From: Ligilactobacillus cholophilus
GTDB taxonomy: Bacteria > Bacillota > Bacilli > Lactobacillales > Lactobacillaceae
NCBI RefSeq assembly: GCF_030389495.1
Contig: NZ_CP127832.1
Location: 124,001-188,000, forward strand
Direction of reading: 5' to 3'
Length of the DNA stretch: 64,000 bases
Positions 1-64,000 of this stretch are shown here, piece after piece. The notes under the pieces were generated by a model. It was given only the letters and a program-made list of their open reading frames with translations, was not told the origin of the DNA and ran no database searches. The translations under genes were made by a program, and so were the position numbers. Each line of letters starts with the position of its first letter. Within the stretch, counting starts at the first letter, position 1.

Positions 1-963
1 GCCACAGATGATGGAATACAAAAAGTTGCAAGAGATCATTCATACAGTCCAATTTTGGATTATATGAATGAGGCATATAAAGAATGGGACAAGAAATCAA
101 GATTACAACATGTATTTCATGATTTTTTAGGAGTTGAAGAAAATGAAGTAACAGATTTAATAACAAGATTATTTTTTGTTGGTGGAGTGGCAAAAGCATA
201 TGATCCGAAAACTAAATTTGATTTTGTTTTAGATTTGGTAGGTAGTCAAGGAACAGGAAAAACTGAATTTTTAAAAAGATTAACGCCTTTAGAATATTAT
301 ACAGATCAATTTACAAGTTTTAGTGATAAAGATGATATTGCCACAATGGCAAGAAATTTTATTGTGAATGATGATGAAATGGTTGCTACAAATAAGTGTA
401 GTTTTGATGAATTAAAGAAATTTGTTTCATCAACTGAACTTAGTTTTAGACCACCTTATGGACATAGTAACGTTTATAGAAGTAAAGGTTTTATTATGGC
501 ACGTACAACCAATAATCTTTATTATTTAAAAGATAAAACAGGAGATCGTAGATTTTTACCAGTTCGTTGCCATCACAACCATAAAAATATATTTACTGAA
601 TTTACTGACGAATATGTTAAACAGCTTTGGGGCGAAGCCGTTAATTTATATAAATCTAAGACGGTTGATATATCAGCACATAGTAAAGAAGAAAATGAGT
701 TACTTAATAAACAAAGGAGACAGTTTAAGTATACTGATTTTTTTGATGACGCAGTATCTGATGTTGTTGAAAATTATTTAGCAGATAAAAATTTTATTTC
801 GAATGAAGAGCTATATAAGAAGACAACAGGAAAAGCTTTTTATGATTCTAGAGATAAAAAAGTAACTAATAAAATTAGTGATGTTATGGTAAATGTTTAT
901 GATTGGAGAAAATCAAGAAAAACTATAAATGGTAAACAAGTTCGTGGATTTACTAGACAGTAA
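1..963 (+). CDS. VapE-like phage/satellite primase-helicase, C-terminal part (5' end outside window)
   Basis: The reading frame is open from base 1, so the gene begins upstream of the window. The visible part is the superfamily 3 helicase-like domain of the virulence-associated E (VapE) family, which replicates phages and satellite islands. A KFDFVLDLVGSQGTGKTEF segment carries the P-loop (about 241-264), followed by an acidic NDDEM Walker B region and a TTNN...DRRFLPV sensor/arginine-finger stretch. These features are seen directly; the replication role comes from the family. The repeat-rich putative origin begins at its stop codon, as in SaPI-type islands where the origin follows the replication gene. 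The upstream part may hold a primase domain, which cannot be seen here. Confidence 0.85.
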   Translation, partial: ATDDGIQKVARDHSYSPILDYMNEAYKEWDKKSRLQHVFHDFLGVEENEVTDLITRLFFVGGVAKAYDPKTKFDFVLDLVGSQGTGKTEFLKRLTPLEYYTDQFTSFSDKDDIATMARNFIVNDDEMVATNKCSFDELKKFVSSTELSFRPPYGHSNVYRSKGFIMARTTNNLYYLKDKTGDRRFLPVRCHHNHKNIFTEFTDEYVKQLWGEAVNLYKSKTVDISAHSKEENELLNKQRRQFKYTDFFDDAVSDVVENYLADKNFISNEELYKKTTGKAFYDSRDKKVTNKISDVMVNVYDWRKSRKTINGKQVRGFTRQ

Positions 964-1229
964 AGACAGTATAAGACAATAAAATTTTGCTTATTGTCTA
1001 GTGGATAATCGTTGTCATATCAATACTTTATAACGATTATTAGACAGTAAGACAGTATATTCAATATAAAAAGTATAAATAATACTATTAACGTATAAAT
1101 GCGTTATTTGTATATATTACAGAAAAATTACTGTCTACTGTCTAGAAAAGTGTTGAAAGTGTTGTTAAATCAACGATAAACGACTAGACAAAGAAATGTT
1201 TTAAGTGTCTATGTATCAGTTCACTGTCT
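955..1229. repeat. Iteron-like array flanking an AT-rich block: candidate replication origin of the element
   Basis: The 7-mer AGACAGT occurs in direct orientation at 955-961, 964-970, 1042-1048 and 1050-1056. It occurs inverted (ACTGTCT) at 1130-1136, 1137-1143 and 1223-1229. Degenerate copies lie at 974-980, 993-999 and 1204-1210. Forward copies lie left and inverted copies right of a nearly pure A/T stretch (1057-1129). Two further inverted repeats lie inside: AGACAATAA (974-982) with TTATTGTCT (991-999), and ATAATCGTT (1005-1013) with AACGATTAT (1032-1040). Iterons on both sides of a melting region just after the replication gene is the known layout of SaPI origins; function here is inferred. 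This 290-bp gap contains no gene. Confidence 0.6.
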
Positions 1230-1252
1230 AATTACAGAAAGGAAAGATAAAA

Positions 1253-1441
1253 ATGATACAAGTAAAAGAATTTAGGGGTAGAGATTTAGTAGAAAATATT
1301 AATTTGTTTTTAAGTGCTAATCCACGTTATAAATTGATTGATATTAAATATAATCAAGGATTTTATGGAACGTTAGAAGATATTAGTTCATCATCTCAAG
1401 CATTGGTTATTTATGAGGTAAGCGGCAATGAAAGTAATTAG
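1253..1441 (+). CDS. Small Cse60-like protein (62 aa)
   Basis: A short acidic protein beginning MIQVKEF and containing a DLVENINLFL helix, an LIDIKYN strand and a C-terminal ALVIYE strand. This pattern resembles the Cse60 family, small proteins named after a Bacillus sporulation gene but common in phages and islands; their biochemical role is not known to me. The start is an ATG with a good AGAAAGGAAAG ribosome binding site. It is the first gene after the putative origin and overlaps the next gene by 14 bases, so the two are probably cotranslated. The family assignment is from pattern memory and moderately sure; coding status is likely from the ribosome binding site and the overlap. Confidence 0.6.
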   Translation: MIQVKEFRGRDLVENINLFLSANPRYKLIDIKYNQGFYGTLEDISSSSQALVIYEVSGNESN

Positions 1442-1673
1442 ATACGTAGATAAAAACATAATAGAAAACATTAAGAAGAATATTAAGGATAAAGAAGAAC
1501 AGATCAGTATATTAATAAAATTACTTGAATGGTATAATCATGAACATTCAATAATTTTCAATAAGAAACACAAAACACGCAAAGAATTAAATCGCCTTAA
1601 AGTTTTGGAAGAACGACAAAAAGTATTAGCTGATATGGCTATGGAATTAACTAATGAGCTGAAGGAGATGTAA
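1428..1673 (+). CDS. Hypothetical coiled-coil protein of the mobile element (81 aa)
   Basis: I do not recognise this gene. The protein is highly charged, rich in Lys and Glu, and should be almost entirely helical with heptad-like spacing from about residue 10 to the end, suggesting a coiled coil. It has no signal peptide and no membrane segment. The ATG overlaps the upstream Cse60-like gene by 14 bases, and a GAAGGAG at its own 3' end serves as ribosome binding site for the next small gene, so it sits in a tightly packed operon. Small helical proteins at this place in Lactobacillus prophages and satellites are common and mostly uncharacterised. Confidence 0.6.
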   Translation: MKVIRYVDKNIIENIKKNIKDKEEQISILIKLLEWYNHEHSIIFNKKHKTRKELNRLKVLEERQKVLADMAMELTNELKEM

Positions 1674-1677
1674 AGAT

Positions 1678-1845
1678 GTGGTTGTTTTAATTATTATTTT
1701 TATGATAGTAAATTCTTTTATAATGAATTATTTCTTTGACAAAAAACAAAGAAATAATATTAAACAATGTTTAAAATGGACAGTAATTGATTCTGTGTTA
1801 TCGATTATAGTAATGCTTGCGTTGTATTATGGGGTGATTAAATGA
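1678..1845 (+). CDS. Small two-helix membrane protein with GTG start (55 aa)
   Basis: A GTG-initiated frame of 56 codons fills the gap between its neighbours. It has a ribosome binding site GAAGGAG a suitable distance upstream, and its TGA overlaps the next ATG (ATGA, 1842-1845). The protein starts with a hydrophobic helix (about residues 2-20, rich in Ile, Val and Phe), then a short basic loop with DKKQRN, then a second hydrophobic helix (about residues 35-54). This predicts a hairpin in the membrane. No function is recognised; it is too short to be a typical holin and lacks the usual charged tail. The start/stop overlap on the 3' side argues that it is translated. Confidence 0.6.
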   Translation: MVVLIIIFMIVNSFIMNYFFDKKQRNNIKQCLKWTVIDSVLSIIVMLALYYGVIK

Positions 1846-2177
1846 AACAGTATCAACTATCAAGATTAAAGCATACAGCAGAATTTGGAATATATGACTA
1901 TCAAGAAGGAGCAAATGGTATAACAGTAGAAGTTTTTAAAACATTATTTACTAAGCGTTTTGGCTATGTAACTCAAAGTATTAATAGTCAATTATCAAAT
2001 ACAGGATTAAGTCAGACTTATCAAATTGCTATCTTTGTAAAGCATGATAAAAGATTGAAAGATACTTTAATAGTTAAGATTGATGAAGAAGAATATAAGA
2101 TTGCTACCTTGAACATTGATGATAGTTTGAATGGTTATGATACATTGACATTGAAAAAGAAAACAGGGATAGGATGA
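1842..2177 (+). CDS. Putative head-closure / head-tail adaptor protein (111 aa)
   Basis: The sequence is rich in beta strands and ends with the pattern DTLIVKIDEEEYKIATLNID...YDTLTLKKK, typical of small phage head-tail joining proteins related to SPP1 gp16 and HK97 gp7 (phage head-tail adaptor family). Such proteins close the portal after packaging and form the surface on which a tail docks. It overlaps the small membrane protein gene by 4 bases and the HNH gene by 4 bases (ATGA). A head-closure gene placed ahead of HNH and terminase, rather than after the capsid gene, is unusual for a complete siphophage but fits a compact capsid-forming satellite. The assignment rests on size, fold pattern and context. 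Confidence 0.6.
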   Translation: MKQYQLSRLKHTAEFGIYDYQEGANGITVEVFKTLFTKRFGYVTQSINSQLSNTGLSQTYQIAIFVKHDKRLKDTLIVKIDEEEYKIATLNIDDSLNGYDTLTLKKKTGIG

Positions 2178-2527
2178 AACCAGTTAAACAATGCGAACAT
2201 GCAGGTTGTACAGTATTAGTTCCTTATGATGTTAAGTATTGTGAAGCACATAAGAAACAAGCAGAGAAAGAACGATACAGTTATCGTATGAAGCGTGAAG
2301 GCAAATATCAACGTTTCTATAAAACAACAGCATGGAGAAAATTATCACACAGTTACATGATTGCTAATCCATTATGCGAATGGTGTTTGGAAGATGGTAT
2401 TATGCGAAAAGCTGACATTGTAGACCACATTGAACCAATCAGAGAAAATTGGAGCAAGCGATTAGACAGAAATAACTTACGAAGTCTTTGCAATTCTTGC
2501 CACTGGAAAAGACATCATAAAAAATAA
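2174..2527 (+). CDS. Phage HNH endonuclease (117 aa)
   Basis: The C-terminal half has the HNH signature: VDHIEPIRENW (residues about 80-90), the central NLRSLCNSCHWKRH, and paired cysteines CEWC and CNSC that bind a structural zinc. An N-terminal Cys/His pair (CEHAGC...YCEAHKK) adds a second zinc knuckle, as in many phage HNH proteins. HNH proteins next to terminase genes in cos-type phages with HK97-like heads work with the large terminase to cut cos DNA. The candidate cos site directly follows this gene. The start ATG overlaps the previous stop by 4 bases. The family is certain; the packaging role is inferred from position. Confidence 0.88.
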   Translation: MKPVKQCEHAGCTVLVPYDVKYCEAHKKQAEKERYSYRMKREGKYQRFYKTTAWRKLSHSYMIANPLCEWCLEDGIMRKADIVDHIEPIRENWSKRLDRNNLRSLCNSCHWKRHHKK

Positions 2528-2528
2528 A

Positions 2529-2580
2529 CAGGGGGCTATAAATTTTTTACGCAGGAGCGGACACGGACTTTTCTGTGAAT
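2529..2580. promoter_or_regulatory. Candidate cos (packaging) site between HNH and terS
   Basis: Immediately after the HNH stop, a G-run (GGGGG at 2531-2535) is followed by a TA-rich stretch. Next comes an atypically GC-rich block (GCAGGAGCGGACACGGAC, 2551-2568) with two GGAC repeats and then TTTTCTGTG. In cos-type phages of low-GC Gram-positive bacteria the cohesive-end site commonly lies exactly here, between the HNH gene and the small terminase gene, and is GC-rich. No gene occupies this interval. The cut positions cannot be read from one integrated copy. Confidence 0.45.
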
Positions 2581-2645
2581 AAAAATCCCTTTAAAATAAA
2601 AAATTTTTTATAATCCTAGATTAAAATAAGTATTTCTTATTTAAA

Positions 2646-2674
2646 TTGTACTTTTTATAAAAAAATGTTATAAT
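2646..2674 (+). promoter_or_regulatory. Promoter upstream of terS with extended -10
   Basis: A TTGTAC -35 box (2646-2651) and a perfect TATAAT -10 box (2669-2674) are separated by 17 bp, with a TG extension (TGTTATAAT). Transcription should start near 2681, where an ATG begins a 12-codon mini-ORF (2681-2719) that ends inside the following terminator hairpin. The promoter lies between the cos candidate and terS. Confidence 0.7.
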
Positions 2675-2699
2675 AATTATATGATAGAGAGAATGTGGG

Positions 2700-2731
2700 A
2701 AAACGTTGTTACATTGTAACAGCGTTTTTTT
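2700..2731 (+). terminator. Intrinsic terminator in the terS leader (possible attenuator)
   Basis: AAACGTTGTTAC (2701-2712) pairs with GTAACAGCGTTT (2716-2727) with one G-U pair and a 3-nt loop, followed by a T-run to 2731. It lies about 20 nt downstream of the predicted transcription start and just before the terS ribosome binding site, so a transcript from this promoter must read through it to express the packaging genes. Confidence 0.75.
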
Positions 2732-2752
2732 GTTAATAAGTGAGGTGAGAAG

Positions 2753-3205
2753 ATGAGTAGAAATGTAAAAGCATTAGGAGATATGACAAAACATTTAACC
2801 AATGAAGAAAAGGCGCAACGCAAAGAAATGGAAGAAACATTAAACCAATATTCTAAATTGGATATTATGCCACCTGATTGGTTAACTGATTATGCTCTTG
2901 AAGAATGGAATAGAGTAACACCAATTTTATTAAAAGAGACGCCTGTTAGTGAATTAGATAAAGGATTATTAGTTGCATATTGTGAAACATACTCTTTAAT
3001 TAAAACATGTACCTTAGCAATAAAAAAAGAGGGTACAGTGGTTGGTGGTAAGGAAAATAGAAATTTACGTTTACGAGAAAAAGCAGTTAAGGATTTAAGA
3101 TCTTTAAGTAATGATTTAGGATTGTCAATTTCATCAAGAGCAAAGTTAGCTTTAAATAAAGCACAGGAAATTGAAAAAGATGAGATTGGTGATTTACTTG
3201 AATAA
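2753..3205 (+). CDS. terS: Phage terminase small subunit, P27 family (150 aa)
   Basis: The protein matches the P27-type small terminase pattern: a charged N-terminus, then MPPDWLTDYALEEWNRVTPIL around residues 38-58. After this come a YCETYSLI helix, a glycine/asparagine loop (VVGGKENRN) and a C-terminal helix ending in the dimer-forming LSNDLGLSISSRAKLAL. Small terminases recognise the packaging site and load the large subunit. GAGGTGAGAAG precedes the ATG. The next gene probably starts at a TTG overlapping this stop. A separate terS specific to the element is what lets satellites package their own DNA. Length is normal for the family. Confidence 0.88.
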   Translation: MSRNVKALGDMTKHLTNEEKAQRKEMEETLNQYSKLDIMPPDWLTDYALEEWNRVTPILLKETPVSELDKGLLVAYCETYSLIKTCTLAIKKEGTVVGGKENRNLRLREKAVKDLRSLSNDLGLSISSRAKLALNKAQEIEKDEIGDLLE

Positions 3206-4901
3206 TCGTGTGCAAGAATATGCTGATAAAGTTTTAAATAATGAAATCATTACATGTACAAAAGTTAAACAAGCGTGTGATCGTTTTATTAAAGATTTAG
3301 CAAAACAACGGACAAAAGATTTTCCTTATTATTTTAATGAAGAGCTAGTAAATAAAATATTTCATTTTGTCGAGCTTTTACCAAGGACAGATGGTAAACC
3401 ATTAAAGCTTGAATTATTTCAATGTTTTATTCTAGGTAATTTGTATGGTTGGCGTTCTGTAAAAGATGACTCACGTCGATTTAATCGTTGCTTATTATCT
3501 TTTGCCCGTAAGAATGGTAAAACGTTCTTAATCGCAATTATGGGCATAATTGAACTATTGCTTGAAAAAGACCCACCTAGAGGTAGACAAGTATTATTTA
3601 CTGCTAACAGTAGTAAACAAGCACATTTAGCATTTGATATGATGGCAGACCAATTACATTTGCTTAGTGGGCAATCAAAAATTGTAAGACAAAGAGTAAA
3701 GATTAATAAACAAATAATTGAAGATCGTAAAACAAATTCATTTGCTGTTCCGCTTGCAACTGATAAAAGTTCACTAGATGGTTATAATCCCACTCTAGGC
3801 GTTGTTGACGAATTTCACTCAAGTAAAAACCGTGATATTATAAACGTTTTAAAATCTGGTATGGTTCAGCAGCCTAATAGTTTATTAGCAATTATTTCAA
3901 CAGCTGGATTTAATACCAATTCGCCTTTTAAAGAAGAATGCGATTATGTTTCTGATATATTATCAGGTGAAGAACAATCAGACCGTTATTTTGGTGTTAT
4001 TTATACTCTAGATGATAAAGAAGAGGTTAATAATCCTGATTGTTGGATTAAAGCTAATCCTTTGTTATCAAATAATAAAGTACGTGATACTATGTTTGAA
4101 CAAATTAAATCAGATGTTGAAGTTGAGATGAAACAAGAGAACATGGTAAACGTAATGGTTAAAAATATGAATGTGTTTATGCAAGCTCAAGAAGATAGTT
4201 TTATTAGTGCTTCTGATTGGGAAAAGGGCAAAACAAAGAGACCTAATATAAAAGGCAAAGATATTTATATTGGAATTGATTTATCTAAAAGTAATGATTT
4301 GACCGCTGTAAGTTGGATTATTCCAATAAATGGGAAGTTCTATTGTGATTCTCATTCATGGGTTGGTACTCATTATGGTCTTGAAAGTAAAATAAAGCGT
4401 GATGGAATTGATTATATTTCATTAGAACACAAGGGTGAATGTACAATTACAAAACTGGATAGTGGAGTAATTGATTATGATGATGTGTTTAGTTATGTTC
4501 AACGTTTAATTTTAGAAAATGAATTAAATGTTAAATATATTTGCTATGATCCATGGAATTTTGCACCATTACTTACTAAATTTGAAAAAGAGGGTTACCC
4601 TTTATTTGAAGTTCGACAAGGTACAAAAACAATGAATATACCAACACGAGACTTTAGAGAAAAATTATATAATGGAAAAATTAAACATTATAATAATAAA
4701 ATTCTATCTTATTCAATAAGTAATGCAATTTTAAAAGTTGATAATAACGGTGTGATTATTGATAAGGCTAGGAATAGCAATCGAATTGACCCAGTTGACG
4801 CATTATTAAATGCTTATGTGGCATGTATGAATTATTTTGATAATGAGGAGGCGAATAAGCAACGTGAAGAAATTATTAATCAAGGTGCTTTCATTTTTTA
4901 A
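3198..4901 (+). CDS. terL: Phage terminase large subunit (HK97/YmfN-type)
   Basis: This is the packaging ATPase and nuclease. The ATPase domain has a Walker A variant ARKNGKTF (about 3505-3528) and a Walker B LGVVDEFHSS (about 3797-3826). The RNase H-like nuclease domain begins with YIGIDLSKSNDLT (about 4267-4305), and a late DPVDALLNAY supplies a further acidic residue. The frame is open to a TTG at 3171, but TTG 3198 is preferred: it has GGTGAT at 3188-3193 and its codons overlap the terS TAA. This gives 567 aa, normal for the family. No frameshift or missing motif is visible, so the motor looks functional. Confidence 0.92.
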   Translation: MNNRVQEYADKVLNNEIITCTKVKQACDRFIKDLAKQRTKDFPYYFNEELVNKIFHFVELLPRTDGKPLKLELFQCFILGNLYGWRSVKDDSRRFNRCLLSFARKNGKTFLIAIMGIIELLLEKDPPRGRQVLFTANSSKQAHLAFDMMADQLHLLSGQSKIVRQRVKINKQIIEDRKTNSFAVPLATDKSSLDGYNPTLGVVDEFHSSKNRDIINVLKSGMVQQPNSLLAIISTAGFNTNSPFKEECDYVSDILSGEEQSDRYFGVIYTLDDKEEVNNPDCWIKANPLLSNNKVRDTMFEQIKSDVEVEMKQENMVNVMVKNMNVFMQAQEDSFISASDWEKGKTKRPNIKGKDIYIGIDLSKSNDLTAVSWIIPINGKFYCDSHSWVGTHYGLESKIKRDGIDYISLEHKGECTITKLDSGVIDYDDVFSYVQRLILENELNVKYICYDPWNFAPLLTKFEKEGYPLFEVRQGTKTMNIPTRDFREKLYNGKIKHYNNKILSYSISNAILKVDNNGVIIDKARNSNRIDPVDALLNAYVACMNYFDNEEANKQREEIINQGAFIF

Positions 4902-5058
4902 GAATTATATTCAAACCATTCTCTTAATTTTGGGAATGGTTTTTGTTATGTTTGGATGTTTTATTAATTTTGGTGTGGGTACGGGAATGATAGTTACAGG
5001 CACATTAATAATTATGCTTGCTTTCATTATCAATTACAACATGAAAGGAGGCGAATAA
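4864..5058 (+). CDS. DUF1056-like small membrane protein between terL and portal
   Basis: A short basic N-terminus (MKKLLIKVLSFFKNY) is followed by two strongly hydrophobic segments, TILLILGMVFVMFGCFINFG and MIVTGTLIIMLAFIINY, forming a membrane hairpin. A protein of this shape (DUF1056) is found between large terminase and portal genes in many Lactobacillus and Lactococcus phages; its role is unknown. The coding frame is open from 4837. I prefer GTG 4864, downstream of GAGGAGG at 4845-4851, although the 12-nt spacing is long; this gives 64 aa. The gene overlaps the end of terL by 38 bases and its own 3' end carries the AAAGGAGG used by the portal gene. Confidence 0.65.
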   Translation: MKKLLIKVLSFFKNYIQTILLILGMVFVMFGCFINFGVGTGMIVTGTLIIMLAFIINYNMKGGE

Positions 5059-5059
5059 G

Positions 5060-6187
5060 GTGGCTTTTTTTAAATCTAATACAAAACAAACTACATTAAC
5101 AGATGATCCTGTTTTTAATGCTTTAATTTCATATACAGATACAGGAGGCGAGTACGTTTCTCCTGTTGTATTAAAAAATAGTGATATTTTTAGTGCAATA
5201 AATATTATTGCTTCTGATGTTGCCAGTAATGAAGTGTATTGTGATACTGAGATATTAACAAAAATGGTTAATTTTAAACCATGTAGTTATATGGACGGTT
5301 GGCATTTCAAGTATGCGTTGTGTGCGAATATGCTTTTAAATGGAAATGCTTTTGCATTGATTGAGAATAACCATAATTTACGTTTTGTTCCTAATTCTCA
5401 AATGGCAGTATTACAAGATGACGTAACTAATGAAATTTCATATCAGTATACTCCAGAGAATGGCAGGAAAAGAGAATTAAAAGCTAAAGATGTTTTACAT
5501 TTTAAATATTCAACTATCAACGGAGTAACCGGAATTAGTCCATTATATTCATTAGCAAATGAAAGAGAAATTCAAGGCTTAGCTAATAAGTTACTTATTG
5601 GATTTTTTAATAATGGTGTGATTGGTGCAAAAGTATTAAAAGTAAAAAATACTGATTTAAATCAAGAAGCTTTAGATAATATAGCTGAAAGATTTCAAAA
5701 TTTAAAATCAGGAAAAGCAGGGATTGTTGCTCTTGATGACAATATGGATTTACAAAATCTAGAAATCAATTCAGATATTTTAAAATTAGTAAATTCAAAC
5801 GATTGGACAACAAAGCAGATTGCAAAAGCTTTTGGGTTACCACCTGAAAAATTAGGTGTTGAAAATGAACATAGCAACCAACAAATGAGTAACTTGCAAT
5901 ATTTACAAGGATCATTACAAAAGTATTTTGATTGTTTTACATCAGAATTAACTTTCAAACTTGGTAGTAATTGGAAATTTGATACTAGCAAGTTATTATC
6001 CTTAGATCCTACAACACAGCAAAATAATGCGATTGAGGGATATACAAATGGTGTACTTACATTGAATGAAGCACGCGCAAAAATTGGAATGCCAGAAGTT
6101 GATAATGGAGATAGTTTTATAGAAAGGAATGATATAAATGAAACAAGATCGCAGATTGACACAACAAGCACAAATGAAAGCGAATGA
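5060..6187 (+). CDS. Phage portal protein, HK97 gp3 family (375 aa)
   Basis: The portal ring forms the DNA entry vertex and the tail attachment site. Diagnostic stretches are the N-terminal VVLKNSDIFSAINIIASDVAS, a LLNGNAFALIE strand, KDVLHFKYSTINGVTGISPL, and the C-terminal half with TTKQIAKAFGLPPEKLGV followed by QQMSNLQYLQGSLQKYFDCF. It starts with GTG 5060 after AAAGGAGGCG. It is slightly short for the family but has all typical blocks. The next gene starts 50 bases before this stop, indicating tight translational coupling between portal and protease-capsid. A long frame on the opposite strand (5695-6195) is only a shadow of this gene. Confidence 0.92.
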   Translation: MAFFKSNTKQTTLTDDPVFNALISYTDTGGEYVSPVVLKNSDIFSAINIIASDVASNEVYCDTEILTKMVNFKPCSYMDGWHFKYALCANMLLNGNAFALIENNHNLRFVPNSQMAVLQDDVTNEISYQYTPENGRKRELKAKDVLHFKYSTINGVTGISPLYSLANEREIQGLANKLLIGFFNNGVIGAKVLKVKNTDLNQEALDNIAERFQNLKSGKAGIVALDDNMDLQNLEINSDILKLVNSNDWTTKQIAKAFGLPPEKLGVENEHSNQQMSNLQYLQGSLQKYFDCFTSELTFKLGSNWKFDTSKLLSLDPTTQQNNAIEGYTNGVLTLNEARAKIGMPEVDNGDSFIERNDINETRSQIDTTSTNESE

Positions 6188-7646
6188 TGTTCCAACAGAT
6201 AGCTCTAATGATGAAAAAGAAGAGCAAGACGAAAATAAAGAAACATCAAAAGTATTATCTGGTTATGCTATTATTTGGAATACACCAAGCAAAGATTTAG
6301 GCGGATTTAAAGAAGTCGTAGCACCTAATGCTTTAGATGATGTAGATTTATCTGATGTTTTAATGTTGAACAATCATGATTTTACACAGGTTTTAGCAAG
6401 TGTAAAAGCTGGAACATTAGAATTAGAACCAGATGATAAAGGATTACATTTTAAAGCTACTTTGCCAAATACATCATTTGCTAATGATGTTTATGAAGAA
6501 GTTAAAAGTGGTAATGTTGATGCTTGTTCATTTGGTTTTGAAGTAAATGATGGTGGCGATACATGGACTAAAGATGATGAAGGCAATATTACACGGACAA
6601 TTAATCAAGTAAAGAATTTATTTGATGTGTCTGTGGTTGCTATACCATCTTATGATGATACAAATGTCCAAGTTGACACACGTAGTTATGAAAAATTTAT
6701 AAATCAAGGAAAAGAGGAAAATAATATGAAAAAGAAAATCTTAGATAATGAAGAAAAAACAGAAACACGCTCATTTGAAGAATATATTCGTAGTCGCGGT
6801 GAATTTCGTGATGGTGTTACAACGCAAGGTGCAAGTGCAGTTATTCCTGATGAAATTATTACACCAGTTTTTGAATTAAAGAATTCAACATATGATTTAG
6901 CAAAAATTTGTACAGTAAAACAAGTTTCAAACGGTCAAGGACATTATCCAATTGCAACTAATCCTCAAAGTGCAATTCTAGCCACTAAAGAAGAATTAGC
7001 AGAAATTGGTGATGTTAATGCTAACATGTTCCAAGATGTGAAATTTGATGTAAAAACACGAGCTGGTAAGATTGCTCTATCAAATGAAGTTATTGAAGAT
7101 AGTGCAGTTGATATTGTTTCAGAAGTGAAAAATCAATTACAAAAATTAGTTCAAAATACTAATAATAAAAATATCATTGATTTATTAACTGGTTCATCAA
7201 GTCAATTTGCTAAAACAACAGCTAAAAACATTGATGATTTAAAGAAAGTATTTAATGTTACTCTTGATCCTGCTTTGAGTAAAACATGGGTAGTAAATCA
7301 AAACGGATTTAATTTCCTAGATACATTAAAAGATAATGAAGGACGTTACTTATTACAACCTGATGTAACAGCACCAAGTGGTTTTAGTTTATTAGGTGCG
7401 CCAGTGATGGTAATTTCAAATACAATTTTATCTGATAATTCAGATGGTACATCACCTGTTTTAGTTGGTGATTTTGCTCAAGCTTTAGTTGTATTTGAAA
7501 GAAATCAAGTTACAGCCCAATGGGATAAATTTGATAGCTTTAGTGAAGGGTTATCAGTTATCTTACGTTCAGATTATGAAGTTATTGATAAAAGCGCAGT
7601 TGTAAATATTGCATTAACAACAACCACTGCTGAAACTGCAAAATAA
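6138..7646 (+). CDS. Fused prohead protease and major capsid protein (502 aa) with internal in-frame start
   Basis: Residues about 40-185 form an HK97-family prohead protease: SGYAIIWN opening strand, a LMLNNHD segment with the catalytic histidine, and VDACSFGFE with the catalytic serine. From about residue 197 the chain continues without a stop into an HK97-fold major capsid protein: a charged delta-like region (KKILDNEEKTETRSFEEYIRS), then TTQGASAVIPDEI and typical shell-domain strands to the C-terminus. An ATG at 6726 is in frame and preceded by AGAGGAAA (6713-6720, 5-nt spacing), so free capsid protein of 306 aa could also be made from the same gene. This economical design suits a small satellite genome. 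Both domains look complete. Confidence 0.9.
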   Translation: MKQDRRLTQQAQMKANDVPTDSSNDEKEEQDENKETSKVLSGYAIIWNTPSKDLGGFKEVVAPNALDDVDLSDVLMLNNHDFTQVLASVKAGTLELEPDDKGLHFKATLPNTSFANDVYEEVKSGNVDACSFGFEVNDGGDTWTKDDEGNITRTINQVKNLFDVSVVAIPSYDDTNVQVDTRSYEKFINQGKEENNMKKKILDNEEKTETRSFEEYIRSRGEFRDGVTTQGASAVIPDEIITPVFELKNSTYDLAKICTVKQVSNGQGHYPIATNPQSAILATKEELAEIGDVNANMFQDVKFDVKTRAGKIALSNEVIEDSAVDIVSEVKNQLQKLVQNTNNKNIIDLLTGSSSQFAKTTAKNIDDLKKVFNVTLDPALSKTWVVNQNGFNFLDTLKDNEGRYLLQPDVTAPSGFSLLGAPVMVISNTILSDNSDGTSPVLVGDFAQALVVFERNQVTAQWDKFDSFSEGLSVILRSDYEVIDKSAVVNIALTTTTAETAK

Positions 7647-7655
7647 TTAAAAAGT

Positions 7656-7687
7656 AGGGCTTAGGTTTTACCTAAGCTCTTTTTTTA
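7656..7687 (+). terminator. Intrinsic terminator between capsid and connector genes
   Basis: GGGCTTAGGT (7658-7667) pairs with ACCTAAGCTC (7670-7679) with one G-U pair, followed by a run of T to about 7686. The ribosome binding site GGAGGTGAAG of the connector gene follows directly, so some read-through must occur; it probably sets a lower dose of the connector than of the capsid protein. Confidence 0.75.
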
Positions 7688-7701
7688 TAGGAGGTGAAGA
7701 T

Positions 7702-7977
7702 ATGACTGTACAAGTAAGTGATGTGAAAAAAGCATTATGTATTGATATAGATGATGATGACGAAATTATTCAAACGTACATTGATAATGCTACTGAATAT
7801 ATAAAAACAGCGGTATCAGAAACAGCAGATTTAACCAAGTATAAACAATTTGATTATGCTGTTACTTTATTAACCCAATTCTGGTACTTAAATCGTGATA
7901 TAGATATGAAAAAGCAACCGTTTCAAGTTGTATCATTAATTCAACAATTAAAATCTAAAGTAATATCTATAAATTAA
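7702..7977 (+). CDS. Head-tail connector protein, gp6-like (91 aa)
   Basis: The protein has the all-helical pattern of the Phage_connect_1 / HK97 gp6 family: VSDVKKALCIDIDDDDEIIQTYIDNATEYIKTAV, then a YKQFDYAVTLLTQFWYLNRD helix. Gp6-type proteins form the ring below the portal and create the docking site for the neck or tail. ATG 7702 follows an excellent GGAGGTGAAG site. It is the last structural gene in the element: no head-closure, tail terminator, tail tube, tape measure, baseplate, holin or lysin gene follows, although the related head-closure gene is present upstream. That gap is the main reason for calling the element a satellite that needs tails from a helper. Confidence 0.82.
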   Translation: MTVQVSDVKKALCIDIDDDDEIIQTYIDNATEYIKTAVSETADLTKYKQFDYAVTLLTQFWYLNRDIDMKKQPFQVVSLIQQLKSKVISIN

Positions 7978-7988
7978 ATTTATTTCTA

Positions 7989-8017
7989 TTTACTTATTGA
8001 TAAATATTTGTTATAAT
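7989..8017 (+). promoter_or_regulatory. Promoter ahead of the ArpU-like gene pair, extended -10
   Basis: A TTTACT -35-like hexamer (7989-7994) lies 17 bp from a perfect TATAAT (8012-8017) with the TG extension (TGTTATAAT). The ten bases of the -10 region resemble the promoter at 2646-2674. A start codon again lies 7 nt after the -10 box (ATG 8024), opening a 10-codon mini-ORF (8024-8056). Confidence 0.6.
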
Positions 8018-8078
8018 GTATTTATGGTTAGATATTATAAGTTTGTTGCATTTTAAATAGTACCATTATAACTCTTCG

Positions 8079-8109
8079 AAAGCTCTATCATTTTGATAGA
8101 GCTTTTTTT
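8079..8109 (+). terminator. Intrinsic terminator between the late promoter and the first ArpU-like gene
   Basis: AGCTCTATCA (8081-8090) and TGATAGAGCT (8094-8103) form a perfect 10-bp stem with a TTT loop, followed by seven T. It can end transcripts of the capsid operon and also any RNA started at the promoter at 8012, giving a short RNA of about 85 nt, unless read-through occurs into the regulator genes. Confidence 0.8.
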
Positions 8110-8132
8110 ATTTTATAAAGAAGGTGGTTAAT

Positions 8133-8495
8133 TTGAGAAGTGATGTAAAAATGATTAAATCAATTCTAAATAAGTACATAAAATTAAAAAAAGATTTGCA
8201 AGAATTCACAGTATTATCAAGCCCACTAATTGGTTCAATGGGTAGCAAAAGTAAAAAGAATAATGTTGAGAGTAAAATTTTACAACATGCAGATTATGAA
8301 TTAACCATCTCAAAAATTGAAAAGGCGATACAAAGCGTCTCTGATGATCGTTTAAAATTCATTTTGAATAACTACATAATTAATAAACAGTACAGTGTTT
8401 CAGAGATGTGTGAAAAATTATCAACATCAAAAAGTAATTTCAATTATTTAAAGAATAAAGCATTAAAAGAGTTTTATACATTATACGCTGGGTGA
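8133..8495 (+). CDS. ArpU/RinA-like late transcription regulator, first of two (120 aa)
   Basis: The C-terminal half resembles a sigma-70 region 4-like helix-turn-helix found in ArpU, RinA and LtrC-type phage regulators: DDRLKFILNNYIINKQYSVSEMCEKLSTSKSNFNYLKNKALKEF. These proteins activate late packaging and structural genes. The start is best placed at TTG 8133, because AAGGTGG (8121-8127) is correctly spaced for it, whereas it overlaps the upstream GTG 8124. The following gene is clearly similar in the same C-terminal region, so the pair looks like a tandem duplication. Being downstream of its own terminator-guarded promoter suggests feedback on late expression; this is inference. Confidence 0.65.
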   Translation: MRSDVKMIKSILNKYIKLKKDLQEFTVLSSPLIGSMGSKSKKNNVESKILQHADYELTISKIEKAIQSVSDDRLKFILNNYIINKQYSVSEMCEKLSTSKSNFNYLKNKALKEFYTLYAG

Positions 8496-8500
8496 TTTCC

Positions 8501-8890
8501 ATGAATGACAAAGAAAAAGAAATAATAAAACAGGTAAAACGATTTTTTTATAAGGATTATCCTAAATATAAACAGTTATCAGTTTTTGCGGATTTGAGTT
8601 CAGTAAATTTTGATGGTGTAAAAAGTTCTAGTAATATTAATCACCAAGAGCAAAGAATGGTAAAGGCGATTGAGGCTAAAAACATTGTAGAAATGGTTAA
8701 TACAATTATTGATAATATTTGTGATAGTCGGTATAAAACGATTTTAAAGAAATGTTATTTACAGAATGTGCCTAAATGGCAAGTTGAAAATGAATTGATG
8801 TATAGTCATAGTACATTTTATAAATTACAAAATGAGGCACTTTTGCTGTTTGCAGAGTTGTTTAATAAAATTATTGAAGTAACCATATAA
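8501..8890 (+). CDS. ArpU/RinA-like late transcription regulator, second of two (129 aa)
   Basis: The pattern CDSRYKTILKKCYLQNVPKWQVENELMYSHSTFYKLQNEALLLF lines up with the C-terminal region of the preceding protein (shared D-R-K-IL, S-F-L-N-AL-F positions). It marks the same sigma4-like helix-turn-helix family. ATG 8501 is chosen because GGTGAT (8491-8496) is 4 nt upstream; a GTG at 8492 overlapping the previous TGA is less well supported. The two regulators may act as a heterodimer or serve different promoters; the sequence does not say. The last 18 bases including the stop are duplicated just downstream. Confidence 0.62.
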   Translation: MNDKEKEIIKQVKRFFYKDYPKYKQLSVFADLSSVNFDGVKSSSNINHQEQRMVKAIEAKNIVEMVNTIIDNICDSRYKTILKKCYLQNVPKWQVENELMYSHSTFYKLQNEALLLFAELFNKIIEVTI

Positions 8891-8909
8891 GATTGAAGTA
8901 ACCATATAA
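8873..8909. repeat. Tandem 18-bp duplication at the end of the second ArpU-like gene
   Basis: ATTGAAGTAACCATATAA occurs at 8873-8890, where it encodes the last codons and the stop, and again at 8892-8909 with one base between. This looks like a simple replication-slippage duplication; the second copy is non-coding. Confidence 0.9.
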
Positions 8910-8945
8910 AAATGATAAACTTCTTTATAAAGAAAGGTGATTACG

Positions 8946-9599
8946 ATGATTTATTCAAGTGAAAGGCAGTTAGCCATATCTGGTTGGCTTAAAGAAAATG
9001 ATCAGAGTAGTTTTAATATATCATTAAAATTGCAAAAGTTTTTATTTTTTTATGAAAGCATGTCAAAAGTTGATGGTGACGATTATGATTTCCGTAAATT
9101 GAGAGGTTATAAGAATGGTCCTGTATTTAGTAACGTATGGGGAGATTACACTAAAGAAAGACCAAGTTTCGATCAAAAGTGTGATGAAGTTTATACAAGT
9201 AAAAAAGATATAGTTTGCGTTAATAGGGCAAAAACTGTAGATTTTTTTATACAAACATGTACTGAACATGAGTTATCAGAAATTTCGCATACTATGAATA
9301 TTTGGAAAAATAAAAAAGAGCGCATTAATAGCAATGAATATCAAGTTGATTTAGATGAAAATGATTTTTCTTCTGAAGATACTATATTAATTAAAAACAT
9401 AGAACAATTATACCCGCCTGAAATGATAGATAAAAATAAAGTAATTAGATGTGGAGATAAAATATTTATTCTATCTAACGAAGATTATACTAAGATTAAT
9501 CCTGAACAAATGGATACTTTAATGGAGTTGTCTAATGATAGTACGTTAGAAAACCCTGTATATGTTGATATAGATGAAGGGGTTCTTTTAATTGATTAG
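8946..9599 (+). CDS. Panacea (DUF4065) domain antitoxin-like protein (217 aa)
   Basis: The N-terminal 120 residues carry the Panacea/SocA-like signature: LAISGWL, SLKLQKFLFFYESM, the KLRGYKNGPVFSNVWGDY block and a later LSEISHTMNIW helix. Panacea proteins are antitoxins able to neutralise many unrelated toxins and are common in prophages and islands. The C-terminal 90 residues are acidic and may hold the toxin-specific part. ATG 8946 follows AAAGGTGA (8933-8940) at good distance. The next gene starts within its last codons (8-base overlap), the classic arrangement of an antitoxin-toxin pair. Position at the element's right end, just before the attachment region, is typical for accessory cargo. 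Confidence 0.75.
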   Translation: MIYSSERQLAISGWLKENDQSSFNISLKLQKFLFFYESMSKVDGDDYDFRKLRGYKNGPVFSNVWGDYTKERPSFDQKCDEVYTSKKDIVCVNRAKTVDFFIQTCTEHELSEISHTMNIWKNKKERINSNEYQVDLDENDFSSEDTILIKNIEQLYPPEMIDKNKVIRCGDKIFILSNEDYTKINPEQMDTLMELSNDSTLENPVYVDIDEGVLLID

Positions 9600-9999
9600 A
9601 CAAAAAGATGTTATAACCATTCGGATGCCTTATCCAAATATACACAGCAGGTTAGCTAAAAAAGCTCATATGTACATATGTAAAAAACATGACATTGAGT
9701 CGGAGTACGAGTTAATAAAGTGTCAATCTTATAAAACTAAAGATTTGCCTTATTTAAATCACAGAATAATTGAAGATGCCGATATTAGAAGAAATCCATT
9801 TAATCATAGGTCATTGATAGATTGCGACAAGTTATTTTTATGTCAGAATATTAATATATCAGATGTTTTTTTAACTTCTAAAAGAAGAGATGTTTGCTCT
9901 GATTTATATGATGATATTATTAATGAGTTAAATGAAGATGGATTTGATACAATTTCATTACCGGCAGAAGACATGAAATGTATAAATGATGTATTGTAA
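9592..9999 (+). CDS. Putative toxin partner of the Panacea antitoxin (135 aa)
   Basis: The protein starts with DVITIRMPYPN, followed by KKAHMYICKKHD and a NPFNHRSLIDCDKLFLCQ segment. This order of strands resembles the SH3-like barrel of PemK/MazF-type toxins (entry strand with a proline, lysine-rich K-x-x-M/R turn, later hydrophobic strands), but similarity is weak and I make the call mainly from context. TTG 9592 with GAAGGGG upstream overlaps the antitoxin gene by 8 bases. It may act as a stability module or as a defence against other phages, both known for this class. A strong terminator follows. Confidence 0.55.
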   Translation: MIRQKDVITIRMPYPNIHSRLAKKAHMYICKKHDIESEYELIKCQSYKTKDLPYLNHRIIEDADIRRNPFNHRSLIDCDKLFLCQNINISDVFLTSKRRDVCSDLYDDIINELNEDGFDTISLPAEDMKCINDVL

Positions 10000-10018
10000 A
10001 ATAAAATTTCACATTTTT

Positions 10019-10051
10019 AAACTTTCTTTTACAAAAAAAGAAAGTTTTTTT
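10019..10051 (+). terminator. Intrinsic terminator after the toxin-antitoxin operon
   Basis: AAACTTTCTTTT (10019-10030) pairs perfectly with AAAAGAAAGTTT (10036-10047) around an ACAAA loop, followed by a T-run. It ends rightward transcription of the mobile element. Confidence 0.8.
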
Positions 10052-10055
10052 ATAC

Positions 10056-10086
10056 AAAAAAACTGCTAGCAATCAAGCTAACAGTT
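10056..10086 (-). terminator. Leftward intrinsic terminator, probably for the rpiA-pepC transcript
   Basis: AACTGCTAGC (10061-10070) and GCTAACAGTT (10077-10086) form a 10-bp stem with one mismatch. On the minus strand the hairpin is followed by seven T (A-run 10056-10062 on the plus strand). It faces transcription arriving from pepC. Confidence 0.6.
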
Positions 10087-10104
10087 ACGCCCTTGACCTA
10101 GATT

Positions 10105-10126
10105 TTTTGGCTAAGTTTTGGCTAGG
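10105..10126. repeat. Tandem 11-bp direct repeats near the right junction: candidate integrase arm sites
   Basis: TTTTGGCTAAG (10105-10115) is followed without gap by TTTTGGCTAGG (10116-10126). Head-to-tail copies spaced one DNA turn apart near an element end are typical of arm-type binding sites of tyrosine integrases. The region 9999-10234 holds no gene; it contains two terminators, these repeats and an inverted repeat. Confidence 0.45.
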
Positions 10127-10178
10127 TTTTATGTTAAATTTAATGAAATAGCATGAAACGTAATTAAAAACTAAATTC

Positions 10179-10210
10179 TTAATAAACGTTGATATTACGC
10201 GGTTTATTAA
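10179..10210. repeat. 9-bp inverted repeat near pepC: candidate attR core or pepC 3' hairpin
   Basis: TTAATAAAC (10179-10187) and GTTTATTAA (10202-10210) are perfect inverted repeats separated by 14 bp that include GATATTACGCG. They lie 24 bp beyond the pepC stop. They could be the integrase core site or a weak stem in the pepC 3' region. Without the left end of the element the core cannot be fixed. Confidence 0.3.
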
Positions 10211-10233
10211 ACAATATGAAAAGAAATAAAATG

Positions 10234-11568
10234 TTAAGCTAAGCTTCCCATGGGGTCCCAAGGCTTTAAAATTGTAGGTTTTTCATTTAAGATTTTTTGT
10301 AGTTCTTTTGGAAGGTACTTTTTGTTTACAACAATTTGATAACAAAATTCTTCCATCCAACTGTCACTCATTACGAAAAAGCCTTTTTCACCAACTTTTT
10401 CGCCCCAAGAATTTTCGACTTTCCATTTTGTAGGTTGGTCATTAACTAAATCTACACCAGTAAGAACCATTGCGTGTGTCATTAAACTTTCACAATAATC
10501 TAAACGTTCAGCTTTTGACATTGAAAAGTCAATATCAAAAAGTTCATCTTGATGGTACAATTCTGGATCCATAATACCTTCCTTGCGATCTGATTCTTGT
10601 CCAACATCTGATCCAAACCAGACACTTTGACCATTCTTTAATTGTTCGATTGCAACTTTTCGAAAAGTATTCATATCAACATTCAAATGTCTTACTTCTC
10701 GACCACCTAGAACGTTTCCAAGCATTTCAACGGTATACATGTGATTGAATGGCTTGTCTTTAGTAGGAGCGTTGATAATTGAAACATAATCATCTAAATT
10801 CCAACCAACATATTTGTTGAAAAATTCTTGTGGTGTAATATTTTGAATACTATGATATTGATTATCCTTATCATAGTATTCAAAATTAAATTCATTGACT
10901 GGTTCTCCAAATGAATATGCAAGCATACGATATACTTCTGTTAACATTTCTTGTTTGACTCTTCTAACTTCAGTCATATCAGTATTAGCATGAATTAACT
11001 CTCTAAGCTTAACTGCATCTTTACGTAACTTTAAATTTAATTGTTTATTTATCTCAGTTGAATTTGAAGAGTTAAATGTTTCTGGCATAACAGATTTAGG
11101 AACTACACCATATTTTTGGATTAGAGCAACGATCATATCCCATTGACCACCATCTTGTTGAGGGGTTTGCAATAACCAACTTACTTTACGATCAGATGTT
11201 TCTAAATCTGCAGTTGCAATGATATTTTCGTAAAAATAATTTGATTTTTCTAACTTATCCCAGAAAAATGTATAGTTTTGCGATAATTCAAAATCATCGC
11301 GCATATTTAATTTTTCACGCATAGAATGACGCATAGTATTTAAAGCGGCAAACATCCAGCAACGGCCAGATCTTTTTTGATCTGCTACTTTTCCAGTTTC
11401 TAAATTAATAGAAAAAACCGGATCCATATTAACTTCTGAACGATAATCTTTGCATACATTTAAAATACCATTTTTAGTTACGGCGCGTTCAGAAATTTCA
11501 TGTCCTTTAAGATCATCTAAGTTTGATTGAAAATTTTTTAATTGTTCTAAACTAATTTCCTTTTTCAT
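10234..11568 (-). CDS. pepC: Aminopeptidase C, bleomycin hydrolase family (444 aa)
   Basis: Cytosolic cysteine peptidase of lactic acid bacteria that removes N-terminal amino acids from peptides imported during growth on protein. The catalytic Cys70 sits in RSGRCWMFAALN, the His near residue 365 in THAMVLTGV, and the Asn near residue 386 in VENSWG. Length and the C-terminal tail, which reaches into the active site in this family, are normal. The start ATG follows AAGGTG on the minus strand. The gene lies 16 bp after rpiA on the same strand and probably forms an operon with it. Its 3' end is the chromosomal border of the mobile element; insertion has not damaged the coding region. Confidence 0.97.
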   Translation of the reverse strand: MKKEISLEQLKNFQSNLDDLKGHEISERAVTKNGILNVCKDYRSEVNMDPVFSINLETGKVADQKRSGRCWMFAALNTMRHSMREKLNMRDDFELSQNYTFFWDKLEKSNYFYENIIATADLETSDRKVSWLLQTPQQDGGQWDMIVALIQKYGVVPKSVMPETFNSSNSTEINKQLNLKLRKDAVKLRELIHANTDMTEVRRVKQEMLTEVYRMLAYSFGEPVNEFNFEYYDKDNQYHSIQNITPQEFFNKYVGWNLDDYVSIINAPTKDKPFNHMYTVEMLGNVLGGREVRHLNVDMNTFRKVAIEQLKNGQSVWFGSDVGQESDRKEGIMDPELYHQDELFDIDFSMSKAERLDYCESLMTHAMVLTGVDLVNDQPTKWKVENSWGEKVGEKGFFVMSDSWMEEFCYQIVVNKKYLPKELQKILNEKPTILKPWDPMGSLA

Positions 11569-11584
11569 AATAAAGCACCTTCAA

Positions 11585-12274
11585 TTAACGTTTTACAGGA
11601 ATAATTTCTGGCCCGTTTTCACGACCAACGATGACAGTATTTACCATATCTAGGAAGAGACCTTGTTCTACAACTCCTACTTGATTAATTAGATATTCTG
11701 CAAGTGAATGTGGCTCATCAATTTCATGTAAATATAAATCGATGACATAATTATTTGAATCAGTACGTACTAATTCATTTGTTTGTGCATCTCTTCTAAA
11801 TTTGGGATTTAATCCCTTTTTTTCAAAACGCTCAAAAACTTTTTGACTTCCATATGGAATTACTTCAACCGGCAATGGAAATGAACCTAATTTAGGTGAA
11901 AGTTTAGTTTCATCTACAATCCACATTACCTTATCAGAATTTGTAGCAACAATTTTTTCAAAGAGCAATGCAGCGCCGCCACCTTTAATTCCTTGGAAGT
12001 CAGAACTAATTTCATCAGCACCATCAATTGTTAAATCAATATGATCCACTTCATCAACAGATTTTAATGGAATCCCTAACTTACGTGCCTGTTCAGCAGT
12101 TCTATCTGAAGTAGTCACACCGACAATATCTAATCCTTCCTCTTTAACACGTTTACCTAAAGCATCTACCATATAACGAACGGTTGTACCTGTTCCTAAA
12201 CCTAAAATCATGTGATCTTCAACGAATTCAACTGATTTTTCACCAACTAATTTTTTTAATTGATTTTGATCCAT
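11585..12274 (-). CDS. rpiA: Ribose-5-phosphate isomerase A (229 aa)
   Basis: Converts ribulose 5-phosphate and ribose 5-phosphate in the pentose phosphate pathway. Family motifs are complete: [11 protein letters not shown] near residue 25, the catalytic DGADEI near 84 and [11 protein letters not shown] near 95, then [15 protein letters not shown]. The start ATG is preceded by AAAGGAGGAAATATA on the minus strand. The gene leads the leftward operon with pepC. A promoter with an extended -10 lies about 70 bp upstream. Pairing of rpiA with a peptidase gene is common in lactobacilli. Confidence 0.97.
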
Positions 12275-12345
12275 TATATTTCCTCCTTTAGTGTATAAAA
12301 ATCATAGGAGAGTAATCTCTTATATTTTGCTGTACATCTAATTAA

Positions 12346-12374
12346 ATTTTATCATACTGAAAGAAATAAAGTTA
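12346..12374 (-). promoter_or_regulatory. Promoter of the rpiA-pepC operon
   Basis: Read on the minus strand, TAAAAT (12346-12351) is preceded by the TG extension (TGATAAAAT). An AT-rich TTTATT-like -35 lies about 17 bp further up. It is divergent from the dut promoter. Confidence 0.45.
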
Positions 12375-12401
12375 TTAAAAAAAAACCTTTAATGTTATGA
12401 T
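12372..12401 (+). promoter_or_regulatory. Promoter of dut-radA-yacL
   Basis: TATGAT (12396-12401) with a TG extension (TGTTATGAT) lies 18 bp from a weak TTATTA -35 (12372-12377), about 35 bp upstream of the dut start. Confidence 0.45.
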
Positions 12402-12436
12402 ATATTAAATGGCAAAAAGAAAGAGGATAATAAAAT

Positions 12437-12973
12437 ATGAATCGTGGATTTGAAATTGTATCGAAATATAAAAATGAAAATTTAATTCTCCCTAAGAGAC
12501 AAACAAAAAATGCGGCAGGATATGATTTTTGTGCTTCACAAGACTTTGTTCTTCCAAGTATTTGGAAACTTAACTTTGTGAAAATTTTTAAAGCACTGCG
12601 TAACCAGAAAGAATTAACTAATCAAGACTATGAAGATGCAACTCAAGTACTAAAACCTTATTTAGTTCCAACTGGAATTAAAGCATATATGAAAGATAAT
12701 GAATTTTTAATGCTTGCAAATCGCTCAAGTGCACCATTAAAACGTGGTTTGATTTTACCAAATGGTGTTGGAATTGTGGATGCAGATTATTATAATAATC
12801 CATCAAATGAAGGCGAAATTTTCTTTCAATTAGTTAATTTTGGTGTTAAAGATTATACAATTAAAAAAGGAGAAAGAATTGGTCAGGGAATTTTCCTTCC
12901 ATTTCTAACTGCAGATAATGAGGATGCACCTATTACTGAAAGAGTAGGCGGTTTTGGTTCATCAGGAAAGTAA
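12437..12973 (+). CDS. dut: dUTP diphosphatase (178 aa)
   Basis: Hydrolyses dUTP to dUMP, keeping uracil out of DNA and feeding thymidylate synthesis. Trimeric dUTPase motifs are visible: NAAGYDF (residues 24-30), a NRSSAPLKRGLILPNGVGIVDADYY block containing motifs 2 and 3, and the C-terminal glycine-rich GGFGSSGK that closes over the substrate. The middle has a longer-than-usual insertion between motifs 1 and 2 (about residues 35-65), found in several lactobacilli. radA starts 9 bp downstream, so the two are cotranscribed. Confidence 0.93.
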   Translation: MNRGFEIVSKYKNENLILPKRQTKNAAGYDFCASQDFVLPSIWKLNFVKIFKALRNQKELTNQDYEDATQVLKPYLVPTGIKAYMKDNEFLMLANRSSAPLKRGLILPNGVGIVDADYYNNPSNEGEIFFQLVNFGVKDYTIKKGERIGQGIFLPFLTADNEDAPITERVGGFGSSGK

Positions 12974-12982
12974 GGATTTAAA

Positions 12983-14353
12983 ATGGCAAAAACAAAAACA
13001 CAGTATGTCTGTCAGGAATGTGGTTATGTTTCACCAAGATATTTAGGAAGATGTCCTAATTGTGGTGCATGGAATACATTAGTGGAAGAAATTAAAGAAC
13101 AGGCAAGTACATTGAAACAAAAGGCACGGGTATCTTTTTCAGGTAATGAGATTAAACCTAAACTTATTGGTGAGGTTTCAACTAATGAAACACCAAGAGT
13201 AAAAACAAATTATGAAGAGTTTAATCGTGTTTTAGGAGGAGGAATTGTTCCAGGATCGTTAGTATTAATTGGAGGAGATCCTGGGATTGGAAAATCGACT
13301 TTGCTATTACAAGTATCTGGCCAATTAGCGCAAAAACAGACGGTTCTTTATATTTCTGGAGAAGAAAGTGCAATGCAAATTAAGTTGCGTGCTAATCGTC
13401 TAGGTGTAGGAAATAATAATTTTTATTTATATCCTGAAACTAATATGGATCGTATTAGACAAAATATTGAAGAATTAAAACCAGACTACGTCATTATTGA
13501 TTCAGTACAAACAATGCAGGAACCAGAAATGACATCAGCAGTAGGTAGTGTTGCTCAAATTCGTGAAGTTACTTCTGATTTGATGAAAATTGCTAAAACT
13601 AATGGAATTACTGTTTTTGTTGTTGGACATGTAACCAAGGGTGGCGCAATTGCTGGACCAAAAATTTTAGAACATATGGTAGATACTGTTTTATATTTTG
13701 AAGGCGATCAGCATCGTGCATATAGAATTTTACGAGCAGTAAAAAATCGTTTCGGTTCAACAAATGAAATTGGTATCTTCGAGATGAAACAGGGCGGATT
13801 AGCAGAGGTCGATAATCCATCTGAGGTTTTCTTAGAAGAACGGTTAAAGGGTGCGACAGGATCCTCTGTTGTTGTATCATTGGAAGGTACACGTCCGATT
13901 TTAGTTGAAATACAAGCTTTAGTAACACCTACAGCATTCGGTAATGCTAAACGTACTACAACTGGTTTAGATCATAACCGTGTAGCATTAATAATGGCTG
14001 TTTTAGAAAAAAGGGCTGGATTATTATTACAAAACCAAGATGCATATTTAAAAGCAGCTGGTGGAGTAAAGTTAGATGAACCAGCAATTGATTTATCCAT
14101 TGCTATAAGCATTGTTTCAAGTTATCGTGATGCAGAAACTGCACCAACAGATTGTTTTATAGGTGAATTAGGACTTACTGGCGAAGTACGTCGAGTTAAT
14201 CGAATTGAGCAAAGAGTTGCAGAAGCAGCTAAACTTGGATTCAAACGTGTATTTATTCCTAAGAATAATCTTGATGTGTGGAAGATTCCACAAAACATTC
14301 AAGTAATTGGAGTACAAACATTATCAGAAACTTTAAAATATGTTTTTAATTAG
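12983..14353 (+). CDS. radA: DNA repair protein RadA (456 aa)
   Basis: RadA is a RecA-like, DnaB-like ATPase that drives branch migration during recombination and transformation. It opens with a zinc finger of Cys10, Cys13, Cys24 and Cys27, followed by the Walker [13 protein letters not shown]. The VKNRFG signature of the family lies in the middle, and a Lon-like C-terminal domain includes the [15 protein letters not shown] segment. Length is normal. It lies between dut and a PIN/TRAM gene, the standard order in Lactobacillaceae and close to that of Bacillus (radA-disA-yacL without disA). Confidence 0.97.
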
Positions 14354-14368
14354 AAAAGAAGTGATAGA

Positions 14369-15469
14369 ATGCGGAAAAAATTAATTCATATTGTGCTGAT
14401 TGTACTTGGAATAGGAGCGGGTTATTCTTTCTTACCTATTTTTTGGTCATTAATACATTTTTCTAATCCTTGGATAACAAACCCACTAACGAATATGATT
14501 ATTGGAATGGTTATTTTTACAATTATTTCATTTTTAATTGCAGATATACTTGATCAGTTTATTCAAAAAATTGAAAAGTTATTACTTAGACAAAAAACTG
14601 AAAATTTATTATCTGAGGTAGTTGCAATTATCTTGGCTTTAATACTGGGATTTTTAGTGACTACACCTTTAACGAGAGCACATTCAATTTTTGTAAATAC
14701 CTTTTTACCAATTGTATTATTACTGATTTTTGGTTATTTAGGATTTGTAGTAGGAAGATCACGTACTCGTGAATTTAGAGGATTATTTAAGCGTAAAAAA
14801 GAAAACTCCAAGGGAACAATTTTAGAAAGAAAAGCTGGCCAAAATTTCTATCATTATAAATTATTAGATACAAATATTTTAATTGATGGTCGAATTTATG
14901 ATTTGGCAAAAACTGGTTTTTTGGAAGGAACCTTAGTTGTGCCTAATTTTGTTTTGTACGAATTACAATATATTGCTGATTCCGGAGATAGTATTAAACG
15001 AGTACGTGGAAGACGAGGCTTAGATATATTAAATAAATTACGTGAAGAAAAAATAGTGCCTATTGAAATGTATGATGGGGATTTTGATGATATTCAAGAG
15101 GTAGATAGTAAATTAATTAAATTAGCTAAATTAATAGATGCTGAAATTGTAACGAATGATTACAATTTAAATAAAGTAAGTGAGTTTCAAAATGTCCGTG
15201 TTTTAAATATTAATCAGCTTGCAAAATCACTTAAGCCACGTGTAATTCCTGGTGAAAAATTGCGTGTTACTATCATAAAAAATGGAACAGAACGACAACA
15301 AGGGGTAGCATATCTTGATGATGGGACTATGATTGTTGTTGAGGATGGAAAATACTTTATGAATAAGACAGTTGATGTGGAAGTTACTAGCGCTCTTCAA
15401 ACGGACGCTGGAAGAATGATTTTTGCAAAATTAGCTCATTCTAGTCGAGAGATTAAAGAAAAAAATTAA
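14369..15469 (+). CDS. yacL: YacL-like PIN and TRAM domain membrane protein (366 aa)
   Basis: Four hydrophobic segments (about residues 5-25, 42-62, 82-102 and 110-130) precede a PIN nuclease-like domain starting KLLDTNILIDGRIYDL. This domain has acidic residues in LDTN, VPNFVLYELQYI and VTNDYNLNKV. The C-terminus has a TRAM RNA-binding domain (KLRVTIIKNGTERQQGVAYLDDGTMIVV...). This is the YacL architecture; the substrate is unknown, though an RNase role is assumed from the domains. It follows radA by 15 bp with a GAAGTGATAG site. Confidence 0.9.
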   Translation: MRKKLIHIVLIVLGIGAGYSFLPIFWSLIHFSNPWITNPLTNMIIGMVIFTIISFLIADILDQFIQKIEKLLLRQKTENLLSEVVAIILALILGFLVTTPLTRAHSIFVNTFLPIVLLLIFGYLGFVVGRSRTREFRGLFKRKKENSKGTILERKAGQNFYHYKLLDTNILIDGRIYDLAKTGFLEGTLVVPNFVLYELQYIADSGDSIKRVRGRRGLDILNKLREEKIVPIEMYDGDFDDIQEVDSKLIKLAKLIDAEIVTNDYNLNKVSEFQNVRVLNINQLAKSLKPRVIPGEKLRVTIIKNGTERQQGVAYLDDGTMIVVEDGKYFMNKTVDVEVTSALQTDAGRMIFAKLAHSSREIKEKN

Positions 15470-15571
15470 TATTTGTTAATAGAAACATTTATTTTTTAAT
15501 AGAATCAGTGTAAAATTAATTAATAGTATATAAAGATTTGAATTTATAATCTAAAAGGAAGAGGCGTTAAA

Positions 15572-17062
15572 ATGGCTAAACAAAAAGTCAGAGTGCGTTA
15601 TGCACCAAGTCCAACAGGGCACTTGCATATTGGTAATGCCCGGACTGCATTATTTAATTACTTATTTGCTCGTCATAATAAGGGTAAATTTATTTTAAGA
15701 ATTGAAGATACAGATACTAAACGGAATGTTGCTGATGGTGAAAAGAGTCAAATGGATAATTTGGCTTGGCTAGGAATTGACTGGGATGAAGGCCCAGATA
15801 AACCAGGTAAATATGGCCCATATCGTCAATCTGAACGTAAAGAAATATATACTCCTTTAATTAAGGAATTATTAGAAAAAGGATTAGCATATGAATCATA
15901 TATGACAGAAGAAGAACTTGAAAAGCAACGTGAAGACCAAAAAGCACGCGGTGAAGCTCCTCGTTACGTATATGAATATGAAGGTATGACAGAAGAACAG
16001 ATTAAAGAAAAGCAGGAAGAAGCTCGTGCTAATGGTATTAAACCTGTTATTCGTATTCGAGTACCACACAATAAAACATACGAATGGGATGACATTGTAA
16101 AGGGACATATCAGTTTTAATTCTGACACTATTGGTGGAGACTTTGTTATTCAAAAACGTGATGGAATGCCAACATATAATTTTGCTGTGGTAGTAGATGA
16201 TCATATGATGGAAATTTCACATGTATTACGTGGAGATGACCATGTTGCAAATACTCCAAAGCAACTTGTAGTTTATGAAGCATTTGGATGGCAACCACCA
16301 GAATTTGGACATATGTCATTAATTATTAATTCAGAAACTGGTAAGAAATTAAGTAAACGTGATGAAACAATTTTACAATTTATTGAACAATATCGTTCAT
16401 TAGGATACTTACCTGATGCAATGTTTAACTTTATTACATTATTAGGTTGGTCCCCAGTTGGAGAATCAGAAATCTTTAATAAACGAGAATTTATTAAGAT
16501 GTTTGATCCTAACAGATTAAGTAAATCCCCAGCTGCTTTTGATGAAAAGAAACTAGAATGGATCAACAATCAATATATCAAAAATGCAGATGATGATATG
16601 ATTACTGATTCAGCATTGAAACAATTAATTAATGCTGAAAAAGTTCAACAAAATCCAGATGCAAAAACAATTGAATGGGCAAGACAATTAATTCGTTTAT
16701 ACAAACAACAAATGTCATACACACATCAAATTGTTGAAATGGCAGATGTATTCTTTAGTGAACCAGAAAAATTATCTGATGCAGCTAAAGAAGAATTAGC
16801 TAATGAAACAGCTCCTGTTGTATTAAATGAATTTGCTAATCGAGTAGCAGAATTACCTATTTTTGATGCTACTGAAATTCAAGCAACAATTAAAGCTATT
16901 CAAAAAGATACAAAAATTAAGGGCCGCGCTTTATATATGCCAATTAGAATTGCTACAACACGTGCAATGCATGGACCAGATTTAGCACCATCAATTGAAT
17001 TGTTAGGTCGCGAAAAAGCATTAGAACATTTAAAACAAACATTGAAAGAAATTGGTAAGTAA
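15572..17062 (+). CDS. gltX: Glutamyl-tRNA synthetase (496 aa)
   Basis: Charges tRNA-Glu, and in many Gram-positive bacteria also tRNA-Gln for later amidation. The class I signature appears as [12 protein letters not shown] (residues 11-22) and the KMSKS-like loop as KLSKRDE near residue 256. The C-terminal anticodon-binding helical domain is complete. AAGGAAGAGGCG precedes the ATG at a good distance. A 100-bp AT-rich gap separates it from yacL and probably carries its own promoter, which I cannot define cleanly. Confidence 0.97.
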
Positions 17063-17104
17063 TTTTTACAATCATAATTTTAATGTGAACTAAATAAAAT
17101 GAGG

Positions 17105-17139
17105 AAGAGGCTGCTACTTAATAGTTACAGCCTCTTTGT
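17105..17139 (+). terminator. Terminator-like hairpin after gltX
   Basis: AAGAGGCTG (17105-17113) pairs with CAGCCTCTT (17128-17136) around a 14-nt loop; the T-run is short. It separates gltX from cysS. No T-box antiterminator structure is visible ahead of cysS. Confidence 0.55.
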
Positions 17140-17155
17140 GTAATAGGAGAGCAAT

Positions 17156-18559
17156 ATGCAAATTTATAATACATTAACTAATCGCAAAGAGGATTTTAAA
17201 CCAATTCATAAAGGTAAAGTAATGATGTATGTATGTGGTCCTACTGTATATAATTACATTCATATAGGAAATGCAAGAAGTGCAGTTGCTTTTGATACTG
17301 TTAGACGTTATTTAGAATATCGTGGGTATGAAGTGACTTACGTTTCTAACTTTACTGATGTTGATGATAAGATTATTAAAGCAAGCAATGAAACAAATGT
17401 TGAAGTTCATGAATTAACTGATAACTTTATTAACGCTTTTTATGAAGATACAGATGCATTAAATATAAAAAGAGCGACATATAATCCTAAAGTTACGGAA
17501 AATATGGAAGATATTATTAATTTTGTTACTGATTTAATTAATAAAGGCTATGCATATGTTGTAGATGGAAATGTTTTTTACAAAACACGAAAATTTAAAA
17601 ATTATGGCGAATTATCTGGACAATCGATCAATGATTTAGAACAAGGTGCTAGTGAAAGAATTACAAGTGAAGAACAGGCAAAAAAAGCTGATCCTCTTGA
17701 TTTTGTATTATGGAAAAAAGCTAAACCAAATGAAATTTCTTGGGATTCACCTTGGGGAAAGGGTCGACCAGGATGGCATATTGAATGTTCTGTGATGGCT
17801 ACTAAATATTTAGCGGATACAATTGATATTCATGCGGGGGGAATTGATCTTGAATTCCCACACCATGAAAACGAAATTGCTCAAAGTGAGACTAAAACGG
17901 ATCAAAAATTTGCAAATTATTGGATGCATAATGGCTTTGTAACTATTGGAAAAGAAAACGAAAAGATGAGTAAGTCATTAGGGAATTTTATTACCGTTCA
18001 TGACTTATTAAAAAAAGTTGACCCACAAGTAATTCGTTTCTTTATGTCAACAACACATTATCGACGTCCAATCCAATATACAGAAGAAAATTTAGCAGAT
18101 GCAAAAACTAATTTAGAAAAATTAATTACTGCTTATCGTAATTTGGATTATCGTTTAAATGATGCAGGAAAAGTAGAATCATCAGAAGAAAAAAAGGCAT
18201 TTGAAAAATTAATTAACCAATATGTTGAAGCAATGGATGATGATTTTAATGTTCAAAATGCGATGAGTTCGTTATATGAAATGGCTAAATTAATGAATAT
18301 ATATGCGCAAAAAGATCAAATTGATCATGAAGTTGGTCAATTCATGGTTAATGAATTTGAAAAATTAATTGGTGTTATAGGAATTAAAATACCTAAAAAA
18401 GAATTATTAGATTCTGAAATTGAAGCAATGATAGAAAAGCGCAATCAAGCGCGTGCTGATAAAAATTATGAATTGAGTGATGAGATTCGTGATTCTCTAA
18501 AACAACAAGGTATTATTTTAGAGGATACTGCTCAAGGTACTAGATGGAGAAGAGACTAA
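17156..18559 (+). CDS. cysS: Cysteinyl-tRNA synthetase (467 aa)
   Basis: Charges tRNA-Cys. It contains the HIGH motif in [11 protein letters not shown] and the KMSKS motif exactly as KMSKSLGNF. Zinc ligands are a cysteine in CGPTVYNY, a cysteine in WHIECSVMA and histidines in the [12 protein letters not shown] block. Length matches the family. Its TAA overlaps the ATG of mrnC (TAATG), so the two genes are translationally coupled, the usual arrangement in Firmicutes. Confidence 0.97.
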
Positions 18560-18975
18560 TGATTGCAGATTATAATCAAATGAACGGAATTGCTTTAGCA
18601 TATATTGGTGATGCAATTTATGAAGTATATGTACGACAACATTTATTACAAAAGGGTTTTACTAAACCAACCAAATTACATCATTTAGCAACTAGATACG
18701 TTTCAGCTAAAGCACAGGCATTTTTAGTAAATGAGATGGAAAAAGCTGATTTTTTAAGTCAAGATGAATTAGAATATTTCCGACGTGGTAGAAATGCTAA
18801 AAGTCATACATCTGCTAAAAATACTTCAGTAATGACTTATCGAATTTCTACTGGATTTGAAGCATTGTTTGGCTATTTATATCTTAGTGAGCAAAATGAA
18901 CGGTTAACAGAATTAGCTAATTGGTGTATTGCAAAGATTGAGGAGGGAAATTTGCATGGAAAAGCAATTAAATAA
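18559..18975 (+). CDS. mrnC: Mini-ribonuclease III (138 aa)
   Basis: MrnC lacks the double-stranded RNA binding domain of RNase III and trims the ends of precursor 23S rRNA. The catalytic signature [17 protein letters not shown] is near the N-terminus, with supporting HTSAKNTS and a C-terminal helix bearing glutamates. I place the start at ATG 18559, which overlaps the cysS stop and has GGAGAAG at 18546-18552; an ATG at 18544 would add five residues but lacks a clear site. The 3' end overlaps rlmB by 20 bases. Confidence 0.92.
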
Positions 18976-19702
18976 TGAAACGATAATTGGAAGACATCCT
19001 GCAATTGCGGCTTTAAAGTCTAATCAAACGATTAATAAAGTTTTTGTCCAAGCCAATTCTAATTCTGATGCAATTGCTGAGATTGTAACAAAAGCTAGAA
19101 AAAGGGGGATAATTGTTTCCCAAGTTCCTAAAAGTAAATTGGATCAAATGTGTGATAATCAAAATCATCAAGGAGTTGTTTTAAAAGTTGCTGCATTTGA
19201 ATATGCAACATTAGATGACTTATTTTTGAGAGCAAAATCTAAGAATGAGGATCCGCTATTTTTAATTTTAGATGGGATAGAAGATCCGCATAATTTAGGA
19301 TCTATCTTAAGAACTGCGGATGCAGTTGGAATTCATGGAATTATTATTCCTAAAAGAAGGGCAGTACAGCTAACAGCAACAGTAGCTAAAACTTCAACAG
19401 GGGCAATTGAATACGTACCAGTGGTTCGTGTAACTAATTTGGTACAGACTGTAAAACAATTAAAAGAAAAAGGCTTATGGGTTTTTGGTACTGATATGAA
19501 AGGTACAGATTTTCGTAAATGGAATGCTAAAGGGCCTACAGCAATGGTTATTGGTAATGAAGGTAAGGGAATTTCACCATTACTAAAGAAAGAATGTGAT
19601 GAAATGCTTACTATTCCAATGGTAGGTCATGTACAAAGTTTAAACGCAAGTGTTGCTGCTAGTCTATTAATGTATCAAGCCTTTACCTCTCGAGGAGTAT
19701 AA
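18956..19702 (+). CDS. rlmB: 23S rRNA 2'-O-methyltransferase RlmB/TrmH family (248 aa)
   Basis: SPOUT-class methyltransferase; family members methylate the ribose of G2251 in 23S rRNA. An N-terminal substrate-binding domain ([11 protein letters not shown]...QANS) is followed by the knotted domain with [26 protein letters not shown] and [14 protein letters not shown], the three SPOUT motifs. ATG 18956 is chosen because AGGAGGG lies at 18941-18947; the frame stays open further up within mrnC. It is part of the cysS-mrnC-rlmB-yacP string conserved across Firmicutes. Confidence 0.95.
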
Positions 19703-19708
19703 ACGACT

Positions 19709-20239
19709 ATGAAAAAACGAATTTTAATCGTTGATGCATACAATATGATTGGTAATTGGCCAGAACTAAAACGATTAAAAAAGGCAAATAGACTTGAGGA
19801 TGCACGAAATCAACTATTAAGAGTACTTTCAAACTATTACAAGCAAATACAAATGGAAATTATCGTTGTTTTTGATGCGATGTACGTTTCAGGACAATCA
19901 CAAAAATATGAATAGTATAATTTGAAAATTGTTTGGACAGATGAAGGTCAAACGGCAGATAGTTATATAGAATCACTTGCAGGAGAATTGCTTAATCCAT
20001 TAACTATAGTAACAGTTGCAACAAGTGATCAAGCAGAACAATGGACCATTTTTTCACAAGGTGCTTTACGTAAACCTGCATGGGAACTTTATCAAGATAT
20101 TAAAAATGCTAGAATACAAGTTACTCAAGCAACTAAAAAGTATCAATTACAAGGGACTATAAAAAGGAGATCTCCTTGGGACAATACACAGTTGAGTAAA
20201 CTTGCGGAATTGCGAGATAATTTGTCACAGGAATCTTGA
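19709..20239 (+). pseudogene. yacP: yacP/rae1 (NYN-domain ribosome-associated endoribonuclease) interrupted by an in-frame amber codon
   Basis: YacP (Rae1 in Bacillus subtilis) enters the ribosomal A site and cuts selected mRNAs. The first part (ILIVDAYNMIGNWPEL ... IIVVFDAMYVSGQSQKYE) and the second part (YNLKIVWTDEGQTADSYIESLA ... VATSDQAEQWTIFSQG) are consecutive pieces of one NYN domain. Both lie in the same reading frame and are separated only by TAG at 19913-19915. No bases need be added or removed. A single substitution such as CAG or GAG to TAG explains it. A TTG at 19922 could restart the C-terminal piece, but that would lack the first catalytic aspartate. It may be a true pseudogene, suppressor-dependent, or a base-call error. 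Confidence 0.85.
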
Positions 20240-20265
20240 CATTTATATTAGATTAATTGTATATT
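20236..20265 (+). promoter_or_regulatory. Promoter of rpmG-secE
   Basis: A perfect TTGACA (20236-20241) lies 18 bp from TATATT (20260-20265). It overlaps the last codons of yacP and lies 30 bp before rpmG. Confidence 0.75.
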
Positions 20266-20294
20266 TACCTTTAGGTTTTAGAAGGAGAAAAGAT

Positions 20295-20447
20295 ATGTCT
20301 GCAAAACGAAAAATTGCATTAGCATGTTCTGAATGTGGTTCTCGAAATTATACAATCACAGAGAATCCTAATCGAACAGAAAGACTTGAAGTAAAAAAAT
20401 TCTGTAAATATTGTAATAAGCATACTATTCATCGAGAAACAAAGTAA
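20295..20447 (+). CDS. rpmG: 50S ribosomal protein L33 (50 aa), zinc-binding form
   Basis: Short basic ribosomal protein with two CxxC pairs (CSEC near residues 11-14 and CKYC near 37-40), the zinc-binding C+ type. It has the typical [21 protein letters not shown] core. ATG 20295 follows AAGGAG (20282-20287). The frame is open upstream, but that extension overlaps yacP and lacks a start context. It leads secE, as in most Firmicutes. Confidence 0.95.
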
Positions 20448-20462
20448 AAGGGAGTGGAGATA

Positions 20463-20627
20463 GTGAGATTTATTAAAGAAGTAATTCAAACAATGAAAGA
20501 CACAACTTGGGAAACAGCAAAAGAAACGCGTAAGGATACCTCAACAGTTGTTGTAATGTCACTAGCATTAGTAGCTTTCTTTGCGATTGTAGACGCATGT
20601 ATTCAAGGTTTAATCGCCTTAATCTAG
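20463..20627 (+). CDS. secE: Preprotein translocase subunit SecE (54 aa)
   Basis: SecE is the clamp of the SecYEG channel. The protein starts FIKEVIQTMKDTTWETAKETRKDTSTVV, the conserved amphipathic helix with the W-P/E-region. It then has one transmembrane helix (about residues 30-53, VVVMSLALVAFFAIVDACIQGLIALI). The start is GTG 20463 after AAAGGGAGTGGAGAT. It sits between rpmG and nusG, the universal position of secE. The single-helix short form is normal for Gram-positive bacteria. Confidence 0.93.
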   Translation: MRFIKEVIQTMKDTTWETAKETRKDTSTVVVMSLALVAFFAIVDACIQGLIALI

Positions 20628-20644
20628 TCAAAAAATGAAAATTC

Positions 20645-20691
20645 TGTTATACTACAGATAACTGAAAAGCTTCGCAGTGCGGAGTTTTTTT
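20645..20691 (+). promoter_or_regulatory. Extended -10 promoter and short terminator hairpin ahead of nusG
   Basis: TATACT (20648-20653) with a TG extension is followed by a short stem CTTCGC (20670-20675) / GCGGAG (20679-20684) and seven T. The hairpin probably ends the rpmG-secE transcript and may attenuate nusG transcription. Confidence 0.5.
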
Positions 20692-20717
20692 ATTTTACAT
20701 CAATGAAGGGATTTTTT

Positions 20718-21269
20718 ATGTCAGAAACAATGGAAAAGAAATGGTATGTATTACATACATACTCTGGATATGAAAATAAAGTTAAAGAAAATCTTTTATC
20801 ACGAGCTCAATCAATGGGAATGGAAGATTATATTTTTCGTGTAGTTGTACCTGAAGAAGAAAAGCATGAAACAACTAAAACAGGAAAAGAAAAAATTGAA
20901 AAATTAAAAACTTTTCCTGGATATGTTTTAGTTGAAATGGTTATGACAGATCAATCATGGTATGTTGTTCGTAATACCCCTGGAGTTACTGGATTTGTCG
21001 GTTCTCACGGTTCAGGAAGTAAACCAGCTCCTTTATTAGACTCAGAAATTAATAATATTTTACGTCAATTAGGAATTAGTACACATGAAAATAATTTTAA
21101 AGTTAATGTTGGTGATTCAGTTTCAATTATTGACGGACCATTTAAAGGTCAAGTAGTTAAAGTTACTGATGTTGATGGCGAGCATCAAAAAATTAAGGGA
21201 AACATCTTGATGATGGGCCACGAAACAAATGTTGAAGTGGACTTTGATCAAGTAGATAGTTTAGTTTAA
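20718..21269 (+). CDS. nusG: Transcription termination/antitermination factor NusG (183 aa)
   Basis: Binds RNA polymerase and modulates pausing and termination. The NGN domain is recognised from KKWYVLHTYSGYENKVKENL and VVRNTPGVTGFVGS. The C-terminal KOW domain begins VGDSVSIIDGPFKGQVVKVTDVD. ATG 20718 is preferred because AAGGGA is 6-7 nt upstream; ATG 20703 has no site. In most relatives rplK comes directly next, but here about 1.9 kb with a hydrolase gene and a broken transporter gene intervene. Confidence 0.96.
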   Translation: MSETMEKKWYVLHTYSGYENKVKENLLSRAQSMGMEDYIFRVVVPEEEKHETTKTGKEKIEKLKTFPGYVLVEMVMTDQSWYVVRNTPGVTGFVGSHGSGSKPAPLLDSEINNILRQLGISTHENNFKVNVGDSVSIIDGPFKGQVVKVTDVDGEHQKIKGNILMMGHETNVEVDFDQVDSLV

Positions 21270-21270
21270 T

Positions 21271-22083
21271 ATGAATAAGTATTCAATAGCAGCTCTGTTT
21301 ACAGCGCTGCTATTCGCATATCGAAGCCATTATTCATCAGCAAATAAAGGAAAGCAAAATTTTGAAATCAAAGAACCAACATTATTTATACATGGATATG
21401 CAGGAAACTATTTTTCATTTGTACGTATGATTAAAAGATTCGAAAGAAAAAAATGGGGGAAAAAGAATTGTACAATTATAGTATCTCCTAAAGGAAAACT
21501 TTTAATAAAAGGGGAACCTAAGTCATTAATTCAGGTTTTATTTTTAGAAAATCGTGATATTGTTGATCATCAAGTTAATTGGATTTGGAAGATTTTGAAT
21601 ATTTTGAAAAATAAATATGGAATTTCCTCAGTTAATATAGTTGCTCATTCGATGGGATGCATTTCTATATTGAAGTATCTAAACCAATTTGCATATAATT
21701 CAATTAATGCACACATTTCAAAAGTTGTAACAATGGGGGCACCGTTTAATGATGTTGAGGTTGGTAAGAGAACACCTTATATTGAAAATCATCGTTTAAC
21801 AAATGATGGGCCAGTTAAAATGTCTCCATTATATAAATGGATGAGAAAAAATAATATAGGGATTCCATTAGAAACCGAATTTCTAAATATTGCTGGTAAT
21901 TTGCAAAATGGAACTAAATCTGATGGTCAAGTATCTGTCAATTCGGTACTATCATTACGTTATCTTTTAAGAGATGCAACTAGACAGTATCATGAATTTA
22001 TCGTTTATGGAAAACATGCAGCACATAGTTTGTTACATGAAAATGAAGATATAGATAATAAAATTGAAGAATTCTTACGTTGA
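21271..22083 (+). CDS. DUF915 alpha/beta hydrolase (270 aa), probably exported or membrane-anchored
   Basis: The N-terminus MNKYSIAALFTALLFAYRS is hydrophobic and may be a signal anchor. The hydrolase fold shows EPTLFIHGYAGNYFSF (oxyanion region), the nucleophile elbow VAHSMGC with the serine near residue 127, and late Asp and His candidates in TKSDGQVSV and YGKHAAHSLLH. DUF915 proteins are predicted lipases/esterases widespread in lactobacilli; the natural substrate is unknown. Here Ala replaces the usual Gly before the elbow histidine (AHSMG), a tolerated variant. It starts 1 bp after the nusG stop, without its own clear ribosome binding site, so coupling to nusG is possible. Confidence 0.85.
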   Translation: MNKYSIAALFTALLFAYRSHYSSANKGKQNFEIKEPTLFIHGYAGNYFSFVRMIKRFERKKWGKKNCTIIVSPKGKLLIKGEPKSLIQVLFLENRDIVDHQVNWIWKILNILKNKYGISSVNIVAHSMGCISILKYLNQFAYNSINAHISKVVTMGAPFNDVEVGKRTPYIENHRLTNDGPVKMSPLYKWMRKNNIGIPLETEFLNIAGNLQNGTKSDGQVSVNSVLSLRYLLRDATRQYHEFIVYGKHAAHSLLHENEDIDNKIEEFLR

Positions 22084-22154
22084 TAGTTGATGCTTTAATA
22101 GCTGTGCAGATATAAATTATTTATTAATAAAAGATTAAAGTATGAGGTGATGAT

Positions 22155-23042
22155 TTGAATACTATTGCAATTATTATTGGGTTAGGACCATTAATAGGAT
22201 GGGGAATTTATCCTACTATAGCATCAAAATTTGGTGGGAAACCTGTAAATCAAATTTTAGGATCTACGATTGGAACATTGATTTTTGCAATTGTTTTTAA
22301 CCAGGTTTTAAACCTAGGTTTTCCTAGTGGAAGAAATTTAGTATTTTCAATTATTTCAGGCATTGGATGGGCTATTGCTCAGATTATTACATTTTATTCC
22401 TTCACTTTGATTGGATCTTCAAGAGCAATGCCGATTACAACTGCATTTCAACTTTTAGGGGCTTCTTTATGGGGCGTAATAGCTTTAGGAGATTGGCCTA
22501 CACTTATGGACAAAGTTGTTGGATTTATTGCTTTAGTTATAATTATTATTGGAGCATGGATGACAGTTTGGAGTGAGAAGAAAACTAAAGAGTCACGCGG
22601 AAATTAAAAAAAAGCAATTTTAATTTTATTAATTGGAGAAATTGGATATTGGGCTTATTCAGCTGCGCCGCAAGCAACATCAATTACTGGAAAACAAGCC
22701 TTTTTACCACAGGCAATAGGAATGGTAATTGTAGGAATATTATATGGTGTAATTAAATCTGTTAGATCAAATGAAAAATCACCATTTTCGCAAACTGTAA
22801 CATATAAACAAATTATATCTGGTTTCTTTTTTGCTTTTGCTGCATTAACGTATTTGATTTCCGCACAACCTAATATGAATGGACTAGCAACAGGATTCAT
22901 TTTATCACAGACATCTGTTGTATTAGCCACATTAACGGGAATTTGGTTCTTAGGACAGAAAAAAACAATTAAAGAAATGTGGATCACAGTATTAGGATTA
23001 ATTTTAATAATTGGAGCAGCAGCAGTTACAGTAATTGTATAA
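22155..23042 (+). pseudogene. GRP-family glucose/ribose uptake transporter, interrupted by an in-frame ochre codon
   Basis: Drug/metabolite-superfamily sugar permease of the glucose/ribose porter (GlcU/RbsU) family with ten membrane segments expected. The N-terminal half (LIGWGIYPTIASKFGGKPVNQILG ... SSRAMPITTAFQLLGASLWG ... WSEKKTKESRGN) ends at TAA 22605-22607. The frame then stays open in the same register (KKAILILLIGEIGYWAYSAAPQATS ... AAVTVIV) to 23042. One substitution (such as AAA or CAA to TAA) at the start of an A-run explains the break; no indel is needed. The start is TTG 22155 after GAGGTGATGA. Each half alone would lack about five helices and is unlikely to transport. Confidence 0.85.
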
Positions 23043-23070
23043 AATAATTATATATAGGATAATGTTCCCC

Positions 23071-23099
23071 TTGTATAATACATTTTTTTATGCTATATT
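23071..23099 (+). promoter_or_regulatory. Promoter of rplK-rplA
   Basis: TTGTAT (23071-23076) and TATATT (23094-23099) are 17 bp apart, with a TG extension (TGCTATATT). The predicted transcript begins just before the L1 operator. Confidence 0.7.
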
Positions 23100-23124
23100 A
23101 TGTAAGTATGTTTTAGACATATTT

Positions 23125-23150
23125 AGTGGGAGGTCAAATTTAGATGACCA
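23125..23150 (+). promoter_or_regulatory. L1 mRNA-binding operator in the rplK leader
   Basis: AGTGGGAGGT (23125-23134) and GATGACCA (23143-23150) reproduce the two strands of the L1 binding site of 23S rRNA. Such mimics allow L1 to repress its own operon. A near copy lies before rplA. Confidence 0.7.
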
Positions 23151-23186
23151 GCCGAACCACAAACACGGAAAGAGGAGGTTTTTACC

Positions 23187-23612
23187 GTGGCAAAGAACGT
23201 AGTAAACGTTGTTAAATTACAAATTCCTGCTGGAAAAGCAACTCCAGCTCCTCCTGTAGGTCCAGCTTTAGGACAAGCAGGTATCAATATTATGGGATTT
23301 ACAAAGGAATTTAATGCTCGTACAGCTGATCAAGCTGGTATGATTATTCCTGTTGTAATTAATGTATATGAAGATCGTTCATTCGATTTCATTACAAAGA
23401 CACCACCTGCTTCAGTTTTACTTAAGAAGGCTGCTGGTGTAGAAAAAGGCTCAGGCGAACCTAACACAAACAAAGTCGCAACAGTGACAAAAGCACAAGT
23501 TAAGGAAATCGCTGAGACAAAAATGCAAGATCTAAACGCTGCAGATGTTGAAGCTGCTATGCGCATGATTGAAGGTACTGCACGAAGCATGGGCTTTGTT
23601 GTTGAAGACTAA
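23187..23612 (+). CDS. rplK: 50S ribosomal protein L11 (141 aa)
   Basis: L11 forms part of the GTPase-associated centre with 23S rRNA. Family features: [30 protein letters not shown] at the N-terminus, which binds thiostrepton-class antibiotics through its prolines, and a C-terminal RNA-binding domain ending [13 protein letters not shown] start after AGAGGAGGTTTTTACC. It is first gene of the rplKA operon. Confidence 0.98.
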
Positions 23613-23660
23613 TTAAGCACTTGTTTCCCAGGCGGACACTTTATGAAAGTAAAGATGTCA

Positions 23661-23684
23661 AGTGGGAGGTTTATCCGATGACCA
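23661..23684 (+). promoter_or_regulatory. Second L1 operator, between rplK and rplA
   Basis: AGTGGGAGGT (23661-23670) followed after six bases by GATGACCA (23677-23684) repeats the motif in the rplK leader with the same internal order. It lies 25 bp upstream of rplA, where L1 binding could block initiation on its own cistron. Confidence 0.65.
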
Positions 23685-23709
23685 CATTTTGCAAGGAGGA
23701 AAATCACTA

Positions 23710-24402
23710 ATGGCTAAAAAGAAAAGCAAAAAATATTTAGAAGCTGCAAAGCAAGTTGATAAGAATAAGAGTTACACAGCTGAAGAAGCTCTTAAGTTAG
23801 TAAAAGACATTGACTTTGCAAATTTTGACGCAACAGTTGAAGCTGCATTTAACTTAAATGTAGATACAAAACAAGCAGACCAACAATTACGTGGCGCTAT
23901 GGTTTTACCTAATGGTACAGGTAAAGACCAACGTGTTATCGTATTTGCAAAGGGTCCTAAAGCTCAAGAAGCTAAAGATGCCGGTGCAGATGTTGTTGGT
24001 GATGATGACTTAGTACAACGCATTCAAGACGGTTGGTTAGACTTTGATGTTGCAATCGCAACACCAGATATGATGGCTCAAGTTGGTCGCTTAGGTCGTG
24101 TACTTGGACCTAAAGGTTTAATGCCAAACCCTAAGACTGGTACAGTAACAATGGATGTTAAGAAAGCTGTTACTGATGCTAAGTCAGGTCAAGTTACATA
24201 CCGTACTGATCGCGATGGTAACGTTCATGTACCAGTTGGTAAGGTATCATTTGATGTAGATGCATTAGTTGGTAACTTTGAAGCAATTTATGAAGTTATT
24301 GCTAAAGCACGTCCAGCTGCTGTTAAGGGTACTTACATCAAGCACTTATCAGTTGCATCAACATTTGGCCCAAGTGTAACAATCGATATTAATTCACTTT
24401 AA
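23710..24402 (+). CDS. rplA: 50S ribosomal protein L1 (230 aa)
   Basis: L1 forms the mobile stalk that guides deacylated tRNA from the E site and also represses its operon. Family motifs: [20 protein letters not shown]-like RNA-binding strand, [21 protein letters not shown] and a C-terminal [16 protein letters not shown] 23710 follows GCAAGGAGGAAAATCACTA. The frame is open to GTG 23662, which lies within the L1 operator and is not used. Confidence 0.98.
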
Positions 24403-24404
24403 TA

Positions 24405-24434
24405 TTGACTCACTTGTGAGCAATATGTTAAACT
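24405..24434 (+). promoter_or_regulatory. Promoter of rplJ-rplL
   Basis: TTGACT (24405-24410) and TAAACT (24429-24434) are separated by 18 bp, with TG before the -10. It starts directly after the rplA stop. Confidence 0.65.
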
Positions 24435-24450
24435 ATTAAAGTTATAAATA

Positions 24451-24546
24451 GTTCTACCTAAGACTCAGGTGGCGTACGCCTTAATTAACCTGCCGAGGAG
24501 AATACGGTTCTTTCTCTATGTCTTAGTGTAGACATAGAGTTTTTTT
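24451..24546 (+). promoter_or_regulatory. L10 ribosomal leader with attenuator terminator
   Basis: The leader contains ACCTAAGACTCAGGTGGCGT and CCTGCCGAGG, the conserved kink-turn elements of the L10 leader to which the L10(L12)4 complex binds. It ends in CTCTATGTC (24514-24522) / GACATAGAG (24531-24539) plus a T-run (24540-24546), an intrinsic terminator before rplJ. This permits autoregulation by premature termination. Confidence 0.85.
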
Positions 24547-24576
24547 AACTCTAATTTTACATTAGGAGGTGAAATT

Positions 24577-25080
24577 ATGAGTAAGGAAATTATCGCTAAG
24601 AAAGCTGCAATTGTTGATGAAGTTGCTGAAAAATTAGACAGTTCAGTTGCTAACGTAGTAGTTGACTATCGTGGTCTAACTGTTGAAGAAGTAACAGATT
24701 TACGTAAACAATTGCGTGAAGCAGGCGTAGAAATGCGAGTTATCAAAAATACTTATTTAAAACGTGCAGCTGCTAAAGCTGGTATCGAAGGTATGGATGA
24801 TGTATTTGTAGGACCTACAGCTGTTGCATTTTCAGAAGAAGATGTTACAGCACCTGCTCGTATCTTAGTTAAATTTGCTGAAGATCATGAAGCTCTTGAA
24901 GTTAAGGGTGGTATGATTGAAGGTAAAGTAGCATCACTTGATGAAATTAATGCATTATCAAAACTTCCAGATCGCGACGGATTACTTTCAATGTTGCTAT
25001 CTGTATTACAAGCACCAGTTCGCAATGTTGCATACGCAGTTAAGGCTGTTGCTGAAAGTAAGGAAGAAGATGCTGAATAA
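24577..25080 (+). CDS. rplJ: 50S ribosomal protein L10 (167 aa)
   Basis: L10 anchors L7/L12 dimers to the ribosomal stalk. The N-terminal rRNA-binding domain has [38 protein letters not shown] and [10 protein letters not shown]. The C-terminal helix that carries L12 dimers is [30 protein letters not shown]. An excellent TTAGGAGGTGAAATT precedes the ATG. Confidence 0.98.
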
Positions 25081-25130
25081 AAGCATCATTAACTATTAAA
25101 TAGAATTTAAATATTTCGGAGGAAAATAAA

Positions 25131-25499
25131 ATGGCATTAGATACAGAAAAGATTATTGCTGACTTAAAAGAAGCTAGCATTCTTGAATTAAACGATTTAG
25201 TAAAAGCTATCGAAGATGAATTTGGCGTTTCAGCTGCAGCTCCAGTTGCTGCAGCAGGTGCAGCAGGTGCAGATGGCGCTGCTGAAAAATCAGAATTTGA
25301 CGTTGAATTAACAGACGCAGGTTCAGCTAAGGTTAAAGTTATTAAAGCTGTTAAGGACATCACAGGTCTTGGCTTGAAAGATGCTAAGGGCTTAGTTGAC
25401 AACGCTCCTTCAGTAATTAAAGAAGGCGTTGCTAAGGACGAAGCTGAAGATATGAAGGCTAAACTTGAAGAAGTTGGCGCTAAGATCACTCTTAAATAA
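25131..25499 (+). CDS. rplL: 50S ribosomal protein L7/L12 (122 aa)
   Basis: Recruits elongation factors to the ribosome. It shows an N-terminal dimerisation helix, an Ala/Gly-rich hinge (about residues 35-50) and the C-terminal factor-binding domain with [27 protein letters not shown]. The site GGAGGAAAATAAA precedes the ATG. A frame on the opposite strand with high Ala/Ser content (25040-25489) is only its shadow. Confidence 0.98.
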
Positions 25500-25520
25500 T
25501 TAGTTGATTTAGCTATATCT

Positions 25521-25556
25521 AAAAAAAGACTATGACAATTGTCATAGTCTTTTTTT
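25521..25556 (+). terminator. Intrinsic terminator after rplL
   Basis: A perfect palindrome with arms AAAAAAAGACTATGACAA and TTGTCATAGTCTTTTTTT. The T-run on either strand makes it potentially bidirectional. Confidence 0.9.
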
Positions 25557-25663
25557 ATTACGCAATTATCAAATTTAAATTATTATACCTTTTATGATAT
25601 TGAATATTATATTATTATAAAATATGTATTTAAATAATTTAGAATTATATTAGGAGGATATTA

Positions 25664-28249
25664 ATGTATAAGGGGCTAACACGAATAAAAGAATTTTATA
25701 ATAAACATGCAGTTTTATTAAAAATGATTTTTATTTTTTCTGTACTACTTTTTGTATTTACAGAATTAGGGAAAATTTTTCATCAATTAAATTGGCACCA
25801 AGTTGGGGTGGCTCTCTCTGATCAATCTCCTATAGTAATTTTAGTGATGCTAATATGTGGTATTATTGCTGTTTGTCCAATGTTGATTTATGATTTTGTA
25901 ATTGTAAAATTTTTACCTGGAAATTTTTCTAAAAAATATATTGCTAGAAGTGGATGGGTGACAAATACATTTACAAATATTGCGGGATTTGGAGGATTAT
26001 TAGGTGCTACTCTTCGTGCTAGTTTTTATAAGAAGGGTGCAAATAGAAAACAAATTTTATATGCAATTTCTAAAATTGCTTTATTTCTATTAGCAGGATT
26101 GTCAATTCTTTGTTGGGTTTCACTAATAATGATGTTTATTTTACCATCAGAAAATGGTTTTCATAAATATTCGATTTGGTTGCTCGGTGGGGGAGCATAT
26201 TTTCCAATTTTGTTTTTAGTAACAAAATTTAAAAATAACAGCTTTTTTAAAGACTTAACATGGAAGCGAGAGTTTGCATTAATTCTAGGCTCAACAATTG
26301 AATGGGCTTGTGCAGCATTATTTTTTATGATTATTGGTTGGTTAATGCAAGTTCATATCCATCTAATTGATGTAATTCCCTTATATATTATTGCCGAAAT
26401 TTTAGGAATAATATCAATGGTTCCAGGTGGATTAGGATCATTTGATGTTTTTATGATTTTGGAATTAACAAAACTGGGAGTTTCAAGTGAAATTGCGGTT
26501 GTTTGGATTTTATTTTTCCGCTTATTCTATTACGTTGTTCCATTTTTAATTGGAAGTGTGTTTTTTGTTCATGATATGGGACATCAAATTAATGAAAGTT
26601 TAGATGGTATTCCACAAACAATTGTACAAAAAGTAGCCCATGGTTTAGTAACGCTTTTTATGTATTTTTCAGGAATTTTTATGTTATTAGAATCTGCAAT
26701 TCCTAATTTTACATTTTCTAATTCTATACTTGCACGGCTTGTTTCATATACATTTTTCTTCCTAAATCAAATGACAAATATAATTTTTGCCTTTTTATTA
26801 TTAGGAATGGCACGTGCAATTCAATTAAAGCAAAAAAAAGCTTTTATTCCAACAATTATAATTTTAGGAGTTGGAGTAATTAACACTCTTTGGAAAGAAT
26901 ATACGCCTACTTTAGCAGTCTTTCTTGTATTTGTAATGATTTGTATTGTATTTTCGCGAAAAGAACTGTATCGCGAAAAAATGCAATTTTCGTTTGAAAG
27001 TATTTTATTAAATATGTTGATGTTTGGTGGAGCATTTTTGTTATATATGCTTGTAGGATTATTAAATCGTCCAACAAATCATCATCATATACCTAGTGGA
27101 CTTCTATTTCCTGATCAACAAGTTTGGTTATATGGGTTGATTGGAATGATTATCGCAGGAATTATTCTAGTAGTAATGATGCATTATTTTACAAAGGGAA
27201 AAGATCCATTTATAAATCAAAAATTTCCGGAAAAACGTGTTACTCAAATAATTGAAAGTTATGGAGGCAACGAGGTAAGTCATCTAGCATATTTAAAAGA
27301 TAAAATGATTTATATTTATCGGAAAGATAATGAAGATCAATTATTCTTAATGTATCAAATTAAGGCGGATAAAATTATTATTATGGGGGAACCAGTTGGA
27401 AATCAAGATTATATTCAAGAAGCTGTTCATGAATTAGTAATTTTATCAGATCGATATGGCTATCAACTAGTTTTCTATGAAATAAATTCTGAACTTACTA
27501 TGCTATTACACGAATATGGATTTGATTTTATAAAAACAGGTGAAGAAGGATTTGTTAAGTTAGATGAATTTACTATTAAAGGTAAAAAACATCGTGCACA
27601 AAGGGCTCTCATGAATAAGTTTGATCGTGAAGGTTTTATATTCTCAATAGTTGAACCACCTTTTTCAAATGAATTTATTGCAGAAATGAAAGAAGTTTCT
27701 GATAGTTGGTTAAATGGAAGGATGGAAAAGGGATTCTCATTAGGATTTTTCGATAAAAATTATATTCAAAGAACTCCTGTTGCGATTGTTCGAGATAAAA
27801 ATGGAAAATTAGTTTCATTTGCAACATTAATGCCAATGGAAAAAAACACCTTATCAATTGACCTAATGCGTCATAGAAAAGATGCACCGTCAGGCATAAT
27901 GGATAAAATTTTTATTGAATTGTTCAGCTATGGTCAAAGCAAAGGATATAAGTATTTTGATTTAGGAATGGCACCATTATCTAATGTTGGAAGTTCTAAA
28001 TATAGTTTTATAGAAGAACGTGTTGCTCATTATATATATGAATATGGATATCGTTTATATGGGTTTCAAGGATTAAGAGCTTTTAAGAATAAATATGCTA
28101 ATATATGGAATTCTAAATATACAACTTACCGAAAACGAAGTTCGATTGCAATAACAATGTTCCAATTAGTAATGGTAGTTAATCAAAAACATGGGCAAAA
28201 AGAATTTTCTAGAATGATAATTACGCCTAAATTTTTACAAAATAAATAA
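25664..28249 (+). CDS. mprF: Phosphatidylglycerol lysyltransferase MprF (861 aa)
   Basis: Adds lysine from Lys-tRNA to phosphatidylglycerol and flips the product, lowering the negative surface charge and giving resistance to cationic antimicrobial peptides. Residues about 15-525 hold some fourteen hydrophobic helices (flippase domain, with the conserved GGLGSFDVFMILEL). Residues about 530-855 form the cytosolic GNAT-like transferase with FYEINSELTMLLHEYGFDFIKTGEEGFV, RAQRALMNKF and YFDLGMAPLSNVG. TTAGGAGGATATTA precedes the ATG. It stands alone between two terminators. Confidence 0.95.
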   Translation: MYKGLTRIKEFYNKHAVLLKMIFIFSVLLFVFTELGKIFHQLNWHQVGVALSDQSPIVILVMLICGIIAVCPMLIYDFVIVKFLPGNFSKKYIARSGWVTNTFTNIAGFGGLLGATLRASFYKKGANRKQILYAISKIALFLLAGLSILCWVSLIMMFILPSENGFHKYSIWLLGGGAYFPILFLVTKFKNNSFFKDLTWKREFALILGSTIEWACAALFFMIIGWLMQVHIHLIDVIPLYIIAEILGIISMVPGGLGSFDVFMILELTKLGVSSEIAVVWILFFRLFYYVVPFLIGSVFFVHDMGHQINESLDGIPQTIVQKVAHGLVTLFMYFSGIFMLLESAIPNFTFSNSILARLVSYTFFFLNQMTNIIFAFLLLGMARAIQLKQKKAFIPTIIILGVGVINTLWKEYTPTLAVFLVFVMICIVFSRKELYREKMQFSFESILLNMLMFGGAFLLYMLVGLLNRPTNHHHIPSGLLFPDQQVWLYGLIGMIIAGIILVVMMHYFTKGKDPFINQKFPEKRVTQIIESYGGNEVSHLAYLKDKMIYIYRKDNEDQLFLMYQIKADKIIIMGEPVGNQDYIQEAVHELVILSDRYGYQLVFYEINSELTMLLHEYGFDFIKTGEEGFVKLDEFTIKGKKHRAQRALMNKFDREGFIFSIVEPPFSNEFIAEMKEVSDSWLNGRMEKGFSLGFFDKNYIQRTPVAIVRDKNGKLVSFATLMPMEKNTLSIDLMRHRKDAPSGIMDKIFIELFSYGQSKGYKYFDLGMAPLSNVGSSKYSFIEERVAHYIYEYGYRLYGFQGLRAFKNKYANIWNSKYTTYRKRSSIAITMFQLVMVVNQKHGQKEFSRMIITPKFLQNK

Positions 28250-28282
28250 AAAAGAGATCTCATAAAAGAGATCTCTTTTTTA
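28248..28282. terminator. Bidirectional terminator between mprF and the nrd operon
   Basis: AAAAAGAGATCTC and a later GAGATCTCTTTTTT pair around ATAAAA. The gene on the minus strand ends within it, so the hairpin can serve both converging transcripts. Confidence 0.85.
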
Positions 28283-28666
28283 ATGAACTGGAATAACTAA
28301 AAGTTGAGCAATTACGTGTTCATTTATTTTTAACCATGACGAAGTAATTGTGCCATTTTCATCAGTTGTATTTGGTTGATCATTGATCGACAATGGATCA
28401 AATTTTTGAAAATGATGAGCAATTTCAGGATAATTATCATATACTAAATCTCGAATATTAGTGTCATGAGACTGCAAACGAATTGCAGTATACCAGATAT
28501 TATTGTGTAGAATTTGTTTTGCGTAGTTTTGAATAAAACAAATATTTTGATTTTCTTCAGAAAAATCAAGATATAAATTATCTACGTCTATTAATCCTGA
28601 AATTGGATTATTTTTTTTAAATTGAATAATATTACGGAATTTATTTTTTTCTTCTACAGGTTCCAT
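28280..28666 (-). CDS. Hypothetical protein at the end of the nrd operon (128 aa)
   Basis: I do not recognise this family. The protein is soluble, acidic, with predicted alternating strands and helices and no signal peptide. Noticeable segments are ISGLIDVDNLYLDFSEENQNICFIQNYAKQIL in the middle and a C-terminal SSWLKINEHVIAQLLVIPVH. It starts 14 bp after the nrdF stop with its own GGGGAG site and ends in the operon terminator, so it is cotranscribed with ribonucleotide reductase. It could assist radical cofactor assembly or be an unrelated passenger; nothing in the sequence decides this. Confidence 0.7.
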   Translation of the reverse strand: MEPVEEKNKFRNIIQFKKNNPISGLIDVDNLYLDFSEENQNICFIQNYAKQILHNNIWYTAIRLQSHDTNIRDLVYDNYPEIAHHFQKFDPLSINDQPNTTDENGTITSSWLKINEHVIAQLLVIPVH

Positions 28667-28680
28667 CGATAAAACTCCCC

Positions 28681-29664
28681 TTATTTGTTCTCTGGATCTT
28701 CATTAGCCCATTTAGTATAATCTTCATCACTCATTGCCTCAACTTCTCCTAAACGATAACCATTACCTACTTGTGAGAAGAAATCATGATTAGATGTTGT
28801 AGTAGAAATACCATTGATTACAGTTGGTTCTACATCTTCAGCTGTATCTGGGAACATTGGGTCTTGACCAAGATTCATCAAGGCTTTATTAGCATTATAA
28901 CGAACAAAGGTAAGTACCTTATCAGTCCAACCAACTGGATTATAAAGTAGGTGAGTATACTTTTCTTCGTTTTCATAGAGTTTTAATAGGAAGTCATAAA
29001 GCCAATCTTTTATTCTTTGTTGTTCATTATCTGTACGTTCTTTTAATCCTAATTGGAATTTGTATCCAATATATGTTCCATGAACAGATTCATCACGCAA
29101 AATTAATTTAATAATTTCGGCTGTATTAGGCAATTGATTGTGACCTAAGTAGTAAAGTGGTGTATAAAAGCCGGAATAGAATAAACAAGTTTCTAAAAAT
29201 ACATTTGCAACTTTTTGTTTTAAAGGATCTTCAGCTGTATCTTTATAAATATCACTAATCCATTTAGCTTTATTTTGCAAAAATTCTTCAGAATCGCTCC
29301 ATTCAAAAATTTCATCGATTTCATCAGGCGTATTTAAAGTTGAAAAAATTGTTGAGTAACTTTTAGCATGAACAGATTCCATAAATTGGATATTATTTAA
29401 AACAGCAATTTCATGTTGTGTACGTGTATGGCGTCTTAATGAAGCCATACCATCTTGTGATTGAACAGTATCTAATAATGTTAAACCACCAAATACATGG
29501 CCAACCAAATATTTATGGTCATCATCTAATTGATGCCAGTCTTTTAAGTCATTTGAAACAGGAATTCTTGTATCTAACCAAAATTGTTCAGTTAGTTTTT
29601 CCCAAGTTGCTTTATCAATTTGATCATTAATTCGATTCCAGTTAATTGCTTTATAATTACTCAT
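28681..29664 (-). CDS. nrdF: Class Ib ribonucleotide reductase beta subunit NrdF (327 aa)
   Basis: Carries the dinuclear metal site and tyrosyl radical for aerobic deoxyribonucleotide synthesis. Visible metal-ligand segments are ESVHAKSYSTIF, CLFYSGFYTPLYYLG and the RDESVHGTYIGYKFQ block with glutamate and histidine ligands. The N-terminus KAINWNRINDQIDKATWEKLTEQFWLDTRIPVSND is typical. It is fourth in the nrdH-E-I-F operon, 20 bp after nrdI. Confidence 0.97.
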   Translation of the reverse strand: MSNYKAINWNRINDQIDKATWEKLTEQFWLDTRIPVSNDLKDWHQLDDDHKYLVGHVFGGLTLLDTVQSQDGMASLRRHTRTQHEIAVLNNIQFMESVHAKSYSTIFSTLNTPDEIDEIFEWSDSEEFLQNKAKWISDIYKDTAEDPLKQKVANVFLETCLFYSGFYTPLYYLGHNQLPNTAEIIKLILRDESVHGTYIGYKFQLGLKERTDNEQQRIKDWLYDFLLKLYENEEKYTHLLYNPVGWTDKVLTFVRYNANKALMNLGQDPMFPDTAEDVEPTVINGISTTTSNHDFFSQVGNGYRLGEVEAMSDEDYTKWANEDPENK

Positions 29665-29683
29665 AAAATAAATTCTCCTTACT

Positions 29684-30133
29684 TTATTTTATACATTCTG
29701 TTAAAGTTTGATAAATACGTTCAACATCATTTTTAGTTCCGCGCAATTCATAATTATCTAAAAAGGGAACATTAAATTCTTGTGCATATCGACGAGCGGT
29801 TAGACAATATTGTTGATTAAAGTTCCGATTGCCAGAACCAATAATCCCTAAACATAAATTGGCGTTATTATCATAACTAATATATTCGCCTAATGCATTT
29901 GTCATTAATTCTTTGACGCCATTATCAATTCCATTCCCTCCATCCAAGTATGTTGGAACAAACACAAAATATTGTTGTGTTTCATTTTCAAAAGGAGTAG
30001 TATCATCAATTTCTTTTGCGTTAATCAATGGATTAGCAGGATCTTTTTTATTAAGATCAACAGCGTAATCTTCTAATTTTTCAATAAAAGCTTTAGTATT
30101 TCCCTCAATGGATATGTATAAAATATTAATCAT
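29684..30133 (-). CDS. nrdI: Flavodoxin-like NrdI (149 aa)
   Basis: NrdI is an FMN protein that delivers the oxidant to assemble the dimanganese-tyrosyl radical of NrdF. The start INILYISIEGNTKAFIEKL is the FMN phosphate loop; further motifs are YFVFVPTYLDGG and LGIIGSGNRNFNQQYC. The start at 30133 is chosen because GGGAG lies just upstream; the frame continues open into the end of nrdE. Its presence confirms that the reductase is class Ib. Confidence 0.95.
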   Translation of the reverse strand: MINILYISIEGNTKAFIEKLEDYAVDLNKKDPANPLINAKEIDDTTPFENETQQYFVFVPTYLDGGNGIDNGVKELMTNALGEYISYDNNANLCLGIIGSGNRNFNQQYCLTARRYAQEFNVPFLDNYELRGTKNDVERIYQTLTECIK

Positions 30134-30150
30134 TTTTTTCTCCCTTAAAT

Positions 30151-32325
30151 TTAAATTGAACAACTTTCACATTCATTTACGCTAAAAGCTTCTGAACCAT
30201 CATCAGTATATGTCCGAACATAATATAAACTCTTGATTCCTTTATGCCATGCATAATTACGAATGATTGATAAATCACGTGTGGTCATTTTATCAGTATG
30301 ATTTTGTTTCCATGGATAAAGACCTTGATCAATTGTTGACTTAAAGTAAAGTGTAATTGAAATTGATTGATCAACATGTTCTTGTGCTGCAGCATAAACA
30401 TCAATCATTTTACGCATGTCCAAATCATATGCAGATTGATAGTATGGAAGGGTATCACTTGATAAATATGCAGCAGGATAATAAATTTTCCCAATTTTAC
30501 CTTCTTGACGTTCTTCGATTCTTTGGATAATTGGTTGTAATGATGCAGTCGTATTACCAACGTATGAAATAGATCCAGTTGGAGCAATAGCCATTCGATA
30601 TGCATTATATAGACCATCTTTCATTACATTTTGTTTTAATTCTTTCCAATCTTTAATTGTTGGAATATGAATTCCTTCAAATAATTCTTTAACTTTAGGA
30701 TTTTCAGGTTTAAATTCATTATTGATGTATTTATCAAAGTATGAACCATCAGCATATGCACTTTTTTCAAATTCATAGAATGTTTCTTGACGTTCTTTTG
30801 CAATTTTGTTGGAGGCAACTAATGTCCAATAATTTAATAACATAAAGTAAATATTAGTAAATTCGATTGATTCTTTTGAACCGTATTGTATATGATTCTT
30901 TGCAAGATATGCATGTAAGCCCATTGCACCTAAACCAACTGAATGTGATAATCTGTTTCCTTCATAAATTGATGGAACAACTTTGGCGTTTCCTTGGTCT
31001 GATACAAAAGTTAAAGCACGCATCATTGTCTCAATTGATTTACCAAAATCTGGTGATTTCATTAAATTAACAATATTTGTAGATCCTAAATTACAACTAA
31101 CATCACTACCTAAGACTTCGTATTCTTGCATATCATTGATTTTAGATGGACGTTGAATTTGTGCTATTTCAGAACACAAATTACTCATAATGATTTTACC
31201 AGCCACGGGGTTAGTTTTATTCATTGTATCGATGTTAACAATATATGGATAACCAGATTCTTGTTGAAGTTTACTAATTTCTTCTTCAAGATCTCTTGCA
31301 TGAATTTTAGTTTTATGAATATTTTTATTATTAACTAAATTGTCATATTCTTTGGTAATATCAACATAAGAAAATGGTTTACCATATTCTTTTTCAACAT
31401 CATATGGTTCAAATAAATACATATCTTGGTTTTTTTCTACAAGTTCATAAAACTTATCAGGAACAATTAATCCAAGAGATAATGTTTTTAAACGAATTTT
31501 TTCATCGGCATTTTCTTTTTTAGTAGCTAAGAAATCAATGATATCTGGATGGAAGACACTTAAATAGACAACTCCTGCACCTTGTCTTTGGCCTAATTGG
31601 TTTGAGTATGAGAAACTGTCTTCTAACAATTTCATTACTGGTACAACACCACTAGCAGCATTTTCAATTCCTTTGATTGGTGCACCAGCACTACGTAAAT
31701 TATTAAGTGTAATTCCAACCCCACCACCAATTTTAGAAAGTTGGAGTGCAGAATTTATGCATCGACCAATTGAATTCATATCATCAGTTGGTTGAAGTAA
31801 AAAGCAAGAAACAAACTCTCCACGACGTTTACGACCAACATTTAAAAAGGTTGGGGTAGCTGGTTGATATCTTTGATGAATAAGTTCATCAGCTAAATTC
31901 ATCGCTAATTCTTCATCTCCATCAGCCATATATAATGCATTAATTGCAATTTTATCTTCATAGTTTTCAAGATAAAATTGACCGTCATTTGTTTTTAACG
32001 CATATTGATTATAAAACTTATATGCTGCCATAAAAGATTGAAATTCAAAATGTTGTTCATTTAAATAATGATATAATTTTTTTATGAATTCAAAACTATA
32101 TTTTTTAATAAAATCTTCTTCTAAGTAATTGTTTTCTAATAAATATGAGAAACGTTCTTCTAAAGAAGAAAAATGTTTTGTATTTGGAATTACATTTTCA
32201 TTTAGAAAAGCTTCTAATGCTTCTTTATCTTTATTTAATGGAATTTTATTATCTACTGGTATGTTGATTTGATTGTTAAGATCAAAATAACTTACATTGC
32301 TAATATCGATATCTTTGATACCCAT
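30151..32325 (-). CDS. nrdE: Class Ib ribonucleotide reductase alpha subunit NrdE (724 aa)
   Basis: Catalytic subunit that reduces ribonucleoside diphosphates. Recognised by PATPTFLNVGRKRRGEFVSCFLLQ (first active-site cysteine), NLCSEIAQ (second cysteine), NLGSTNIVNL and MAIAPTGSISYVGNTTASLQP. The C-terminal ECESC pair is re-reduced by NrdH. The N-terminus lacks the ATP-cone of class Ia, as expected. Coding begins 25 bp after nrdH. Confidence 0.98.
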   Translation of the reverse strand: MGIKDIDISNVSYFDLNNQINIPVDNKIPLNKDKEALEAFLNENVIPNTKHFSSLEERFSYLLENNYLEEDFIKKYSFEFIKKLYHYLNEQHFEFQSFMAAYKFYNQYALKTNDGQFYLENYEDKIAINALYMADGDEELAMNLADELIHQRYQPATPTFLNVGRKRRGEFVSCFLLQPTDDMNSIGRCINSALQLSKIGGGVGITLNNLRSAGAPIKGIENAASGVVPVMKLLEDSFSYSNQLGQRQGAGVVYLSVFHPDIIDFLATKKENADEKIRLKTLSLGLIVPDKFYELVEKNQDMYLFEPYDVEKEYGKPFSYVDITKEYDNLVNNKNIHKTKIHARDLEEEISKLQQESGYPYIVNIDTMNKTNPVAGKIIMSNLCSEIAQIQRPSKINDMQEYEVLGSDVSCNLGSTNIVNLMKSPDFGKSIETMMRALTFVSDQGNAKVVPSIYEGNRLSHSVGLGAMGLHAYLAKNHIQYGSKESIEFTNIYFMLLNYWTLVASNKIAKERQETFYEFEKSAYADGSYFDKYINNEFKPENPKVKELFEGIHIPTIKDWKELKQNVMKDGLYNAYRMAIAPTGSISYVGNTTASLQPIIQRIEERQEGKIGKIYYPAAYLSSDTLPYYQSAYDLDMRKMIDVYAAAQEHVDQSISITLYFKSTIDQGLYPWKQNHTDKMTTRDLSIIRNYAWHKGIKSLYYVRTYTDDGSEAFSVNECESCSI

Positions 32326-32350
32326 AGTGAACCCCCATGTTTATTTGAAA

Positions 32351-32584
32351 TTAAAGTGTTGCAATAAGTTCTTTTAATTGGTCTGGACGAAATCCATTAA
32401 TAATAGGTTCAGAATTATTTTCTAAAACGGGCACACTTTGAAATCCCTTATTTTTTAAATATTCAATATATTCTGGTTCATCAGTTATATTACGTTCTTC
32501 AAATTCAATGTTGTTTTGTTCTAAAAAGCGTTTTGTCATTTTACATTGAATGCAGTTATTTTTTGTATATAAGACTAAATTCAT
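32351..32584 (-). CDS. nrdH: Glutaredoxin-like NrdH-redoxin (77 aa)
   Basis: Hydrogen donor for NrdEF. The redox pair is CIQC in YTKNNCIQCKMTKRFL, and the C-terminal GFQSVPVLENNSEPIINGFRPDQL contains the cis-proline and the NrdH-type binding loop. ATG is placed at 32584; a TTG at 32602 in the same frame would add six residues and has no better site. It is first gene of the operon, downstream of two NrdR boxes. Confidence 0.95.
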   Translation of the reverse strand: MNLVLYTKNNCIQCKMTKRFLEQNNIEFEERNITDEPEYIEYLKNKGFQSVPVLENNSEPIINGFRPDQLKELIATL

Positions 32585-32649
32585 ATTAATACTTCTTTCC
32601 AATTAATTTATTGTACATCATCAAAGTATACACATTTTTGGCGTCCGAT

Positions 32650-32693
32650 ACAATATATAGTAATAAATTTTTTTGTCAAGTGTATATATTGTA
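32650..32693 (-). promoter_or_regulatory. Pair of NrdR boxes overlapping the nrdH promoter
   Basis: ACAATATATAGTA (32650-32662) and TGTATATATTGTA (32681-32693) match the NrdR-box pattern and are centred 31 bp apart, three helical turns, as usual for this repressor. On the minus strand the first box overlaps the -10 (TATATT, 32652-32657). The -35 TTGACA (32674-32679) lies between the boxes with a 16-bp spacer. ATP/dATP-sensing NrdR would repress the operon. Confidence 0.75.
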
Positions 32694-32722
32694 TTTTTAC
32701 ATAAAAAAAGATTAAAAGAAGT

Positions 32723-32751
32723 TTGATTTTGTTTAAAAAAATTCGTATTAT
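32723..32751 (+). promoter_or_regulatory. Promoter of the methyltransferase-tadA pair
   Basis: TTGATT (32723-32728) and TATTAT (32746-32751) are 17 bp apart, 26 bp before the GTG start. It diverges from the nrd promoter. Confidence 0.65.
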
Positions 32752-32777
32752 GAATGTGATAGAAAGTAGGAGAAATT

Positions 32778-33398
32778 GTGGCAAATTATTATTATTCAAA
32801 GAACCCAGACGTTAAACATCAAGAACGAGATTGGAATTTTGAGTTATTAGGAAATCAACTGAAATTTATTACTGATAATGGTGTCTTTTCTAAAAATACA
32901 GTTGATTTTGGTACAAGAGTGTTATTAAATGCACTAGAAAAAAATAATGAACTAATTAATAAAAGCAAAATTTTAGATGTAGGTTGTGGATATGGTCCAA
33001 TTGGTCTAGCAATTGCAAAAAAATATCCACAAGCACATGTGGATATGGTAGATGTAAATGAGCTTGCATTGGAACTTGCTAAAAAAAATGCAAATATAAA
33101 TGAAATTAATAATGTTTCAATATACAGTTCTGATGTTTTTGATAATATTACTTCAAATGACTATCAAATGATTATTTCTAATCCACCAATTCGTGCAGGG
33201 AAAAAGGTAGTACATGCAATTTTAAATGATGCGTTTGATCATCTTGCAGAAGATGGGTTATTAACAATTGTTATTCAAAAGAAACAAGGAGCAGCATCTG
33301 CTAAAAAGAAGATGGAAACTGTTTATGGAAATTGTCAGTTAATTGCTAGAGATAAGGGATATCAAATTTTACAGAGTAAAAAGAAAAATGAAATATAA
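32778..33398 (+). CDS. Class I SAM methyltransferase, RsmC/YbxB-like (206 aa)
   Basis: Contains the SAM-binding loop ILDVGCGYGPIGLAIAKKYP near residue 62 and the catalytic SNPPIRAGKKVVH near 135, which is the NPPxR form of the small-domain methyltransferases related to RsmC (16S rRNA guanine N2). Relatives with only this C-terminal domain are called YbxB in Bacillus. The exact target is unproven. GTG start after AGGAGAAATT. The stop overlaps the next gene by 11 bases. Confidence 0.88.
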   Translation: MANYYYSKNPDVKHQERDWNFELLGNQLKFITDNGVFSKNTVDFGTRVLLNALEKNNELINKSKILDVGCGYGPIGLAIAKKYPQAHVDMVDVNELALELAKKNANINEINNVSIYSSDVFDNITSNDYQMIISNPPIRAGKKVVHAILNDAFDHLAEDGLLTIVIQKKQGAASAKKKMETVYGNCQLIARDKGYQILQSKKKNEI

Positions 33399-33855
33399 TA
33401 AAAGACAAGCGGAAAATTTTATGCAACTTGCACTAGTAGAAGCAAAAAAAGCATTTAAATTAGGAGAAATTCCAATTGGTTGTGTAATAGTTAAGGATGA
33501 TAAAGTAATTGCGAAGGGACATAATTTGAGAGAACATTCACATAAAACTTTAGGTCATGCAGAAGTAATTGCAATAAATCAAGCTAATGATTTTTTGAAA
33601 AGTTGGCGCTTAAATGGATGTTCATTATTTGTGACCTTAGAACCATGTATTATGTGCAGTGGTGCTATATTAAATGGTCGTTTTGATGAGGTTTATTATG
33701 GTGCTCCTGATTCTAAGTCTGGAGTAGCTGGGACTTTATATGACTTGCTAAATGATCCACGGTTAAATCATTCTGTAAATGTTCAAAAGGGAATTTTAGA
33801 AAAGCAATGTTTGAAACTTTTACAAGATTTTTTTGAACTTAATAGAAAAAAATAG
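33388..33855 (+). CDS. tadA: tRNA adenosine(34) deaminase TadA (155 aa)
   Basis: Converts A34 to inosine in the anticodon of tRNA-Arg(ACG). Zinc site motifs are TLGHAEVIAI (His and catalytic Glu) and LEPCIMCSGAILNGR (two Cys). The C-terminal LLQDFFELNRKK helix contacts tRNA. The start ATG 33388 lies inside the end of the methyltransferase gene; the upstream site is weak, so translation probably depends on coupling. The SRP RNA gene follows, as in many Firmicutes. Confidence 0.95.
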   Translation: MKYNKRQAENFMQLALVEAKKAFKLGEIPIGCVIVKDDKVIAKGHNLREHSHKTLGHAEVIAINQANDFLKSWRLNGCSLFVTLEPCIMCSGAILNGRFDEVYYGAPDSKSGVAGTLYDLLNDPRLNHSVNVQKGILEKQCLKLLQDFFELNRKK

Positions 33856-33902
33856 TAAAAAAGACTGGATTTTTTATTTGATTTACGGTATTATAATATT
33901 GC

Positions 33903-34000
33903 CGTAAGGCCTTAAGACAATATCATCTTAACGAATCGTGTCAGGTCCGGAAGGAAGCAGCACTAAGTTTTGTTTGGTATGTGTCTTAAGTTGATATGAA
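33903..34000 (+). ncRNA. ffs: Signal recognition particle RNA, small bacterial type
   Basis: The universally conserved apical domain GTCAGGTCCGGAAGGAAGCA, followed by GCACTAA, lies at 33940-33967. CCTTAAGACA near 33910 pairs with TGTCTTAAG near 33982-33990 to close the stem. A TATAAT (33892-33897) lies a few bases before the 5' end. The location between tadA and dnaX is conserved. The RNA guides SRP protein Ffh to signal peptides on the ribosome. Exact ends are estimates. Confidence 0.9.
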
Positions 34001-34007
34001 TGTTAAA

Positions 34008-34039
34008 CTCTCGGTCTTTTGGATCGAGAGATTTTTTTT
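34008..34039 (+). terminator. Terminator after the SRP RNA
   Basis: CTCTCG (34008-34013) and CGAGAG (34025-34030) pair around an 11-nt loop, followed by eight T. Confidence 0.8.
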
Positions 34040-34068
34040 GAATTATTATAGAAGAGGAGATTCTTTGC

Positions 34069-35781
34069 ATGTATCAAGCATTGTATCGAATATGGCGACC
34101 ACAACGTTTTGAAGATGTTGTAGGTCAGGAAATGATTACAAAAACTTTACGTAATGCGGTTGCTACGAAACAAATATCGCATGCTTATTTGTTTACTGGA
34201 CCTCGTGGAACAGGAAAAACTTCAACAGCAAAAATTTTTGCAAAAGCAATAAATTGTCATCATCAAGTTGATGGTGAACCATGCAACCAATGTGAAATTT
34301 GTAAAGCTATTACAAATGGAAGTTTAAATGATGTTTTGGAAATTGATGCTGCTTCAAATAATGGTGTTGAAGAAATTCGTGATATCCGTGATAAGGTAAA
34401 ATATGCACCGACTCAAGCAGATTATAAGGTATATATAATTGATGAAGTGCACATGTTATCAACCGGAGCATTTAATGCATTGTTAAAAACATTAGAAGAA
34501 CCTCCTGCAAATGTCGTATTTATATTAGCTACAACAGAACCACATAAAATCCCAGCAACAATTATTTCGCGGACTCAACGATTCGACTTTAAAAGAATTA
34601 CTAGCAAAGTGATTTTAGAACGGATGCGTTATATTTTAGATGAAAAAAATATCTCATATGATGATGAAGCATTAAAAGTAATTGCAAAAGCTGCTGAAGG
34701 TGGAATGCGTGATGCGTTAAGTATTTTAGATCAAGTAATTTCATTTGGTGAAAATGAAGTTACTCTAGAAAATGCACTAATGGTTACTGGGAGTGTTACA
34801 AAATCGGATTTACTTAATTATTTAAGAGCTGTATGCAATAATGAAACGTCTATTGGCTTAGAAACAATGCACAAACTTTTACAAGATGGAAAAGATGCAA
34901 GCCGAATAGTTGAAGACTTAATAGATTATTGTCGTGATTTGCTATTATATCAACAATCACCTGCTATGGTAGAAGAAAATGAATTAGGATTATTAGATGA
35001 TGATTTTAAAGAATTTGCTTCTACTTTGAAAGCAGAAACATTATATGAAATGATTAATATATTGAATGAACAGCAACAAAATATGCGTTTTACAGCTCAT
35101 CCAACTATTTATTTAGAAGTATTAACTGTGAAATTATCTACGTTAAAAAGTTCAGGACAGAAACCAACATTTGATGATGTCCCAAGTAAGTCAGTAACTG
35201 AAGCTAAGATTGATCAATTAAACAAAAGAATTGAGCAGTTACAAAATCAATTAAATAGTATGCATCAAACACCACAAAATAAGACAGTGCATAAGAAAGT
35301 TCCAACAAGTAAAAATATAAAGGTAAAAGAAGTTAAGGTTAACTTTGATAAAGTAAATGAAGTTCTAAATCATGCAACTCGCAAAGATTTAAATAAATTT
35401 CAGCAAATTTGGAACGATTTGATTAGTATGCTAACTGTGCCACAACGAGCAATTATGAATGTTAGCCAACCTGTGGCTGCTAGTGAAAATGGTGTTGTTA
35501 TTGGATTTCAATATCCATATTTATGCCAAAAAGCAATTGAAGACCAAGCGTTACAAGATGCATTAGAAAATGGATTAAGTAGACTTGTAAGTGGCAAATT
35601 AAGTTTGATTTTTTTACCAAAGGAACAATGGTTAAAAATTAGAGAAGATTATTTAAATAATAGAAAAACTTCAGAAAATAATTCTACAGATAATGATTCA
35701 TCAGTAGACGATGTTCCTGAAGTTGTAAAAAAAGCACAGGAGATTTTTGGAAAAGAGAATATTGAAGTTTCAAAAGACTAA
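34069..35781 (+). CDS. dnaX: DNA polymerase III subunits gamma/tau (570 aa)
   Basis: Clamp-loader ATPase. Walker A GPRGTGKTSTAKIFAKAINC, a four-cysteine zinc module (NCHH...CNQCEICKAI), IIDEVHMLSTGAFNALLKTLEEPP with Walker B and SRC-like SRTQRF sensor. A variable linker (about residues 360-430) leads to the tau domain. GAAGAGGAG precedes the ATG. recR follows after 14 bp: the usual ybaB/ebfC gene between dnaX and recR is not present. Confidence 0.97.
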   Translation: MYQALYRIWRPQRFEDVVGQEMITKTLRNAVATKQISHAYLFTGPRGTGKTSTAKIFAKAINCHHQVDGEPCNQCEICKAITNGSLNDVLEIDAASNNGVEEIRDIRDKVKYAPTQADYKVYIIDEVHMLSTGAFNALLKTLEEPPANVVFILATTEPHKIPATIISRTQRFDFKRITSKVILERMRYILDEKNISYDDEALKVIAKAAEGGMRDALSILDQVISFGENEVTLENALMVTGSVTKSDLLNYLRAVCNNETSIGLETMHKLLQDGKDASRIVEDLIDYCRDLLLYQQSPAMVEENELGLLDDDFKEFASTLKAETLYEMINILNEQQQNMRFTAHPTIYLEVLTVKLSTLKSSGQKPTFDDVPSKSVTEAKIDQLNKRIEQLQNQLNSMHQTPQNKTVHKKVPTSKNIKVKEVKVNFDKVNEVLNHATRKDLNKFQQIWNDLISMLTVPQRAIMNVSQPVAASENGVVIGFQYPYLCQKAIEDQALQDALENGLSRLVSGKLSLIFLPKEQWLKIREDYLNNRKTSENNSTDNDSSVDDVPEVVKKAQEIFGKENIEVSKD

Positions 35782-35795
35782 GAAGGTGACTATAA

Positions 35796-36395
35796 ATGCA
35801 ATATCCAGAACCAATTGCAAAATTAATTGATAGTTATATGAAGTTGCCAGGTATAGGAAGCAAGACTGCTACGAGACTTGCTTTTTATACTTTAGACATG
35901 GATGAAAAAGATGTTTCTGATTTTGCAAAAGCGTTAAAATCTGCAAAAAAAGATTTACATTATTGTAGTATTTGTGGCAATATAACTGAAAATGATCCTT
36001 GTATCATTTGTGCAGATAAGACTCGTGACCAAAGTCAAGTAATTGTTGTAGAACAACCTAAAGATGTAATGTCATTAGAGAAAATGAGAGAATATCATGG
36101 GTTATATCATGTTTTACATGGGGTTTTATCACCAATAGAAGGCAAGGGGCCAGAAGACATAAATGTAAGAAGTTTAATACAACGATTACAAAAAAATGAA
36201 AAAATCAAAGAAGTTATTCTTGCAACTAATGCAACTCCCGAAGGGGAAGCAACTGCATCATATATTGCACGGTTAATTAAACCAGCAGGTGTAAAAGTTA
36301 CTCGCTTAGCACATGGATTAGCAGTTGGTAGTGATATTGAATATGCTGATGAAATGACCTTATTTAAAGCAATTGAAGGACGGACAGAATTATAA
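35796..36395 (+). CDS. recR: Recombination mediator RecR (199 aa)
   Basis: Works with RecO to load RecA on gaps. Helix-hairpin-helix ([16 protein letters not shown]), four-cysteine zinc finger ([19 protein letters not shown]) and Toprim domain ([16 protein letters not shown] ... [18 protein letters not shown]) are all present, and length is standard. AAGGTGAC precedes the ATG. Its TAA overlaps the ATG of yaaL. Confidence 0.97.
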
Positions 36396-36649
36396 TGTTT
36401 GGATTTAAAAAAAGAAAAAATAAAGAACCTTTAAAAAAACAATATGATCGCAAATTACTTGCTGATATAGAGACTGCTAAAAATGAATGGGATGGCATTA
36501 GAACTAATGATGATTTATTGGCAACGATGTCAACTGAAGATTATTTAGTAAGTGAAGAACTTGCACGTGCAAAATTTGAATTTTTATTTAGAGAAGCAAA
36601 GGCAAGAAAAGTAAAGGCAAAAATACAAGAATCGGTTATTGTACGTTAA
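36395..36649 (+). CDS. yaaL: YaaL-family protein, DUF2508 (84 aa)
   Basis: Small charged helical protein always found next to recR in Firmicutes; function unknown. The family pattern is visible in LLADIETAKNEWDGI and AKFEFLFREAKARK. It overlaps recR by one base (TAATG), so is translationally coupled to it. A terminator-like hairpin follows. Confidence 0.88.
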   Translation: MFGFKKRKNKEPLKKQYDRKLLADIETAKNEWDGIRTNDDLLATMSTEDYLVSEELARAKFEFLFREAKARKVKAKIQESVIVR

Positions 36650-36658
36650 AAATAAGAG

Positions 36659-36690
36659 GGAGGCTATGTAATTTCCATAGTCTCCTTATA
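36659..36690 (+). terminator. Terminator after yaaL
   Basis: GGAGGCTATG (36659-36668) pairs with CATAGTCTCC (36676-36685) with a G-U pair; only a short T/A tail follows. It separates dnaX-recR-yaaL from tmk-holB. Confidence 0.6.
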
Positions 36691-36764
36691 TTATATTAAT
36701 CTGGAGATTTTTTAATTTTTAAAGTACAATAATACTGATTAAATAGTAATAGGAGTTGTACCTT

Positions 36765-37397
36765 GTGGACGGAAAATTTATTACTTTTGAAGGCTTAGAT
36801 GGGTCTGGAAAAACAACAGTTATAAATAACGTAATTGAATATTTAAAGGAAAAAAACAAATTTGATAACTTTGTTATAACGCGAGAACCAGGTGGAAATA
36901 GAATTTCAGAAGCAATTCGCGAAATTATTTTAAATCAGGAATTCACTGAAATGGATAAAAGAACAGAAGCATTATTATATGCAGCTGCTCGACGTCAACA
37001 TTTAATTGAAACAGTTTTTCCTGCATTGGAAAGTGGTAAATATGTAATGAGCGATCGCTATGTGGATAGTTCATTAGTTTATCAAGGTGCAGGACGTGAA
37101 ATTGGGATGGATAAAATTGATGAAATTAACCAATTTGCAACAAATGGTCTTGAACCTGATTTGACAATATATTTTGATATTGAACCACAAATTGGACTAG
37201 AGCGCATTCAAAAAAATCGTCAGAATGAAGTAAACAGATTAGACCAAGAAAAATTAGACTTTTATAAACGAGTTCATCAAGGATACTTAAAACTAGCAAA
37301 AGAAAATCCACAACGAATTAAAACGATTGATGCAACTCAGAGTATTGATAAAGTAACTGAAGATGTATTAAATGTTTTGCTTCCATTTATAGACTAA
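36765..37397 (+). CDS. tmk: Thymidylate kinase (210 aa)
   Basis: Phosphorylates dTMP to dTDP. P-loop FEGLDGSGKTT near the N-terminus, the DR(Y/W) segment MSDRYVDSSLVYQGAGR, and a LID region with NRQNEVNRLDQE. GTG 36765 is preferred: AGGAG lies at 36751-36755. The TTG at 36756 directly abuts that site and is not usable. Confidence 0.96.
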   Translation: MDGKFITFEGLDGSGKTTVINNVIEYLKEKNKFDNFVITREPGGNRISEAIREIILNQEFTEMDKRTEALLYAAARRQHLIETVFPALESGKYVMSDRYVDSSLVYQGAGREIGMDKIDEINQFATNGLEPDLTIYFDIEPQIGLERIQKNRQNEVNRLDQEKLDFYKRVHQGYLKLAKENPQRIKTIDATQSIDKVTEDVLNVLLPFID

Positions 37398-37407
37398 AGG
37401 ACTAATT

Positions 37408-37740
37408 ATGAAACTGATAATTGCAATTATTCAAGATAAAGACAGCGATAAACTTAGTAATCGATTTATTGAACATAATATTCGTGCTACAAAATTAGCT
37501 TCAAGTGGAAGTTTTTTAAGATCTGGGAATTCTACATTTTTAATTGGAATTGATGATGAAAGAGTTGCAGAAGTAATTGATTTGATTAAGCATACGTCTA
37601 AACAACGAAACAAATATATTACTCCGCCTGTAGCATTAGACACCCATGTAGAAGGAATTTATAATAATTATCCAAGAAAAGTAAGAGTTGGCGGAGGAAC
37701 GATATTTGTATTAGATATTGAAGATTTTGAACAATTTTAG
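37408..37740 (+). CDS. darA: Cyclic-di-AMP receptor DarA/PstA (110 aa)
   Basis: PII-like trimeric protein (YaaQ) that binds cyclic di-AMP. Features: MKLIIAIIQDKDSDKLSNRF, the T-loop region TKLASSGSFLRSGNSTFLIGI and the closing GGGTIFVLDIEDFEQF. Downstream output is not known in most bacteria. It lies between tmk and holB as in Bacillus. Confidence 0.95.
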   Translation: MKLIIAIIQDKDSDKLSNRFIEHNIRATKLASSGSFLRSGNSTFLIGIDDERVAEVIDLIKHTSKQRNKYITPPVALDTHVEGIYNNYPRKVRVGGGTIFVLDIEDFEQF

Positions 37741-37750
37741 GAGGATAGGC

Positions 37751-38749
37751 ATGGAACAAGAAATTACTGTACTTCAAAGTAAATTAACAAAACATTTTGC
37801 ACATTTAATTCAAAATAAAAAACTTGTCCATGCGTATTTATTAAGTGGTGCAACTGGATTAGGAAAATTAGAACTAGCTATTTGGATTGCACAGGCAATT
37901 TTTTGTAATAATCCGACAGTAAATGCTTTTCCATGCTTAAAATGTAATGAATGTATAAGAATTAAAAATAATGAGCATCCTGATGTAATTCAAATTATTC
38001 CTGATGGTCAATCTATTAAAGTAGATACAATAAGATATTTAAAAGACGAATTTTCAAAAAGTGGTTTGGAAGGTAACCGAAAAGTTTTTATTATTAAAGA
38101 TGCAGAGAAAATGACAATAAGTGCAGCAAATAGTTTATTAAAATTTATAGAGGAACCTTCAGGGGATATTACTGCATTTTTGTTGACAAGTCATTTAAAT
38201 CAAATGTTACCAACAATTGTATCGCGTTGTCAGGTAGTAGAACTTGATAATTTAAATCAAGAGGTTCAAATTGAAAAATTAATAAATAATCAGATAGACC
38301 CGTCTATGGCACGGTTATTAGTTCATTTGAATGGAAATATAGAAAAATTAACTGAGTTAGGTACAAATGAACATTTTCAAAAATTAGTAACAGAAGTTTT
38401 TAATTGGATTAAGTTGGTTTTGGAAAATGATTTACGAAGTTTTGTTTTTATTCAAACAAGGTTAATGTCATTGACAGAAGATCAGGAAATGCAACAGTAT
38501 TTATTGGAATTAATGTTATTAGTTAATCGAGATTTATTGTTAATCAAATATAATCAGCCTGATGAAATAGCCTTTCAAAAATATAAAAAAGAACTGGTTG
38601 TTTTTACTGAAAGAATTTCATCTTCAAGTTTAACGACTGGAATAGAATGTATATTAGATACATGGAATCAAAAAGCATTAAATGTATCATTTCAGAATAT
38701 ATTAGAATCATTAACATTGAAATTATGTCAAATTTATCATAAAGGGTAG
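37751..38749 (+). CDS. holB: DNA polymerase III delta' subunit HolB (332 aa)
   Basis: Clamp-loader subunit. It shows YLLSGATGLGKLELAIWIAQAIFC (P-loop region), a zinc module (CLKCNECIRIKNNEHPD) and FIIKDAEKMTISAANSLLKFIEEPSG, with an SRC sensor in PTIVSRCQVV. ATG 37751 follows TAGGAGGATAGGC; the frame is open upstream inside darA. It is the companion of dnaX in the clamp loader. Confidence 0.96.
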   Translation: MEQEITVLQSKLTKHFAHLIQNKKLVHAYLLSGATGLGKLELAIWIAQAIFCNNPTVNAFPCLKCNECIRIKNNEHPDVIQIIPDGQSIKVDTIRYLKDEFSKSGLEGNRKVFIIKDAEKMTISAANSLLKFIEEPSGDITAFLLTSHLNQMLPTIVSRCQVVELDNLNQEVQIEKLINNQIDPSMARLLVHLNGNIEKLTELGTNEHFQKLVTEVFNWIKLVLENDLRSFVFIQTRLMSLTEDQEMQQYLLELMLLVNRDLLLIKYNQPDEIAFQKYKKELVVFTERISSSSLTTGIECILDTWNQKALNVSFQNILESLTLKLCQIYHKG

Positions 38750-38756
38750 GATTAAA

Positions 38757-39107
38757 ATGGATAAGGGAGAATTATACGACAGTTTTGAAACGATGGAACA
38801 ACAAGCATTAACAATGTCTCAATTATTATCATCAATGCGAAAGGAAATGACACAGATAATTGAGAAGAATGCACAATTGGAAGTTGAAAATAGTCACTTA
38901 CGTGAACGTTTAAGTGAATTAGAAAGTAATAAGAAGTCTAAAAAGACTAGTCATGGACTGTCAAACTTAGAGAAATTATATCATGAAGGTTTTCATGTTT
39001 GTACACAGTTTTTTGGTTCACGCAGAGAGGATGACGAGTGCATCTTTTGTCAACAAATAATTTATGGGGATAAATGGAGAGAAATTGATGGCAATTCAAA
39101 AGAATAG
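38757..39107 (+). CDS. yabA: Replication initiation control protein YabA (116 aa)
   Basis: Binds DnaA and DnaN and limits re-initiation. It has a leucine-zipper coiled coil (residues about 10-60) and a C-terminal zinc-binding domain with FHVCTQFFGSRREDDECIFCQ. TAGGATTAAA precedes the ATG. It overlaps rsmI by 20 bases. Confidence 0.93.
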   Translation: MDKGELYDSFETMEQQALTMSQLLSSMRKEMTQIIEKNAQLEVENSHLRERLSELESNKKSKKTSHGLSNLEKLYHEGFHVCTQFFGSRREDDECIFCQQIIYGDKWREIDGNSKE

Positions 39108-39972
39108 TAGTTTTCGTAATTTAGACTCAAAAGGTGCATTATATTTAGTACCTACTCCAATTGGTAATTTAAAAGATATGAGTCCTCGAGCAGTTGAGAC
39201 TTTAAAGCAAGTTAATCTTATCGCTGCTGAAGACACACGTAATACTCAAAAGTTATTAAATTATTTTGATATTAAAACAAAACAAATTAGTTTTCATAAA
39301 TTTAATACAAAAGAACGTATTCCAGAATTAATACAAAAACTTAATAATGGACAAGACATTGCTCAAGTTAGCGATGCAGGAACACCATCAATAAGTGATC
39401 CTGGACATGAACTAGTTGAAAGTTGCATAAAAAATGAAATTAGAGTAATTGCTATTCCAGGACCAAGTGCATCTATTACTGCTTTAATAGCATCAGGTAT
39501 TCTACCACAACCATTTATTTTTTATGGTTTTTTGCCACGGAAAAAATCTGAACAAATAAATGAATTAGAAAAATTAAATGGTCAGGAATATACTCAAGTA
39601 TATTATGAAGCTCCTCATCGTTTGAAGAAGACATTAGAAAATATGGTGACAGTTTTTGGAGAAAAAAGAAAAGTGGTTTTATGTCGTGAATTAACAAAAC
39701 GTTATGAGGAATACATACGGGGAAATTTACAAGAGGCACTCGAATGGAGTACTAATGAAGATGTTCGAGGAGAATTTGTAATAGTTGTTCAGGGAAATGA
39801 AAAATGTGAAAATGAGATACAAGATGTGCAGTGCAAGTTGACAATTAAAGAACAGGTTCAAAGATTAATTGATCAACAAGGTATTAAACCAAATGCTGCA
39901 ATTAAGATAGTTGCTAAAAATAATAATTTAAAAAAACAAGAAGTGTATAATGAATTTCATGGATTAAGATAA
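39088..39972 (+). CDS. rsmI: 16S rRNA (cytidine-1402 2'-O) methyltransferase RsmI (294 aa)
   Basis: Tetrapyrrole-methylase fold. Motifs: GALYLVPTPIGNLKDMSPRAVETL, AAEDTRNTQKLL, QVSDAGTPSISDPGHELV and PGPSASITALIASG. ATG 39088 follows GGAGAG inside yabA. The C-terminal extension (about residues 240-294) is common in Gram-positive members. Confidence 0.96.
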   Translation: MAIQKNSSFRNLDSKGALYLVPTPIGNLKDMSPRAVETLKQVNLIAAEDTRNTQKLLNYFDIKTKQISFHKFNTKERIPELIQKLNNGQDIAQVSDAGTPSISDPGHELVESCIKNEIRVIAIPGPSASITALIASGILPQPFIFYGFLPRKKSEQINELEKLNGQEYTQVYYEAPHRLKKTLENMVTVFGEKRKVVLCRELTKRYEEYIRGNLQEALEWSTNEDVRGEFVIVVQGNEKCENEIQDVQCKLTIKEQVQRLIDQQGIKPNAAIKIVAKNNNLKKQEVYNEFHGLR

Positions 39973-39984
39973 GGATGTGGCATA

Positions 39985-40722
39985 ATGTCAGGCAAACAAT
40001 ATACAGAAAATCATAAAGTTATTTATTATGAAACAAATGTAACAGGAAAATTAAATATTGGAAATTTAGTCGATTTATGTATGCTTGTATCAACGAATCA
40101 AAGTGAAAAGTTGGGGGTTTCAAATGAAAAATTAGATGAAATGGGCTTAGGTTGGGTTGTTACGCAAAATATCATTGATGTAAAACGACTACCACAAGAA
40201 CATGAAACAGTGAAAATTACAACAATAGCCCAAGCATACAACCGATATTTTTGTTATCGAGACTTTTATATGTATGATGAAAATGATCAAGAAATTGTTC
40301 ATATGCATACAATTTTTGCTTTAATGGATAAAACTAAGCGAAAGATAGTATGTATAAAAAATGAGGTTATTGATCCATATGAAGGGGACTATACTACTAA
40401 GTTAGAACGTTTGCCTAATCCTGAAAAAATTAATCATATAGACTATCAAAAAGAATATCGAGTAAGATTTATGGATATAGATAGTAATCAACATGTAAAT
40501 AATGTTCATTACTTTGATTGGATGTTAGATACATTACCTGAAGAATTTTTACGTACACATGAAGTGAAAAAAATTAATATTGTTTATAAAAATGAAGTAA
40601 GATATGGAGAAGTAGTTGAAAGTAATACAGAATATATTACTAGTCAAAATATTTCTTTACATGAAATAAAAGTAAAAAACAAAATAAGTTGTATTGCCGA
40701 AGTTCATTGGCGCAATTTATAA
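39985..40722 (+). CDS. Acyl-ACP thioesterase (245 aa)
   Basis: Double hot-dog thioesterase that releases fatty acids from acyl-carrier protein. The N-terminal hot-dog repeat has YYETNVTGKLNIGNLVDLCMLVSTNQSEKLG and GLGWVVTQNIIDVKRLP. The second repeat carries the catalytic DIDSNQHVNNVHYFDWMLDTLP. This is a typical lactobacillus gene placed after rsmI. AAGGATGTGGC precedes the ATG. Confidence 0.93.
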   Translation: MSGKQYTENHKVIYYETNVTGKLNIGNLVDLCMLVSTNQSEKLGVSNEKLDEMGLGWVVTQNIIDVKRLPQEHETVKITTIAQAYNRYFCYRDFYMYDENDQEIVHMHTIFALMDKTKRKIVCIKNEVIDPYEGDYTTKLERLPNPEKINHIDYQKEYRVRFMDIDSNQHVNNVHYFDWMLDTLPEEFLRTHEVKKINIVYKNEVRYGEVVESNTEYITSQNISLHEIKVKNKISCIAEVHWRNL

Positions 40723-40752
40723 TATTTATGATTTTAGTAATGAGGAATAAAA

Positions 40753-41484
40753 ATGAAAATATTAGCAATTGATACATCGAATCAACCATTATCTGTTGCT
40801 GTTTTAGATGATGAAAATTTATTAGCTACTAAAACAACGAATGTTTCAAGAAACCATAGTGTTACACTAATGCCAACTATTCAAGAAATTTTGAAAGGTT
40901 GTAAAATAACAGTTCAAGATATAGACCGATTTGTAGTTGCACAAGGACCAGGCTCTTATACAGGATTAAGAATAGGTGTAACAGCTGCCAAAGTATTAGC
41001 TTCTACATTAAATAAAGAATTAGTAGGAGTTTCTAGTTTAAAGGTGGTTGCTGCAAACATTTTTCCACAAGAAGATTGCTTAATTATCCCATATTTTGAT
41101 GCACGCAACCAAAATGTATTTGCGGCTGCATATCAGTGGAAAAATGGAATTTTAGAAACTAAAATAGCAGATATGCATATAAGTTTTGATAATTTGCTTA
41201 ATAAATTATCTGAATTAGATCAAAGAGTTATTTTTGTGGGAAAAGAAAATGATGAATTTGTAAAAATGGCTCAAAAAAATTTAAAATTGGCATTTACATT
41301 TGCTTCTGCTGATTATCAAATTCCACAAGCTGCAATTTTAGGTAGACTAGGAGCAAAGGAAAATACTTCTGATATTGATTCTTTTGTACCACAATATAAA
41401 CGATTAACACAAGCAGAATTACAATGGATGGAAAAGCATCCGGAGGAGAAAAATAGTCATGGGAGTTATGTTGAAAAAGTTTAA
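40753..41484 (+). CDS. tsaB: tRNA t6A biosynthesis protein TsaB (243 aa)
   Basis: Actin-like partner of TsaD in making N6-threonylcarbamoyladenosine at A37 of tRNAs. N-terminal KILAIDTSNQPLSVAVLDDE and the conserved VVAQGPGSYTGLRIGVTAAKVLA are seen. TGAGGAATAAAA precedes the ATG. It overlaps rimI by 26 bases; tsaB-rimI-tsaD is the standard order. Confidence 0.95.
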   Translation: MKILAIDTSNQPLSVAVLDDENLLATKTTNVSRNHSVTLMPTIQEILKGCKITVQDIDRFVVAQGPGSYTGLRIGVTAAKVLASTLNKELVGVSSLKVVAANIFPQEDCLIIPYFDARNQNVFAAAYQWKNGILETKIADMHISFDNLLNKLSELDQRVIFVGKENDEFVKMAQKNLKLAFTFASADYQIPQAAILGRLGAKENTSDIDSFVPQYKRLTQAELQWMEKHPEEKNSHGSYVEKV

Positions 41485-42025
41485 AAATAAAATCCAACAT
41501 ATTCTAGGAAAGCAAACGGATTTACAAGATATTGATTTTGAAAACCAAAATATTATTTTGGATAATAAAGAATATCTTTTTTGTCGAGGAGTTGTATCGG
41601 CAATTCCAGAAATGCTATCAGTTGAACGAGCTGTTTATAATGGTAAAACACCGATAGATTATGGATTTTTTGAAAAACAAGTACAAAATCAAACTCAAAA
41701 TTTGGTGTTACTTGTTAGATTTGAAGATCAAGTAGTGGCTTATGTTATTTGTAGTTATTCATTTAACGAAGCTAAAATAAAAGATATTGCCATTGTTCCA
41801 CGTTTTCAAGGCAAGGGCATTGCAACTAAAATGATTCAAATCATTATTAATGAGGCTAAAAAATATGGAAGTGAGAAAGTATTACTTGATGTACGGCAAA
41901 GTAATTTGCAAGGACAAAAGTTTTATCATGATTTAGGTTTTAAAGAAACTCGAATCAAACACCATTATTTTGCAGATAATGATGAGAATGCTTATGAATA
42001 CGAATATCAGATAAAAGGTGAGTAG
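41459..42025 (+). CDS. rimI: GNAT N-acetyltransferase RimI (188 aa)
   Basis: Acetylates the N-terminus of ribosomal protein S18 in the type member. The acetyl-CoA loop is [24 protein letters not shown], and the C-terminal [23 protein letters not shown] is typical. About 40 extra residues precede the GNAT domain, a basic leader not found in Escherichia coli RimI. ATG 41459 is used with GGAGGAG upstream; ATG 41468 has no site. Confidence 0.9.
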
Positions 42026-42030
42026 CAAAC

Positions 42031-43059
42031 ATGGAAGAGAAAAGAAATTTAATTTTATCATTTGAATCTAGTTGTGATGAAACTAGCGTAGCAGTCATTG
42101 AAAATGGATGTAAAATTTTATCTAATATCGTTGCTACTCAAATTAAAAGTCATCAACGATTTGGTGGAGTAGTACCAGAAGTAGCTAGTCGGCACCATAT
42201 TGAGGTAATTACAGTATGCATTAAAGATGCTTTAGCTGAAGCAAATGTAACGTACGATGATTTAGATGCTGTTGCTGTGACATATGGACCGGGTTTAGTT
42301 GGTTCATTGCTAATTGGAGTTACTGCAGCAAAAGCGGTGGCATTTGCACATAATTTACCTTTGGTTCCAGTTAATCACATGGCAGGACATATTTATGCAG
42401 CACGTTACGTAAGTGAAATAAAATTTCCAGCATTAGCCTTATTGGTTTCAGGTGGACATACTGAATTAGTTTATATGCCAAAAGAAAATGAATTTAAAAT
42501 TATTGGTGAGACACGAGATGATGCAGCTGGTGAAGCTTTTGATAAAGTTGGCCGTGTTTTAGGAATTAAATATCCAGCAGGGAAAGAAATTGATGAATTA
42601 GCTCACCAAGGACAAGATACTTTCCATTTTCCACGTGCAATGGAAAATGAGGATAACTTTGATTTTAGTTTTAGTGGATTAAAAAGTGCATTTATTAATG
42701 TAGTTCACCATGCTGATCAAGTTGGAGAAGTATTAGATAAAAAGGACTTAGCAGCAAGTTTTGAAGCTAGTGTTGTAGATGTTTTAGCTGAAAAAACACT
42801 TAAAGCTTTGGAAAAATATCCTGTAAAACAATTTATTTTAGCTGGTGGAGTTGCAGCAAATAAGGCTTTACGGGATCGTTTAGATTGCGAGTTAAGCAAA
42901 TTTGAAAATGTTGAATTTATTAAAGCACCATTAAAATTATGTGGAGATAATGCAGCGATGATTGGGGCTGCTGGTTTTGTGGCCTATAAACATGGAGAAC
43001 GTGCTAATTTAGATTTAAATGCTAATCCAAGTTTAGAATTTGAATGGATTGATGAATAA
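42031..43059 (+). CDS. tsaD: tRNA threonylcarbamoyltransferase TsaD (342 aa)
   Basis: Catalytic subunit of t6A synthesis. Metal ligands [24 protein letters not shown] at the N-terminus, [11 protein letters not shown], and [13 protein letters not shown] are all present. Standard length. It ends within the long terminator palindrome shared with the converging ABC-F gene. Confidence 0.97.
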
Positions 43060-43095
43060 AAAAAGACACTTAAAAAGTGTCTTTTTTTATTCATC
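43051..43095. terminator. Bidirectional terminator overlapping the ends of tsaD and the ABC-F gene
   Basis: A perfect 21-bp inverted repeat (43051-43071 and 43075-43095) with an AAA loop. Its T/A runs serve either strand. Both stop codons lie in its arms, so the hairpin is made of coding sequence on its outer parts. Confidence 0.9.
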
Positions 43096-45040
43096 CTAAG
43101 TTATCTTGGAATTCTTCTAATTCTATTGATTTTTCTTCCCATTCTTGTTCTAAATTATCTAATTCCTTTGAAATCTTATCAAGTTTCATTTGTAAATCAT
43201 TCATTTTATTTATGTCATTGAATGCATCAGGTTGAGTCATTTCATGTTCAACTTTTTCTTTTTGAATTTCAGAATTTGAAATCATTTCTTCAATTTTTTG
43301 TAATTCGCGATTTAGTTTGCGTAATTTTTTTTGTTGTTCTTTACTTTGCTGATAATTTAATTTTGCATTTGAAATTTGACTTTCTTGAATTTTATTTTCA
43401 TTTTTTGATGATTTTAAAAATTCTTGTTCTTCTTTTTTTGTAACATAATAGTCATAATTTCCAAGATAGAGAGTACTTCCATCAGGAGTAATTTCTAATA
43501 CCTCACTTGCAACTTTATTAATAAAGTAACGATCATGTGAGACAAACAATACTGTACCATTAAAATTTTGAATAGCTTGTTCTAATACTTCTTTACTTTC
43601 AATATCTAAGTGGTTAGTAGGTTCATCCAAAATCAAAAAATTATCATGTTGCATTGCCAATTTAGTTAACATTAAACGGGCTTTTTCGCCACCAGATAGA
43701 TTATGGACAATTTTTTTAACTTCATCTCCTTGAAATAAAAAACTTCCTAAAATTGATCGAATATCTTTTTCAGGAGTCGTTGGATGGTCATCCCAAATTT
43801 CATTTAGTACCGTTTTATTACTATGTAGAGTTTGTTGTTCTTGATCATAATAACCAGGTTGTACATTTGAACCTAAACGGATTTTTCCTTTAATTAAAGG
43901 AATTTTATTTAAAATACTTTTTAGTAAAGTTGATTTACCAATCCCATTTGGACCAACAATAGCAATAATTTGATGTTTTTTAATTTCAAGATTAATTGGT
44001 TCAGATAATATTTTTTGATCATATCCTATTGCTGCGTCATTAACTTGAAGTACTACATTTCCACTATCTTTATCACTAGTAAATTCAAAATGAGGGCCTT
44101 TTTCATAACCTTCTGGGCGATCTAATCGGTCTATTTTTTCTAGTTGTTTGCGTTTGCTTTGTGCTCTCTTTGTCGTTGAGGCTCTAACAATATTTTTATT
44201 TACAAATTCTTCTAAATGGTTAATTTCGTTTTGCTGTTTTTCATATGCTTTCCATTGTGCTTTAAGACGTGCTTGCTTTTCTTTAATATAGTCAGAATAG
44301 TTTCCAGTGTAGTGGTTTGAATGTTTATGTGTAATTTCATAAATTTCGTTAACGACTTTATCTAAAAAATAACGATCATGTGACACAATTAATAGGGCAC
44401 CTGAATAATTTTGAATATAGTTTTCAAGCCATGTTAATGTCTGAATATCTAGATGGTTAGTAGGTTCGTCTAAAATTAATAAATCACGTTTTTCAAGCAA
44501 TAATTTTGCTAGTGCAAGTCTTGTCTTTTGACCACCAGATAATGAATTAACAGGACGATCAAAATCTGAATCATTAAAACCTAATCCTTTTAAAACTCCC
44601 TTAATTTCGTTCTCATATCCATATCCATTAAGTTCTTTGAAATCATGACTCAATTGATCATATTGATTCAGTAATTGTTGATATTGTGGAGAATCTGAAT
44701 CTACATTTGGAGAAGCAATTTGCGTTTCTAGTTTATGAATTTTTTCTTCCATTTCAATCAAAGATTTGAAAACTGATTTCATTTCAAGATAAATTGATTG
44801 GTTAGATTCAAGACCGTTACTTTGGGCAAGATACCCAATTGATAAATTTTTCTTTTTTGTAATTTTACCTTCGCTTGGTTCTTTAAGTCCCATTATCATT
44901 TTGATTAGAGTAGATTTACCGGCACCATTACGTCCAACTAGTCCAATGCGCGAATGATCTTGGATATCCATATTTATATCTTCAAATAAAATATCAGCGC
45001 CAAAATGTTGTGCAACATGTTGAGCTTGAAGTAGTAACAT
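43091..45040 (-). CDS. ydiF: ABC-F family ATPase, YdiF-like (649 aa)
   Basis: Soluble twin-ATPase that acts on the ribosome rather than in membranes. Two nucleotide domains: GLVGRNGAGKSTLIKMI with LSGGQKTRLALAKLLLEKRDLLILDEPTNHLD, and [15 protein letters not shown] with LSGGEKARLMLTKLAMQHDNFLILDEPTNHLD. A linker (KQARLKAQWKAYEKQQNEINHLEEFV) and a C-terminal coiled coil (about residues 550-645) complete it. Synteny with tsaD, the CPBP gene and groES equals the Bacillus ydiF-ydiL region. No antibiotic-resistance subclass can be assigned. Confidence 0.93.
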   Translation of the reverse strand: MLLLQAQHVAQHFGADILFEDINMDIQDHSRIGLVGRNGAGKSTLIKMIMGLKEPSEGKITKKKNLSIGYLAQSNGLESNQSIYLEMKSVFKSLIEMEEKIHKLETQIASPNVDSDSPQYQQLLNQYDQLSHDFKELNGYGYENEIKGVLKGLGFNDSDFDRPVNSLSGGQKTRLALAKLLLEKRDLLILDEPTNHLDIQTLTWLENYIQNYSGALLIVSHDRYFLDKVVNEIYEITHKHSNHYTGNYSDYIKEKQARLKAQWKAYEKQQNEINHLEEFVNKNIVRASTTKRAQSKRKQLEKIDRLDRPEGYEKGPHFEFTSDKDSGNVVLQVNDAAIGYDQKILSEPINLEIKKHQIIAIVGPNGIGKSTLLKSILNKIPLIKGKIRLGSNVQPGYYDQEQQTLHSNKTVLNEIWDDHPTTPEKDIRSILGSFLFQGDEVKKIVHNLSGGEKARLMLTKLAMQHDNFLILDEPTNHLDIESKEVLEQAIQNFNGTVLFVSHDRYFINKVASEVLEITPDGSTLYLGNYDYYVTKKEEQEFLKSSKNENKIQESQISNAKLNYQQSKEQQKKLRKLNRELQKIEEMISNSEIQKEKVEHEMTQPDAFNDINKMNDLQMKLDKISKELDNLEQEWEEKSIELEEFQDNLG

Positions 45041-45059
45041 ATAATTCCTTCTTTCTACA

Positions 45060-45704
45060 TTATATAAATTTCAATTCAAAAAAGAGTAGGATAAATAAGT
45101 TTAGTCCCATATGACTTATCATAGAAGCTCTTAAGTCTTTTGCTTTGTAGTATATTAATTCAAAAATGCATCCCATTACAAAATAGGCAATAAAGTGGCC
45201 ATCATGATGTGCTATCGCAAATAAAGTACTAGAAATAATTCCACTAATAATAGGATTAAAGTAATAAGTTAAATTGCCAAAAAATACTTTGCGAAAAATT
45301 AATTCTTCAATTATTGGGGATGCAATAATAATATCTAATCCATATATTGGAAAGCTTTGAAAAATAGTTAATAGTTGATTAGTATTTTGAGAAATTGCAG
45401 TAGAGTGTGTTGTAAAATGCCAAATTGCTCCGATTATTAATTGACTGATTAAAACTATTCCAATTCCAATAAATCCCCAGATAATAAAATGAGATTTTTT
45501 TGGCTTTTTTTGATATTCTACTAAATTTTGATAACTAAATTTATGATTCAAAAATAAAAGTAATAGTGCACCTATAATTCCAATAATAGTTAACAAAATA
45601 TATAGAATTGAAGAAGACCAAAAAATTTTTTGAATAATAAGTTGAGAAATCAATATAAATAGATATCCCAACAAAATGGAAAGAGAATTCTTTTCAATTG
45701 CCAC
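45060..45704 (-). CDS. ydiL: CPBP family intramembrane metalloprotease, YdiL-like (214 aa)
   Basis: About six hydrophobic helices. The CAAX-protease/bacteriocin-processing motifs are EELIFRKVFFG near residue 141 and FAIAHHDGHFIAYFVMGCIFELIYYKAKDL further on, giving the Glu-Glu-Arg and His sites. Natural substrates are unknown. It lies upstream of the ABC-F gene on the same strand with a 19-bp gap, so is probably cotranscribed, and diverges from groES. Confidence 0.88.
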   Translation of the reverse strand: MAIEKNSLSILLGYLFILISQLIIQKIFWSSSILYILLTIIGIIGALLLLFLNHKFSYQNLVEYQKKPKKSHFIIWGFIGIGIVLISQLIIGAIWHFTTHSTAISQNTNQLLTIFQSFPIYGLDIIIASPIIEELIFRKVFFGNLTYYFNPIISGIISSTLFAIAHHDGHFIAYFVMGCIFELIYYKAKDLRASMISHMGLNLFILLFFELKFI

Positions 45705-45773
45705 AATGATAAACTTCCTTTATATGTAATTTATTAATATTGTAGCATGTTTATGATTAATTTCGAAATCGAA

Positions 45774-45800
45774 TTAGCACTCTAAGATGTTAAGTGATAA
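45774..45800 (+). promoter_or_regulatory. Upstream, degenerate CIRCE element
   Basis: TTAGCACTC, nine bases, then AAGTGATAA (7 of 9 match to the ideal right arm). It lies just upstream of the groES -35 box. HrcA would bind here as a second operator. Confidence 0.65.
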
Positions 45801-45807
45801 AAAATGC

Positions 45808-45836
45808 TTGCTTTTTAATGGCAAAGAGATTATAGT
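45808..45836 (+). promoter_or_regulatory. groESL promoter
   Basis: TTGCTT (45808-45813) and TATAGT (45831-45836) with 17 bp spacing, placed between the two CIRCE elements. Confidence 0.7.
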
Positions 45837-45851
45837 AATAATTGTAATCAG

Positions 45852-45878
45852 TTAGCACTTAATACTAACGAGTGCTAA
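45852..45878 (+). promoter_or_regulatory. CIRCE element (HrcA operator) of groESL
   Basis: TTAGCACTT, nine bases, GAGTGCTAA: only one mismatch to the consensus. It lies in the 5' untranslated region directly before the groES ribosome binding site. HrcA repression is relieved by heat shock. Confidence 0.93.
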
Positions 45879-45896
45879 AAAATGGAGGGATTTATT

Positions 45897-46181
45897 GTGC
45901 TTAAACCATTAGGAGACCGCGTAGTCTTAAAAGTTGAAAAAGAAAAAGAAGAAACTGTTGGAGGAATTGTATTAGCAAGTAATGCAAAGGAAAAGCCTCA
46001 AACAGGAAAAGTCGTTGCAGTAGGTGACGGTAAGTTATTAGAAAATGGACAAAAAGCAGTTCCTAGCGTTAAAGATGGCGATAAAGTCTTATTTGATAAA
46101 TATGCTGGTACTGAAGTTAAATATGATGGAGAAGATTATTTAATTGTTCGTGATAGTGACATCATGGCAATTGTAGACTAG
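45897..46181 (+). CDS. groES: Co-chaperonin GroES (94 aa)
   Basis: Lid of the GroEL folding chamber. [44 protein letters not shown] includes the mobile loop. The end is [23 protein letters not shown] 45897 is chosen: GGAGGG at 45884-45889 would lie inside the coding region if ATG 45882 were used. Confidence 0.96.
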
Positions 46182-46201
46182 AATTTATTTTTTTGAGGTG
46201 A

Positions 46202-47824
<1,623 letters not shown>

Positions 47825-47830
47825 TTTATA

Positions 47831-47868
47831 AAAAAGGGCTGTGTGTTTACACAGCCTTTTTTTTTATT
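47831..47868 (+). terminator. Terminator after groEL
   Basis: AAAAAGGGCTGTGT and ACACAGCCTTTT arms with a short loop, then a long T-run. Confidence 0.88.
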
Positions 47869-48003
47869 AAGATGAACTTTTTTTGAAAATTCAATGCGAT
47901 TTTAATTTCATTTGGTTTATTTAATTGTTAAATATGGTATGATATCAATTAGTATGATAACGCAATGAGAGGAATAACCATTCTCTTACATAGCGGATCT
48001 AAA

Positions 48004-48027
48004 AGAGATTATATGCATATAATCTCT
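48004..48027. repeat. Perfect 24-bp palindrome in the tagO leader
   Basis: AGAGATTATATG followed by its exact reverse complement CATATAATCTCT, about 26 bp before the tagO start and after a likely promoter (TG-extended TATGAT at 47938-47943). It has no T-run, so is not a terminator. It could be an operator or an mRNA stem. Confidence 0.6.
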
Positions 48028-48053
48028 CATGAAATACAGAAAGAGGACATTTT

Positions 48054-49148
48054 ATGTATAAAATTTTTGCGTCATTGTTCGCAACAATTTTAATTTCTGC
48101 ATTACTTGTTCCATTTGTACGTCATCTAGCGTTTAAAGTGGGAGCAGTTGATAAACCAAATGCACGAAGAGTGAATAAGAAAATCATGCCTACAATGGGA
48201 GGCCTTGCAATTTTTATTGCATTTAATTTTACTAATTTTGTTTTATTAGGTAGAAACTATCCTTTTAAACAAACTGTTGCTTTGTTTATTGCTCAATGTG
48301 TGATAATAATTACTGGAATTATTGATGATATTTATGAACTGAAACCATATCAAAAAATAATTGGAATTGTTGCTGCATCATTAATTGTATATTATGCAGC
48401 TCGTATTAGAATGACTACAATAACATTGCCATTTATAGGTTCGATTGAGTTAGGAATTTTTAGTTTACCTATTACATTAATTTGGATTTTGGCAATTACT
48501 AATGCAGTAAACTTAATTGATGGGTTAGATGGTTTAGCAACAGGAATAGCCATTATAGCTTTAACTACGAGTGCTCTAACAGGATATTTTTTCTTGAATG
48601 TTACAAATACATTTATTTCAATTATGATGTTTACATTAGTAGCAGCATTGATTGGCTTTTTGCCATATAATTTTCATCCTGCATCTATTTATCTAGGTGA
48701 TACAGGATCGTTATTTATTGGATTTATGATTTCGGTATTTGCATTATTTGGATTGAAAAATGCAACTTTCATTTCAATTATTATCCCATTGATTATTCTA
48801 GGAGTGCCAATTACTGATACTGTCTATGCAATTATTCGAAGAGCGTTAAATAAAAAACCAATTATGAAGCCAGATAAACACCATTTACATCACAGGTTAA
48901 TGCAAATGGGATTATCTCATAGACAAACTGTTTTAGTGATTTATGGAATTGCATTGATTTTTTCTTTTATCTCATTGCTTTATCCATTATCAAACATTTT
49001 AGGATCAATATTGTTAACAATTGCTACATTATTTGGGTTAGAAATATTTGTTGAGTTGATAGGGCTAGTTGGACCTAATCATACACCTTTATTAAATTTA
49101 ATTAAGAAAATTGTATTAATGCCAAATAATCATTCGCACGATAAATAA
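48054..49148 (+). CDS. tagO: Undecaprenyl-phosphate N-acetylglucosaminyl 1-phosphate transferase TagO (364 aa)
   Basis: Polytopic membrane enzyme that starts wall teichoic acid and other wall glycopolymers. Family motifs: DKPNARRVNKKIMPTMGG, the acidic GIIDDIYELKPYQKI, NAVNLIDGLDGLATG and the KPDKHHLHHRLMQMG histidine motif. About ten hydrophobic helices. AGAAAGAGGAC precedes the ATG. It has its own promoter and terminator. Confidence 0.95.
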   Translation: MYKIFASLFATILISALLVPFVRHLAFKVGAVDKPNARRVNKKIMPTMGGLAIFIAFNFTNFVLLGRNYPFKQTVALFIAQCVIIITGIIDDIYELKPYQKIIGIVAASLIVYYAARIRMTTITLPFIGSIELGIFSLPITLIWILAITNAVNLIDGLDGLATGIAIIALTTSALTGYFFLNVTNTFISIMMFTLVAALIGFLPYNFHPASIYLGDTGSLFIGFMISVFALFGLKNATFISIIIPLIILGVPITDTVYAIIRRALNKKPIMKPDKHHLHHRLMQMGLSHRQTVLVIYGIALIFSFISLLYPLSNILGSILLTIATLFGLEIFVELIGLVGPNHTPLLNLIKKIVLMPNNHSHDK

Positions 49149-49180
49149 AAGAGACTGTTTTAATACAGTCTCTTTTTTTA
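49147..49180 (+). terminator. Terminator after tagO
   Basis: AAAGAGACTGT pairs with ACAGTCTCTTT around a short loop, then T-run. The A-run on the other side allows use by the converging yigZ transcript as well. Confidence 0.88.
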
Positions 49181-49181
49181 A

Positions 49182-49831
49182 CTAAAGTTCCATATCTTGA
49201 TATTTTTCTTCGCCAATTTGTATTTCAATTGGCTTGTTAAGATAATTTGTAAATGACTTATAAAAGTCTTCAATTTCTGATTTTTTTGTACAAACAACTG
49301 CAGTGATTTGCTCACTATATTCAATATCAATTAACGGAATATTGTTTTGTTGAAAAAAATATTTAGCACGTTCAAAATCGCTATATGACAAAGCAATAAT
49401 AAGTTCACTCATTAACGTTCTTTTAATAATACCAATAGTACTAATAGTTTGGTTTGTTGTACCACCATATGCTCTAATCAGGCCTCCAGTTCCTAATTTA
49501 ATTCCTCCAAAATATCTGACAACAACAGCACATACATTATGTAGAGAAGCCTGTTTTAAAGCATTAAGAATAGGAACGCCAGCCGTGCCAGCGGGCTCTC
49601 CATTATCACTTTCCCATTATCACTTTCGCGTTGAATTTCATCATTTAATCCAAGTAAATATGCATAACAAATATGTCTAGCTTTATTATGTTCTTTGTTT
49701 ATTTGATCAATAAAATTTTGAGCTTCATGTTCAGAATCTATGCGATTTATGTAACAAATAAATTCTGATTTTTTGATTACTTGTCTATATTGACCGTTCT
49801 TTTTTATTGTAAAATAATTTTTTTTACACAT
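49182..49831 (-). pseudogene. yigZ: yigZ (IMPACT family) frameshifted by a 14-bp tandem duplication
   Basis: The N-terminal piece (YFTIKKNGQYRQVIKKSEFICYINRIDSEHEAQNFIDQI ... [13 protein letters not shown]) and the C-terminal piece (beginning with GVPIL and [21 protein letters not shown]-like codons before 49412, ending EEKYQDMEL) are the two halves of a YigZ/YvyE protein. The break is at CCATTATCACTTTC, present twice in tandem (49600-49613 and 49614-49627). Removing one copy gives a single frame of 211 codons plus stop, the normal family length, with the expected [14 protein letters not shown] sequence. As it stands, translation leaves frame after the second copy and stops near 49556. Confidence 0.9.
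49600..49627. repeat. Perfect 14-bp tandem duplication inside yigZ
   Basis: CCATTATCACTTTC occurs twice without spacer. The insertion of 14 bp is not a multiple of three and accounts fully for the yigZ frameshift. Confidence 0.97.
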
Positions 49832-49884
49832 ATATCCTCCAAAATTGACTTTTTTTGCGTAGTTATATAATAGGAGGTGCTGTT

Positions 49885-51216
49885 ATGAATTTAAATAATT
49901 TTTATGGAAGAATTTTTACGCAGAAACAAATTTCTACATCTAATATTATACAATTAAAATTATCAGGAAAAAAAGCGCTAATTGAGAAAGGAAAGTACGT
50001 AGAATGTCAAAGATGTTACTTTAAAAATCTAAAAGCAGAAGTTAAATTACCCAATAATGAGTTTTATTGTCGAAACTGTATTCAATTAGGACGGATAACA
50101 AGTTTAGACATGTTATATCATCTTAATGAACCAAATATATTTGATATTCCCCAAAAGGTTTTAACTTGGAAAGGAACTTTGTCACCATATCAAACAAGGT
50201 GTGCACAAGAATTATGTAAAAAAGTAAAACAAAAAAAGGATCATCTGATATGGGCTGTTACAGGAGCGGGGAAAACAGAAATGTTATTTCCAATGTTAGA
50301 AGAAAATTTAAAAGCTGGAAAAAGAATTGCAATTGCTTCACCTCGAATTGATGTATGTAATGAGCTTTATCCACGACTTCAATCAGCATTTAAAAATATA
50401 AAAATTGCATTATTACATGGAAAGAGCTCAATGAAATATTTTTATGCTCAATTAACTATTTGTACAACACATCAATTGATGAAGTTTAAACATGCATTTG
50501 ATATTTTAGTAATTGATGAAATTGATTCATTTCCTTTTGTAAATGATCATAATTTGCATCTTACAGCAGAACGTTCCTGTAAAAAAGATGGTGTTAAGAT
50601 TTACTTGACTGCTACTCCAGATGAAAAAAGTATGCAGCTTATAAAACAAAAAAAGTTATCAGTAGGATATTTTCCTTTGAGATTCCATCAATTTCCATTA
50701 CCAGAAATTAAATTTAATTTGGATAAAAATTTATATAGAAACTTAAAAAAGAAAAAATTATCACAATTTGTTAAAAATACAATTCAAAAGTGGGAAAAAC
50801 AAGGTACGCCATTTTTAATTTTTGTACCAGAATTAAAATATTTAGATCCGGTGTTAAGGTGCATTCAAAGTGAATTTCCAAATTTATTAGGTGAAAGTGT
50901 ATATGCAGCAGACCCACAAAGAATTAAAAAGATTCAGGCTTTACGTGATGGAAAACTTCGCTTTTTAGTTACAACAACTATTTTAGAAAGAGGAGTTACT
51001 TTTAAAAATTTAGACTTGATGGTATATGGAGCTGAAAATAATAATTTTACATGTTCAAGTTTGGTGCAAATTGCAGGAAGAGTTGGAAGAAATAAGACCA
51101 AACCAGATGGTGATGTATATTTCATAGTTAAATATTATAACCAGAATGTTAAAAAGGCTGCAGGACAAATTAAATATCTTAATCGAAAGGCTCGGAAATT
51201 GTTGAATGAATACTAA
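49885..51216 (+). CDS. comFA: Late competence DNA translocase ComFA (443 aa)
   Basis: DEAD-like ATPase that pulls single-stranded DNA into the cell during transformation. Four-cysteine zinc motif (CQRCYFKN ... CRNC), Walker A WAVTGAGKTEMLFP, the Asp-Glu box LVIDEIDSFPF, TATP motif and a C-terminal helicase domain with TTTILERGVTF and QIAGRVGRN. ATG 49885 follows TAGGAGGTGCTGTT. It overlaps comFC by 11 bases. All motifs are intact. Confidence 0.95.
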   Translation: MNLNNFYGRIFTQKQISTSNIIQLKLSGKKALIEKGKYVECQRCYFKNLKAEVKLPNNEFYCRNCIQLGRITSLDMLYHLNEPNIFDIPQKVLTWKGTLSPYQTRCAQELCKKVKQKKDHLIWAVTGAGKTEMLFPMLEENLKAGKRIAIASPRIDVCNELYPRLQSAFKNIKIALLHGKSSMKYFYAQLTICTTHQLMKFKHAFDILVIDEIDSFPFVNDHNLHLTAERSCKKDGVKIYLTATPDEKSMQLIKQKKLSVGYFPLRFHQFPLPEIKFNLDKNLYRNLKKKKLSQFVKNTIQKWEKQGTPFLIFVPELKYLDPVLRCIQSEFPNLLGESVYAADPQRIKKIQALRDGKLRFLVTTTILERGVTFKNLDLMVYGAENNNFTCSSLVQIAGRVGRNKTKPDGDVYFIVKYYNQNVKKAAGQIKYLNRKARKLLNEY

Positions 51217-51901
51217 ATGTAAACTATGTCAGCAAATGATCAATTATAAAATTAACTTAGCATGGATTTTCTCTTTTAAACCAATTAAAGAAAAATTTAT
51301 ATGTAAAGATTGTTATCAAAAATTTGAATTTATTCAATTACCAATTTGTGAGGGATGTGGAAGAAAATCAAACGATAAGACTTGTTTAGACTGTGTAAAA
51401 TGGGAAAAGAAACAGAAAAAATTACTAAAGAATCGTGCATTACTTGTTTATCAAAACCAAGCAACTAAAGAATATTTTAACTTATACAAATTTATAGGAG
51501 ATTATCAATTACGAAAAATATTTCAAAACAAATTTGAGAAGATGATTATGCAAAATTATCCCCTTAAACATTGGATATATGTTCCAATACCAGTAAATAA
51601 AAGTACGCAAGAACATGAAAGAATGTTTAATCAAGTAGTCGGATTAATTGAAAATCTTCCATATGTTGAATTACTAGCAGTTGATGAAAATTTACATCAA
51701 ATTAAGCAAGTAGAAAAAAATCGTATAGATAGAATACATACTCCGCAACCGTTTAAGTTCAATGGCAAAATAGATTTAAAAGGGAAAAATATTTTGTTGG
51801 TTGATGATGTTTATACAACTGGGACTACTTTATATCATGCACAACAAATAATGTTTGAACATGGGGCGAAAAAAGTGCACTCTATTACTTTGGCACGTTA
51901 A
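51206..51901 (+). CDS. comFC: Competence protein ComFC, phosphoribosyltransferase-like (231 aa)
   Basis: N-terminal zinc-finger-like cysteines (CKLCQQM, CKDCYQKF, CEGCGRKSNDKTCLDC) are followed by a phosphoribosyltransferase domain with the PRPP loop NILLVDDVYTTGTTLYHA. It acts with ComFA in DNA uptake. The ATG overlaps comFA, so the two are translationally coupled. Confidence 0.93.
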   Translation: MNTKCKLCQQMINYKINLAWIFSFKPIKEKFICKDCYQKFEFIQLPICEGCGRKSNDKTCLDCVKWEKKQKKLLKNRALLVYQNQATKEYFNLYKFIGDYQLRKIFQNKFEKMIMQNYPLKHWIYVPIPVNKSTQEHERMFNQVVGLIENLPYVELLAVDENLHQIKQVEKNRIDRIHTPQPFKFNGKIDLKGKNILLVDDVYTTGTTLYHAQQIMFEHGAKKVHSITLAR

Positions 51902-51918
51902 AAGAGAGAGTACATTGT

Positions 51919-51947
51919 TTGTTAATTTAAACGCTTTCTATTATAAT
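51919..51947 (+). promoter_or_regulatory. hpf promoter with an embedded cre-like site
   Basis: TTGTTA (51919-51924) and TATAAT (51942-51947) are 17 bp apart. The spacer (51925-51940) read on the minus strand is TAGAAAGCGTTTAAAT, which fits the CcpA cre consensus with two mismatches. Such a site between the boxes would repress hpf on preferred sugar. A small hairpin TTGAGTA (51972-51978) / TACTCAA (51983-51989) follows in the leader. Confidence 0.6.
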
Positions 51948-52009
51948 AAATATATGGAAGGAGTACTTCCTTTGAGTAGAAATACTCAATGTGAAAGGAG
52001 AGTTTTATT

Positions 52010-52564
52010 ATGTTAAAAATTAACGTGCGTGGGGAAAATATTGAAGTTACTTCAGCAATTCGGGATTATGTAGAGAAAAAGATATCTAAATTAGATAAAT
52101 ATTTAGACTCAAATGCAAATGTTACAGCACATGCTAATTTGAGGACTTATCCAGATAAGACTACAAAGGTTGAGGTAACAATTCCACTTCCATATTTAGT
52201 TTTAAGAGCAGAAGAAACTTCACCTGATATGTATGGCAGTATCGATTTAGTTACGGATAAATTAATACGTCAGATTAGAAAGCATAAAACAAAAATCAAT
52301 CGCAAGTCGCGTGAAAAGGGTTATAAGCATTTAGATTTTACTAATGAAAATTTAGATGATGCAGATGCAGAAGAAAATAAAATTGAAATAGTACGAACAA
52401 AAAATATTGCTGTTAAACCAATGGACAGTGAGGAAGCTGTATTACAAATGGAAATGTTAGGACATAATTTCTTTATTTACGAAGATGCTGATACAAATGA
52501 TATTAATATAGTTTATCGTCGGCGTGATGGAAAATATGGCTTGATGGATATTAATGAAAATTAA
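52010..52564 (+). CDS. hpf: Long-form ribosome hibernation promoting factor (184 aa)
   Basis: Dimerises 70S ribosomes into inactive 100S particles in stationary phase. The N-terminal domain (residues 1-100: INVRGENIEVTSAIRDYVEKKISKLDKYL, HKTKINRKSREKG) binds the decoding region. The C-terminal domain (about 125-184: IVRTKNIAVKPMDSEEAVLQMEMLGHNFFIYEDADTNDINIVYRRRDGKYGLM) forms the dimer. Long forms of about this size are typical of Firmicutes. GTGAAAGGAGAG precedes the ATG. Confidence 0.97.
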   Translation: MLKINVRGENIEVTSAIRDYVEKKISKLDKYLDSNANVTAHANLRTYPDKTTKVEVTIPLPYLVLRAEETSPDMYGSIDLVTDKLIRQIRKHKTKINRKSREKGYKHLDFTNENLDDADAEENKIEIVRTKNIAVKPMDSEEAVLQMEMLGHNFFIYEDADTNDINIVYRRRDGKYGLMDINEN

Positions 52565-52583
52565 TTGATTTAAATTTATAGTT

Positions 52584-52614
52584 AAGAACCATGCATTAAT
52601 TGCATGGTTCTTTA
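52584..52614 (+). terminator. Terminator after hpf
   Basis: AAGAACCATGCA and TGCATGGTTCTT pair around a short loop, followed by TTAATTTTTT. Confidence 0.85.
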
Positions 52615-52749
52615 ATTTTTTGCTTGAAAAAGTCTAATGATTTAAGTTTAGGATAAAGAATTATATGTTTAAAATTATTTGGAAAAATGCTATCATTAAA
52701 ACTGGTATATTTTAATTAACCAAATGAACACTTTAGAAGGGAATCACAC

Positions 52750-55113
52750 ATGGTTAATATTCTTAAAAAATGGGTTGAAAGTGATAAACGCGAAATTAAA
52801 CGCCTAGACAAAATAGCAAATAAGGTTGAAGCACATGCTGAAGAAATGGCTCAACTTTCAGATGAAGAATTAAAAGCAAAAACACCAGAGTTTAAAAAAC
52901 GATATCAAAATGGTGAATCATTAGATGATATGCTTCCAGAAGCTTTTGCTGTTGCTCGAGAAGCAGCTAAGCGAGTTTTAGGATTATTTCCATATCACGT
53001 ACAAATTTTAGGTGGTATTGTTTTACACCAAGGTAATATTGCAGAAATGAAAACTGGTGAAGGAAAGACTTTAACAGCTACTATGCCTGTTTACCTTAAT
53101 GCACTATCAGGTAAAGGAGTTCATGTTGTAACTGTTAATGAATACCTTTCTGAACGTGATGCTACTGAAATGGGTGAACTATATCAATGGCTTGGTCTAA
53201 CAGTAGGACTAAATGTATCAAGTAAATCACCAGAAGAAAAACGAGAAGCATATAATGCAGACATTACTTATTCAACAAATAGTGAATTAGGATTTGATTA
53301 TTTAAGAGATAACATGGTTGTCTATAAAGAAGATATGGTTCAACGTCCTTTGAACTACGTAATTGTTGATGAAGTGGACTCTATTTTAATTGATGAAGCT
53401 CGAACACCATTAATTATATCTGGACAAGCAAAGGGTTCAACTTCTTTATACGTTCGTGCAGACCGATTTGTGAAAACGTTAAAAGAAGATGAAGATTATA
53501 ATATTGATTTGGAATCTAAGACAGTTTCTTTGACTGAAGAAGGAATTCAAAAAGCTGAAAAATATTTTGGATTAACTAACTTATTTGATCCAGATAATAC
53601 GGCATTGAATCATCATTTAGACAATGCTTTACGTGCTAACTACATTATGCTTCGTGATAAAGATTATGTTGTGCAAAAAGGTGAAGTATTGATTGTTGAT
53701 CAATTTACTGGACGTGTCATGGAAGGCCGTCGTTATTCTGATGGATTGCATCAAGCAATTGAAGCTAAGGAACATGTGAAAATTGAAGAAGAAACGAAGA
53801 CAATGGCCAACATTACTTATCAAAACTTCTTCAGAATGTATCATAAATTAGCAGGAATGACAGGTACAGCAAAAACCGAAGAAGAAGAATTCCGTGAAAT
53901 TTACAATATGCAGGTAATTACGATTCCAACTAATAAACCTGTAATTAGAGATGATCGGTCTGACTTACTATATCCAACATTAAAAAGTAAATTTAATGCA
54001 GTTGCAGATGATATTGAACGTCGTCATAAAGCAGGCCAACCAGTTTTAGTTGGTACAGTTGCGGTTGAAACTTCAGAATACTTATCACAATTATTAGATA
54101 AGCGTGGAATTCCACATGCTGTTTTGAATGCTAAAAACCATGCTAAGGAAGCTGAAATTGTTGCAAATGCAGGTCAAAAAGGTGCAGTTACAATTGCTAC
54201 TAACATGGCTGGTCGTGGTACTGATATTAAATTAGGCCCTAATGTACGTGAGTTAGGTGGTCTTGCAGTAATTGGAACGGAACGTCATGAATCTCGAAGA
54301 ATTGATAATCAATTAAGAGGACGTTCTGGACGTCAAGGAGATCCAGGATTATCTCAATTTTATCTTTCTTTAGAAGATGATTTGATGCTTCGTTTTGGTT
54401 CAGAAAAAATTAAAGATTTGCTTCAAAGTATGAAAATTGCAGATGATGATGCAGTAATTCAATCTAAAATGATTACAAAACAAGTTGAATCAGCACAAAA
54501 GCGTGTAGAAGGTAATAACTATGATACGCGAAAACAAGTTTTACAATATGATGATGTAATGCGTGCTCAACGTGAAGTTATTTATAAACAACGTCAACAA
54601 ATCATTTTAGAAGAAAAGTCACTTAAAAAAGTTATTATGGATATGATCCGACGGACTGTTAAACATGAAGTGGAAATTCATACACAAGGTGACAAATCAG
54701 AATGGAATTTAAATGAATTAGCAGAATTTGCAGAAGCAAATATGGTTAAAGAAGGAACTATTTCTGCTGATGACTTTGCAGGTAAGACACCAGACGAAAT
54801 GATTGATTATTTAATGGATCGTGCAGAGGAGAATTACAAACATAAGGAAAAGCAATTAAATGATCCAGAACAAATGCTTGAATTCGAAAAAGTTGTAATT
54901 TTACGTGTTGTAGATGACCATTGGACAAACCATATTGATGAGATGGATCAATTAAGACAATCAATTGGATTACGTGGATATGGTCAATTAAATCCATTAG
55001 TTGAATATCAATCAGATGGATATCAAATGTTTGAAAGAATGGTTGCGGATATTGAAACAGATGTAACTAAATTATTCTTGAAGGCTGAAATTCGTCAGAA
55101 TATTCGTCGATAA
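52750..55113 (+). CDS. secA: Preprotein translocase ATPase SecA (787 aa)
   Basis: Motor of Sec export. Walker [41 protein letters not shown], and [46 protein letters not shown] in the second ATPase domain. The chain ends [13 protein letters not shown] and lacks the C-terminal zinc-binding tail, as in many lactobacilli. A TG-extended TATCAT (52691-52696) upstream is a probable -10. GAAGGGAATCACAC precedes the ATG. Confidence 0.98.
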
Positions 55114-55138
55114 TTTTGCTAAATTTTATATATTTGAT

Positions 55139-55177
55139 AGGGTATACCAATATTTTATTTTTATTGGTATACCTTTT
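55139..55177 (+). terminator. Terminator after secA
   Basis: GGTATACCAAT (55141-55151) and ATTGGTATACC (55163-55173) are perfect arms, followed by TTTT. Confidence 0.85.
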
Positions 55178-55251
55178 CATTTGGCCAAATCTGTTATCTA
55201 AATTGAAATCATGTATAATAATATTAATAGTTATGAAAGGAAGACTTTTAA

Positions 55252-56371
55252 ATGGAATTAGTAGATTATCGTAATCAAATTCAAGAAATGAATGAAAAAA
55301 TATCAGACTTTAGGAGGTCTCTTTGACTTAGATAGTCTAGAGGAACAGATTGCTCAAAATGAAGATACAATGAGTGATCCAAATTTTTGGAACGATAGCA
55401 AAAAAGCACAAAATTTAATTAATGAAAATAATATTTTGAAAAATAAGTATGATAATTTTCATCAATTAAATCAAGCGATCGATGATTTAAATGTTTTATT
55501 TGAGTTACTAGAGGAAGATTTTGAAGATCAAGATCTTCAGAATGAACTAAATGAAAAAATAAAAAATACACAAAAACAATTAGAAAATTATCAATTATCT
55601 TTATTATTGAATGGCGAGTATGATAAGAATAATGCTATTTTGGAAATACATCCTGGTGCTGGAGGCACAGAGTCACAAGATTGGGCATCTATGCTTCTAA
55701 GAATGTATACAAGATGGGCAGAACAGCATGGATTTATAATTGAAACTGCAGATTATCAAATCGGTGATGAAGCAGGTATTAAGAGTGTTACTTTGTTAAT
55801 CAAAGGAACAAATGCTTATGGTTATTTGCGAAGTGAAAAGGGTGTTCATCGGTTAGTAAGAATTTCACCATTTGATTCGGCTGCTCGTAGACATACCTCA
55901 TTTGCTTCTGTTAATGTAATGCCAGAATTAGATGATAGTATTGAAATTGATCTAAGACCTGAAGATATAAAAATGGAGGTTTTTCGTTCTAGTGGAGCTG
56001 GTGGACAACATATTAATAAAACTTCATCAGCAGTAAGATTAATTCATATTCCTACAGGTATAGTAGTATCAAGTCAGGCTCAACGTTCACAGTTTCAAAA
56101 TAGAGCAACGGCAGAAAAAATGTTAAAAGCCAAACTATATCAACGTGAATTAGAAGAAAAAGAGAGACAGAAAGCAGAAATACAAGGAAAACAAGTGGAT
56201 ATTGCATGGGGATCACAAATTCGCTCATACGTATTTCATCCTTATTCAATGATAAAGGATCATCGTACGGATTATGAAACCGGCAATGTTCAGAGTGTTA
56301 TGGATGGAGATTTAGATGGATTTATTAATGCTTATTTACAATGGAAATTAAAGCAAGAGAATCCGCAATAA
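55252..56371 (+). CDS. prfB: Peptide chain release factor 2 with programmed +1 frameshift (372 aa)
   Basis: Reads UGA and UAA stops. Translation begins at ATG 55252 and reaches CTT TGA at 55321-55326 after 24 codons. A +1 slip there continues at GAC 55325 (DLDSLEEQI...). The slip signal AGGAGG (55312-55317), three bases before CTT, and the in-frame TGA give the classic RF2 autoregulation: low RF2 favours the slip. RF2 marks are SPF in VRISPFDS and the catalytic GGQ in [17 protein letters not shown]. Confidence 0.97.
55312..55326 (+). promoter_or_regulatory. Programmed +1 frameshift signal in prfB
   Basis: AGGAGG, three bases, then CTTTGA: an internal Shine-Dalgarno-like stimulator at the required distance from a slippery CTT followed by the UGA stop that RF2 itself recognises. 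Confidence 0.96.
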
Positions 56372-56384
56372 AAGAGGTATTTAA

Positions 56385-57479
56385 GTGGAAATAATAAAAG
56401 TCATTGGAGAATTTTTTATTCAACCATTATTATGGTTAGGTATTTTGTATACTTTATTACTTTATCAATTAAGAATAAAAAATGAACGTAATAATTTTAG
56501 AATTGCGATTAATAAAGATTGGTATGAAATTAGACATTTTGTAAAAAAAGGTCTGGTTTGGGGATTAATTTTATCGATTTTTTCGGTAATAATAGGGATC
56601 TTTATTCCAATCAAATATGTGTTTATATATGAAATTTTTGCAATGGTATCAATGTTATTTTTACCTGTCATAGATTTAAGTGCATTGCCATTGTATATTT
56701 TAGGTGTTATAAGTTACCAACATGGGGAGATATCCAGTTCTATATTCATGTTGCTCCTATCACTTAACTATTTTATGAAGGCACATTTAACTGGAAAAAA
56801 TGATAAAATTTGGTTTTCTCCTAGAGAACGTCAAGGAAAAAGAGGAAGACGAATTGTGCAATACTGTTTTCATGAATTAACAGTTTTGCCTTTGTTGATT
56901 TTGATTCCTGGAAATTTAGTAAGTAATTTTAAATTTATTCCATTAATTCATTTTGGTGAGTTAAAATTTAGTTTCTTTATTTTACCGTTTTTTGTTGGAA
57001 GTGTAGGCAAAATTTTTAAAGAAACTGCCAAAAATGCTCTAGAATATTATCGTAAACAAAATATGTTGATGTGTTTAATTGCATTCGCTGGCTTTATAAT
57101 TGGGACTATTTTCCCTAAATCAAGTTTAGTTTTGACGATTTTTATTCTATTAGCTAGTGTATGGATGATTTTCAAGCGAAAAAAGAAAGATGAAAAGTCA
57201 AATCAATGGTATGTTGAAACAAATATGGGTATTAGAATCGTTGCTATTAGACCAGATACTCCTGCAGCAAAGATGAATTTGGAACCTGGTGACATAATTT
57301 TAAATTGTAATGGACGTCATGTAACCAATGAAAATCAATTTTATGCTGCTTTACAACTAAATTCTGCTTATTGTCATTTAAAGTTGAAAACATTTAATGG
57401 CAACTTGAAAATTGCTGAAGGTGCTATCTATAATGATTCACCATATGAATTAGGAATTGTACTTTTTCAAAATAAATAG
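56385..57479 (+). CDS. MinJ-like polytopic membrane protein with C-terminal PDZ domain (364 aa)
   Basis: About seven to eight hydrophobic helices occupy residues 5-265, ending at a basic FKRKKKDEK segment. The last 90 residues form a PDZ domain (GIRIVAIRPDTPAAKMNLEPGDIILNCNGRHVTNENQFYAAL). This is the architecture of MinJ, which links DivIVA to MinD in division-site selection in Bacillus, and the gene lies in the same broad region near uvrB. Identity as MinJ is inferred; a general PDZ scaffold is the alternative. GTG start. Confidence 0.75.
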   Translation: MEIIKVIGEFFIQPLLWLGILYTLLLYQLRIKNERNNFRIAINKDWYEIRHFVKKGLVWGLILSIFSVIIGIFIPIKYVFIYEIFAMVSMLFLPVIDLSALPLYILGVISYQHGEISSSIFMLLLSLNYFMKAHLTGKNDKIWFSPRERQGKRGRRIVQYCFHELTVLPLLILIPGNLVSNFKFIPLIHFGELKFSFFILPFFVGSVGKIFKETAKNALEYYRKQNMLMCLIAFAGFIIGTIFPKSSLVLTIFILLASVWMIFKRKKKDEKSNQWYVETNMGIRIVAIRPDTPAAKMNLEPGDIILNCNGRHVTNENQFYAALQLNSAYCHLKLKTFNGNLKIAEGAIYNDSPYELGIVLFQNK

Positions 57480-57492
57480 TAGGAGGGCATTG

Positions 57493-57816
57493 ATGAAAAA
57501 GAAACTTTATCGTTCAAGATCACAACGAATTCTTGCTGGTGTGTGCGGAGGGATTGCTGAATATTTTAAGGTGGATCCTAAATATATCAGAATTGGTTAC
57601 TTAGTTTTTACTTTAATTTGCTCACTATTTATTCATACAATGATATTGCCAATTTTAATATATTTAATTTTAGCCTTTGCTATTCCTAATAATCCTAATC
57701 AAAATGATAACAATTGGAAATCAATGTATGAAAAATATACTGGAAGAACATTTACTAAAAGTACATCAAATAGAAAAATCATTCATGATGTGAAAGAAAA
57801 AGATATAAAAAAATAA
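57493..57816 (+). CDS. PspC-domain membrane protein (107 aa)
   Basis: N-terminal PspC domain KKKLYRSRSQRILAGVCGGIAEYFKVDPKYIRIGYLVFTLICSLF with two hydrophobic segments, then a basic cytoplasmic tail. PspC-like proteins respond to envelope stress. ATG 57493 follows TAGGAGGGCATTG. It forms an operon with a holin-4-family protein and hprK-lgt, like Bacillus yvlC-yvlD-hprK-lgt. Confidence 0.88.
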   Translation: MKKKLYRSRSQRILAGVCGGIAEYFKVDPKYIRIGYLVFTLICSLFIHTMILPILIYLILAFAIPNNPNQNDNNWKSMYEKYTGRTFTKSTSNRKIIHDVKEKDIKK

Positions 57817-57828
57817 GAAGGGATTTTT

Positions 57829-58173
57829 ATGGGATTTTGGAAAAGATCAATCCTTGATACATTAATTTTCATTGCAGTTGCAGGTTTCTTTCCTAATTTA
57901 TTTCATGTATCAAATATTTGGATGGCATTTGTTGCAGCTGTAGTAATGGGACTATTAAATCGATTTATTAAACCAATTATTGTATTGTTTTCATTGCCAA
58001 TTACAATTCTTACATTTGGCTTGTTTTATATTTGTATAAATGCGTTTATGTTGCAATTAGCATCATGGGCTTTAGCACCAGATTTTTATTTTAGTAATTT
58101 TGGCAGTGCAATTATTGTTGCTATTATAATAAGTATTGTAAATATGATTGTATCCGATTATTTTGAAAATTAG
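57829..58173 (+). CDS. YvlD-like membrane protein, phage holin 4 superfamily (114 aa)
   Basis: Four hydrophobic helices with the family pattern GLLNRFIKPIIVLFSLPITILTFGLFYICINAFMLQLASW. Despite the family name it is a chromosomal membrane protein (YvlD), not a lysis gene. In Bacillus the yvlCD pair belongs to an envelope-stress operon. AGAAGGGATTTTT precedes the ATG. Confidence 0.88.
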   Translation: MGFWKRSILDTLIFIAVAGFFPNLFHVSNIWMAFVAAVVMGLLNRFIKPIIVLFSLPITILTFGLFYICINAFMLQLASWALAPDFYFSNFGSAIIVAIIISIVNMIVSDYFEN

Positions 58174-58220
58174 TTGTATTCAAGTTTATGAAGGGTTTCT
58201 TCAGAAATGAGGGATTTAAA

Positions 58221-59159
58221 GTGAGAAATGTAACTGTTAAAGAATTAGTTGATGGTTGTGACCTGATTGTTTATTCAGGAAAAGAATTTTTAGAGACTAA
58301 TAAAATTGAAACAGATGATATTTCACGTCCGGATCTTGAATTAACAGGATATTTTGATTATTATCCTCAGAAACGTGTTCAAGTATTTGGAATGACTGAA
58401 ATTTCATTTTCACAGCGTTTAACAAATGAAAATCAAGACAAGGTAATGCAAAAACTATGTACAAATGAAACTCCTTGTTTAGTTGTTGCACGAATGTTAC
58501 CTATACCAGAAAGTATGGCGAAAGCAGCATCTGAAAATCATATTCCAATTTTGAGGACTAAATCACCAACATCACGGATTGCTTCAAAAATTACATATTT
58601 TTTACAAGGACAACTTGCAGAAAGACAATCATTGCATGGTGTTTTAGTGGATATTTATGGTTTAGGAGTTTTGATAACAGGTGATTCTGGAGTAGGTAAA
58701 TCAGAAACAGCGTTAGATTTAATTAAAAGAGGTCACCGATTAATTGCAGACGATCGCGTTGAAGTTTATAAGCAAGATGAAATGACAGTTCATGGCGAAC
58801 CACCTAAAATTTTACGTCACTTGTTGGAAATTCGTGGAGTTGGAATAATTGATGTAATGAATTTATATGGTGCTGGAGCAGTACGTTCACATGCTCATAT
58901 TTCGTTAATTGTTCATTTAGAAAATTGGAGCGAAGATAAGCAATTTGATCGTCTTGGTAGTGGTGAAGAAAAACAAGAAATTTTAGGTGTAACAATTCCT
59001 AAAATTACTATTCCAGTTAAAGTAGGTCGGAACATGGCAATTATTGTTGAAGCTGCTGCTATGAACTATCGTGCAAAAACAATGGGATATGATGCAACAA
59101 AGAAGTTTGATGAAAATTTAAATTCATTAATTAAAGAAAACTCTAATCATAATAGATAA
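58221..59159 (+). CDS. hprK: HPr kinase/phosphorylase (312 aa)
   Basis: Phosphorylates HPr on Ser46 and, with CcpA, controls carbon catabolite repression. P-loop LITGDSGVGKSETALDLIKRGH, DDRVEVY, and LEIRGVGIIDVMNLYGAGAV carry the kinase/phosphorylase signature. GTG 58221 follows GAGGGATTTAAA; an upstream in-frame ATG (58188) has poorer context. Confidence 0.96.
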   Translation: MRNVTVKELVDGCDLIVYSGKEFLETNKIETDDISRPDLELTGYFDYYPQKRVQVFGMTEISFSQRLTNENQDKVMQKLCTNETPCLVVARMLPIPESMAKAASENHIPILRTKSPTSRIASKITYFLQGQLAERQSLHGVLVDIYGLGVLITGDSGVGKSETALDLIKRGHRLIADDRVEVYKQDEMTVHGEPPKILRHLLEIRGVGIIDVMNLYGAGAVRSHAHISLIVHLENWSEDKQFDRLGSGEEKQEILGVTIPKITIPVKVGRNMAIIVEAAAMNYRAKTMGYDATKKFDENLNSLIKENSNHNR

Positions 59160-59179
59160 GGTTGAAAAGAGGGTTACTT

Positions 59180-60010
59180 GTGTTTGATACAACCATAGCA
59201 ATTAATAAAATTGCTTTTAGTATAGGGCCAATTATGGTTCACTGGTACGGAATTATAATTGCAATAGGCGTACTATTAGCTGTGATGCTTTCAATAAAAG
59301 AAGGAAATAAGCGAGGACTTGATGAGGAAAATATATATGATTTTCTTCTATGGGCATTGCCAATTTCTATAGTTTGTGCGCGAATTTATTATGTAGTTTT
59401 TCAATGGCCATATTATTCGTTACACCCAGAAATGATTTATCGAATTTGGGATGGCGGAATTGCAATTTATGGTGGATTAATTGGAGCAGCAATTGTATTA
59501 ATTATTTTTTGTTATAAACGGAATTTATCGGCTTGGGAGTTTCTAGATATTATTGCACCAACTGTAATAATGGCTCAAGGAATAGGTAGATGGGGAAACT
59601 TTATTAATCAAGAAGCACATGGAAGTGCTACAACATTGAATTTTTTACAAAATACTTTACATTTACCTCAATTTATTATTCATCAAATGAATATAAATGG
59701 AGTTTATTATCAACCAACATTTTTATATGAATCAGTTTGGGATTTATTAGGATTTGTTTTATTAATATCTTTAAGACATCGTAAATCCTTGTTTAAGCGT
59801 GGTGAAATTTTCTTAACATATGTTATGTGGTATTCATGTGGACGCTTCTTTATTGAGGGAATGAGGACAGATAGTTTGATGCTTGGACCATTAAGAGTTT
59901 CACAATGGCTCTCATTCATTTTGTTTTTCGGTGCTTTAATATTATTTATTATTAGAAGGTATCATAATAATGAACCTTGGTATTTAGATAAGAATGCTAT
60001 AAATAAATAA
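59180..60010 (+). CDS. lgt: Prolipoprotein diacylglyceryl transferase Lgt (276 aa)
   Basis: Attaches diacylglycerol to the lipobox cysteine of lipoproteins. Seven hydrophobic helices; the Lgt signature GRWGNFINQEAHG is present, together with HWYGIIIAIG near the N-terminus and the RFFIEGMRTDSL segment. GTG 59180 with AAGAGGG upstream is preferred over TTG 59162. It is cotranscribed with hprK. Confidence 0.95.
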   Translation: MFDTTIAINKIAFSIGPIMVHWYGIIIAIGVLLAVMLSIKEGNKRGLDEENIYDFLLWALPISIVCARIYYVVFQWPYYSLHPEMIYRIWDGGIAIYGGLIGAAIVLIIFCYKRNLSAWEFLDIIAPTVIMAQGIGRWGNFINQEAHGSATTLNFLQNTLHLPQFIIHQMNINGVYYQPTFLYESVWDLLGFVLLISLRHRKSLFKRGEIFLTYVMWYSCGRFFIEGMRTDSLMLGPLRVSQWLSFILFFGALILFIIRRYHNNEPWYLDKNAINK

Positions 60011-60024
60011 AAAAAGTTTAATTA

Positions 60025-60054
60025 TATTTACTATAAAAACGCTTTTATTGTAAA
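60025..60054 (+). promoter_or_regulatory. pgm promoter with a weak cre-like sequence
   Basis: TTTACT (60025-60030) and TAAAAT (60049-60054) are 18 bp apart. The spacer contains AAAAACGCTTTTATT, similar to the AAACGCTTTC core in the hpf promoter, but a poor match to the full cre consensus. Confidence 0.4.
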
Positions 60055-60085
60055 ATGAAAGTGTTAGTTTTAGGAGGGTGATCGT

Positions 60086-61813
60086 ATGAGTTGGGAAGAT
60101 AATTACCAAACTTGGAAAAATTATCCTGATTTATCATCAGATTTAAAAACAGAATTAGATAATTTAGCAAATAATCAAGAAGAATTAGAAGATGCATTTT
60201 ATGCACCATTAGAATTTGGAACTGCTGGAATGCGTGGAGTAATTGGAGTAGGTATAAATAGAATGAATATTTATACTGTTCGTCAAGCGACTGAAGGTTT
60301 AGCAACATTTATGGATACCTTGGATGATGAGGTAAAGAATCGAGGAGTAGCAATTAGTTATGATTCTCGTCATCATTCTCAAGAATTTGCATTTGATGCT
60401 GCACGAGTATTAGGAGCTCATGGAATTCCAACTTTTGTATTTGAAAGTCTACGTCCAACACCTGAACTTTCATTTACAGTACGTCATTTACATACATATG
60501 CAGGAATTATGATAACTGCAAGTCATAATCCTAAACAATATAATGGTTATAAAATTTATGGCGAAGATGGGGCTCAAATGCCACCTAAAGAGTCTGATTT
60601 AATTACAAAATATATCCGTCAAGTTAAAGACTTATTTGATGTTACAGTTGCTGATAAGGATTCATTAATTGAAGATGGCACAATGAAAATTATTGGCGAT
60701 GAAGTTGATCAAGCATATTTAGCTGAAGTTAATAAAGTAACAATAAATCGTGAATTAGTTGCCGAAGAAGGCAAATCAATGAAATTGATTTTCACACCAT
60801 TACATGGAACAGGTGCCATGCTTGGCGAAAAAGCATTGAAGCAAGCTGGATTTGAAAACTTTACAATGGTACCAGAACAAGCAATGCCAGATCCTGATTT
60901 TTCTACAGTTAAGAAGCCAAATCCTGAAGATCCAGCTGCATTTGACTTAGCAATAAAATTGGGAAAAGAACAAGGAGCAGACTTATTAGTTGGGGTTGAT
61001 CCTGATGCAGATCGTCTCGGAGCAGCAGTACGTCAACCTAATGGTGAATATAAATTATTAACAGGTAATCAAATCGCAGCATTATTATTAAATTATATTT
61101 TAACAGCACATAAAAATGCAGGCACATTACCTGAAAATGCTGCAGCAGTAAAATCAATTGTTTCAAGTGAGTTTGCAACTAAAGTAGCAAATAATTTTAA
61201 TGTTAAAATGATAAATGTATTAACTGGCTTTAAATTTATTGCAGAACAAATTAAAAACTTTAATCAAGATCATTCTCATACTTTTATGTTTGGATTTGAA
61301 GAAAGTTATGGATATCTAATTCGTCCATTTGTACGTGATAAAGATGCAATTCAATCAACGGTTATGCTTGCAGAAGTTGCTGCTTTTTATAAGAAACAAG
61401 GTATGACTTTATACGATGGGTTGCAAGAATTATTTGAAAAATATGGTTACTTTGCAGAAAAGACATTATCATTAACATTTGATGGTGTAAATGGTGCACA
61501 AGAAATTAGTGATTTGATGACTAAATTCCGTGAAGAAGCACCAGAACAATTTGCAGGTTTTAAAGTTAGTGCACTTGAAGATTTTGAAAAGTCTACAAAA
61601 ACATTGATTGATGGTAAGACTGAAAAAATTAATTTGCCAAAATCAAATGTACTTAAGTATATTTTAGAAGATGGAACTTGGATTGCAGTCCGTCCTTCAG
61701 GAACTGAACCTAAGATTAAGTTCTATATTGGAACACAAGCAGACACACAGGATGAAGCAATTGAAAAACGTGATCAATTTGAAGCAACTGTGATGGCTTT
61801 TGTAAAGGGCTAA
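60086..61813 (+). CDS. pgm: Phosphoglucomutase, alpha-D-phosphohexomutase family (575 aa)
   Basis: Interconverts glucose 1-phosphate and glucose 6-phosphate for wall polysaccharide and glycogen-type synthesis. The phospho-serine loop is ITASHNPKQYNGYKIYG, the metal loop VGVDPDADRLGAA, the sugar loop GFEESYGYL and the C-terminal phosphate loop RPSGTEPKIKFYIG. TTTTAGGAGGGTGATCGT precedes the ATG. Confidence 0.96.
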   Translation: MSWEDNYQTWKNYPDLSSDLKTELDNLANNQEELEDAFYAPLEFGTAGMRGVIGVGINRMNIYTVRQATEGLATFMDTLDDEVKNRGVAISYDSRHHSQEFAFDAARVLGAHGIPTFVFESLRPTPELSFTVRHLHTYAGIMITASHNPKQYNGYKIYGEDGAQMPPKESDLITKYIRQVKDLFDVTVADKDSLIEDGTMKIIGDEVDQAYLAEVNKVTINRELVAEEGKSMKLIFTPLHGTGAMLGEKALKQAGFENFTMVPEQAMPDPDFSTVKKPNPEDPAAFDLAIKLGKEQGADLLVGVDPDADRLGAAVRQPNGEYKLLTGNQIAALLLNYILTAHKNAGTLPENAAAVKSIVSSEFATKVANNFNVKMINVLTGFKFIAEQIKNFNQDHSHTFMFGFEESYGYLIRPFVRDKDAIQSTVMLAEVAAFYKKQGMTLYDGLQELFEKYGYFAEKTLSLTFDGVNGAQEISDLMTKFREEAPEQFAGFKVSALEDFEKSTKTLIDGKTEKINLPKSNVLKYILEDGTWIAVRPSGTEPKIKFYIGTQADTQDEAIEKRDQFEATVMAFVKG

Positions 61814-61836
61814 GATATTAAAAAGTTAATAATAAT

Positions 61837-61868
61837 AAAAAGAGGTTGTAGTTAATGGCCTCTTTTTA
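61837..61868 (+). terminator. Terminator after pgm
   Basis: AAAAGAGG and CCTCTTTT arms around a 13-nt loop, followed by T-run. Confidence 0.75.
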
Positions 61869-61964
61869 TTTACATTTATATAAATAGAACAAAGATTTAT
61901 ACGAAAATACGTTCGATGTGCTAGAATGTTTATGATTAAGCTTAAAGAGAAAGGAGTGTTTTTG

Positions 61965-63956
61965 ATGATAGAAAAACAAGTTGATAAAAAGTTTGATCTT
62001 GTTGCTCCATATAAACCAACAGGAGATCAGCCTAAAGCGATAAAAGAATTATCAGATGGATTAAAAAAGGGAGAAAAATCTCAAATTTTATTAGGAGCAA
62101 CAGGTACAGGTAAAACGTTTACTATTGCAAATGTTATTAAAAATAATAATAAGCCAACATTAGTTTTGGCTCATAATAAAACTTTAGCAGGGCAATTATA
62201 TGGGGAATTAAAAGAGTTTTTCCCACATAATGCAGTAGAATATTTTGTTAGTTACTATGATTTTTACCAACCTGAAGCATACGTACCATCTAGTGATACG
62301 TATATTGAAAAAGATTCAAGTATTAATGATGAAATAGATAAATTGCGGCATTCAGCTACAAGTGCATTACTTGAAAGAAATGATGTAATAGTAGTTGCTT
62401 CAGTATCATCAATATTTGGATTGGGTAGTCCTTTTGAATACCAGAAACATACAATCTCATTACGTGTGGGACAAGAAATTAACCGAGATGAATTATTAAA
62501 AAATTTAGTAGATATTCAATATGATCGAAATGATATAGATTTTCAACGTGGAAGATTCAGAGTACATGGGGATATTGTTGAGATTTTCCCTGCTGCACAT
62601 GATGAACGAGCATTAAGAATTGAATTTTTTGGTGATGAAATAGATCGTATACGTGAAATTGATCCACTGACTGGCCAAGTATTTGGTGATCGAAAGCATG
62701 TTGCGATTTTCCCAGCAACTCATTTTATGACAAATGATGAACAATTAAAACATGCAATTAAGAGTATTGAATCAGAATTAGATAAGCGCACGAAAGAATT
62801 GCATAAAGAAGGTAAATTACTAGAAGAACAACGATTAAAACAACGAACCACATATGACATTGAAATGCTTAAAGAGATGGGATATACGAATGGTATTGAA
62901 AATTATTCACGTCATATGGATGGAAGAAAAGCTGGTGAACCACCATACACATTACTAGATTTCTTCCCCAAAGATTTTTTAATTGTTGTAGATGAATCAC
63001 ATGTAACAATGCCACAAGTACGTGGAATGTACAATGCCGATATTTCTAGAAAGCAAATGCTAGTTGATTATGGATTCAGGTTACCTAGTGCTTTAGATAA
63101 TCGCCCATTAAAATTAGCTGAGTTTGAAAAACATGTGCATCAAATTATTTATATGTCAGCAACCCCTGGCCCTTACGAAAAAGATCAAACAAACCATATT
63201 GTTGAACAAATTATTCGACCTACTGGATTACTAGATCCAACAATAGAAGTTCGACCAGTTATGGGGCAAATGGATGACTTAGTTGGTGAAATTAACAAGC
63301 GTGTAGAGCGACATGAAAGAGTTTTTGTAACAACCTTAACGAAGAAGATGGCTGAAGATTTAACTGATTACTTTAAAGAATTGGGGATTAAGGTAAAGTA
63401 TTTGCATTCAGATATTAAAACTTTAGAGCGGACGCAAATTATTCGAGACTTAAGATTAGGAAAATTCGATGTTTTAGTTGGAATTAATTTACTTCGTGAA
63501 GGAATTGATGTTCCTGAAGTATCTTTAGTTGCTATCCTTGATGCAGATAAGGAAGGATTTTTAAGAAATGAGCGTTCCTTAATTCAGACAATTGGACGAG
63601 CTGCTCGAAATGCTAATGGTCATGTAATAATGTATGCAGATGAAATTACAGATTCAATGCAAAAGGCAATTGATGAAACTAAAAGACGGCGAAAAATTCA
63701 AGAAGAATACAATAAAAAGCATCACATTGTTCCGAAAACAATTCAAAAAGACATTCGTGCAGAAATTAAAGCTACTGAAAATGATGAACAAACAGACAAT
63801 ACAAATATAGATTTTGAAAAGATGAATAAAGCTGAAAAACAAGAAATGATAAAACGTCTAAAAGAACAAATGAATCAAGCATCAAAAGATTTAAACTTCG
63901 AAGAAGCAGCATCTTTACGTGATACAATTTTAGAATTACAAGCACAAATAAGTTAG
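61965..63956 (+). CDS. uvrB: Excinuclease ABC subunit B (663 aa)
   Basis: Damage-verifying helicase of nucleotide excision repair. Walker [18 protein letters not shown], the beta-hairpin region [32 protein letters not shown], and a C-terminal UVR motif ([24 protein letters not shown]) that binds UvrC. The start near 61965 with AAAGGAG upstream gives the usual [22 protein letters not shown] beginning. uvrA follows after 12 bp. Confidence 0.96.
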
Positions 63957-63968
63957 GAGGTAGATAAA

Positions 63969-64000
63969 TTGGTTCAAAATAAAATTGAAATTCATGGGGC
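63969..64000 (+). CDS. uvrA: Excinuclease ABC subunit A, first codons only (cut by window end)
   Basis: TTG 63969 after AGGAGGT (63955-63961) begins VQNKIEIHG, the usual N-terminus of UvrA. The rest lies outside the window. Position directly after uvrB supports the call. Confidence 0.8.
   Translation, partial: MVQNKIEIHG

What the first reader, a model, noticed from the sequence alone, without database searches (positions are those of the whole stretch)
8946..9999. Panacea-type toxin-antitoxin cargo with a poorly characterised toxin at the element's end
A DUF4065/Panacea protein overlaps by 8 bases a 135-aa partner that I can place only weakly as PemK/MazF-like. Panacea domains neutralise many unrelated toxins, so the partner may be a new toxin class. 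Its place beside the attachment region is the usual site of phage-defence or stability cargo.
Basis: partly seen in the sequence, partly recalled or inferred. Interest (0 to 1): 0.6.

Follow-up and report, generated by a model that had tools for sequence, protein, structure and literature searches.

The report
Panacea toxin-antitoxin pair on phage satellite
A small phage-satellite element in this bacterium probably carries a two-gene poison-and-antidote pair; such antidotes are already known, but this poison belongs to an uncharacterised family predicted to be shaped like the RNA-cutting MazF toxins while lacking their usual conserved active-site arginine.

Summary
A 217-aa gene (8946-9599) overlaps a 135-aa gene (9592-9999) by 8 bases, as the last genes of a ~14.3-kb satellite with its own head genes, inserted at the 3' end of pepC. 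The first protein is a diverged Panacea/SocA antitoxin: Pfam misses it, but 5 of 12 aligned members hit PF13274 and profile comparison with ordinary Panacea proteins is clear. It has an extra ~85-residue C-terminal part. The second belongs to PHROG 29631 (function unknown). Its predicted fold is MazF/Kid-like (Z 11.4), but sequence profiles do not link it to PemK/MazF and MazF's Arg-Pro is not conserved. Both genes sit together in 20 of 20 viral contigs found with either protein. In 20 compared pairs the toxin always starts with TTG inside the antitoxin's end (8-base overlap in 17, 11 in 3). Best reading: a type II Panacea toxin-antitoxin module whose toxin probably blocks translation. Two other Panacea/MazF-like pairs are validated (PMC8832971), so the kind is known; the toxin family and its missing arginine are the new part. 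Toxicity and any role in defence are untested.

The parts
8946..9599 (+). Antitoxin candidate, 217 aa: Panacea/SocA-like domain (about residues 18-133) plus a family-specific C-terminal extension (about 134-217)
   Evidence: phrog_1281 E 1.6e-14; profile comparison with 8 Panacea proteins (7 distinct) score 63.2 against at most 22.1 in 100 column shuffles; 5 of 12 aligned members hit PF13274, best E 6.4e-5, the window protein not; AF2 pLDDT 95.8
9592..9999 (+). Toxin candidate, 135 aa, TTG start, predicted MazF/Kid fold, phrog_29631
   Evidence: phrog_29631 E 6.5e-27, 12 of 12 aligned members; AF2 pLDDT 81.2, pTM 0.78; Foldseek 1ne8 E 7.3e-4; VIA-align Z 11.4 to 7bxy, rmsd 2.6 over 103 residues
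9592..9599 (+). 8-base overlap TTGATTAG: toxin TTG start over the antitoxin stop
   Evidence: TTG in 20 of 20 pairs; overlap 8 bases in 17, 11 in 3
9578..9582 (+). GG-rich (ribosome-binding-like) motif inside the antitoxin's last codons
   Evidence: A GG-rich tetramer within 20 bases upstream in 20 of 20 pairs by a loose definition; last Gly codons end in A/G 23 of 23 against 68 of 128 elsewhere, Fisher p 3e-6, related sequences
8873..8909 (+). Two perfect 18-base direct repeats 19 bases apart, just before the antitoxin; possible operator
   Evidence: both copies exact; 1 of 100 shuffles of the window had 2 or more matches at up to 3 mismatches
10019..10052 (+). A+T-rich hairpin with T-run after the toxin; possible terminator
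   Evidence: Read from the sequence; not reported by the terminator scan, so weak
10234..10263 (.). Right attachment repeat at the 3' end of pepC
   Evidence: 27 of 30 bases match the left end; the same-species G729 element has the two repeats identical over 30 bases
1..10263 (.). Right-hand part of the satellite: VapE, HNH, terminases, portal, protease-capsid, connector, two ArpU-like genes, toxin-antitoxin pair
   Evidence: integrase, repressor and primase lie left of the window

Best explanation
The pair is a type II toxin-antitoxin module carried as cargo by a capsid-encoding phage satellite. The Panacea antitoxin is translated first. The toxin is translated from a TTG start inside the antitoxin's stop region, so that its synthesis is coupled to, and probably lower than, that of the antitoxin. 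The antitoxin binds the MazF-fold toxin directly, probably through its family-specific C-terminal extension, with the Panacea domain as platform or sensor. When the antitoxin is lost or a trigger is sensed, the toxin stops growth, most likely by acting on RNA and blocking translation. Shown: the genes, overlap, start codon, conservation of the pair and the Panacea relationship. Predicted: the fold. Inferred: toxicity, binding, RNA target, coupling strength and trigger.
For: Antitoxin is Panacea by three lines. Toxin candidate has a predicted MazF/Kid fold. 20 of 20 viral contigs found with either protein carry both genes. TTG start and 8- or 11-base overlap in 20 of 20 pairs. Pairwise identities of the two proteins correlate, r 0.80 over 19 pairs, 0 of 5000 permutations. 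Antitoxin-first is the commoner order in Panacea pairs, 943 against 325 (PMC8832971, section 5 part 1). Two Panacea pairs with predicted MazF-like toxins were verified and specifically inhibit protein synthesis, and one of them (P. moraviensis) forms a stable complex. Extra segments of some Panacea antitoxins do the neutralising (PMC10440598, passages).
Against: No toxicity data. Sequence profiles do not connect the toxin to PemK/MazF. No arginine is conserved where MazF has catalytic R25 (R in 2 of 20 at column 24 and 2 of 20 at column 25). One genome (G425) has an intact toxin ORF with only a 35-aa antitoxin remnant. A Mycoplasma phage has a truncated Panacea with no toxin beside it. Correlated identities can come from joint inheritance alone. 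Fold search of the antitoxin gave no clear match. Eight predicted toxins in PMC8832971 were not toxic in E. coli.
Confidence: 0.65

Rival explanations
1. The toxin has the MazF/CcdB fold but is not a standard mRNA interferase: it poisons DNA gyrase (CcdB-like), or acts on RNA with a different active site built from residues such as H26, S/T46, K48, D77 and K/R80.
For: No conserved MazF arginine; H26, K48 and D77 invariant, S or T at 46 and K or R at 80 in 20 of 20 sequences. CcdB structures also match the model, best Z 9.0. No profile similarity to PemK/MazF.
Against: MazF structures match better (Z 11.4) and fill the top ranks. The two studied Panacea-linked MazF-like toxins inhibit protein synthesis.
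Confidence: 0.25
2. Type VI-like: the Panacea protein is a SocA-like adaptor that hands the partner to ClpXP for degradation rather than blocking it by binding.
For: SocA of Caulobacter carries this domain and works so; NCBIfam's SocA model hits 4 of 12 members weakly, best E 0.0067.
Against: ClpXP and Lon were not needed for neutralisation by the Panacea antitoxins tested in PMC8832971, and five pairs form stable complexes.
Confidence: 0.1
3. Not a toxin-antitoxin pair: two co-expressed satellite/prophage proteins serving the element, for example in late-gene control or helper interference.
For: In the window and in L002 the pair follows ArpU-like or similar small regulator genes; the orphan toxin ORF of G425 seems tolerated.
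Against: The pair also occurs in other contexts: behind lysins, between tail genes, near HNH genes (by eye). It is absent from the same-species genome with an element at the same site (antitoxin search). Panacea plus MazF fold is a known toxin-antitoxin combination.
Confidence: 0.12

Closest known systems
PanAT pairs with predicted MazF-like RNase toxins (Bifidobacterium ruminantium, Pseudomonas moraviensis; PMC8832971)
   Same: Panacea antitoxin with a MazF/PemK-like toxin that Pfam/CDD-type searches do not name
MazF / PemK / Kid toxins (PF02452)
   Same: Predicted fold
   Different: No PF02452 match (12 members; own-genome scan finds only the chromosomal gene); no profile similarity; no conserved Arg-Pro; partner is not a MazE type
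SocA/SocB (type VI toxin-antitoxin)
   Same: Antitoxin domain family (weak)
   Different: Partner not compared with SocB; adaptor mechanism untested
Streptococcus satellite phages Javan216 and Javan89
   Same: Same antitoxin family, 36% identity, near one end of the element; Javan216 has the toxin too, 28.5%, with the same overlap
   Different: Javan216 does not annotate the toxin; the Javan89 record stops at the antitoxin's end; no capsid gene is annotated in either record
Lacticaseibacillus phages R23.1 and JB1P3 (14.1-14.5-kb records)
   Same: Closest capsid proteins, 57-58% identity
   Different: Neither record matched this toxin or antitoxin

Membership tests
Panacea/SocA antitoxin (PF13274) | Sequence similarity to the Panacea domain | tested here: met
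   Not by Pfam on the window protein, but 5 of 12 aligned members, profile comparison 63.2 against at most 22.1 in 100 shuffles, and genome hits to ordinary Panacea proteins
Panacea/SocA antitoxin (PF13274) | Compact helical Panacea fold with two strands | tested here: inconclusive
   AF2 model has helices plus a strand pair at 52-61, but no solved Panacea was identified; best named Panacea match in the viral library is rank 21, E 2.2, prob 0.30
Panacea/SocA antitoxin (PF13274) | Two-gene operon with a toxin, conserved across species | tested here: met
   20 of 20 viral contigs and 20 non-identical pairs
Panacea/SocA antitoxin (PF13274) | Neutralises the partner | not testable with these tools
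   Needs expression assays
MazF/PemK toxin (PF02452) | MazF/Kid beta-barrel fold | tested here: met
   Predicted model only: Foldseek E 7.3e-4, Z 11.4
MazF/PemK toxin (PF02452) | Sequence or profile similarity | tested here: not met
   No Pfam match at E 0.1 in 12 members; hhalign 11.4 against a shuffle maximum of 17.6, and 14.3 with a more diverse set of 24. Therefore called MazF-folded, not filed as a member
MazF/PemK toxin (PF02452) | Catalytic Arg25 (with Pro26) and Thr48 | tested here: inconclusive
   No conserved Arg at columns 23-26; S or T conserved at 46. The residue register is not secure because the profile alignment is not significant; importance of R25/P26/T48 from passages of PMC8634880
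MazF/PemK toxin (PF02452) | Endoribonuclease activity | not testable with these tools
   Needs biochemistry
Type VI SocAB system | ClpXP-dependent degradation of the toxin | not testable with these tools
   Needs clpX deletion assays
Capsid-encoding phage satellite (cf-PICI-like) | Integrase, repressor, primase/VapE, own terminase and head genes, about 14 kb, specific insertion site | tested here: met
   No tail or lysis gene among the ORFs scanned, but not all small ORFs were scanned
Capsid-encoding phage satellite (cf-PICI-like) | Dependence on a helper phage for tails and mobilisation | not testable with these tools
   Needs induction experiments

The most novel reading that the evidence does not exclude
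A MazF-fold toxin family of satellites and prophages has lost the canonical MazF arginine and works by another active site (invariant H26, K48, D77, with S/T46 and K/R80) or on another target. It is held by a Panacea protein whose own C-terminal part neutralises while the Panacea domain senses a helper or rival phage, letting a satellite police the phages it depends on.
Probability: 0.2. Interest if true: 0.65.

Novelty: new variant of a known kind. Interest (0 to 1): 0.42.

Why it matters
Panacea is known to guard many toxins; what it senses is an open question. A pair below the reach of the Pfam model, with a toxin lacking the usual MazF arginine, gives a compact test of whether the MazF fold can be toxic with another active site, and of which part of the antitoxin neutralises. 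Its home on a satellite that encodes its own heads makes a phage-linked trigger directly testable. The always-TTG, overlapping toxin start may explain why such toxins go unannotated, as in the Javan216 record.

Tried and rejected
Direct look-ups of the window pair gave little. Pfam: no Panacea or PemK hit at E 1. NCBIfam: for the antitoxin only an implausible ATP-grasp hit (E 0.0083, bits far below its cut-off), for the toxin none. PADLOC: none. A single-sequence viral scan with the toxin found nothing; alignment-based scans did. PDB sequence searches with toxin, antitoxin and Panacea profiles gave no hit below E 0.25.

The toxin-to-MazF link by profile failed with a narrow set (28 sequences) and a more diverse one (24 sequences; 2 of the 20 extra regions gave no usable sequence and were dropped). 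The antitoxin fold gave one isolated PDB match, chain B of the DarTG complex 7yk3 (Z 7.5, rmsd 5.0, 132 residues), under the level the tool calls telling for helical proteins; a lead only. The C-terminal extension alone and the complex could not be modelled (both prediction jobs used).

Promoters: 13 promoter-like sites against 16.7 expected, no claim. Rfam: none at gathering threshold in 8000-10400. No tRNA. A first att search found only a 13-mer inside another gene, and a second, stopping at 10240, only A+T-rich matches; extending to 10320 found the repeat. dN/dS with YN00 failed for most pairs and was redone with a hand-written Nei-Gojobori: one of five pairs is saturated for both genes, and L004/L009 has few changes, with a toxin ratio of 0.55. 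In one search I first read the L016/L018/L021 toxins from ACG; one search moved the start to the TTG three bases upstream.

Rows left out of the 20-pair set: L015, L019, L020, L022, L042 (same proteins as listed ones), L006 (record ends at the antitoxin stop), L008 (degenerate), L003 (weak; not confirmed by tblastn), L099/L122 (orphan toxin), L005 (truncated antitoxin). Hit H5 (second Mycoplasma phage) was not opened. L009 was also left out of the Mantel test.

Literature: whether this cluster is in the supplementary tables of PMC8832971 could not be checked. Seven searches showed no listing whose title or abstract start describes this pair; that covers only the open-licence library and listed rows. 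Of PMC8832971 I saw abstract, outline, part 1 of section 5, sections 6, 7 and 8, and passages; of PMC10440598 and PMC8634880 passages only; other papers as search listings.

Full report
OBSERVATION. The second starts with TTG. No tRNA was found in the window.

SETTING. The pair ends a ~14.3-kb element (own-genome positions 119916 to about 134263). Left of the window are an integrase, a repressor-like regulator and a primase-type gene. In the window follow VapE and HNH genes, small and large terminase, portal, a protease-capsid fusion and a head-tail connector, and two ArpU-like genes, only the second over NCBIfam's cut-off. Among the ORFs scanned I saw no tail or lysis gene; not every small ORF was scanned. 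This is the make-up of a satellite that builds its own heads (the name cf-PICI is recalled; it also appears as a term count). Its closest capsid relatives are in 14.1-14.5-kb Lacticaseibacillus records. It is inserted at the 3' end of pepC: a repeat at 10234-10263 matches the left end at 27 of 30 bases (local alignment score 51 against a maximum of 27 in 300 shuffles). In a genome of the same species (G729) a nearly identical integrase sits at the same site, the two repeats are identical over 30 bases, and the repressor differs in its N-terminal part. This antitoxin was not found there, and the best terminase match is 30% identical, on another contig. So the pair looks like variable cargo. Only about 2 kb of that second element were seen.

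THE ANTITOXIN. Pfam does not reach the window protein. Yet phrog_1281 matches over residues 3-180, 5 of 12 aligned members hit PF13274 SocA_Panacea (best 6.4e-5) and 4 of 12 hit NCBIfam's SocA model weakly (best 0.0067). The family profile compared with eight Panacea proteins (seven distinct) from related genomes scores 63.2 (probability 96); 100 column shuffles reach at most 22.1. The same profile, run over genomes, finds ordinary Panacea proteins, including the own genome's second one, over about residues 18-140. Residues beyond are a family-specific extension with a conserved end. The AF2 model is confident (pLDDT 95.8), but fold search was not decisive: no clear PDB match; in the viral library the two best rows are unnamed (prob 1.00, E 0.023 and 0.034) and the first named Panacea protein is rank 21, E 2.2.

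THE TOXIN CANDIDATE. All 12 aligned members match phrog_29631, function unknown; none has a meaningful Pfam match (three single-member hits at E 0.06-0.1). The AF2 model (pLDDT 81.2, pTM 0.78; two of the five models much lower) is MazF-like: Foldseek's best hit is B. subtilis YdcE (E 7.3e-4, the only one under 0.001), and the second aligner gives Z 11.4 to a B. cereus interferase over 103 residues, with MazF and Kid entries filling the top and CcdB at 9.0. Sequence does not support the same claim: profile comparison with MazF/PemK is no better than shuffled columns. In 20 sequences the invariant residues are M1, V7, P15, H26, Y28, K48, P69, F70, D77 and F82; position 46 is S or T and position 80 K or R in all. 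Arginine stands in 2 of 20 at column 24 and 2 of 20 at column 25, about where MazF has R25-P26, which matter for RNase activity (PMC8634880, passages). The register is uncertain. I therefore call it MazF-folded, not a MazF.

CONSERVATION OF THE PAIR. Scans of viral contigs with the antitoxin alignment found 19 loci and with the toxin alignment 16, from 20 contigs in all; each of the 20 carries both genes side by side. Removing identical copies leaves 16; adding the window, a genome of the window's family (G248, L002), Javan216 (L004) and a Lachnospiraceae MAG (L007) gives 20 pairs. In all 20 the toxin start is TTG; the overlap is 8 bases in 17 and 11 in 3; a GG-rich motif, loosely defined, lies within 20 bases upstream, inside antitoxin codons. 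Gly codons among the last ten antitoxin codons end in A or G in 23 of 23 cases, against 68 of 128 elsewhere in the same genes (Fisher p 3e-6), though the sequences are related. The natural reading is translational coupling with a weak start. Pairwise identities of the two proteins correlate (r 0.80 over 19 pairs, 0 of 5000 permutations), as expected of genes that travel together. Nei-Gojobori dN/dS is 0.14-0.31 for the antitoxin and 0.14-0.55 for the toxin in four unsaturated pairs of five.

RARITY. With the window toxin: 3 of 301 family genomes, one a weak match with stops that tblastn with 20 family toxins did not confirm; 1 of 50,697 phage records; none of 72,556 plasmids. With the toxin alignment: 2 of 398 phylum genomes.

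AGAINST. Genome G425 has an intact toxin ORF with only a 35-aa piece of the antitoxin's C-terminus in front, in a region that looks conjugation-like by eye. Either the toxin is weak, silent or inactive there, or the C-terminal piece is enough to neutralise; the second is a guess. L008 holds broken remains of both genes. A Mycoplasma phage has an 89-aa Panacea fragment and no toxin next to it.

MECHANISM. Panacea antitoxins tested in PMC8832971 did not need ClpXP or Lon, and five pairs form stable complexes, among them the P. moraviensis pair with a predicted MazF-like toxin. That toxin and the B. ruminantium one specifically inhibit protein synthesis. In some Panacea antitoxins with extra segments the extra segment neutralises, and Panacea is proposed as a sensor (PMC10440598, passages). 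By analogy the C-terminal extension is the likely neutraliser here. Toxicity, target and trigger remain untested. On a satellite, stability and anti-phage roles are both plausible and not separable from sequence.

VERDICT. A real, conserved and probably functional Panacea toxin-antitoxin pair: a known kind, with an uncharacterised toxin family predicted to keep the MazF fold but not its usual arginine.

Noticed in passing
G000:C1:859413-859742 (L023, L097): The own genome has a second, ordinary Panacea gene (over the PF13274 cut-off) followed by a gene whose protein looks membrane-bound by eye.
   Followed up: partly
L099 1401-1926 / L122 5533-6058 (G425): Intact toxin ORF behind only the last 35 residues of the antitoxin, with the TTG overlap kept: a natural case for testing whether the C-terminus alone neutralises.
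   Followed up: partly
L005 3986-4255 (MW358880, Mycoplasma phage): An 89-aa ORF with the N-terminal Panacea part only, no toxin beside it even under code 4: remnant or possible decoy.
   Followed up: partly
L004 8668-9096 (MK448366, Javan216): The toxin reading frame is not annotated in the record, perhaps because of its overlapping TTG start.
   Followed up: yes
L131 and L132 (G729 contigs C20 and C23): A same-species genome has an element with a nearly identical integrase and 30-base attachment repeats at the same pepC site but another repressor N-terminus, and no hit to this antitoxin.
   Followed up: partly
window 8873-8909: Two perfect 18-base direct repeats between the second ArpU-like gene and the antitoxin; possible operator.
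   Followed up: partly
window 8124-8890: Two adjacent ArpU-like genes of different sequence; only the second passes NCBIfam's cut-off.
   Followed up: no
window 8946-9599 (model m67427170e455): The only PDB match above Z 5 listed for the Panacea model is chain B of the DarTG complex 7yk3 (Z 7.5, 132 residues); a possible distant fold link, below the safe level.
   Followed up: no
L029 1411-2188 (G321): A 124-aa Panacea protein followed by an 85-aa ORF that by eye resembles a short PemK/MazF-like protein.
   Followed up: no
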